A stretch of 32,004 nt of DNA from Oscillospiraceae bacterium (GTDB lineage: Bacteria > Bacillota > Clostridia > Oscillospirales > Oscillospiraceae), in NCBI GenBank assembly GCA_009781855.1, contig WQUY01000026.1:1-32004 (forward strand), in the 5' to 3' direction. The notes under the pieces were generated by a model that was not told the DNA's origin, made no database searches, and saw only the letters and a program-made list of their open reading frames with translations. Shown one piece after another: positions 1-32,004 of this stretch; position 1 is the first letter of the stretch; each line of letters begins with the position of its first letter. The position numbers were made by a program, and so were the translations under genes.

Positions 1-1
1 A

Positions 2-850
2 CACAACGTAATTCCGGGCGCAACCGTAGTGCTTGACGCAGGCACATCAACAACACACACATTCCTTGGTTGGTTCAGAGCAGATAATCTGCCTGCTGCA
101 ACAGCAACCCTGACCCCACCACCAGGAACAACACATACGATAGCCTCCATGCCAGACGCAGCACTCCACTACGTCGCAGTATGGGGCAACCAAAGAGGTA
201 CTCCATTTGTACCAAACGACAATGTACTGACACTCAGCAACAACCCAACCGCCGCAAGCCCGAGCAGTCAAACGATAACGGTAGACAGCACAGCACGTAC
301 AGAAGTGACGATCGGTGACCATAACGTAATTCCGAATGCAGTCGTAGTGCTTAATGCAGGCACATCGGCCACGCACACATTCCTCGGCTGGTTCAGAGCA
401 GATAATGTGCCGGCTGCGACAGACGTAATCACACCACCGGGCGATGCCACGCACACATTCAATATGCTTGATGAAGCAATGCATTATGTAGCAGTATGGG
501 GTAACCAACGCGGAAATCCATTTGTGCCGAACGATATCGGCCTGACCATAAGCAACAACCCAACAGCCGCAAACCCGGCAGATCAATCGATAATGGTAAC
601 CGGCACACTGCGTACAGAGCCGGTAGTCGGAACACACAACGTAATTCCGGGCGCAACCGTAGTGCTTGACGCAGGCACATCAACAACACACACATTTCTT
701 GGTTGGTTTAGAAACGACAATCTACCGCTACCGGGCGTAGCAATCACAGTGCCAACCGCCTCAACACGCACATTTGATATGCCCGAAGGCGCAACCCACT
801 ACGTTGCAGTATGGGGCAACCACCGCGGCATACCCTATGTACCGAATGAA
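2..850 (+). repeat. Three tandem units of about 316 bases inside the SLH gene
   Basis: Units begin at 2, 320 and 635. Units 1 and 3 are identical over about 70 bases (from about 2 and 635), more than protein selection needs, suggesting recent duplication or gene conversion. The third unit runs into the next repeat family. Confidence 0.85.
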
Positions 851-3800
851 GTAGACCTGACCGTTATCGTGTACAGCTCAAACGGCAACAGAATACCTAC
901 GGCGAGCCTACTCCATGACGGAGATGCAGTCACACGCAATACAGATCTGACATTCAGCATCACCGGCACAGCAGGAGACACCCTGATTGCATCAGCATAC
1001 GGCTTTAGATCTACAACACATGTCATCGTGCCTAATGACCTCGTCGGTAACCGGACGATTATCATCACCTTAGGTGACGAAGAGCGCGGCCCGCTGCCGA
1101 CAAATCCCGGCAATGGTGACGAGTACGAAACAGTCACACTGACAGTAGAGGTAAGACAACTGGCCGTAGACGGCGGAGCGCTTATCCCGCACGCAGGCTT
1201 GACGATTGCCCCGGCACGTACACCTGCAGCGGTAATCACACCGGTAACCGGCACACTGGGTGCATTCACAGTTGAGATCGATGGCAGACATGTAGAAGAC
1301 ATTCTGACCGCAGCAGCACTGGGCTTTGTCAGCAATACCCATGATATATGGTATACAGACCTCGCTCCGGATCGCGGCACAATCATCATCAGACTGGCCA
1401 TCGCCCCACCGGAAGCCATCACCGTTCGTGTAGAAAGCTCAAACGGCAACTTGATTCCGACAGCGAGCTTGCTGCATGAGGGCGCAGCGGTAACACGTAA
1501 TGCAAACCATACATTTACCATAATGGCAGATGGCAGCAACTTGGGCGACATGCTCGAAGCGAGCGCACCGGGCTTTACAAACAACACACACGAAATCGTG
1601 TCGTCAGACCTTGGTGCACCGCGTATCATCACCATAATCTTAGGTGACGAAAACCGTGGCCCCGACCCGACAGAACCCGGTGAAGGCGACAGATACCAAC
1701 CTGTAACACTGTATGTTGAAGTGCAAAGAGCCTCAGGCACAAACCCACTCATACCACACGCAATACTGACAATCGACCCTGACCGTACACCTGCAGCTGT
1801 AATCACAGCGATAGAAGATGCAAACGGAACGACAGGCAGATTCACAATCGTGGTAGACGGCAGACATGTAGAGGACATTTTGGAAGCTGCAGCCACAGGC
1901 TTTGACAGCAACACCCATGAGCTTACATACTTTGACCTGGATTTGGCAAGAGATGAAAATACACCGATAGTCATCAGACTGACAGCACAGGCTGCAACAC
2001 CGGTAACAGTGTATGTCTACAGCTCAAACGGCAACCGTGTCCCGACAGCAGAAGTGACCCATCCTGAACTTAATGTAACCAACGAAGGTGATGGAGCATT
2101 CACAATCTATCTAAACGGCGACAACATAGGCGATGTCCTGACAGCAACAGCACCGGGCTTTACAGACACAACACGCACAATAGTGCATGAAGACCTTGCC
2201 GGCAACCGCACAATCATCATCACCTTAGGTGATGAGGGTCGTGACCCTTATGACCCGACAGAACCCGGTGAAGGCGACAGATACCAACCTGTAACATTCA
2301 CAGTAGAAGTAAGGCAACTTGACGCAGACGGCGGCGAGCTGATCCCGGGTGCGAACCTAGGTATAGCTCCGAATCGTAACCCGGCGGCTGTAATAATTCC
2401 GATAGACGGAACACTTGGTGCATTCACAGTGACGGTAGACGGCAGACATGTCGGCGACATACTCGAAGCATCAGCAATAGGATTTGACAGCAACACGCAT
2501 ACGATTGCATATGTTGACCTGTATGGCGATGACACGGTCATCATCATCAGACTCGCAGCAGCGCCGATCGATGTCACAGTCAGAGTGTACAGCTCGAACG
2601 GTAACCTATTGCCGACAGCAAGCCTTGATTACGCAGGTACAACGATTACACGCAACGAAGACGGTACATTTACCATCTCAGTCAGCGGCAACAACATTGG
2701 CGATATTCTGGAAGCATCAGCACCCGGCTTTACAAACACAACGCACACCATAGTGGAAGCGGACATTGTAAACGGAGAGATCATCATCATCTTAGGTGAT
2801 CCGGGTCGTGACCTGTACATTCCGGAAGATCCTGAAGAGCCGACAGACCCCGGTGATGACGACTACTATGACACAGTAACACTCACAGTAGAAGTAAGAC
2901 GCCTCCATGGCAGCACACTGATCACCAACGCGGCACTGTCAATCGCCCCGATAAATCGTGACCCATCGGCAATTATCACACCAATAGAAGATGAGCCGGG
3001 CACATTCACAGTTGAAGTCGATGGAAGACATGTTGGCGACATTCTAACCGCAGCCGCCCCAGGCTTCCACAGCAACACCCACGCAATCACATACATCGAC
3101 CTGTACGAAGAGCTGATTGTGATCATACTGACCGCAGTGCCAAGCGGCGGCGGTGACGGCCCCGTAAGGCCACCGGTCACAGTAATCACGGAGCCAGAAC
3201 TGCCACTGGCAGAGATATTCTCACCATACCACAACGCATTCTTGGTTGGTGTGCCGGACGGCCGAATGATGCCCCATGCAAACATCACCCGTGCGGAAGT
3301 AGCAACAATTCTGTTCAGACTTCTGAGCGATGACTTCAGAGCATCAGTATGGAGCCAGCAAAACAGCTTCTCCGATGTAAATGCCAACGCATGGTTTAAC
3401 AACGCAGTATCGACAATGACCAATGCCGGCATACTCACAGAGAACCCCGGCGGAACATTCAGACCGAACGATGCAGTAACGAGAGCAGAGTTTGCAGCGA
3501 TGGTAGCCAGATTCTTCTCAGAATTTTCGGCAACAAACAACGCATTTAGCGACATCGAAGGCAACTGGGCAGAAAACTACATCAACCTCGTCGCACAATT
3601 CGGCTGGGTACAAGGCGCAGGCGACGGCACATTCAACCCGAATGCCCTGATGACCCGCGCAGAAGCAGCAGCCATAGTAAACCGTATGCTGGAGAGAATT
3701 CTCGAAGGCTCCGACGGATTGCTTGACGGACGCACCCGCTTCCCGGATGTAAGGAATGAAAATGCATGGTACTACCTGTACATCCAAGAAGCAACGCACT

Positions 3801-3958
3801 CAACCCTGTTCGAGAGAAACAGCAATGGTCGCGTAAGCTGGACAGCGATCCTACCGCACCTTGACTGGACGGTACTGGAGCGACCACACTCAACACCACG
3901 CGCAATAGCAGCAGCAAGACAAATCCAAATGGAAACTGTTGCAGATGATAATGCTTAG
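2..3958 (+). CDS. Repetitive S-layer-homology (SLH) surface protein, 5' end outside the window
   Basis: The reading frame is open to the left edge and position 2 already lies inside a repeat, so the true start and signal peptide are upstream; the GTG at 29 is internal. Order of parts: three units of about 105 residues (starting at 2, 320 and 635), each with a TFLGWFR motif and a HYVAVWGN motif, resembling Listeria-Bacteroides (Flg_new/InlB_B) repeats; four tandem units of about 190 residues (starting near 860, 1421, 2006 and 2576), each made of two beta-rich subdomains with an SSNGN motif and a DGRHV motif; a Gly/Pro linker near 3142-3190; three SLH motifs (about 3220-3700) with the sequences ITRAEVA, VTRAEFA and MTRAEAA. 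SLH triplets normally bind pyruvylated secondary wall polymer, so this is probably a cell-wall-anchored stalk or adhesin. The coding strand is strikingly A/C-rich compared with later genes. Ligand unknown. Confidence 0.9.
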   Translation, partial: HNVIPGATVVLDAGTSTTHTFLGWFRADNLPAATATLTPPPGTTHTIASMPDAALHYVAVWGNQRGTPFVPNDNVLTLSNNPTAASPSSQTITVDSTARTEVTIGDHNVIPNAVVVLNAGTSATHTFLGWFRADNVPAATDVITPPGDATHTFNMLDEAMHYVAVWGNQRGNPFVPNDIGLTISNNPTAANPADQSIMVTGTLRTEPVVGTHNVIPGATVVLDAGTSTTHTFLGWFRNDNLPLPGVAITVPTASTRTFDMPEGATHYVAVWGNHRGIPYVPNEVDLTVIVYSSNGNRIPTASLLHDGDAVTRNTDLTFSITGTAGDTLIASAYGFRSTTHVIVPNDLVGNRTIIITLGDEERGPLPTNPGNGDEYETVTLTVEVRQLAVDGGALIPHAGLTIAPARTPAAVITPVTGTLGAFTVEIDGRHVEDILTAAALGFVSNTHDIWYTDLAPDRGTIIIRLAIAPPEAITVRVESSNGNLIPTASLLHEGAAVTRNANHTFTIMADGSNLGDMLEASAPGFTNNTHEIVSSDLGAPRIITIILGDENRGPDPTEPGEGDRYQPVTLYVEVQRASGTNPLIPHAILTIDPDRTPAAVITAIEDANGTTGRFTIVVDGRHVEDILEAAATGFDSNTHELTYFDLDLARDENTPIVIRLTAQAATPVTVYVYSSNGNRVPTAEVTHPELNVTNEGDGAFTIYLNGDNIGDVLTATAPGFTDTTRTIVHEDLAGNRTIIITLGDEGRDPYDPTEPGEGDRYQPVTFTVEVRQLDADGGELIPGANLGIAPNRNPAAVIIPIDGTLGAFTVTVDGRHVGDILEASAIGFDSNTHTIAYVDLYGDDTVIIIRLAAAPIDVTVRVYSSNGNLLPTASLDYAGTTITRNEDGTFTISVSGNNIGDILEASAPGFTNTTHTIVEADIVNGEIIIILGDPGRDLYIPEDPEEPTDPGDDDYYDTVTLTVEVRRLHGSTLITNAALSIAPINRDPSAIITPIEDEPGTFTVEVDGRHVGDILTAAAPGFHSNTHAITYIDLYEELIVIILTAVPSGGGDGPVRPPVTVITEPELPLAEIFSPYHNAFLVGVPDGRMMPHANITRAEVATILFRLLSDDFRASVWSQQNSFSDVNANAWFNNAVSTMTNAGILTENPGGTFRPNDAVTRAEFAAMVARFFSEFSATNNAFSDIEGNWAENYINLVAQFGWVQGAGDGTFNPNALMTRAEAAAIVNRMLERILEGSDGLLDGRTRFPDVRNENAWYYLYIQEATHSTLFERNSNGRVSWTAILPHLDWTVLERPHSTPRAIAAARQIQMETVADDNA
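860..3141 (+). repeat. Four tandem units of about 570 bases inside the SLH gene
   Basis: Units begin near 860, 1421, 2006 and 2576 (561, 585 and 570 bases apart). Each encodes an SSNGN motif, an ILGDE/ITLGDE motif, an acidic Pro/Gly linker and a DGRHV motif. The length differences lie mainly in linkers and are multiples of three. Confidence 0.85.
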
Positions 3959-3978
3959 CACATAGCGCGCACATCTCA

Positions 3979-4015
3979 GTGTGCAGGGGCAGATCCTGTA
4001 TCTGCCCCTGCACAC
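3979..4015 (+). terminator. Perfect 16-bp hairpin after the SLH gene
   Basis: Arms 3979-3994 and 4000-4015 are perfectly complementary with a 5-base loop (CCTGT), starting 21 bases after the stop. There is no T-run directly after it, but a second hairpin followed by TTTT comes next. It probably protects or terminates the transcript. Confidence 0.7.
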
Positions 4016-4023
4016 GGTAAGCT

Positions 4024-4050
4024 GACGGGAGTCGAACTCCCGTCGGTTTT
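4024..4050 (+). terminator. Hairpin-family copy 1, with TTTT
   Basis: Arms GACGGGAGT and ACTCCCGTC with a CGA loop, followed by GGTTTT. This is a member of the six-copy intergenic hairpin family and a plausible intrinsic terminator for the SLH gene. Confidence 0.7.
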
Positions 4051-4081
4051 CCACCAGCTTAAGCTGAAAGGATTGACTGAC

Positions 4082-4285
4082 TTGCCCACGTTTCATACCC
4101 TGCATTGTTACGATTGTAAGAAAAGTTGGCTCAACAGAGCCATTGCCGATAATGTATATACATGCCCTTTCTGCAAAAGCAAGCAAACTACGATACTGGA
4201 TCTGATACCTAGGCTGAGCCTGATAGGCTTTAAAGGGGATAATGAAAATACACACAAAAGAAACGCATCCGAAGAAAGGCAATGA
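4082..4285 (+). CDS. Small zinc-ribbon protein
   Basis: About 67 residues. It has two CxxC pairs (CYDC and CPFC) 18 residues apart, the usual spacing of a zinc ribbon, then a short tail rich in charged residues. I see no signal peptide or membrane segment, so it is probably cytoplasmic. The start is uncertain: AAAGGA at 4067-4072 directly abuts a TTG at 4073 but lies 9 bases before the TTG at 4082, so the latter is preferred. The stop lies 15 bases before the next gene, suggesting co-transcription. Such ribbons occur in many small regulators and nucleic-acid-binding proteins; function not recognised. It could be spurious, but the cysteine pattern argues for a real gene. Confidence 0.55.
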   Translation: MPTFHTLHCYDCKKSWLNRAIADNVYTCPFCKSKQTTILDLIPRLSLIGFKGDNENTHKRNASEERQ

Positions 4286-4300
4286 AGCGCATTGAGGAAT

Positions 4301-5890
4301 ATGAAAAGAAACCAAAGCAAAAGATATCGGCACCGCAAAATTGTAGTTGCCATTGCAACTGCGATGATTATCATTGCTACCCTAACAGGCACCCTCGCAT
4401 CGGGAACCAATCAAACGCCGCCCGACGGAAACTTCGGAGGGCGACTGCGCAGCGATGCAAGCGGCACTGATCAGCGCATATATGCTGAGAATTTCGATGC
4501 CGGAGAGGTATTTCTGCGCATAAAACTGCTTGAATATATGGAAATTGGCGATGAACCCCTGATATTGGGTTCCGATATCAATGATGTAATGACATGGACA
4601 CCCTTTGTACATGGAGCGCCGTCCGGCACAAACAGCGCAAGATTTAGGGATTATGTTTCACTGGGATTTGGCGGAGACATGGATTATTTCATGCCCACAT
4701 TCAACCGCAACCGGCTCAGCGATGCCACCGACTTCACAGGCCCCACGTCATTTGCATTTGCGCACGACAGCGTGCAGGTGGATGTTGATATGGGCACAGC
4801 AGACCACCGGGTGTTTGACCCACAATTTGCGAGCAGCGCCTCAGGCGAATTCACATCATGGATCTCCGGACAGACCGCAATAGGTACGCTACATACATCA
4901 AGTGGCACAACTGCAAATTATATACACACAGCAAAGACACCCGTTCGTAGTGAGCGTGGTGGAGTAATGACACGCTCTGAGTGGGAGACGTTATCTGCGG
5001 AAGATAGAGTGGGTAACTTCTGGGTTGCAACGCCAGACGGATGGGCATATTGGGCAAATGCGCTTGCCGAGAACGATGCCACCAGCCTGTTTCTGCGCAC
5101 AGTGCAGATGAACATGTGCGCTTTGGTAGCGCATCGCAGCGATGAGAATATACTTTGGTATTACTCCATTTACGCAATCGGTCAATTCTCTGATGCAAGT
5201 AATCTCGGCGACTTCATAGATATAAATGGACTCAGTCGCAGCTATGGTGGAGGTGCCGTCCTCTATACAGCATATAGGCAGTCTGGCGGCGGCAACGGAA
5301 ATGAACCAAGTATAAAAGAGTTAATTATGCAAACCGATGTTGGAGACACCTTTATGGCAGGCGGCAGACTTTGGCGCGTTTTGCAAAAGAATGTATTTGC
5401 CGGACAATATGAGGTTCTGGTGATATCTGAGTCTGCGATTATGCCGGTAGTATGGAATAACTCACTGACCACCTCCGGCGGCTATGCCTGGAGCCACCTG
5501 CGATGGCTCACAGATGAATTTTATCAAAACCAAATGCAGTGGGCGCACCCCTATGCGACACTTCCGGATATGGCCTACTGGAACTGGGAAATTTTTCATG
5601 AAGGCATGACACCAACTACCGGAGTATTTGCGATGGAGCAATACAATGATGTGGCATTTAACATGACACGCGCACACATGGAATTCCTGCGATTCCAAGA
5701 ACCCGCAGCATTGCAGGACTTGAATGTTGCATACAATGAGCTGGACATCCGTGTAAATTGGTGGACCAGTACGATTGAGGAATATGGACGCGTGACAGCC
5801 ATAAGTCCTTATGGTCTTCTGAGTGCAGGTGTAGATTATCCAGACATTTATCTCAGGCCTCTAGTGTGGGTAAACCTATCCGAAAATTAA
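4301..5890 (+). CDS. Secreted protein with DUF6273-like C-terminal domain
   Basis: 529 residues from the ATG at 4301; a TTG at 4292 in the same frame is an alternative and neither has an ideal ribosome site. The N-terminus has a basic stretch, a hydrophobic core (about residues 14-33) and a small-residue region, which is a standard signal peptide. The middle (about 40-330) is not recognised. The last 190 residues begin with a GDTFMAGGRLWRVL segment and end with a WWTSTIEEYG...LRPLVWVNL pattern. This resembles DUF6273-type domains of secreted Bacillota proteins, which carry a WxVL motif early and a WWLRS...GVRPALWL motif late. No SLH or LPXTG anchor is seen, so it is probably released or held by a partner. 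It ends 37 bases before the sigma-factor gene. The domain call is from pattern memory only. Confidence 0.75.
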   Translation: MKRNQSKRYRHRKIVVAIATAMIIIATLTGTLASGTNQTPPDGNFGGRLRSDASGTDQRIYAENFDAGEVFLRIKLLEYMEIGDEPLILGSDINDVMTWTPFVHGAPSGTNSARFRDYVSLGFGGDMDYFMPTFNRNRLSDATDFTGPTSFAFAHDSVQVDVDMGTADHRVFDPQFASSASGEFTSWISGQTAIGTLHTSSGTTANYIHTAKTPVRSERGGVMTRSEWETLSAEDRVGNFWVATPDGWAYWANALAENDATSLFLRTVQMNMCALVAHRSDENILWYYSIYAIGQFSDASNLGDFIDINGLSRSYGGGAVLYTAYRQSGGGNGNEPSIKELIMQTDVGDTFMAGGRLWRVLQKNVFAGQYEVLVISESAIMPVVWNNSLTTSGGYAWSHLRWLTDEFYQNQMQWAHPYATLPDMAYWNWEIFHEGMTPTTGVFAMEQYNDVAFNMTRAHMEFLRFQEPAALQDLNVAYNELDIRVNWWTSTIEEYGRVTAISPYGLLSAGVDYPDIYLRPLVWVNLSEN

Positions 5891-5927
5891 ATCGCAACGC
5901 CCCAAACCTATTGAGGAGCTTTATGAC

Positions 5928-7244
5928 GTGTTAAAAAATACAAAAAAGCAAGCAGAACCAACGCAACCGAAATCATCCGCACGGTGGTTCGAAGATGAAG
6001 AACTCAAATTGCTCATAGAAAATGCAGCAAATGGAGACAGTTTCGCTCTTGAACAGCTATGCGAATCGATAGTCAATTATGTGATGTTCAGGACGTCAAA
6101 GATTATGTTTAACCACTCCGATGCGGAAGATGTGGCACAGGAATCACTGTTGCGTGTTTGCAAAAATATTCAAAGCCTAAAAGACCCGACAAAGTTTCAC
6201 TCCTGGCTAATGAGTATTATCGTAAATGAATCGAGGCGAAAAATGAAGAGCAATTCCAAAACCGCAGGGGTTTTGAACTTTGAAGATGAGCTGGATTCCA
6301 TTTGTGAAGAAAACGACATCTATGTTCCTGAAGCCTATTATGAAATAGAAGAGCATCGCAAAGATATTCTTGATGTAATCGGCTGTTTGTCGGTCAGACA
6401 GCGACAAGCCGTAATGCTGCATTATTTTGAAGATATCAGTGTTACCGAGACCGCGAATATAATGGGCATATCCCAGCCGAATGTCACGCTTTATTTGCAA
6501 AATGCACGCAATAAAATAAAGAATGAGCTTGAATGCAAAAAAGGCTGGTCATGGAATGGCGGCATAGCCAATGGCTTTGCTATGGTGCCGTTTGGCTCCC
6601 TAATCTCAAATGCATTGGTGGCGGAAAGCCAAGTTTTTCAAATGAATGCAGCGTGGGTTTCAGAGACACTTGCAAAATGCGGTGAGATCGCATTAGGTAT
6701 AGGCCTTGCCGGCACTACCGCCCTTGCGGTAGAGGGCGGCTCGGCTGTTGCGGCAACCGCAGGCAGCACCGCAGCCATGACCAGTGGAACCACCGCAGGT
6801 GCCACAGGGGCTGCAGCAACCAGCAGCATTGCGGCTGTTGTGGGAACCTGTGCAACCATTGTAGCGGCAGTTGCAATTTCTGTAGGCGTTGCGACCACGA
6901 CGCTTTTGTACACGCCTGAAGAACCCGCAGATAGGCCTCCGGTCTCAACCTATGCAAGTGCGCAAATAGAGTTTGTGGGCGAGGATGCCCTATCTCATAT
7001 CAATCCCACTCGTGCTGAGAAAACATCCGACAGCGCTTATGGTGCATTGAATGTGCTGCACTGGAGTATACGGCACGCAGATGCTGAGCAGCCGCTATAC
7101 ACAGGTGAGGGCAGGATTGTTGAAGATGTTTTTGATCAAATGCGGTACAGGGGAGCGTATGGTGTTTTTTATCTGGAGTTTCTTTTAGAAGACGCTTTAG
7201 GCGCACAATATGCACTGGGCCATAATTTCATTATTACAGAGTAG
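5928..7244 (+). CDS. ECF-like sigma factor fused to a membrane segment and a C-terminal domain
   Basis: 438 residues from a GTG at 5928 with GAGGAG 9 bases upstream; an overlapping ATG at 5923 stops after three codons. Residues about 25-110 match sigma region 2 (DAEDVAQESLLRVCKNI, then FHSWLMSIIVNESRR). Residues about 145-200 match region 4 (LSVRQRQAVMLHYFEDISVTE, helix-turn-helix ending in QNARNKIKNEL). After about residue 205 comes an extension: a Gly/Ala/Thr-rich stretch, a strong hydrophobic segment (about 299-327), then a polar domain of about 110 residues. A weaker hydrophobic stretch at 251-268 might be a second membrane segment, which would change where the C-terminus lies. Typical ECF factors are about 160-200 residues, so the C-terminal half is extra. 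No separate anti-sigma gene is adjacent. Likely a membrane-tethered regulator of nearby surface genes (inference). Confidence 0.88.
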   Translation: MLKNTKKQAEPTQPKSSARWFEDEELKLLIENAANGDSFALEQLCESIVNYVMFRTSKIMFNHSDAEDVAQESLLRVCKNIQSLKDPTKFHSWLMSIIVNESRRKMKSNSKTAGVLNFEDELDSICEENDIYVPEAYYEIEEHRKDILDVIGCLSVRQRQAVMLHYFEDISVTETANIMGISQPNVTLYLQNARNKIKNELECKKGWSWNGGIANGFAMVPFGSLISNALVAESQVFQMNAAWVSETLAKCGEIALGIGLAGTTALAVEGGSAVAATAGSTAAMTSGTTAGATGAAATSSIAAVVGTCATIVAAVAISVGVATTTLLYTPEEPADRPPVSTYASAQIEFVGEDALSHINPTRAEKTSDSAYGALNVLHWSIRHADAEQPLYTGEGRIVEDVFDQMRYRGAYGVFYLEFLLEDALGAQYALGHNFIITE

Positions 7245-7268
7245 CCATGTTGTCATCAGCCCCCGCTT

Positions 7269-7332
7269 GTCATTGCGAGCCTGACCCACAATCCCCTCAA
7301 GCCTTGTATCATCCGGAGCGCAGCGAAGAATC
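7269..7332. repeat. Degenerate REP-like element with CATTGCGAG and GCGCAGCGAAG arms
   Basis: The 117-base gap between the sigma fusion and the cysteine-ladder gene contains GTCATTGCGAG followed by GAGCGCAGCGAAGAATCT. Elements with these two halves are scattered in many bacterial genomes. This copy has extra bases between the halves. Confidence 0.5.
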
Positions 7333-7361
7333 TACCAGAAGTATGCAAAGAAGGTTCACTT

Positions 7362-8540
7362 ATGAAAAGCAATAAAGCAAACAACTTAATAATTGTGATT
7401 CTGGCATTGGCATGGATTGTTTCGACACCTGCCTTGGTTGTCGTTGCTTTGACATCTTTTGGCTGGACGCATTCAGAGCAGCATGTACGCAGCGAATTTC
7501 GCGGTGCGATTTTGGCTGCTGAGCAGCCGCATGTATGTGTATTTTGCGCCGATTGCAATATTTGCATCATATGTGAAGCATGTCAATGCTCATCAACTCA
7601 AACACCATATCCACCAATATCACCACCATATCCGCAGATACCGGTGCAGCCCACGGACAATGTCAATCCACCGGAAGCGGGTGAAGAGATTGAAGAGATG
7701 CAGCCGGAAAAGCCGGAAAAGCCGGAAGAGCCGGAAGAGCCGGAGTCGGAAGAAGATGACGAGATTATTTTAACCACCATTCCACCGGATACTATGGTGC
7801 CGGAAACAGAGTCTTTGCAAGATGCGGATACAACGCAATACGCACAGTCAAGTGATTTTTCAGCCTCAGAAGAGCAATCTCAGCTGCAATCATCAACCCA
7901 AGCAGAGCCTGGTGATGGGCAGGAGCAAACGCCTGCACAGGGACAGATTTCGGAGCATGATACGTCCGGCGGATATGTAGAGCAAATATCTGCGCCCGAT
8001 AATGCTCAGGATGTAACTTTGCCCGAGCGAACGGCTATACCTTTGCTGAGCGCATCGGGGTTCTTCAGTCAGGTCAGTGAGCCGATTCGTGGTGATTCAA
8101 ATGCCGCAAACGGTATTGTTGCGCAGCTGATTACCAATGGGATACCGGCGCTCACCATCGGTGGCGAACAGATACCCCTTTTGGCTGGAGGGTTTGGTAA
8201 CCAAGTTTGGGTGCTTGCGAATTTTATTCTAAGCATAGCAGGTTTGATTTTGATGGGCATCATGCTTATGCGCTTGGGATTGTTCAAAAAACGCAAGGGC
8301 AGTTTTGGTTCTGCAAACAAGCACAGTCCGGTGCTTATCAAGATAGGCCTCATATTTCCGATGATTGCAAAACTGTTGTTTCTCATAACTCAGGATATGC
8401 GCTTGCCGGTGGTCATTTTCGACTGGTGGACACTGGTTCATGCGGCTGTGCTTGTGCTCATGTCGCTGTGTTATATATCGATGTTTAGGAAAAGAAACGG
8501 AGACTCATCTCCGCAGATGGCAGAGTCTGCTCAATGTTAA
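7362..8540 (+). CDS. Membrane protein with a seven-cysteine ladder and acidic Pro-rich linker
   Basis: 392 residues from an ATG preceded by AAGAAGG. One membrane segment lies near residues 8-33. It is followed by a cysteine cluster at C59, C62, C65, C68, C71, C74 and C76, six of them spaced exactly three apart. A long low-complexity region rich in Pro, Glu, Gln and Ser follows (about 77-240), including repeated PEKPEEPE-like units. Three further membrane helices lie near 275-300, 315-338 and 343-372, ending in a basic tail. I recognise no family. The cysteines could bind metal or Fe-S or form disulfides; topology is not certain. It follows the sigma-membrane fusion with one repeat-bearing gap of 117 bases, so the two may work together (inference). 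Confidence 0.75.
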   Translation: MKSNKANNLIIVILALAWIVSTPALVVVALTSFGWTHSEQHVRSEFRGAILAAEQPHVCVFCADCNICIICEACQCSSTQTPYPPISPPYPQIPVQPTDNVNPPEAGEEIEEMQPEKPEKPEEPEEPESEEDDEIILTTIPPDTMVPETESLQDADTTQYAQSSDFSASEEQSQLQSSTQAEPGDGQEQTPAQGQISEHDTSGGYVEQISAPDNAQDVTLPERTAIPLLSASGFFSQVSEPIRGDSNAANGIVAQLITNGIPALTIGGEQIPLLAGGFGNQVWVLANFILSIAGLILMGIMLMRLGLFKKRKGSFGSANKHSPVLIKIGLIFPMIAKLLFLITQDMRLPVVIFDWWTLVHAAVLVLMSLCYISMFRKRNGDSSPQMAESAQC

Positions 8541-8616
8541 TCATATACAACGCGTTCGTCGTGGAGATTGCTGGGAGAATAACCCACACAAATAAAAAAG
8601 AAGAGGTAGAAGATAA

Positions 8617-9015
8617 TTGAAAATTCAAATGGCGACAGATTATGCAATAAGGGCATTGCATTACATCCATGAAAATAGTGACACAACGCTTTCAGGAAGA
8701 GAAATAGCAGAGGCTATTGATGTTCCATATCCTTTCTTTGCAAAAATTGCAGACCAGTTAAAGCGAAAAGGCTTGCTGACTTCAATAAAGGGCAGAAAGG
8801 GTGGATACGCTCTTGGGAAGCCACTGGAACGTATAGGGTTTTATGAAGTGTTTGTTGCGACTGAAGGTGAGCTGCAAATAAGCAGATGCTTGATGGAACA
8901 CAGAAATTGCAACAGAGCTAATGAGGAATCTTGTGGACTTAGAGGTTTTCTTTGTGACTTGCAAAAATCCCTCATTGTTGAAATGTCTAGAAAGAATATT
9001 TTGGAAATTGCTTAA
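8617..9015 (+). CDS. Rrf2-family transcriptional regulator, possible Fe-S sensor
   Basis: 132 residues. The TTG start at 8617 is chosen because AAGAGG lies 10 bases upstream and the resulting N-terminus (MKIQMATDYAIRALHYI) matches the usual start of Rrf2 proteins; an ATG at 8629 is less fitting. A winged helix-turn-helix covers about residues 1-65 (SGREIAEAIDVPYPFFAKIADQL, then the wing KGRKGGYALGKP). The C-terminal part carries cysteines spaced C-x6-C-x7-C-x6-C. In IscR, NsrR and relatives three cysteines here hold an Fe-S cluster; CymR-type members lack them. With Fe-S and sulfur genes at 20.8-24.7 kb, sensing of cluster status or of a reactive species is plausible, but no operator is demonstrated. 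Confidence 0.88.
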   Translation: MKIQMATDYAIRALHYIHENSDTTLSGREIAEAIDVPYPFFAKIADQLKRKGLLTSIKGRKGGYALGKPLERIGFYEVFVATEGELQISRCLMEHRNCNRANEESCGLRGFLCDLQKSLIVEMSRKNILEIA

Positions 9016-9027
9016 ATCAAATTGAGC

Positions 9028-9095
9028 ATGATAAATGGAAAATAGAGAGAGGAGCATAATTGGCTAGTGCCTGCGCTACGCTCTCTATTTATCAT
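9028..9095. repeat. Imperfect inverted repeat upstream of the M14 gene
   Basis: ATGATAAAT (9028-9036) plus ATAGAGAG (9042-9049) on the left pair with CTCTCTATTTATCAT (9081-9095) on the right, with a 5-base bulge. It lies just after the Rrf2 stop. It could be a decayed small mobile element or an mRNA stem. Confidence 0.5.
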
Positions 9096-9118
9096 ACCCT
9101 TGAGCATAGACATGGAGC

Positions 9119-9172
9119 ATTGAGAATGGAGGTCTGCGTCGGTGTTTTCATTCTCCTCTCTCCATTCTCAAT
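9119..9172. repeat. 13-bp inverted repeat built of the ATTGAGAATGGAG motif
   Basis: ATTGAGAATGGAG (9119-9131) and its exact complement CTCCATTCTCAAT (9160-9172) flank a 28-base loop. A 17-base piece of the right arm (9160-9176) recurs exactly at 24802-24818. Confidence 0.6.
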
Positions 9173-9183
9173 TCAATATGCCC

Positions 9184-9212
9184 TTGATAAATATGAATAA
9201 AAGATGTACAAT
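9184..9212 (+). promoter_or_regulatory. Sigma-A promoter for the M14 / 5-oxoproline cluster
   Basis: TTGATA (9184-9189), a 17-base spacer, TACAAT (9207-9212). Predicted start of transcription is near 9219, about 38 bases before the ATG at 9257. Confidence 0.65.
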
Positions 9213-9256
9213 CGAGTTAGGTTGGTTTCATTGAGTGGAAAGGATAGAGCGAGTTT

Positions 9257-12200
9257 ATGTTTAAAATCATTGTTGATTCGCCGACGTTCCTTACAGGGAG
9301 ACTGGCAGTTGAACTTTCGCATCTTATAGGATTTGAGTCTGTTGCAATGGATTTTCCGATTCTGAAAGGAAAAACCGATGTTCTGGAGTGTGGGGGTCTG
9401 ACCAATAATTTTTTGTTTTGCTCGGAACGGGTCTCGTCGCCCTACACTTCGCAAAACAAAAAACCATCAGCCAGCCCCCTTACGGTCTGCGCTCTGGAGT
9501 GTGAGGGTCTGACTAATGATTTTCCTGCCTCAATCAACACCCCCACAGCAACCTACTTCTTTATTTCAGAATCTCCCGGAGACTTTCGTGTGAAAAAATC
9601 CGGAAACATTGTCGATATTACCATAGGCGATCAGTCTCAAATTTTGGCGATTTGGCGTTATTGCGCTGATCATTTTGCGGAGCTTTCCGGGCGTGAGCAG
9701 TGTGCGGAAAATATCTCAGCAGAGGGGTTTACGGCGGCAACAGACAGCCCGCACCCCATTGACCCTTTTGATAAAAGGCATCGTAAAGGTTTGGAATCAT
9801 TATTTGATAAAGACTTCATTCTAAAAGATGAAGACTTGGATTTATTGCCGGATTTGTTGACGGCAAAGATAGTGCTGAGTGAAAATCTTGATTTCTACCA
9901 ATTGAGCGCAGCATGTAACCTTGCTGCAAGACTGGGCATGGAAACAACGGTTGCATTATTTCCCATAACCGCAAAAGAGTCCGAATCCACAGGGAACCGC
10001 TTTGTGTTTAAACCGGGGTCTGTATGTTCTTTAAAATTCGAAAACGATGGAGATGCATTGGTTTTTGAGGTGTCGGGTGAGGGTGCGGAACTCGAAAACT
10101 TTACTTCAGTGATTTGTACGCAGTTCCCAATCCAAAATCAGGGGCGGCGATGGGTGGATATACTGGAGGAGATGGCTGAGTCATTCGCCATGAAAAATCT
10201 TGACGGTGAGCTTTCTTGGTTAGAGGCTTTTGGGCAAGCGCAAAATGTGCAAAACACTGCATATTTCTCACCAAAAGTACATCATCTTCGGGATGAAGTG
10301 AAAAATCATTTCAGCAACACGCAGTTTGTTGGGTTTAAAGATATCAGGCAGGTAGAGCAAAGGGCATATGATTTACCTTGGGAAGTTGATGTTTGCCAAA
10401 GGCTTCTGGATGATTCTGTTTGGTCAAAGGCTAAGCCGGGCGATGAGGTTGTTATCCGTGCCGTTTTGAGTGAGGATAAGGCGGTTAGAGCGCAGCTTAT
10501 GAGGCAGTGGGAGGAAAAAGGCGCAAGAGTGCAAGTGATTTGCGCATACAAGCAAGGGTTTAGCTGGGTTGAGGATATAATACTTCCTCAATTGTCAGAT
10601 TTAGAAGTTGACGAGGTGGAAATAGCGTTTAAGGCCTTCTTGCGTCCGGGGACGACGATCTGGAAAGAGGAAGATGGTGCGATGCCGTCCTATGGAGACC
10701 TAGACACAAGTGATGGCGGTAGATGGTATGATCAGCCCATAAGGTATCTTCAGGAACTTTATCCCATCGATGACGTTTTGGCTTTGGCTCTGGGGATTGA
10801 CCGGAGCAAAATACGTTTTACAGAGTATAAAGGCAGCGAAGATATTACCTACAATATCACTGTGTTTTCTAGCGGAAAACAAGTGCTAATGGATACTTAT
10901 ACTGCGTATAATGTTGAGCGCAACTATATTGATCTCTATCCCAATCTAGGCAAGGTGCATCCCGGAACAGGTCATGTTACGGCCTGGATAAACAACGAGA
11001 TTGTGTTGGATGAAAGAGTGAAAACAGATGTTGAAGCGGTTTGGGAAGCTTTTCAGGAGGATGTATTGCCCTGGGTAAGAGCGCACAGCCTCGAAAAAAC
11101 CGGCGGCAAACTGACTTCTGCTGATCAGCCGTTTTTTGCACAACTCCACATTGAACTTGGCCTGAGTGAACCGGATGAGCGGCTGAAGATACGTGAGGAC
11201 ATGATATCCTCGCTCAATGCGTTGCACGAGGATATATACTTCGTTGGCACGGATTTCTTCAAAGTTCATGGCTTAGAAAATGGCGGTGAGGCTTTGGATG
11301 CCCCCGGACTCATTTTGCCGGATATACGAAAGCGCTTGGGCAAGCCCAGCATGACGGTTACATTGCTGGATCAAAAAGCCTCTGAGCCATATATAGAGGT
11401 GTGCGGCAATGTTCTGCGCCCGGATTATGCACAAACAGGTTTATCGCTGATAATCAGTGAGATTGGGTTTGAAGATGGGCTTTTGGTTCCGCTCATCGAA
11501 GTGAGAGGGCCTGATGAGGCAATCAGTGCGGCAAAGGCTTATGCTTCATTGTTAAATAAAGGTTTTCTGGGAATCTCAGAAAGATTGCAGAATCTTAAAC
11601 GCTTGGGCTTTAAGTTGTGTTGGGACAAAGCAGAACCTGAAATATGCTTCATTAAAATACCCACCTTACCATCAATAAAAAAAGATTTGGACATACGCAG
11701 CATAGATATCAGCGAAAAAGAGCTGATTGGCTATGAGCAATACCTACGTATCATAGAGCAGCTTAAGCATGTGCCGGGAATTGATGTATATCCGATTGCA
11801 GAGTCATATTTGGGCAGGGATATCTATGCTATCGAACTTTTGCCATCTTGGAATGGTTATGTTTCAAGGACAAAACGCCTGACAAAAGGGCCTTCGACCA
11901 TCATCAATTGCCGACATCACGCAAATGAAGTCTCTGCAACAAATGCAGCATTTATACTGGTTCGAGAATTGCTGGCCGATGAGCAGTATATAGGCATCGC
12001 AGATGAGATGTGCATTGTAATTGCTCCGTTTGAAAATGCTGATGGTGCGGCAATTCATTATGAGCTTCAAAAACACAGTCCGTGGTGGAAGCTTCACATC
12101 GCAAGATACAACGCAGTAGGAAAAGAGTTCTATTACGAGCATTTTAAAGATGAAACCATCCACGTTGAAGCGCACGGATTCACCCGACTATGGCGGCGCT

Positions 12201-12805
12201 GGCTTCCGGATGCTGTGCTTGATAATCATGGTGTGCCTTCGCATGAATGGGAACAGCCTTTTTCAGGCTATACAGCGCCGTCATTTAAAGGTTTTTGGCT
12301 TCCGCGGTCATTGCTATATGGATGCTACTGGTCTGTTCAGGGGGAAGCGTATGCCGACAATATCCATCTTGCCAAGCGCATGGAGGCAAACATTGCCGCC
12401 GCTTGCGCAAAGGATGCTGAGATAAGCAGCTGGAATAATGACTGGCAAGACCGATTCGAAAAATATGCAAATGCTTGGATGCCAAGGCTTTTTCCGGCAG
12501 ACTATTTTGAGAATATGATCAATTACTGGGTTCCTTTTGACTACGACGCGGTGCACCGCTACCCCTCGATTCGTTATCCATGGATTACGACTGTTGCGTA
12601 CACTGCTGAAGTAGCAGATGAAACTGCCCAAGGAGACTATCTTTATCTCTGTGCGCGTACACATGTGCTCCATAATCTGACCACTTTAGATATTTTGCGC
12701 AAGGGGCACAGTTTCTATCGCAGGGAAATAAACGCACATAACGCTGGAGCAATGAGTTCGAATATTCGTCTCAGGCCGCTGTGCCCACAGGTGAGCGCTG
12801 ATTAA
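9257..12805 (+). CDS. Large M14-family zinc metallopeptidase, with repeat-derived segment near the N-terminus
   Basis: 1182 residues, no signal peptide, probably cytoplasmic. The M14 carboxypeptidase fold occupies about residues 830-1182. The zinc motif HANE gives H888 and E891, the third ligand is H991 in DNHGVPSH, and E1118 in YTAEVADE is a candidate catalytic glutamate. The first 830 residues are not recognised. Residues about 43-89 (9383-9523) are encoded by a copy of the dispersed repeat also found at the right end of the window, in frame and flanked by two 30-base direct repeats 111 bases apart. A sigma-A promoter lies at 9184-9212 and GGAAAGGA precedes the ATG at rather long spacing. 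Genes downstream (DUF969/DUF979, aminopeptidase, Pcp) suggest peptide degradation linked to 5-oxoproline. Substrate unknown; amidase or D-peptidase activity is possible. Confidence 0.85.
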   Translation: MFKIIVDSPTFLTGRLAVELSHLIGFESVAMDFPILKGKTDVLECGGLTNNFLFCSERVSSPYTSQNKKPSASPLTVCALECEGLTNDFPASINTPTATYFFISESPGDFRVKKSGNIVDITIGDQSQILAIWRYCADHFAELSGREQCAENISAEGFTAATDSPHPIDPFDKRHRKGLESLFDKDFILKDEDLDLLPDLLTAKIVLSENLDFYQLSAACNLAARLGMETTVALFPITAKESESTGNRFVFKPGSVCSLKFENDGDALVFEVSGEGAELENFTSVICTQFPIQNQGRRWVDILEEMAESFAMKNLDGELSWLEAFGQAQNVQNTAYFSPKVHHLRDEVKNHFSNTQFVGFKDIRQVEQRAYDLPWEVDVCQRLLDDSVWSKAKPGDEVVIRAVLSEDKAVRAQLMRQWEEKGARVQVICAYKQGFSWVEDIILPQLSDLEVDEVEIAFKAFLRPGTTIWKEEDGAMPSYGDLDTSDGGRWYDQPIRYLQELYPIDDVLALALGIDRSKIRFTEYKGSEDITYNITVFSSGKQVLMDTYTAYNVERNYIDLYPNLGKVHPGTGHVTAWINNEIVLDERVKTDVEAVWEAFQEDVLPWVRAHSLEKTGGKLTSADQPFFAQLHIELGLSEPDERLKIREDMISSLNALHEDIYFVGTDFFKVHGLENGGEALDAPGLILPDIRKRLGKPSMTVTLLDQKASEPYIEVCGNVLRPDYAQTGLSLIISEIGFEDGLLVPLIEVRGPDEAISAAKAYASLLNKGFLGISERLQNLKRLGFKLCWDKAEPEICFIKIPTLPSIKKDLDIRSIDISEKELIGYEQYLRIIEQLKHVPGIDVYPIAESYLGRDIYAIELLPSWNGYVSRTKRLTKGPSTIINCRHHANEVSATNAAFILVRELLADEQYIGIADEMCIVIAPFENADGAAIHYELQKHSPWWKLHIARYNAVGKEFYYEHFKDETIHVEAHGFTRLWRRWLPDAVLDNHGVPSHEWEQPFSGYTAPSFKGFWLPRSLLYGCYWSVQGEAYADNIHLAKRMEANIAAACAKDAEISSWNNDWQDRFEKYANAWMPRLFPADYFENMINYWVPFDYDAVHRYPSIRYPWITTVAYTAEVADETAQGDYLYLCARTHVLHNLTTLDILRKGHSFYRREINAHNAGAMSSNIRLRPLCPQVSAD
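9383..9523 (+). repeat. Dispersed repeat copy lying in frame inside the M14 gene
   Basis: The segment matches the complement of the right-edge element, with 39 identical bases (9414-9452 against 31891-31929) and only a few mismatches over about 80. It is bounded by near-identical 30-base direct repeats (9383-9412 and 9494-9523, 27 of 30 the same) 111 bases apart, a multiple of three, so the frame stays open. Confidence 0.85.
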
Positions 12806-12948
12806 ATCAGTTGTTTATCCAAAACTGCAAGGGCTCAGCGATAAGCCTCCGGGAGGCTATCTGTGTAACTATGAGGTGAGTGCTTATGGTGTAATTGGCC
12901 GGGGACATGGAGTAAACAATGAATTGAGAGAAAGGATAGTGTAAGTTT

Positions 12949-13653
12949 ATGGAATTTTCCGAACTGATTAAACTGCTTGGAATTGTAATCGTAATCATAG
13001 GTTTTATCCTCAAGTTGGAGCCTATCCTTATTGTGTTGCTGGGTATCATAGTGACAGCAATCGTAAGCCTGATGGATCCGATAACACTGCTAGGCACTAT
13101 TGGAAACAGTTTTGTTGCAAATCGCGGCATGGCCATTTTTATTCTCATTTTGCTTGTCACCGGAACTATGGAGCGCAATGGGCTCCGTGAGTCGGCAGCA
13201 AAACTCATAGGCAAGGTTAAAGGTGCCAACCCAGGCAAGGTAATAGGCGCATATGGCATTATGCGCAGCTTCTTTGCTATGTTTAATGTGAGCTTCGGTG
13301 GTGTTGCCGGATTTGTGCGCCCGGTAATCATGCCGATGGCCATTGGTGCGGTTGAAGCCAAAGGTGTAGTGCCTAACGAAAAACATGTAGATACCATAAA
13401 AGGCATGTCCTCCGGCATGGAAAATGTTGCATGGTTTTTCTGGCAAGTCCTGTTTATCACCGGCGGTGGAAACCTGCTGGTGCAATCAACTTTAGCCGGT
13501 CTGGGCATCGAAGTAGAGCTTTTGGAGCTGGTGCGGGTGGTGATTCCGGTTGCGATTTTCGCCTTGGTATGGGCAATCGTCTATTACAACCTCAAAGACA
13601 GAGCACTGCGTAAAAAGTACTATGGCGATGCTGTAGACAAGACGAAAGAATAG
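12949..13653 (+). CDS. DUF969 family subunit of putative 5-oxoproline transporter
   Basis: 234 residues, very hydrophobic, with about six membrane helices. The N-terminus (IKLLGIVIVIIGFILKLEPILIVLLG) and the segment RSFFAMFNVSFGGVAGFVRPVIMPMA are characteristic of DUF969. This family is always paired with DUF979, whose gene starts 12 bases downstream, and the pair is annotated in current databases as a 5-oxoproline (pyroglutamate) transporter. The nearby pyroglutamyl-peptidase gene supports that role. AAAGGA precedes the ATG. It probably sits in the cytoplasmic membrane as a complex with the next gene product. The name rests on family pairing and context, not on visible catalytic residues. 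Confidence 0.87.
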   Translation: MEFSELIKLLGIVIVIIGFILKLEPILIVLLGIIVTAIVSLMDPITLLGTIGNSFVANRGMAIFILILLVTGTMERNGLRESAAKLIGKVKGANPGKVIGAYGIMRSFFAMFNVSFGGVAGFVRPVIMPMAIGAVEAKGVVPNEKHVDTIKGMSSGMENVAWFFWQVLFITGGGNLLVQSTLAGLGIEVELLELVRVVIPVAIFALVWAIVYYNLKDRALRKKYYGDAVDKTKE

Positions 13654-13665
13654 GGGGGCGCTGAC

Positions 13666-14643
13666 ATGACTTTTACTGATGGTTTCACAAACCCAATGGT
13701 TTGGTTTTCAGATCCTGCTGTGGCGACCTCACAAAAACTGCTCGAAATCATGTTTATTATCATGGGTCTGGTGTGTATCAACTCGGCGCTTCGTAATTTG
13801 TTCGATAAAGAAAACAAAGCCCCTATCGGCTCGGGAATTTTCTGGGGCGCATTGGGTATAGTCTTGCTGTCAGGGCGCTGGCTTCCACATGCAGTCAACG
13901 GAATGCTTATTGTTTTGATGACACTGCCGGCGATTTTCCGCAAGGTCAAGATGGGAAAGTCCGATGTGCCAACGGATGAATACACCAAAAATCAAGCGAA
14001 GAAGATTGGCATGAAGATATTCATTCCCGCTTTTTCCATAGGTATCTCGGCGATTTTCTTTGCGTTGGTGTTACCAAACCTCGGCGCAATGGTAGGTGTT
14101 GGTGTTGGTGTGATAATTTCTGCACTCTTCCTGATGTCATTTAACCGTGAAACGAAGCCGACAATTTTCCTAAACGATTCAAGAAGGATGTTGGATGTTA
14201 TTGGGCCACTATGTATGCTCCCTATGCTTCTGGCATCTCTCGGTGCAGTCTTTACAGGCGCAGGTGTAGGTGATGTGATTGCTCAGGTTGTCGCACCTTT
14301 GATTCCGGAAGGAAATATGACCATAGGAATCATAGTCTATGCGCTTGGAATGGTTCTCTTTACAATGATCATGGGCAATGCTTTTGCAGCAATCACGGTC
14401 ATGACAGTAGGTATTGGTTATCCATTTGTGTTGGCGCTCGGCGCAGACCCCGTTGTAATTGTAATGCTTGCGCTCACCACCGGTTACTGCGGAACCCTGA
14501 TGACGCCGATGGCGGCAAACTTCAACATCGTACCTGTGGCAATGCTGGATATAAAAGACAAGTATGCGGTCATCAAAAACCAAATTGCTATAGCGTTGCC
14601 GGTTATGGTATTCCAGATTATTCTTATGATCGCATTGAGTTAA
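13666..14643 (+). CDS. DUF979 family subunit of putative 5-oxoproline transporter
   Basis: 325 residues with about nine membrane helices. The ATG at 13666 follows GGGGGGCGC at good spacing, only 12 bases after the DUF969 stop. Features are the N-terminal ATSQKLLEIMFIIMGLVCINSALRNL segment and the conserved late segment GYCGTLMTPMAANFNIVPVAMLDIKDKYAVIK, which I associate with DUF979. It would form the second half of the 5-oxoproline transporter with the preceding product. The genes for 5-oxoprolinase (PxpABC) are not in the window, so whether the pair imports or exports 5-oxoproline cannot be told. A hairpin repeat and a GC-rich stem follow the stop. Confidence 0.87.
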   Translation: MTFTDGFTNPMVWFSDPAVATSQKLLEIMFIIMGLVCINSALRNLFDKENKAPIGSGIFWGALGIVLLSGRWLPHAVNGMLIVLMTLPAIFRKVKMGKSDVPTDEYTKNQAKKIGMKIFIPAFSIGISAIFFALVLPNLGAMVGVGVGVIISALFLMSFNRETKPTIFLNDSRRMLDVIGPLCMLPMLLASLGAVFTGAGVGDVIAQVVAPLIPEGNMTIGIIVYALGMVLFTMIMGNAFAAITVMTVGIGYPFVLALGADPVVIVMLALTTGYCGTLMTPMAANFNIVPVAMLDIKDKYAVIKNQIAIALPVMVFQIILMIALS

Positions 14644-14685
14644 CGGCGGCACTCTTCGATGCAGGGGCGGAAGCCCGGCAAAACC

Positions 14686-14706
14686 GATGGGAGCGAGACT
14701 CCCGTC
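14686..14706 (+). terminator. Hairpin-family copy 2 after the DUF979 gene
   Basis: GATGGGAG pairs with CTCCCGTC (one G-T pair) around a CGAGA loop, 43 bases after the stop. No T-run follows, so termination is uncertain. Confidence 0.5.
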
Positions 14707-14727
14707 AGCTTAAGGAGTTGACATAAT

Positions 14728-14752
14728 GGCGGCGAAACCTCTTTTCGCCGCC
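14728..14752 (+). other. 10-bp GC-rich stem just before the M29-like gene
   Basis: GGCGGCGAAA (14728-14737) pairs with TTTCGCCGCC (14743-14752) around a 5-base loop. It ends 18 bases before the ATG at 14771, a gene with no clear ribosome site. It may be an attenuating stem or a leftover terminator. Confidence 0.55.
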
Positions 14753-14770
14753 ACTATGCCTACATAAAAA

Positions 14771-15766
14771 ATGCGGAATTTACAATTAGCTCACCGTGGA
14801 GTGGAAATCATAACCCATAATTGGATGCAGGTGCGCAGCGGAGAGTCTGTGCTCATCGTTACGGATGAGGATCATGCACAAGAGATGGAGCTTCTGAAAA
14901 GGTATATGGAGGATATTGGGGCAACAGTGCAACTCGAAATGATGCCCAAATCAGACACAAAATTCAGCGGGCTTCTGGATGCTGCAGATGGGGGTCTGGA
15001 AGAATACGATGTTATAATCGGTGCGACCCACTATTCAATCGTCACAAAACCAGCAGTGAGACTGGCGGTTAAAGAAGGTTCGCGATTCCTATCATTACCT
15101 ATGTCAACAAATGATAATCGCTCCATTTTAGAGTACGATTTTCTAACGATGGACACCGGAAAAAGTCGCTTTGTCGCAAAAGAGCTGCTGAAATTTATCA
15201 GGCAATCAGATTACTTGCGCGTGACGACAAAACTCGGAACAGATTTATATTTTCGGAAAATCGACAGGGAAGCAAATTACTTCAATGGAATGGCGAAAGA
15301 TGGCAAAGGTTTTGCATCCTCCAGCTTTGAAGTGTATGTGCCGATAGAAGAGGATCAGACGCAGGGGGTTGCCATTCTTGATGGCTCTTATGGGTACTTG
15401 GGGAAAGTTGACAGACCCTTTGAAATAGGCTTTGATGGTGGACGAATAGTAAAAATAGAGCAATCAGAGAGCGGAAAAAAGTTGTCAAAATATTTGGAAG
15501 CGTTCAATGATCCGAGAATGTACTATGCTGCTGAATTTGGCATAGGTACTAATTTCTTCTCGCATTGTGAGGGCAATTGCTATATTGAGGACGAATCTTC
15601 CTATGGCACTTTCCATGTAGGATTTGGGCGAAATATAGCCCTCGGAGGTGAGTTTGAGGCAGATGGGCATTTTGATTTGGTGTTTTTAAAGCCAACTATT
15701 TATGCGGACAATCGTATGATTATGGAAGATGGAATCATTATTCCTGCTGTACCTGAGGCATGGTAG
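14771..15766 (+). CDS. M29-like aminopeptidase (leucyl aminopeptidase / NicX-related fold)
   Basis: 331 residues, no signal peptide. The C-terminal third carries the metal-binding pattern of this superfamily: E255 in AAEFGIGTN, acidic residues in IEDESSYG, H282 in TFHVGFGRN, then H300 and D302 in GHFD. These are the expected ligands of a two-metal aminopeptidase. The related dioxygenase NicX shares the fold but belongs to aromatic degradation; the peptidase neighbours favour an aminopeptidase here. The start is the ATG at 14771, which has no clear ribosome site because it follows a run of A residues directly after a GC-rich stem at 14728-14752. The next gene is pyroglutamyl-peptidase, 92 bases downstream. 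Confidence 0.82.
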   Translation: MRNLQLAHRGVEIITHNWMQVRSGESVLIVTDEDHAQEMELLKRYMEDIGATVQLEMMPKSDTKFSGLLDAADGGLEEYDVIIGATHYSIVTKPAVRLAVKEGSRFLSLPMSTNDNRSILEYDFLTMDTGKSRFVAKELLKFIRQSDYLRVTTKLGTDLYFRKIDREANYFNGMAKDGKGFASSSFEVYVPIEEDQTQGVAILDGSYGYLGKVDRPFEIGFDGGRIVKIEQSESGKKLSKYLEAFNDPRMYYAAEFGIGTNFFSHCEGNCYIEDESSYGTFHVGFGRNIALGGEFEADGHFDLVFLKPTIYADNRMIMEDGIIIPAVPEAW

Positions 15767-15858
15767 CAAAGCGCCTGCAGAGGTGTCGATATGGCACTTT
15801 TGTCGGTGTTTCACCGGTGTATGCAGTGGACTTATTGCATTGTTAAAAGGAGAGAGCT

Positions 15859-16503
15859 ATGAAGATTTTAATTTCAGGATTCGACCCATTTGGTGGAGAG
15901 GCCATAAACCCCGCTTTCGAAGCAGTGAAGTTATTACCAAGGAAAATCGGCGGTGCAGACATCAGCATAGTTGAAGTGCCGACTGTTTTCAGAAAATGTG
16001 CCGAGGTATTAAAAGCTGCCATAGATGAAATTAAGCCGGATGCGGTATTATGCATTGGGCAAGCCGGTGGACGCTCTGTCATATCAGTAGAGAAAGTGGC
16101 CATTAACTTGCAAGAGGCGCGTATTGCAGATAATGAAAAAAATCAGCCCATAGGCGAAACAATCAAAGAGGATGGCCCGGCAGCATACTTCGCAACACTG
16201 CCTGTAAAGGTGATGGTTAACAAAATCAAGGAAGAGAAGATTCCGTCGAGCATTTCGTACACAGCAGGTACATATGTATGTAATGACATCATGTATCACT
16301 TGCTTTATATGATTGACAAGGAGTACCCCAATATCCGCGGTGGGTTTATACATGTCCCATTCGATACTGCGCAAGTGCTTGACAAGCCGGATGGCACGCC
16401 CAGTATGCCAGTTGCGACAATAGCCAAAGCGCTTGAATGCGCAGTAAAAGCCATAGCGACCCATAAAGAAGACATCCATGAAGCAGCCGGAACCACGCAT
16501 TAG
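15859..16503 (+). CDS. pcp: Pyroglutamyl-peptidase I
   Basis: 214 residues, the usual length of bacterial Pcp (family C15). It removes N-terminal pyroglutamate from peptides in the cytoplasm and releases 5-oxoproline. The catalytic triad is visible: E78 in SVEKVAINL, C141 in GTYVCND and H165 in FIHVPF. Each is three positions below the Glu81/Cys144/His168 reported for the Bacillus enzyme, so spacing is fully conserved. The start GFDPFGG motif is also typical. AAAGGAGAG precedes the ATG. Its stop codon overlaps the left arm of a perfect 13-bp hairpin, the best copy of the intergenic hairpin family. Clustering with DUF969/DUF979 links product release to transport. Confidence 0.96.
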   Translation: MKILISGFDPFGGEAINPAFEAVKLLPRKIGGADISIVEVPTVFRKCAEVLKAAIDEIKPDAVLCIGQAGGRSVISVEKVAINLQEARIADNEKNQPIGETIKEDGPAAYFATLPVKVMVNKIKEEKIPSSISYTAGTYVCNDIMYHLLYMIDKEYPNIRGGFIHVPFDTAQVLDKPDGTPSMPVATIAKALECAVKAIATHKEDIHEAAGTTH

Positions 16504-16530
16504 CTGACGGGAGTCGAACTCCCGTCAGCT
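16502..16530 (+). terminator. Hairpin-family copy 3, perfect 13-bp stem overlapping the pcp stop codon
   Basis: AGCTGACGGGAGT and ACTCCCGTCAGCT flank a CGA loop. The left arm begins at the second base of the pcp stop codon. No T-run follows. It is the most complete copy of the family. Confidence 0.6.
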
Positions 16531-16671
16531 CGATGCCCACCAGCTTTAGTAAATTGAAGTTGATTATTGATTTTATCTAAGATGTGTGATATTGTTCTGG
16601 GCAGTAAATGTCTTTTCGCAAAATATAAAATCTAATCTTGATGCATAAAAATTATAGCGAATACAAAAATT

Positions 16672-16677
16672 TATAAT
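16672..16677 (+). promoter_or_regulatory. Candidate -10 element before the Mo-enzyme genes
   Basis: A perfect TATAAT sits 23 bases before the GTG at 16701, in an A/T-rich 170-base stretch after the pcp hairpin. No hexamer at 16-18 bases upstream resembles TTGACA. If real, the promoter probably depends on an activator. Confidence 0.35.
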
Positions 16678-16700
16678 AGAATCAAAGAGGAGGTTATTGC

Positions 16701-19361
16701 GTGTCAGAAAAATCAAAGCAGATGCCTTTAGGCGGACAACCGGCAGTGGGCGCAGACAAGACCGTCATAAAAGCGCTTGGGCTTAGCGGTGGGATTTTCG
16801 GCGCTTCACCCGCGCAGGTCGATGTAAAGGACGGAAGGGTCATCCGAATCAGACCGCTCCATTGGGGAGAAAAGTATGATTATCAGAAGTTCAACCCATG
16901 GAAGATTGAGAAAAATGGCAAGACATTTGGCGCTCTTCCAAAATCAGTGCCGGCTCCGTGGAGCTTGGCATATAAGAAGAGAACCTATTCACCAAACCGT
17001 GTGAAGTATCCGCTCAAGCGTGTTGACTGGGATCCCAACGGCGATCGCAACACACATAATCGCGGCAAGAGCAAGTATGTCCGCATCTCATGGGATGAGG
17101 CAACTGATATCATCGCTGCGGAAATCAAGCGGCTTCATAAAGATTACGGCCCGCTGTCTATCCTTGTTCAGGGTGATGGACATGGCGAATGTAAAATGAT
17201 CCACGCACCGCATGGTTGCAGCACATTGCTGCTTGACAAAATGGGTGGATTTACACAACAAGTCAGAAACCCCGACAGCTGGGAAGGCTGGTATTGGGGT
17301 TCTAAGCATGTCTGGGGCAAAGGCTTCATAGGCATGATGGCTCCTGCTGACAATGTTGTTAAAGATATCTGCGACCACAGTGACATGGTTGTTATGTGGG
17401 GCGGCGACCCTGAAACAACCCACTGGGGCTTCCGTGGTCAGCTTGCAAGCCGTCTTCTATATTTCTGGACTGAAATCGGCATAAAGCAAATTTATATTTG
17501 CCCTGACCTCAACTACTCTGCTTGTATCCATGCGGACAAATGGATTCCAATTCTACCCAATACCGATGCAGCGATGCAGCTTGCCATAATCTATACATGG
17601 ATTATTGAAGGCACATACGACAAAGAATATGTCGCAACACATACAATCGGCATGGACAAAATAGAAGATTATGTACTGGGTAAAGTAGACGGAGTTGCCA
17701 AGACTCCAAAATGGGCATCGGAAAAATGCGGCGTTCCACCTTGGACAATCAAAGCGCTTGCGCGTGATTGGGCAAAGAAAATTGTCACCATTGGTCACTA
17801 CTTTGCAGGTGGTATGGCACGCGGTCCGTTCTCCCACGAACCTGCCCGTTTAGAATGTGTTATCCTTGGTATGCAAGGTCTTGGCAAACCAGGTGTACAC
17901 CAAGCTCAAGTTGCATATACAGGTATGCCCAAAAACATCATCGGCGCGGGTAAAGACCATATGGGCACATTTGGCCGCCTTGAAGGAACAGCTGCCGGTG
18001 AGCGCATCCTAAAACCACACCGTGGCACCCCGACGGCTTGGGGTAAGCAAATGATACCAAAGACATTGGTAGAAGAAGCCATCAGAAAAGGAACGGTTGA
18101 CTTCTGGGGAACCGGCGGCCACGAAGAAGAAGCCGCCGACCAATATGTCAAATATACATATCCAATCGCCAAAGAAGAGGGTGGCACAGAAATCCGCATG
18201 ATGTGGACAGATACGCCGTGCCGTCAGACTTGCTGGAACAATGGTAATGAGATAGCCTTGACATCTCGCGACTCTCAGATTGAATTCATTCTGGCACAAC
18301 ATCCATGGCTTGAAAATGACTGTCTCTTTGCAGATATAATTCTGCCTGTCAACACGACTCTTGAAGTTGACGACATTTCACCATGTATCCGTGACGGCGA
18401 CAGCTTCCAGAGTGTGCTTTACATGAAGAAAGCTATTGAGCCGGTTGGTGAATCAAAGAGTGACTTTGAAGCTGTTGTTGAGATAGCCAAGAAGCTTGGA
18501 ATGGAAAAAGAAGTCACTGAGGGATACTCAGTTGATGAACTCATCAAAGCGACATATGAGGGTATGAGATTCGACGAAATTGTGCCTTGGGATGAGTTTA
18601 ACGAAAAAGACTATATGGTAATCCCGGTTGCTGAAAATTGGGAAGAATTCCCGGCCGGACTATATCCGTTCTACATCGATCCGGTCAAAAATCCGCTCCC
18701 GACACCTAGCGGCAAACTTGAGTTTTACTCAGAGGGTCTTGCAAAAGCATTCCCCAATGACGAAGAGCGTCCGCCTTATCCACAATGGATTGAAAAGAGC
18801 GCAATTCACGATGAGCGTATTTCCAGCAGAAGGGCGAATATATTCCCGCTGCTCGTACTGTCAAATCACGGCAGATGGAGAGTGCACGCTCAAGCTGATG
18901 ATATTCCGTGGAGTAAAGAAGCATTTACCGGTAAGGTCAGAGGCTTTGACGGTTATCATTACGAGCCGTGCTGGATAAATACTGCCGATGCTGCAGCCAG
19001 GGGCATCAAGCATGGGGATATCGTTCGTGTTTATAATGAGCGCGGAAGTGTCCTTTGCGGAGCATTGGTATTCGAGAGAGTTATGCCCGGTGCAGTCTCA
19101 ATCGACCATGGCGCACGTACAGACTTTATCATTCCGGGTAACTTAGATCGCGGTGGCGCAATCAACCTCATAACTCCGGAAGGTCTGACATCTAAACATG
19201 CTGCGGGACAAGCAACGACGGCGTTCTTGGTCGAAGTTGAGAGAGTCAGCATGGAGCAGATGGACAAATGGATGAGAGAACATCCCGAAGCCTTTGAGCG
19301 CGAGTATGATCCGGCTTCCGGACTTAAATTCAATGCATGGGTCGAAGGGGGAAATAAATAA
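16701..19361 (+). CDS. Molybdopterin oxidoreductase catalytic subunit, transhydroxylase / catechol dehydroxylase type
   Basis: 886 residues from a GTG with AGAGGAGG at ideal spacing. The length fits the large subunit of Pelobacter pyrogallol-phloroglucinol transhydroxylase (about 875). It has no Tat signal and no cysteine in the first 160 residues, so it lacks the N-terminal Fe-S site of most DMSO-reductase enzymes, as the transhydroxylase group does. Key segments are VQGDGHGECK with H161 and RNPDSWEGWYWG with D192 and S193. By memory of the Pelobacter structure (His144, Asp174, Ser175 as Mo ligand) these are probable active-site residues. The C-terminal cofactor-binding domain is present (SNHGRWRVHAQ; TPEGLTSKHAAGQATT). 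It probably acts on a hydroxylated aromatic in the cytoplasm; which one is unknown, since no phloroglucinol-pathway genes are nearby. It overlaps the Fe-S subunit gene by one base. Confidence 0.9.
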   Translation: MSEKSKQMPLGGQPAVGADKTVIKALGLSGGIFGASPAQVDVKDGRVIRIRPLHWGEKYDYQKFNPWKIEKNGKTFGALPKSVPAPWSLAYKKRTYSPNRVKYPLKRVDWDPNGDRNTHNRGKSKYVRISWDEATDIIAAEIKRLHKDYGPLSILVQGDGHGECKMIHAPHGCSTLLLDKMGGFTQQVRNPDSWEGWYWGSKHVWGKGFIGMMAPADNVVKDICDHSDMVVMWGGDPETTHWGFRGQLASRLLYFWTEIGIKQIYICPDLNYSACIHADKWIPILPNTDAAMQLAIIYTWIIEGTYDKEYVATHTIGMDKIEDYVLGKVDGVAKTPKWASEKCGVPPWTIKALARDWAKKIVTIGHYFAGGMARGPFSHEPARLECVILGMQGLGKPGVHQAQVAYTGMPKNIIGAGKDHMGTFGRLEGTAAGERILKPHRGTPTAWGKQMIPKTLVEEAIRKGTVDFWGTGGHEEEAADQYVKYTYPIAKEEGGTEIRMMWTDTPCRQTCWNNGNEIALTSRDSQIEFILAQHPWLENDCLFADIILPVNTTLEVDDISPCIRDGDSFQSVLYMKKAIEPVGESKSDFEAVVEIAKKLGMEKEVTEGYSVDELIKATYEGMRFDEIVPWDEFNEKDYMVIPVAENWEEFPAGLYPFYIDPVKNPLPTPSGKLEFYSEGLAKAFPNDEERPPYPQWIEKSAIHDERISSRRANIFPLLVLSNHGRWRVHAQADDIPWSKEAFTGKVRGFDGYHYEPCWINTADAAARGIKHGDIVRVYNERGSVLCGALVFERVMPGAVSIDHGARTDFIIPGNLDRGGAINLITPEGLTSKHAAGQATTAFLVEVERVSMEQMDKWMREHPEAFEREYDPASGLKFNAWVEGGNK

Positions 19362-20182
19362 TGGGGAAGAAAGTATTTGTAATAGATCTGTCTATATGTA
19401 ATGGTTGCTATTGCTGCCAATTCATGTGTAAAGACGAGCACAGCGGAAATGACTGGAGCCCTATTGCAAAGCCTCAACCTGAGGTTGGCCAGTTTTGGGT
19501 GAAGCTCACTGAACGTGTGCGCGGCACCGTTCCCAAGGTCAAAGTGGCATACAGACCGCATCTTTGTATGCATTGTGATAAGGCGGCATGTATGGCTGCT
19601 TGTCCGTCGGGTAATATCTACAAGCGTGAAGATGGTCTTGTTGTTGTTGATTCGGTCAAGTGCAAAGGTTGCCGCAACTGCGTTGATGCATGTAACTTCG
19701 ATGCAATCTACTTCAACGAAGATTTGAACATTTCTCAAAAATGTACGGGTTGTGCACATCTGCTTGACAATGGCTGGAGTGAGCCAAGATGTGTAGATGC
19801 ATGTCCTACATTGGCCATGAAGTTCATGGATGAGGAAGATGCTAAAGAGCTTATCAAGGATGCTGAGGTATGGAGACCGGAAATTAAAGATAAGACACAA
19901 CCCAGAGTCTATTATCTCAATGTACCTAAGAAGTTTATTGCAGGTACACTCTATGATCCGGTAGAAGAAGAAGTATTCATAGATGCCAAATGTTCACTTA
20001 CCGACGTTGATAATGGCAAAAAGTATGCAGTGGTTACCGATGCATATGGCGATTTCTGGTTTGAAGATTTGCCAGACGGCAAGTTTAAACTCGAAGTTAA
20101 AGCAGGCGGCAAAACAAAGGTGTTTGATGAAATAGACACCACAGGAAACGATGTTAACCTGGGTGATATTCCGCTTGCGTAA
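19361..20182 (+). CDS. Fe-S electron-transfer subunit of the molybdopterin enzyme
   Basis: 273 residues, against 274 for the Pelobacter transhydroxylase small subunit. The ATG overlaps the preceding stop (TAATG), indicating coupled translation. It shows four complete four-cysteine sites: C13/C16/C19/C23; C69/C72/C77/C81; C101/C104/C107/C111; C128/C131/C144/C148. This is the DmsB-like plan for four [4Fe-4S] clusters, whereas the Pelobacter subunit is reported with three. Residues about 190-273 form a beta-rich transthyretin/Cna-B-like domain (FIAGTLYDP...YGDFWFEDLPDGKFKLEV), the distinctive tail of this enzyme group. No twin-arginine or membrane anchor exists, so electrons likely exchange with soluble carriers. 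A strong terminator follows at 20211-20252. Confidence 0.92.
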   Translation: MGKKVFVIDLSICNGCYCCQFMCKDEHSGNDWSPIAKPQPEVGQFWVKLTERVRGTVPKVKVAYRPHLCMHCDKAACMAACPSGNIYKREDGLVVVDSVKCKGCRNCVDACNFDAIYFNEDLNISQKCTGCAHLLDNGWSEPRCVDACPTLAMKFMDEEDAKELIKDAEVWRPEIKDKTQPRVYYLNVPKKFIAGTLYDPVEEEVFIDAKCSLTDVDNGKKYAVVTDAYGDFWFEDLPDGKFKLEVKAGGKTKVFDEIDTTGNDVNLGDIPLA

Positions 20183-20210
20183 GCGCTGATTTTAATAATC
20201 TACATAGCTT

Positions 20211-20252
20211 CTCGGGTGCAGTCTGAAAAGATTGCACTCGAGTTTGTTGTAT
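20211..20252 (+). terminator. Intrinsic terminator of the Mo-enzyme operon
   Basis: CTCGGGTGCAGTCT (20211-20224) pairs with AGATTGCACTCGAG (20229-20242) over 14 positions, two of them G-T, around a GAAA tetraloop. A T-rich tail (TTTGTTGTATT) follows directly. It begins 28 bases after the Fe-S subunit stop. Confidence 0.85.
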
Positions 20253-20334
20253 TGTCGGAAAACCTTGTAGTTGCTCCAAGCAAATATTTGCTGTTATATA
20301 TTGATTTTTACGTTGGAATGCAGATGGAGAAAAG

Positions 20335-20586
20335 ATGACAATGACCCTGGAGCAATACTATAACGGACTGATTAGAGCTGTAGTTGAAGTCACGGTTAGA
20401 AACAACATAATTGACAGAGTTATAATCACCAATCACCGCAATGGCATGGGGGAAGAGGCTGAGAGAATCATTGACTATGTCCTGGGAGAGCAAACACTAC
20501 AGGTAGATGCGATTACAACAGCAACACGAAGTAGTGAAACCATCTTGGCAGCTATTGAAAATGCATTGAGACAAGGCCTGGACTAA
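20335..20586 (+). CDS. Small FMN_bind-domain-like protein
   Basis: 83 residues from the ATG at 20335, with GGAG six bases upstream; a second ATG lies two codons in. The sequence follows the FMN_bind plan: a short glycine-containing start, EVTVRNNIIDRVIITNH, a helical middle, then VDAITTATRSSETILAAIENAL, close to the consensus VDavSGATxTSxaixxAixxAL in which the threonine can carry covalent FMN. The glycine of SGAT is replaced, so flavinylation is uncertain. There is no signal peptide, unlike many exported members. It lies 152 bases after the Mo enzyme, beyond a terminator, so it may be a separate unit. A redox partner role is speculation. Confidence 0.7.
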   Translation: MTMTLEQYYNGLIRAVVEVTVRNNIIDRVIITNHRNGMGEEAERIIDYVLGEQTLQVDAITTATRSSETILAAIENALRQGLD

Positions 20587-20698
20587 AGCAGGCATCAATA
20601 GCGAAAGAGGGGCATGTTTTCGATTTAGAGAATGGGCAACAATTGAAAACCGACTGCTTTTGATTTGGATAATTATGCGATATTTTATTACTCAGCTG

Positions 20699-20725
20699 CC
20701 GAGAGTCGAACCCCTCGTCGGTTTT
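20699..20725 (+). terminator. Hairpin-family copy 4, with T-run
   Basis: CCGAGAG pairs with CTCGTCGG (one bulged base) around TCGAACC-type loop bases, followed by TTTTT. It lies 110 bases after the FMN_bind-like gene and directly before the -35 box of the iscS promoter. Confidence 0.6.
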
Positions 20726-20728
20726 TGC

Positions 20729-20757
20729 TTGAAATCATAGGACGTATGTACTATAAT
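20729..20757 (+). promoter_or_regulatory. Sigma-A promoter of the iscS-iscU-nadA-metY operon
   Basis: TTGAAA (20729-20734), 17-base spacer, TATAAT (20752-20757). Predicted start near 20764, about 70 bases before the iscS ATG. The leader contains TAGTGTG and CATACTA, a weak inverted pair that might be an operator or a small stem. Confidence 0.75.
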
Positions 20758-20834
20758 AATAAAGTCATGAAATGATTGGCTTAAAGTAGTGTGATTTTAA
20801 AAGCATACTAAAATTATATGATATAGAGGTTGCA

Positions 20835-21989
20835 ATGGAAAGACTAATTTATTTGGACAATGCTGCGACAACCAGAGTATCAAGCGTAGCTCTGGATGCC
20901 ATGCTGCCATTTCTCAAGGATAGATACGGCAACCCATCGTCGGTATACTCCGTTGGCAGGGATGCGAAAAAAGCAATTGAAGATGCCCGAAGCAAAGTAG
21001 CAAATGCGCTTGGAGCCGAGCCGGAGGAAATATATTTCACTGGTAGTGGCACAGAATCAAACAACTGGGCACTTAAATCAGCGGCCGAGCTCTTAAAAGG
21101 CAAAGGTAAGCACATCATAACATCTGCCATTGAGCATCCGGCTGTTCAGAATACACTCAAATATCTTGAAAGTTTGGGCTATGAAATAACGACCCTTGCT
21201 GTCTCTCAAAATGGGCAGATTTCATTGACTGATTTGGAGCGCTCCGTGCGTAGCGACACAATTATAATCTCCATAATGACTGCAAACAATGAAATTGGCA
21301 CAATCTTACCAGCCGCGGAGATTGGTAAAATCGCTAAAGCAAATGGTGTTTTGTTTCACACTGATGCGGTGCAAGCCGCAGGCAGCATCCCAATAGATGT
21401 AGGTGAAATTAATGCCGACATGCTGACAATTTCCGGCCACAAATTGGGTGGAATAAAAGGCGTCGGAGCTCTGTACATCAAAAAGGGAATTAAACTGCCT
21501 CCACTCATTCATGGTGGCGGGCAAGAGCGTGGCGAGCGTTCGGGAACAGAAAATGTCGCCGGTATTGCCGCGCTTGCTGCAGCGCTGGAATACAAAGTCT
21601 CACGCCTGCCGCTGACCGATATCGCAAAAAAGAGAGACAGGCTTATTACAGAGCTGTTGAAAATACCAAAATCAGCGCTAACCGGCGATCCCATCAACAG
21701 ATTGCCGGGCATCGCCTCATTTGTTTTTGAAGCAATTGAAGGAGAATCAATGCTGCTCATGCTGGATCACTTTGGCATATGTGCCTCATCAGGCTCTGCG
21801 TGTTCATCTGGATCGCTAGACCCTTCCCATGTACTTCTGGCTATCGGGTTGCCACACGAAATAGCACATGGATCATTGAGGCTATCGCTGAGCGATGAGA
21901 TAACAGATGACGATATAGACTACGTTGTAGAAAAGTTGACGGATGTGGTCTCAAAGCTTAGAAAAATGTCACCTGTTTGGCATGAGTAA
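20835..21989 (+). CDS. iscS: Cysteine desulfurase, NifS/IscS type
   Basis: 384 residues; ATG with AGAGG upstream. It takes sulfur from cysteine as a persulfide for Fe-S assembly, releasing alanine. Motifs: LDNAATT at the N-terminus, GTESNNWAL, EHPAVQNTL, the PLP lysine K203 in SGHKLGGIKG, RSGTENVAG, and the catalytic cysteine C323 in SGSACSSGSLDPSHVL. The long mobile loop with this cysteine is the class I (NifS/IscS) signature, not SufS. The next gene encodes the scaffold, 54 bases away. A textbook promoter lies at 20729-20757, leaving a leader of about 70 bases. NifS and IscS cannot be told apart by sequence alone; no nitrogenase genes are present. Confidence 0.95.
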   Translation: MERLIYLDNAATTRVSSVALDAMLPFLKDRYGNPSSVYSVGRDAKKAIEDARSKVANALGAEPEEIYFTGSGTESNNWALKSAAELLKGKGKHIITSAIEHPAVQNTLKYLESLGYEITTLAVSQNGQISLTDLERSVRSDTIIISIMTANNEIGTILPAAEIGKIAKANGVLFHTDAVQAAGSIPIDVGEINADMLTISGHKLGGIKGVGALYIKKGIKLPPLIHGGGQERGERSGTENVAGIAALAAALEYKVSRLPLTDIAKKRDRLITELLKIPKSALTGDPINRLPGIASFVFEAIEGESMLLMLDHFGICASSGSACSSGSLDPSHVLLAIGLPHEIAHGSLRLSLSDEITDDDIDYVVEKLTDVVSKLRKMSPVWHE

Positions 21990-22043
21990 TTTTTAAAAAC
22001 CTGTTTATTCAGTATTCAAGCAATAGAGAGAAGGAGTAAAACT

Positions 22044-22466
22044 ATGTATTCAGATAAGGTTATGGAACACTTCGCGAATCCACGCAATGTAGGGGAATTG
22101 GAAAGTCCCAGCGCCGTTGGTGAAGTCGGCAATGCAAAATGCGGGGATATCATGAAAATTTTCTTAAAAATAGAAGATGATGTGATAACAGATGTAAGCT
22201 TCAAAACATTTGGATGCGGAGCCGCTGTAGCGACATCCTCAATGGCGACCGAACTTGTAAAAGGAAAAACCCTCAAAGAGGCGCTTAATATTACCAATAA
22301 AGCTGTCACCGAGGCTCTGGATGGGCTTCCGTCGGAAAAACTGCATTGCAGTGTTCTGGCAGAGCAAGCGATTAGGGCAGCAATCACAGACTATTACAAG
22401 CAAAAGGCTATTGACCCGCTTCCCATAGTTGGCTGCGACCTCAAATGTGATGGTTGTGCAGGGTAG
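22044..22466 (+). CDS. iscU: Fe-S cluster scaffold, IscU/NifU N-terminal type
   Basis: 140 residues; ATG after AAGGAG. It receives sulfur from the desulfurase and iron to build a cluster for transfer. The three ligand cysteines are C33 (NAKCGD, with D35), C58 (FGCGAA) and C102 (LHCSVLAEQAI). The usual LPPVK-type HscA recognition motif is absent, as in Gram-positive and NifU-like proteins. Unusually, the tail ends in GCDLKCDGCAG, adding C131, C135 and C138, a possible extra metal site. It sits between iscS and nadA in an evident operon. Confidence 0.93.
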   Translation: MYSDKVMEHFANPRNVGELESPSAVGEVGNAKCGDIMKIFLKIEDDVITDVSFKTFGCGAAVATSSMATELVKGKTLKEALNITNKAVTEALDGLPSEKLHCSVLAEQAIRAAITDYYKQKAIDPLPIVGCDLKCDGCAG

Positions 22467-22494
22467 CCACTTGCTTGCCGATAGGAGGAAGTCT

Positions 22495-23409
22495 ATGACA
22501 GTCAAAGAAGTACAAGATAAAATATTAAAGCTCAAACAGGAGAAAGACATTTGCATTTTAGCGCACAGCTATCAGGCAAGAGAGATAATTGAAATTGCCG
22601 ACTTTTCGGGAGATTCATATCAGCTAAGCGTTGCTGCCAGCAAAACCGACAGCAAGACAGTTATCATGTGCGGTGTTCGATTTATGGCAGAAACTGTAAA
22701 ACTGCTTTCACCTGAAAAGACCGTGCTCCTTTCTCACCCGGAAGCAGGTTGTCCGATGGCAGAGCAAATGGACAAAGCGCTTATAAGCGCGGTCAAAGGA
22801 CAGTTTCCGGAGTATACAGTCGTTGCATATATTAACACTACTGCAGAGCTAAAAACAATTTGTGATGTTTGTGTCACATCCTCATCAGCGGTCAAAATCG
22901 TAAATAATATTGAAAATAAAAACATATTGTTTTTGCCAGACTGTAATTTGGGAGCATATGTTGCGCAGCAAGTTCCGGACAAAAATGTCAAACTGTTGCA
23001 AGGTGGTTGTCCAATTCATGCGGCGGTTAATACTGATGATGTCAGAAAAGCCAAAGAGCGACATCCCGAAGCTTTGCTGCTGGTTCATCCTGAATGTGTG
23101 CCTGAGGTCGTAAAGTGCTCTGATTATGTCGGCTCGACTTCCGGTATAATGGAGTATGCGATGAACTCCAAGCATAAAGAATTCATAATTGGTACTGAAC
23201 TAAGTATTGCGGAGAACTTGCAGTACCGCTGCCCTGAGAAACGGTTTTACGGCTTGTCACACAAGCTGATGTGTCCAAATATGAGGATAAATACGTTGGT
23301 TGATGTGCTTAACTGCGTCAAAGGTGATGGCGGTGAAGAAATTATACTGGATGAAGCAACCATAAGAGATGCACGAATGTGTATTGATAAAATGATTGAG
23401 TTGAGTTAA
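22495..23409 (+). CDS. nadA: Quinolinate synthase NadA
   Basis: 304 residues from the ATG at 22495, which has AGGAGG six bases upstream; an in-frame extension to 22429 would overlap iscU and is rejected. It condenses iminoaspartate with dihydroxyacetone phosphate to quinolinate in NAD synthesis and needs a [4Fe-4S] cluster. The three ligands are C86 (AGCPMAEQ), C172 (GGCPIH) and C260 (LMCPNM), about 87 apart as expected for the triplicated fold. Other conserved segments are LAHSYQ, GDSYQLS, CGVRFMAET, HPEC and GSTSGIM. nadB and nadC are not in the window, so iminoaspartate must come from elsewhere. Placement beside iscS/iscU fits its cluster demand. Confidence 0.96.
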   Translation: MTVKEVQDKILKLKQEKDICILAHSYQAREIIEIADFSGDSYQLSVAASKTDSKTVIMCGVRFMAETVKLLSPEKTVLLSHPEAGCPMAEQMDKALISAVKGQFPEYTVVAYINTTAELKTICDVCVTSSSAVKIVNNIENKNILFLPDCNLGAYVAQQVPDKNVKLLQGGCPIHAAVNTDDVRKAKERHPEALLLVHPECVPEVVKCSDYVGSTSGIMEYAMNSKHKEFIIGTELSIAENLQYRCPEKRFYGLSHKLMCPNMRINTLVDVLNCVKGDGGEEIILDEATIRDARMCIDKMIELS

Positions 23410-23457
23410 TCCCAGCATACCAAAAGCACGATTTATTCATGAAAGAGAGAACACAAA

Positions 23458-24744
23458 ATGAAGAAAAAAGAATATAAATTTGAAACACTCCAACTGCATG
23501 TTGGACAAGAAAACCCAGACACAGCGACTGATGCCAGAGCAGTACCTATTTACGCCACGACATCATATGTCTTTAAAGACTGCGCTCAAGCGGCAGGAAG
23601 ATTTGCCCTGACTGAGCCGGGCAACATATATACCAGACTGATGAACCCGACATCTGATGCTTTCGAGCAACGCATAGCAGCGCTAGAGGGTGGCATTGCA
23701 GCACTAGCGACATCATCAGGAGCTGCTGCAATAACTCTTGCAATTCAAAACATTGCGCTTGCTGGGCATAATGTTGTTTCTGATAAACGCATATATGGAG
23801 GCACATATAACCTCTTTGCCCACACACTTCCGGAGTTCGGAATCACAACAAAATTTGTTGATGGTGGAAACCCCGAAAATTTCGAAAAAACCATAGACGA
23901 AAACACAAAAGCCATTTTTATCGAAACGCTAGGAAACCCACATTCTACAATCGTTGATGTCGATGCAGTTGCAAAAATTGCGCACAAACACGGCATTCCC
24001 CTCATCGTAGATAACACATTTGCTACGCCATATCTATTTCGCCCCATAGAGCATGGGGCAGATATAGTAGTTCACTCGGCGACTAAGTTTATTGGCGGTC
24101 ATGGCACATGCATCGGTGGCGTAGTCATTGATGCGGGTAACTTTGATTGGGCAGCTAATGAAAAATTCCCCGGACTTTCAAAGCCAAACCCGAGCTATCA
24201 TGGTGCGGTGTTGACCGATGTTGCCGGAAATCTGGCATATATTATTAAAATGAGAGTGACCTTAATGCGAGATACAGGCCCGACAATCAGTCCATTCCAT
24301 TCATTCCTGTTCCTGCAAGGGTTAGAGACATTGTCACTTCGGGTAGAGCGTCATGTAGAAAACGCACTAAAAGTCGTTGAGTTCCTAAAGAATCATCCGC
24401 GAGTTGAACTTGTTAATCACCCAGCGCTTGAAACGCATAGTGATTATGCGCTGTATAATAGATATTTCCCAAATGGAGCGGGTTCGATTTTTACATTTGA
24501 GATTAAAGGTGACTCTGACAAGGCTAAAGAGTTTATTGACAAGCTTGAATTATTCTCGCTTTTGGCTAATGTTGCAGATTCTAAGTCACTGGTCATTCAT
24601 CCTGCCAGCACAACGCACTCTCAACTGACAGCAGGCGAGATGCAGGAGCAAGGAATAAAACCGAACACCATACGCCTTTCAATCGGAACAGAGCATATTG
24701 ACGATATTATCGCAGACCTCAAACAAGCGTTGGAAGCACAGTGA
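23458..24744 (+). CDS. metY: O-acetylhomoserine sulfhydrylase (MetY-type)
   Basis: 428 residues, typical for MetY and longer than cystathionine gamma-synthase. This PLP enzyme joins sulfide to O-acetylhomoserine to make homocysteine. Visible: FETLQLHVGQ at the start, the YTRLMNPT motif, SSGAAAITLA, the PLP-contacting VDNTFATPY, the Schiff-base lysine K210 in HSATKFIGGHG, and the HPASTTHSQL segment near the end. A GAGAGA-rich stretch precedes the ATG. Gap to nadA is 48 bases, so it probably ends the iscS-iscU-nadA operon. A hairpin of the intergenic family begins immediately after the TGA. A cysteine-forming role using O-acetylserine is possible in this family. Confidence 0.93.
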   Translation: MKKKEYKFETLQLHVGQENPDTATDARAVPIYATTSYVFKDCAQAAGRFALTEPGNIYTRLMNPTSDAFEQRIAALEGGIAALATSSGAAAITLAIQNIALAGHNVVSDKRIYGGTYNLFAHTLPEFGITTKFVDGGNPENFEKTIDENTKAIFIETLGNPHSTIVDVDAVAKIAHKHGIPLIVDNTFATPYLFRPIEHGADIVVHSATKFIGGHGTCIGGVVIDAGNFDWAANEKFPGLSKPNPSYHGAVLTDVAGNLAYIIKMRVTLMRDTGPTISPFHSFLFLQGLETLSLRVERHVENALKVVEFLKNHPRVELVNHPALETHSDYALYNRYFPNGAGSIFTFEIKGDSDKAKEFIDKLELFSLLANVADSKSLVIHPASTTHSQLTAGEMQEQGIKPNTIRLSIGTEHIDDIIADLKQALEAQ

Positions 24745-24748
24745 AGCT

Positions 24749-24768
24749 GACGGGAGTAGAACCCCGTC
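24749..24768 (+). terminator. Hairpin-family copy 5, directly after the metY stop
   Basis: GACGGG (24749-24754) pairs with CCCGTC (24763-24768). The AGCTGACGGG family start follows the TGA with no spacer, as at pcp. No strong T-run follows. Confidence 0.5.
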
Positions 24769-24801
24769 GCCTGACGGCGGCACTTTGTGAAGCTTTTTGT
24801 T

Positions 24802-24818
24802 CTCCATTCTCAATTCAA
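24802..24818. repeat. Second copy of the CTCCATTCTCAATTCAA motif
   Basis: This 17-base sequence is identical to 9160-9176, upstream of the M14 gene. Here it has no partner arm, so it looks like a remnant of the same element. Confidence 0.5.
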
Positions 24819-24853
24819 ACAGTGGCAAAGCGAAACAAATAATTTGTAGCATA

Positions 24854-24882
24854 TTGTCAAAGTGTTGTTTGTGGAATATAAT
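24854..24882 (+). promoter_or_regulatory. Strong promoter for a leaderless NifS-like mRNA
   Basis: TTGTCA (24854-24859), exactly 17 bases, then a perfect TATAAT (24877-24882). Counting the last T as -7, +1 falls at 24889, the A of the ATG. The six bases between are ATCCTT, with no room for a ribosome site. Confidence 0.75.
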
Positions 24883-24888
24883 ATCCTT

Positions 24889-26025
24889 ATGATTTATTTT
24901 GACAATGGAAGCACATCATATCCAAAAGCACCGGGTGTAGCTCATGCAGTCATGGAAATACTGGAACGCGGATGTTTCAATATTAACAGGGGCGGCTACT
25001 CCGGTGCGTACGAGATGTCCTCTTTGGTGTTTGATACCCGGGAGAAAATAGCTGCGTTGTTTGACTGTCCATCCGGGAGAAATGTCGCTTTTACAGGCGG
25101 AATCACCCATGCGCTGAATGTTGCGTTGAAAGGACTGTTGCACCCTGGGGAGCATGTTGTAACAACGCAAATGGAGCATAACTCAGTCATTCGCCCCCTG
25201 GCTCAGCTTTCGGCTCAGGGCGTATCGGTAGATGTTGTGCGATGCGGAGATGATGGTAGGCTTGATTTAGACGATATGATATCCAAAATCACATATAAAA
25301 CAAAATTGGTTGTAATGTCACACGCGTCAAATGTTTGTGGTGCTATTTTGCCAATCAGAGAGGTCGGAGCCATTTGTAGAGACAAGGGTGCATTGTTATT
25401 GGTTGACAGTGCTCAAACTGCGGGTGTGCTCCCTATTTCCATGCGAAATGACCATATAGACATCCTTGCATTTACTGCCCACAAGGGCTTACTTGCGACT
25501 CAAGGGCTTGGCGGGTTGGTGCTTTCGCAGCAGATTGCCAACCAGATGACCCCACTTATAGCGGGAGGTACGGGGAGCCATACACATATAGCGGATATGC
25601 CGAGCGAATTGCCGGATAGGCTGGAAGCGGGAACACTCAACCTTCCGGGCATTGCGGCGCTCTCTATAGCGTTGGACTATATAATAGGTTATGGGGTCGA
25701 AAAGATTTACAATCGCGAGATGGAGCTATTGGCAAGGCTGACCGATGGAATCAAGCCGCTGTCGGCAGTGCGAATCCTTGGGCCGGAGAACCCAAGGGAC
25801 AAGTGCGCTATTGCAGCACTCGATTTTCCGGAAACTGACAATGCAGCAGTATCAGCCGAACTCGATGAGCAATATGGCATTATGACACGTTGTGGGTTAC
25901 ATTGCGCACCCTCCGCGCACAAGGCTTTGGGGACGTTCCCACATGGGGTTGTCAGGTGTTCATTTGGACATATGAATACCGAAGATGAAGTAGATACGCT
26001 TATAAATGCTCTGAGTAAACAGTGA
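24889..26025 (+). CDS. NifS-like class V aminotransferase (EF2568 / TIGR01977-type cysteine desulfurase family)
   Basis: 378 residues from the ATG at 24889 (MIYFDNGSTSYPKAP); a GTG at 24862 in frame would put the promoter inside the gene. The PLP lysine is in TAHKGLLATQGLG. The active cysteine is in RCGLHCAPSAHKALGT, and VRCSFGHMNTEDEVD follows; this ending matches the TIGR01977 group rather than IscS or SufS. Members of that group occur near selenium-dependent molybdenum hydroxylase genes in some Firmicutes, so sulfur or selenium delivery is plausible. No ribosome site is visible, and an excellent promoter places transcription start at or next to the A of ATG, so the mRNA is probably leaderless. 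Confidence 0.88.
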   Translation: MIYFDNGSTSYPKAPGVAHAVMEILERGCFNINRGGYSGAYEMSSLVFDTREKIAALFDCPSGRNVAFTGGITHALNVALKGLLHPGEHVVTTQMEHNSVIRPLAQLSAQGVSVDVVRCGDDGRLDLDDMISKITYKTKLVVMSHASNVCGAILPIREVGAICRDKGALLLVDSAQTAGVLPISMRNDHIDILAFTAHKGLLATQGLGGLVLSQQIANQMTPLIAGGTGSHTHIADMPSELPDRLEAGTLNLPGIAALSIALDYIIGYGVEKIYNREMELLARLTDGIKPLSAVRILGPENPRDKCAIAALDFPETDNAAVSAELDEQYGIMTRCGLHCAPSAHKALGTFPHGVVRCSFGHMNTEDEVDTLINALSKQ

Positions 26026-26089
26026 TTAAATCCGCCCGATAAAACCGATGCGGTTCAAGATAGCACCATCACCCTAAAGGAGATATTTC

Positions 26090-26992
26090 ATGGAAATCAA
26101 ACAGCTTGAGATATTTGCCTGCGTTGCAAAAAAACTCAGCTTCTCAAAAGTTGCGGAGGAAATGTTTGTATCCCAGCCGACAGTCAGCACTCAAATAAAC
26201 GCGCTTGAAAAAGCTGTTGGGGTGCAATTGTTTGTGCGCAATACAAAAGGGGTCATACTTACAAAAAGCGGAGCGGACTTCCTGTCCTATGCAGAAAAAA
26301 TATTGACACTTCGTGACCAAGCGTTAGCGCGTATATGCCCGGACGACACAGATATTACCGGTGAAATCGATATCATATCATCTACAATTCCTGCACAGCA
26401 TCTGCTGCCGGAAAGAATAGCGTCATTTCAGAAGCAGCGACCCGGCATCATACTTAGGGTTGAGCAAGCAGATAGCAGCAGGGTAGTATCAACGATGAGT
26501 GGGTTTAAGTATGACTTTGGGATGATTGGTACGACACCTGATGAGGGCAGATTTCATAGCTGCCCAATCTATGATGACGAGCTTATTTTGGTTCTTCCAA
26601 AAGACTTTCCGCATAGCGCAGAAGCCATACAAGAAAGTTTTCCGGAAACCATTACTTCAGCGCCATTTATAATGAGGGAAGCCGGTTCGGGAACCCGTGC
26701 TGAGATAGAGGGGCTTCTTTCTAGAATCGGTGTTGACTTCCGCAAGCTACATATTCCTGCATATTTTGCCGACACGCATAGCATAGTTGAAGCTGTAGCT
26801 CATGGTATGGGCATTGCTCTGGTTTCAAAAATTGCCGCACAAATGTATGTGCAGGCTGGGCTAGTACAAGCGGTCGAGATGAAAAGCAAGATTTTTACGC
26901 GCAAAATCCATTTGATTTATAATAAAGAACGCTGGCTTTCGCCCGTGCAACAGGCGTTTTTAGACCATATGTGCGAGATAAGCAGGATGTGA
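26090..26992 (+). CDS. LysR-family transcriptional regulator
   Basis: 300 residues; ATG preceded by AAAGGAG. The N-terminal winged helix-turn-helix is clear (QLEIFACVAKKLSFSKVAEEMFVSQPTVSTQINALEKAVGVQLFVRN). The rest is a LysR substrate-binding domain with two lobes (about 90-295). The wording around LFVRNTKGVILTKSGADFLSYAEKIL and STIPAQHLLPE resembles the selenium-metabolism-associated LysR group of Clostridia; the effector might be a sulfur or selenium metabolite, which is inference. It follows the EF2568-type NifS-like gene by 64 bases on the same strand, unlike the usual divergent LysR layout, so it may be co-transcribed with it. Confidence 0.92.
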   Translation: MEIKQLEIFACVAKKLSFSKVAEEMFVSQPTVSTQINALEKAVGVQLFVRNTKGVILTKSGADFLSYAEKILTLRDQALARICPDDTDITGEIDIISSTIPAQHLLPERIASFQKQRPGIILRVEQADSSRVVSTMSGFKYDFGMIGTTPDEGRFHSCPIYDDELILVLPKDFPHSAEAIQESFPETITSAPFIMREAGSGTRAEIEGLLSRIGVDFRKLHIPAYFADTHSIVEAVAHGMGIALVSKIAAQMYVQAGLVQAVEMKSKIFTRKIHLIYNKERWLSPVQQAFLDHMCEISRM

Positions 26993-27078
26993 AAACAGAC
27001 TAAGTTGATTACAGTCAATGCATAGATTGCCGAGAGCCTACGCACTGATGTAAAACATATTAACCGGAGGTAGTTAAA

Positions 27079-27534
27079 ATGAACATCGAGAAGAGACTGA
27101 AAGAATTGGATATAGCACTGCCAGAGGTTTCGCCGCCCAGAGCTATGTATGTGCCTGTGAAGAGGGTAGGGAATTTGTTGTTTGTGTCGGGTCATTTGCC
27201 GGTTAAGGAGGATGGAACGATATATACAGGAAAATTGGGCAAAGAGCATAATGCCGAGTATGGGCAGGCAGCGGCTCGCCGTTGCATAATCAGTATGCTT
27301 GCAACACTAAAAGCAGAGCTGGGCAGTCTTGATGTTATAAAAGGGTTTGTAAAGCTCCAGTCTTTTGTAAGTTGTGAAGTTGGGTTTGAAAATCAACCTC
27401 TGGTGACTAATGGGGCATCAGAGCTGCTGGTTGAGATTTTTGGAGAAATTGGAAGACATACCAGAACGGCGGTGGGAACCAATCAATTGCCGTTTGATGC
27501 GACGATAGAAATCGACGCAATCATTGAAATTTAG
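27079..27534 (+). CDS. RidA/YjgF family protein
   Basis: 151 residues; ATG after CCGGAGG. The protein belongs to the larger YjgF_YER057c_UK114-like subgroup: NLLFVSGHLPV at the start, a central helix (YGQAAARRCIISMLATLKAELGSLD), and the end GRHTRTAVGTNQLPFDATIEIDAIIEI with the conserved arginine in HTRTAVG. RidA proteins hydrolyse reactive enamines and imines made by PLP enzymes. Three PLP enzymes lie just upstream, so a protective role is consistent. This subgroup is less well characterised than canonical RidA. A GC-rich hairpin follows the stop. Confidence 0.9.
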   Translation: MNIEKRLKELDIALPEVSPPRAMYVPVKRVGNLLFVSGHLPVKEDGTIYTGKLGKEHNAEYGQAAARRCIISMLATLKAELGSLDVIKGFVKLQSFVSCEVGFENQPLVTNGASELLVEIFGEIGRHTRTAVGTNQLPFDATIEIDAIIEI

Positions 27535-27548
27535 ATTAAAAATCGTAG

Positions 27549-27570
27549 GGGCGACCGACCTCGGTCGCCC
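27549..27570 (+). terminator. GC-rich hairpin after the RidA gene
   Basis: GGGCGACCG pairs with CGGTCGCCC around ACCT, followed by GCATTTTG. A second small stem (TTTTGAG with CTCAAAA, 27574-27596) lies next to it. The GTAGGGGCGACC...GGTCGCCC form resembles repeats common in Clostridia. Confidence 0.6.
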
Positions 27571-27641
27571 GCATTTTGAGATAGCCCCCTCAAAAAACCG
27601 CACTGTTATGACATAACGTATTAAGCGAGAGGTTGAGCCAA

Positions 27642-28814
27642 ATGATTGATATTCAGCTCTTGTTGTTTATTTCACTTATTCTATTATCTACAAAAGCTTT
27701 GTCCATGGTTATGAAACGTATGCACTTGCCGCAAGTGGTCGGTGCGCTTGTAGCAGGAATATTGCTCGGCCCCGCAGTTTTTAACCTTGTTGAGCCAAAT
27801 GAAACCATCTCAGTGATTGCGGAGTTTGGTGTCATATTTCTTCTGTTTGCTGCCGGTATGGAAACCGATTTCCGGCAATTGCGCACATCATTAAAGTCAT
27901 CAATACTCATTTCTGCTCTGGGTGTTGCTCTGGCATTGGGTGGAGGCTTTGCCACAGCTTTTTTATTTGGAAACCCAACCTTTGAGAGCTTCTTTGTCGG
28001 TGTAATCATAGCTTCGATGTCCACGAGCATCACCGTTGAGGCTTTGTCCGAAATGGGCAAGCTAAAATCAAAAATCGGAACTGCGTTGATGGGCGCTTCA
28101 CTTTTTGATGATATTTTTGTTATCGTCATACTTGCACTGATAATGGGTATGGGTGGCGGTGCTTTCTCCGTAGGGGTGCTTGGGTTGACGCTTTTGAGAA
28201 TTGTTGCATTTTTTGCGTTGGCCATAGTTGCTGGGTATTTGGTAAACATGCTGTTTAACTGGTTTTTCTGGAAATATGGCATAAAACGAAGACTCTATAT
28301 ATTTGCCATCGCCTTTTGCTTTATGATGGCATACCTCGCGGAAGTTTTGGGTCTTGCAGGCATCACAGGTGCCTACCTTGCCGGAATAGCCTTTTGCAGC
28401 ACAAGATGTGTTGAGACGCTTGAAACAAGGACTCATGAGCTTTCATATTTGTTTTTTACCCCTGTATTTCTTGCGAATATTGGCATTCACACATCATTTG
28501 AGGGCATGACGGGGAACTTGATATTGTTTACTGTTGTGTTGGTTGTGGTCGCAATCTTGTCAAAACTGGTCGGATGTGGACTTGGTGCAAGGCTTAGCAA
28601 TTTTACAAGACGAGAAAGCCTTCAGATTGGTGTTGGCATGATTGCCAGAGGCGAGATATCATTTATTGTTGCGGCTAAAGGCATTGCGGCAGGGTATGTA
28701 AGTGCAACGATGTATCCAAGTATCATAGTTGTGGTACTCATCACTGTTTTTCTGACGCCATTGTTGCTTAAAGTGGTGTTTGCGGATAAGCCGACAGACA
28801 ACAAAACTATTTAG
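27642..28814 (+). CDS. CPA2-family cation:proton antiporter
   Basis: 390 residues from the ATG at 27642, nine bases after GAGAGG; a TTG at 27633 gives three extra residues. About 12 membrane helices are visible. Typical CPA2 segments: LPQVVGALVAGILLGP, AEFGVIFLLFAAGMETD, MSTSITVEALSEMGKL, ALMGASLFDDIFVIVILAL (the conserved acidic pair in a helix) and GMIARGEISFIVAAKG. No C-terminal RCK/TrkA-N domain is present, unlike KefB/KefC, so it is a core exchanger for Na+ or K+ against H+. It lies between RidA and the ABC importer with separate spacing on both sides, so it is probably its own transcription unit. Confidence 0.92.
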   Translation: MIDIQLLLFISLILLSTKALSMVMKRMHLPQVVGALVAGILLGPAVFNLVEPNETISVIAEFGVIFLLFAAGMETDFRQLRTSLKSSILISALGVALALGGGFATAFLFGNPTFESFFVGVIIASMSTSITVEALSEMGKLKSKIGTALMGASLFDDIFVIVILALIMGMGGGAFSVGVLGLTLLRIVAFFALAIVAGYLVNMLFNWFFWKYGIKRRLYIFAIAFCFMMAYLAEVLGLAGITGAYLAGIAFCSTRCVETLETRTHELSYLFFTPVFLANIGIHTSFEGMTGNLILFTVVLVVVAILSKLVGCGLGARLSNFTRRESLQIGVGMIARGEISFIVAAKGIAAGYVSATMYPSIIVVVLITVFLTPLLLKVVFADKPTDNKTI

Positions 28815-28827
28815 ACACCATCAAGCC

Positions 28828-28867
28828 AGGCTGCCGGGAGTAAAGCGATATCGACTCTCGGCAGCCT
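28828..28867 (+). terminator. Hairpin-family copy 6 after the antiporter gene
   Basis: AGGCTGCCGGGAGT (28828-28841) pairs with ACTCTCGGCAGCCT (28854-28867) over 14 positions with one G-T, around a 12-base loop. It begins 14 bases after the stop and is followed by ATTTC. A degenerate member of the family, likely terminating the antiporter transcript. Confidence 0.65.
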
Positions 28868-28972
28868 ATTTCGCAATGGGTGAAATACAGACGATTATTC
28901 TTAGCCTTCCTATTCGTACAAATCTGCCATTTTGCAAGGTTTTCGGGAATTTTTATTGTACTAATTCATGTA

Positions 28973-29001
28973 TTGCTTTTTAATTGTAAAGGGGGTATGA
29001 T
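28973..29001 (+). promoter_or_regulatory. Candidate promoter of the ABC importer operon
   Basis: TTGCTT (28973-28978), 17-base spacer, TATGAT (28996-29001). The -10 box is good and the -35 box weak. Predicted start near 29008, about 31 bases before the ATG at 29039. Confidence 0.45.
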
Positions 29002-29038
29002 AAAAGCTATTATTTTTGACGTGAAGGAAGTGAATAAG

Positions 29039-30040
29039 ATGAAAGACGCACGAAAATTGATTACCCTGATTATGGTGATTGCGATTTTTACAGTTGTTTT
29101 GGCAGCATGTGGAAATCAGGCAGCTCCGGCCACTGGTGGAGGAACATCCGATGAGGGAACCCCTGTGTTTCAAATAGGTATTTTGCAACTGGTAGAGCAC
29201 CCGGCGCTTGATGCAGCGCGTGATGGTTTTTTAGAGGCGCTTAATGAAGCAGGGATCAATTTTGAGTATGATTTCCAAAATGCACAGGGTGATACTCAGG
29301 TAGTGAACACCATCGCCCAGCGTTTTGTCGGCAACAATGTCGATCTTGTTCTTGCTATAGCCACACCAAGTGTTCAGGCCATGGCTGCCGCCACTGAGGA
29401 TATTCCCATTGTTGGCACAGCAATCACAAGCTATGAGCGAGCTGGGGTTGTGTACAGTAACGAGGCTCCGGGTGGCAATGTCACCGGCGCATCAGACATG
29501 AATCCTATTGAAGCGCAAATCAACATGATTGTAGAGTTTGTTCCGGGTATCGAAACCCTGGGTATCGTTTATTCTTCAAACGAAGCAAACTCCGTATATC
29601 AAGCAGAGCTTGCAAAAGGGATTGCGGAGGCACTTGGGCTGACAGTTGTCGAAGGAACGGTCACAACAACAGGGGATGTCCAACAAAACACACTTTCGAT
29701 TGCCAATCGTGTTGAGGCCATATTCATACCTACAGACAATACCCATGCCGATGCTATGGGAATAGTTGGACAGGTCAGTATTGAAACCGGTGTGCCTGTG
29801 TTTCCCGGTGAGGAAAACATGGTGTTGGGGGGCGGTATTGCAACCCAAAGTGTCAATTACTTTGAGTTAGGAAAACAATCCGGTCAAATGGCTGTGCAGA
29901 TTCTCAGAGATGGAGCAGATCCTGCAACCATGCCGATTCAATTTGCGCAAACCTTAAATTACATAGTTAACGGATTCATGGTAGAAGAGCTAGGCATCGC
30001 AGTTCCTGCGCGCTTTGCCGACAGCATTGTCAATCCGTAA
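29039..30040 (+). CDS. ABC transporter substrate-binding lipoprotein, TrpX/PF04392 family
   Basis: 333 residues from the ATG at 29039 with AAGGA upstream; an in-frame extension to 28880 is rejected. A lipoprotein signal peptide ends in VVLAAC, with the lipid-bearing cysteine at C24, then a Gly/Ser/Thr linker. The rest is a two-lobed binding protein (FQIGILQLVEHPALDAARDGFLEAL; LVLAIATPSVQAMAAAT; IFIPTDNTHADAMGIVGQ; YFELGKQSGQMAVQILRDG). This matches the ABC_sub_bind family that includes TrpX-type importers for aromatic amino acids, but the ligand cannot be assigned from sequence. Permease and ATPase genes follow. A candidate promoter is at 28973-29001. Confidence 0.92.
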   Translation: MKDARKLITLIMVIAIFTVVLAACGNQAAPATGGGTSDEGTPVFQIGILQLVEHPALDAARDGFLEALNEAGINFEYDFQNAQGDTQVVNTIAQRFVGNNVDLVLAIATPSVQAMAAATEDIPIVGTAITSYERAGVVYSNEAPGGNVTGASDMNPIEAQINMIVEFVPGIETLGIVYSSNEANSVYQAELAKGIAEALGLTVVEGTVTTTGDVQQNTLSIANRVEAIFIPTDNTHADAMGIVGQVSIETGVPVFPGEENMVLGGGIATQSVNYFELGKQSGQMAVQILRDGADPATMPIQFAQTLNYIVNGFMVEELGIAVPARFADSIVNP

Positions 30041-30051
30041 ATTTCAAAAGC

Positions 30052-30092
30052 CTGGGATGCGGGGGTGTTACTAATGATTTTGTTGTTTTGCT
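30052..30092 (+). repeat. Partial, degenerate copy of the dispersed repeat between two ABC genes
   Basis: The stretch CTGGGATGCGGGGGTGTTAC plus the following TAATGATTTTGTTGTTTTGCT aligns with the start of the copy at 9383. It begins 12 bases after the lipoprotein stop, inside an operon, and is in the same orientation as the M14 copy. Confidence 0.65.
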
Positions 30093-30132
30093 GACCCATT
30101 AAATTTAAAGGGAGTCGATTACTATCGAACTT

Positions 30133-31038
30133 ATGATTCAAGGCGCAATAAGTCTAGGACTGCTATGGTCACTGATGACAATAGGCGTCTTTATGACATT
30201 CAGAATACTCAATATGCCAGACCTATCAGTTGAGGGAACAGTGATACTGGGTGCAGCCACCGCCGCCCGACTCATATCAAACGGACATAACCCACTGCTT
30301 GCAACAATTCTTGCTGCACTGACAGGCAGCGTTGGCGGATTTGTGACCGGAGTTTTGCATACAAAATTAAAAATCCCGCCGATTTTGGCTGGGATTTTAA
30401 CAATGGTTGCATCATATTCTGTTGTCATACGCATTATGGGCACTTCAAATATCGGATTACCGCCCCACGGCCCAGCGCGTGTTTTCTCAGTATTTTCATT
30501 TTTACAAGAAATGGGAATGACAAGACAACACTCAGTTATTTTGATAGCCGCTGTGGTGGTAGTTGTTATGGGGACTGCATATTATCTCTTCTGTGGAACA
30601 GAAATCGGGAGTGCAGTCAGAGCAACGGGCAACAACTTGCAAATGGTGAGGGCACAAGGAGTAAACACCAACGCAATGATTATAATGTACCTCATGATTT
30701 CTAATGGGTTCGTTGCGATTTCCGGTGCGCTAGTAGCTCAGCAGCAAGGGTTTGCATCAGTGGATATGGGTGTTGGAACCATAGTTGTGGGCTTAGCCTC
30801 AGTGATTATTGCAGAAGTTTTGTTCAAGGTGCGCAGATTCTGGGCAAGACTCATAACCCTAGTTGCCGGGTCAATCATATATAGGCTTATCATCACATTA
30901 GTTTTGGAGCTGGGTATGCCCCCTACCGACCTGAGACTGTTCGTGGCACTTACGGTCGCAGTGGCGCTGACATTGCCGCTCATACGCGAAAGAGCCTTGA
31001 AAGCTTTTGAAAAATTCAAAAGTCGGGGAGGACGCTGA
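30133..31038 (+). CDS. ABC transporter permease (TrpY-like, BPD_transp_2 fold)
   Basis: 301 residues with about eight or nine membrane helices. Features: LGLLWSLMTIGVFMTFRILNMPDLSVEGTVILGAATAA at the start, the loop GTEIGSAVRATGNNLQMVRAQGVNT that contacts the ATPase, and a basic C-terminus. It partners the lipoprotein and the ATPase encoded on either side. The start is not straightforward: AGGGAG at 30109-30114 lies 18 bases before the ATG at 30133, but 3 to 9 bases before the in-frame ATT (30118) and ATC (30124); starting there would add a few residues giving the common TIEL-type N-terminus. ATG is kept by default. Confidence 0.92.
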   Translation: MIQGAISLGLLWSLMTIGVFMTFRILNMPDLSVEGTVILGAATAARLISNGHNPLLATILAALTGSVGGFVTGVLHTKLKIPPILAGILTMVASYSVVIRIMGTSNIGLPPHGPARVFSVFSFLQEMGMTRQHSVILIAAVVVVVMGTAYYLFCGTEIGSAVRATGNNLQMVRAQGVNTNAMIIMYLMISNGFVAISGALVAQQQGFASVDMGVGTIVVGLASVIIAEVLFKVRRFWARLITLVAGSIIYRLIITLVLELGMPPTDLRLFVALTVAVALTLPLIRERALKAFEKFKSRGGR

Positions 31039-31039
31039 G

Positions 31040-31840
31040 ATGACAATGTTGGGCTTAAAGAATATAAGTAAAACATTTGGACTCGGAACGCCGCTCGAAA
31101 CCCAAGTTTTGCGCGATGTATGCCTGGAGTTACCTAAGGGTGATTATGTCACCATTATCGGTGGCAATGGAGCAGGCAAGAGTACACTGATGAACATTGT
31201 CGCTGGAACGCATTTGTCGGATAAAGGCACCATAACCATTGACGGTGCAGATGTTACAAACCTGCCTGAGCACAAGCGAGCGCTATATCTTGGCAGAGTG
31301 TTTCAAGACCCGATGGTCGGAACCGCAGCCAGTATGAACATTGAGGAAAATTTGGCGCTGGCTTACAGGCGAGGTAAGCGAAGAGGGTTTAGTTGGTATA
31401 TATCAAACAAAGAACGCGCCCTTTACCGCGAGCGACTTTCAGACCTAGAACTTGGTTTGGAAAACCGATTGACCGACAAGGTCGGATTGCTTTCAGGCGG
31501 ACAAAGACAGGCGTTATCATTGATGATGGCGACCTTGAAAGAACCTCGTGTCTTACTTTTGGATGAGCATACGGCGGCGCTGGATCCCAAGACAGCCCCC
31601 AAGGTGCTTGAAATAGGAAACAAAATCATAAAGAAATATAATCTGACCACGATGATGGTCACACATAATATGAAAGATGCCATACGTCATGGCAACCGAC
31701 TCATCATGATGAAAGAGGGCGGTGTGGCTCTTGACATTTCAGGAGAAGAAAAGCGCAATATTACGGTAGAAAGCCTTATTGCAAAATTCAGCCAGGTGAG
31801 CGGTGAAGAATTCAGTGATGATGCAGCACTTTTAGGGTAG
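31040..31840 (+). CDS. ABC transporter ATP-binding protein (TrpZ-like)
   Basis: 266 residues from the ATG at 31040, one base after the permease stop and eight after GGGGAGGA, so translation is coupled. Walker A is GGNGAGKS (about residues 41-48), the signature is LSGGQ (about 150), Walker B is VLLLDEH (about 170-177) and the switch histidine is in VTHN (about 207-210). It powers the importer with the two preceding genes. In Walker B, glutamate is followed by histidine, which is common in this transporter branch. A tandem repeat region follows at once. Confidence 0.95.
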   Translation: MTMLGLKNISKTFGLGTPLETQVLRDVCLELPKGDYVTIIGGNGAGKSTLMNIVAGTHLSDKGTITIDGADVTNLPEHKRALYLGRVFQDPMVGTAASMNIEENLALAYRRGKRRGFSWYISNKERALYRERLSDLELGLENRLTDKVGLLSGGQRQALSLMMATLKEPRVLLLDEHTAALDPKTAPKVLEIGNKIIKKYNLTTMMVTHNMKDAIRHGNRLIMMKEGGVALDISGEEKRNITVESLIAKFSQVSGEEFSDDAALLG

Positions 31841-31852
31841 CCATATCACTAT

Positions 31853-32004
31853 ATACCAGGCTTACAGGGTTGCTGATGGTTTTTTGTTTCGCGAAGTGTA
31901 GGGCGACGAGACCCGTTCCGAGCAAAACAGAAAATCATTAGTCAGACCCCAACATACCAAGCTTACAGGGTGTTGCTGATGGTTTTGCTGTCGAGGGAAT
32001 TCCT
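31853..32004 (-). repeat. Dispersed repeat, about 1.5 tandem units at the right edge
   Basis: A unit starting near 31853 (ATACCAGGCTTACAGGG) is repeated 101 bases on (ATACCAAGCTTACAGGG) and the second unit diverges or runs off the window. The first unit is the complement of the M14 copy, with 39 bases identical (31891-31929). It starts 12 bases after the ATPase stop. I see no gene here. Confidence 0.8.

What the first reader, a model, noticed from the sequence alone, without database searches (positions are those of the whole stretch)
16701..20182. Transhydroxylase-like Mo enzyme whose small subunit keeps all four cluster sites
The two subunits match the Pelobacter pyrogallol-phloroglucinol transhydroxylase in size, order, lack of an N-terminal Fe-S site and the beta-rich tail of the small subunit. 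That enzyme is redox-neutral and its small subunit is reported with three clusters. Here 16 cysteines in four complete motifs are visible, which suits real electron delivery, for example reductive removal of an aromatic hydroxyl as in the gut catechol dehydroxylases. No phloroglucinol-pathway gene is nearby, so the substrate may be new.
Basis: partly seen in the sequence, partly recalled or inferred. Interest (0 to 1): 0.72.

Follow-up and report, generated by a model that had tools for sequence, protein, structure and literature searches.

The report
Four-cluster cousin of pyrogallol transhydroxylase
A gut bacterium carries a molybdenum enzyme related to one that shuffles hydroxyl groups between plant phenols, but it belongs to a separate branch that lacks three tyrosines of that enzyme and keeps a full iron-sulfur wire, so it may add or remove hydroxyls using electrons.

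Summary
Window 16701-20182 encodes an intact two-subunit Mo enzyme whose best sequence and fold match is Pelobacter pyrogallol-phloroglucinol transhydroxylase (TH). The small subunit has all 16 cluster cysteines; TH lacks four of them.

It is not this genome's TH. Large subunits split into two fully supported clades: T (TH plus four paralogs from this genome, one 63% identical to TH) and W (window, 35% identical to TH). An AU test rejects grouping the window with TH. Three tyrosines kept in 15 of 15 T rows are absent from 98 of 98 W rows; Ser, His and Asp at Mo are kept. The fourth cluster is missing in all 13 T rows scored; in W it is intact in 44 of 74, altered in 9 and lost in 21. So cluster number alone does not prove the reaction.

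W and T co-occur and sometimes share a gene cluster. A phloroglucinol pathway lies elsewhere in the genome. The catechol-dehydroxylase analogy fails as kinship.

Best reading: a cytosolic net-redox phenol (de)hydroxylase working beside transhydroxylases, reductive direction favoured. Substrate, direction and electron partner are unknown. New variant of a known kind.

The parts
16688..16693 (+). Shine-Dalgarno AGGAGG before the GTG start
   Evidence: sequence printed
16701..19361 (+). large subunit, 886 aa, Ser-type bis-MGD molybdoenzyme of clade W (sister to the transhydroxylase clade)
17181..17183 (+). codon of H161 (= TH His144), kept in 98 of 98 W and 15 of 15 T
17274..17279 (+). codons of D192-S193 (= TH Asp174-Ser175; Ser is the Mo ligand in TH)
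   Evidence: Ser ligation of this group: PMC10100899 passages
19361..20182 (+). small subunit, 273 aa, four [4Fe-4S] motifs and a C-terminal beta domain
19397..19429 (+). cluster motif I, Cys 13-23
19565..19603 (+). cluster motif II, Cys 69-81 (Cys 81 goes with the fourth cluster)
19661..19693 (+). cluster motif III, Cys 101-111; 101, 104, 107 with 81 are the ligands absent in TH (FS4 by recalled DmsB/NarH naming)
19742..19804 (+). cluster motif IV, Cys 128-148
19937..20149 (+). C-terminal beta domain (CarboxypepD_reg-like) shared with TH
20211..20242 (+). terminator-like hairpin after the two-gene unit (14 pairs, T-rich tail)

Best explanation
A cytosolic, Ser-ligated bis-MGD molybdenum oxidoreductase of the resorcinol hydroxylase/transhydroxylase family, in a clade of its own (W). 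It does net-redox chemistry on a phenolic ring: most likely reductive removal of a ring hydroxyl (Mo takes the oxygen, water leaves), with electrons entering through the outermost cluster FS4 and passing along the other clusters to Mo. It works next to clade-T transhydroxylases, which only relocate hydroxyls, so that varied plant phenols are funnelled into degradable ones. Shown: clade, predicted fold, four complete cluster motifs, kept Ser/His/Asp, absence of three TH tyrosines, co-occurrence with T enzymes, a phloroglucinol gene set in the genome. Inferred: net redox, phenolic substrate, direction, electron partner.
For: Clades W and T at 100% support in three trees; AU test rejects window with TH, L044 and L109-T as one clade, p = 7.6e-5. 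TH Y152, Y404 and Y560: 15 of 15 T, 0 of 98 W. FS4: T 0 of 13 intact; W 44 of 74 intact, 9 with only one of the four Cys replaced, 21 lost. The window has all four clusters. This genome has its own TH candidate (L044, 62.7% to Pelobacter TH; window 34.8%), so the window enzyme is not needed for that step. W and T: of 60 genomes (own included) 13 have both, 1 T only, 0 W only, 46 neither (sorted by identity; the T call rests on partial hits in G015 and G017; Fisher 2.7e-12, not corrected for kinship). At least 8 of 80 W loci have a T gene in the flank, about 0.33 expected. L109 puts a cyclase, a T enzyme 77.6% identical to TH, an FMN reductase, an IclR regulator and W in one locus. Several W copies per genome in gut bacteria suit substrate-diversified polyphenol enzymes.
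Against: No tested activity of a W member was found in the papers searched. FS4 was lost at several points inside W, also in gut Coriobacteriia, so cluster count does not set the reaction. No dedicated electron partner is evident in the window. Direction cannot be read from sequence: resorcinol hydroxylase, of the same family, runs oxidatively (PMC10100899 passages). T-W co-occurrence may reflect shared ancestry and lifestyle.
Confidence: 0.45

Rival explanations
1. Oxidative hydroxylase: it adds a water-derived hydroxyl to a phenol (as resorcinol hydroxylase does) and sends electrons out through FS4. In this organism it could make the tetrahydroxybenzene co-substrate that transhydroxylases need (requirement recalled), priming clade T.
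For: Same family as resorcinol hydroxylase (PMC10100899 passages); complete wire; W beside T, including beside a 77.6%-identical TH; 13 of 13 genomes with W also have T.
Against: Several W paralogs per genome are more than a priming role needs; a fermenter has to dispose of the electrons; no T hit in 5 of 5 Coriobacteriia with W (where only 31 of 43-144 candidates per genome were scored).
Confidence: 0.25
2. A divergent transhydroxylase: redox-neutral hydroxyl transfer on another phenol, with FS4 a leftover from the ancestral DmsB-type subunit.
For: TH is the closest solved relative for both subunits; H144, D174, S175 and W176 equivalents kept; FS4 is lost repeatedly, as if dispensable.
Against: Y152, Y404 and Y560 absent in 98 of 98 W; AU test; FS4 intact in 44 of 74 W rows across several phyla suggests that it is still useful.
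Confidence: 0.15
3. A reductase or hydroxylase for a non-phenolic substrate (S/N-oxide, heterocycle) or for another group of an aromatic acid.
For: The next best relatives are DMSO/TMAO/MtsZ reductases; residues conserved in W near H161 but not in T (D159, E163, K165, R189, K202) suggest a pocket unlike TH.
Against: W and T share loci with cyclase, SDR, thiolase and FMN-oxidoreductase genes; the residues were not placed in 3D.
Confidence: 0.15

Closest known systems
Pyrogallol-phloroglucinol transhydroxylase (Pelobacter acidigallici, PDB 4v4c/4v4d/4v4e)
   Same: two subunits of similar size, no N-terminal Fe-S domain, Ser/His/Asp aligned at Mo, small-subunit beta tail; top sequence and fold hit
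   Different: 35% identity, separate clade, fourth cluster present, three TH tyrosines missing
Resorcinol hydroxylase RhLS (Azoarcus anaerobius)
   Same: listed with PgtL in the Ser-coordinating group; cytoplasmic, net-redox ring hydroxylation (PMC10100899 passages)
   Different: no sequence reached here, so neither clade nor cluster number could be compared
Gut catechol dehydroxylases (Dadh, Hcdh, Cadh, Dodh, Eadh1-3)
   Same: proposed reaction type; Gordonibacter-type are also predicted soluble with a 4Fe-4S partner (PMC7028382 passages, PMC12771579 section 5)
   Different: reported as acetylene-hydratase relatives away from TH; the Gordonibacter example has an N-terminal Fe4S4 domain and matches 2e7z, not TH
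PsrB/DmsB/NarH-type four-cluster electron subunits
   Same: same four-motif layout; PsrB (2vpw_B) is the second best hit of the small subunit
   Different: those belong to membrane complexes (recalled); no NrfD-type or other anchor was found among the window ORFs scanned

Membership tests
Pyrogallol-phloroglucinol transhydroxylase | two subunits, no N-terminal Fe-S domain, beta tail on the small subunit | tested here: met
Pyrogallol-phloroglucinol transhydroxylase | Mo-site Ser175, His144, Asp174 | tested here: met
   aligned to S193, H161, D192
Pyrogallol-phloroglucinol transhydroxylase | tyrosines Y404, Y152, Y560 (active-site roles recalled, paper not held) | tested here: not met
   15 of 15 T, 0 of 98 W; the alignment near Y404 is gappy
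Pyrogallol-phloroglucinol transhydroxylase | small subunit with three clusters | tested here: not met
   window has four motifs; T clade 0 of 13 have FS4
Pyrogallol-phloroglucinol transhydroxylase | placement in the clade of the verified enzyme | tested here: not met
Pyrogallol-phloroglucinol transhydroxylase | redox-neutral hydroxyl transfer | not testable with these tools
   needs an assay
Ser-coordinating RhL/PgtL molybdoenzyme family | Ser at the ligand position, PF21423 domain, TH as closest solved relative | tested here: met
Ser-coordinating RhL/PgtL molybdoenzyme family | position relative to verified RhL | not tested
   no RhL sequence was reached
Gut catechol dehydroxylases | acetylene-hydratase-like large subunit with N-terminal Fe4S4 domain | tested here: not met
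   no PF04879 in the window protein; acetylene hydratase 52 bits vs TH 428; Foldseek rank 35
Gut catechol dehydroxylases | clade with a verified member (Dadh, Dodh, Eadh) | tested here: inconclusive
   no verified member could be identified; unnamed Gordonibacter/Ellagibacter Mo enzymes fell outside W and T, on long branches
Gut catechol dehydroxylases | reductive dehydroxylation of catechols | not testable with these tools
   needs an assay
Phloroglucinol pathway gene cluster | reductase, cyclase and BKACE genes near the enzyme | tested here: not met
   none among 24 window ORFs scanned; present on contig C1 of the same genome

The most novel reading that the evidence does not exclude
Clade W is an unrecognised, widespread family of net-redox ring (de)hydroxylases that now passes as transhydroxylase and works as the redox partner of transhydroxylases: it makes or drains the polyhydroxybenzene co-substrate, so anaerobes can convert many phenols, not only pyrogallol. 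Its outer cluster FS4 is an evolutionary switch: intact, reduced to three cysteines, or lost, several times over.
Probability: 0.25. Interest if true: 0.75.

Novelty: new variant of a known kind. Interest (0 to 1): 0.5.

Why it matters
Such genes are labelled pyrogallol transhydroxylase in print. The Chloroflexi paper PMC3971608 (passages) reports two transhydroxylase operons in RBG-1351; the record that gave L054 is titled RBG_13_51_18 (that the two are one genome is my inference), and that genome shows exactly two hits, one T and one four-cluster W. If W does net-redox chemistry, inferred polyphenol pathways and electron budgets in gut, peat and sediment change. The natural series four Cys, three Cys, no cluster would let one test what the outer cluster does, and W beside a near-identical TH (L109) makes the origin of the transhydroxylase co-substrate testable.

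Tried and rejected
Filing it as a transhydroxylase: rejected by clade, tyrosines and cluster count. Filing it as a catechol dehydroxylase: rejected as kinship. I tried to find the verified Eadh1/2 genes in Gordonibacter sp. 28C through a PF04909 neighbour; no cluster could be named with confidence, so only an unnamed enzyme of that context (L168) was used. The small FMN_bind ORF after the operon as electron partner: no relative among the ORFs of 20 loci, L026-L045 (the later loci were not searched for it), and a terminator-like hairpin lies between. A radical SAM gene follows W in 5 loci (L026, L027, L028, L030, L047) but is not in the window. Recurrent families fam3 and fam4 look like antisense ORFs of the two subunits and were ignored. 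FS4 loss as a marker of absent T: T is found in 21 of 22 genomes with intact or 3-Cys FS4 and in 1 of 7 with lost FS4 (L049 undetermined), but 5 of the 7 are Coriobacteriia, and L082, L107, L120 and L122 have FS4-less W beside T, so I do not rely on it.

Large-subunit ORFs under 800 aa, under 30% identity or with a duplicate C-terminus were left out of the trees; the partial T gene of L122 (780 aa) too. 25 of 112 tree rows were not scored for FS4: two plasmid rows were skipped, 23 had no small subunit in reach; tandem large genes were given the next small subunit downstream. Two wrong-strand ORFs (L142, L153) were replaced before the tree. The 30 genomes were chosen by me from those behind the 80 loci; in six of them (five Coriobacteriia and G065) only 31 candidates were scored. 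The 41 T copies used were counted by hand (full-length hits of 600 bits or more; a partial one of 601 bits was not counted; calibration), with 3.1 Mb assumed per genome (the listed sizes average about 3.3). One search used one genome too many and counted L049 as intact; one search is the corrected version. One search was nearly useless because 'athl' matches 'athlete'. The papers on TH (PMC511022) and resorcinol hydroxylase (PMC1913315) are not held.
Full report
What is there. The window holds an intact two-gene unit: a large subunit of 886 aa (16701-19361) and a small subunit of 273 aa (19361-20182), with a Shine-Dalgarno sequence, a one-base overlap and a terminator-like hairpin at 20211-20242. 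The large subunit best matches Pelobacter pyrogallol-phloroglucinol transhydroxylase (TH) in the PDB by sequence (428 bits, next 254) and by predicted fold (top by E-value; query-normalised TM 0.84, the other 49 listed 0.76 or lower), and lacks the N-terminal Fe4S4 domain. The small subunit also best matches the TH small subunit and has the beta tail. The large-subunit model is unreliable at residues 191-193, so no pocket was read from it.

The clusters. Sixteen of 18 cysteines form four complete motifs. TH lacks the equivalents of 81, 101, 104 and 107. By the naming I recall from DmsB and NarH this is FS4, the outermost cluster, which exchanges electrons with the outside partner.

Is four unusual? 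Not in its own clade. Of 71 small subunits beside a large subunit more than 44% identical to the window's, 43 have all 16 cysteines, 8 have 15, 1 has 13, 15 have 12, 2 have 11 and 2 have 9. All eight with 15 lack exactly Cys104 (N, H, S or A instead), by recall the position where NarH has Trp and a [3Fe-4S] cluster. The 12 beside large subunits of 31-44% identity all lack the FS4 set.

Phylogeny. A FastTree of 123 rows, an IQ-TREE of 112 rows and a mixture-model IQ-TREE of 40 rows all give two clades with full support. Clade T holds Pelobacter TH, four paralogs from this same genome (L042 on contig C29, L043 on C7, L044 on C11, L045 on C12), and plasmid relatives from Paraburkholderia and Ensifer. 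Clade W holds the window and relatives from Dehalococcoidia, Desulfobacterales, SAR324, Actinomycetota, Clostridia and Coriobacteriia. Holding the window together with TH, L044 and L109-T costs 690 log units (AU p = 7.6e-5). Scored on the tree, FS4 is lost in 13 of 13 T rows; in W it is intact in 44, altered in 9 and lost in 21 of 74; at least 10 changes of presence/absence are needed overall, 9 of them within W. So FS4 has been lost (or regained) repeatedly.

Active site. The His and the Mo-ligand Ser are kept in 98 of 98 W and 15 of 15 T; Asp in 97 of 98 W and 15 of 15 T. TH Y152, Y404 and Y560 are kept in 15 of 15 T and 0 of 98 W; the Y560 stretch is a gap in all 98 W. I recall Y404 as part of the TH catalytic machinery, but that paper is not held. 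W has its own conserved residues near the His (D159, E163, K165, H171, Q187, R189 and K202, each in 91 to 98 of 98). The pocket appears rebuilt.

Genome context. The other 22 window ORFs scanned show no phloroglucinol family. But contig C1 has an SDR whose best PDB match is 5g4k at 386 bits, next distinct protein 126 (I recall 5g4k as phloroglucinol reductase), followed by a PF04199 cyclase and a BKACE enzyme. That is the kind of set described for Clostridium scatologenes (PMC10470551, passages). Contig C19 has a 3-hydroxyacyl-CoA-dehydrogenase family gene, a BKACE and a CoA-transferase. Contig C11 has an enzyme 62.7% identical to Pelobacter TH. So this genome very probably degrades pyrogallol or phloroglucinol, and the window enzyme does something else.

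Link between W and T. Sorting the hits by identity to the window (W 45% or more, T 39% or less), 13 of 60 genomes have both, 1 has T alone, none has W alone, 46 have neither (T rests on partial hits in G015 and G017). In 30 genomes chosen for W, T is found in 23, but a phloroglucinol reductase at 50% identity in only 1, with 40-41% in two more, so the W-T pair is not tied to that reductase. At least 8 of 80 W loci have a T gene in the flanks (L057, L058, L082, L083, L107, L109, L120, and a partial one in L122), against about 0.33 expected (rough, some loci are close kin). In L109 a cyclase, a T enzyme 77.6% identical to Pelobacter TH, an FMN reductase, an IclR regulator and a W pair follow each other on one strand.

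What W probably does. T enzymes relocate hydroxyls without net electron flow. A relative with a rebuilt pocket, a complete electron wire and T as companion most simply adds or removes a ring hydroxyl. I favour removal because several W copies per genome occur in gut bacteria that meet many phenols, but resorcinol hydroxylase in the same family works oxidatively (PMC10100899), and priming of T with tetrahydroxybenzene is an attractive rival. Against any confident reading: FS4 is missing from the W enzymes examined in Gordonibacter, Ellagibacter and Raoultibacter, while other Coriobacteriia keep it; and the FS4-less T pair L043 of this genome lies, two genes away on the same strand, near HdrA2-, HdrB- and VhuD-like and AsrA/AsrB-like genes (all below the curated cut-offs). 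Cluster number and reaction type need not go together.

Comparison with known systems. [quoted passage not shown] A Gordonibacter sp. 28C enzyme in that kind of gene context has 2e7z as best PDB hit (258 bits) and no TH hit at E<=1e-10, whereas the same genome also holds W enzymes (L080, L165). I found no paper that separates W from TH in searches; these cover only openly licensed papers, and I read passages, not whole texts (section 5 of PMC12771579 excepted).

Verdict. Real, conserved, distinct from the transhydroxylase whose name such genes carry, and a new variant of a known kind. Activity is unproven.

Noticed in passing
L043 (own genome contig C7), 1-11765: A TH-clade pair without FS4 lies two genes from HdrA2-, HdrB- and VhuD-like and AsrA/AsrB-like genes (below curated cut-offs) and a 4Fe-4S protein, i.e. 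an electron-bifurcation-like set near a supposedly redox-neutral enzyme type.
   Followed up: partly
L051 2992-6960, L052 5407-9386, L066 2865-6878: In three loci of different phyla a W pair sits beside a Mo enzyme with an N-terminal Fe4S4 domain, an NrfD-type membrane protein and a four-cluster protein (Pfam only for L051).
   Followed up: no
window 20335-20586: An 83-aa FMN_bind protein with a DAITTAT motif, after the terminator-like hairpin; no relative among ORFs of L026-L045.
   Followed up: partly
L026, L027, L028, L030, L047: A radical SAM protein of about 340 aa downstream of the W small subunit in five loci (Pfam for L047).
   Followed up: no
L063, L064, L074, L075: Tandem W large subunits that appear to share one small subunit.
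   Followed up: no
L156, L157 (plasmids of Paraburkholderia hospita, Ensifer canadensis): By eye, these TH-clade small subunits have lost cysteines of motif IV as well as the FS4 set; the Ensifer one has VOC and fumarylacetoacetate-hydrolase genes nearby.
   Followed up: no
G087 (Raoultibacter timonensis) and G015: Many TH-family stretches in one genome: 13 matches in G087 and 18 in G015 (some genes split in two), hinting at substrate-diversified paralogs.
   Followed up: no
window 12949-16503: Adjacent DUF969 and DUF979 genes, a weak M29-type peptidase match (below cut-off) and a pyroglutamyl peptidase: possibly a peptide uptake and cleavage unit.
   Followed up: no
window 16701-19361, around residue 491: The window protein (886 aa) and its 83% relative L046 (892 aa) are some 45 aa shorter than the 70% orthologs, which carry extra loops before and at this point.
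   Followed up: partly
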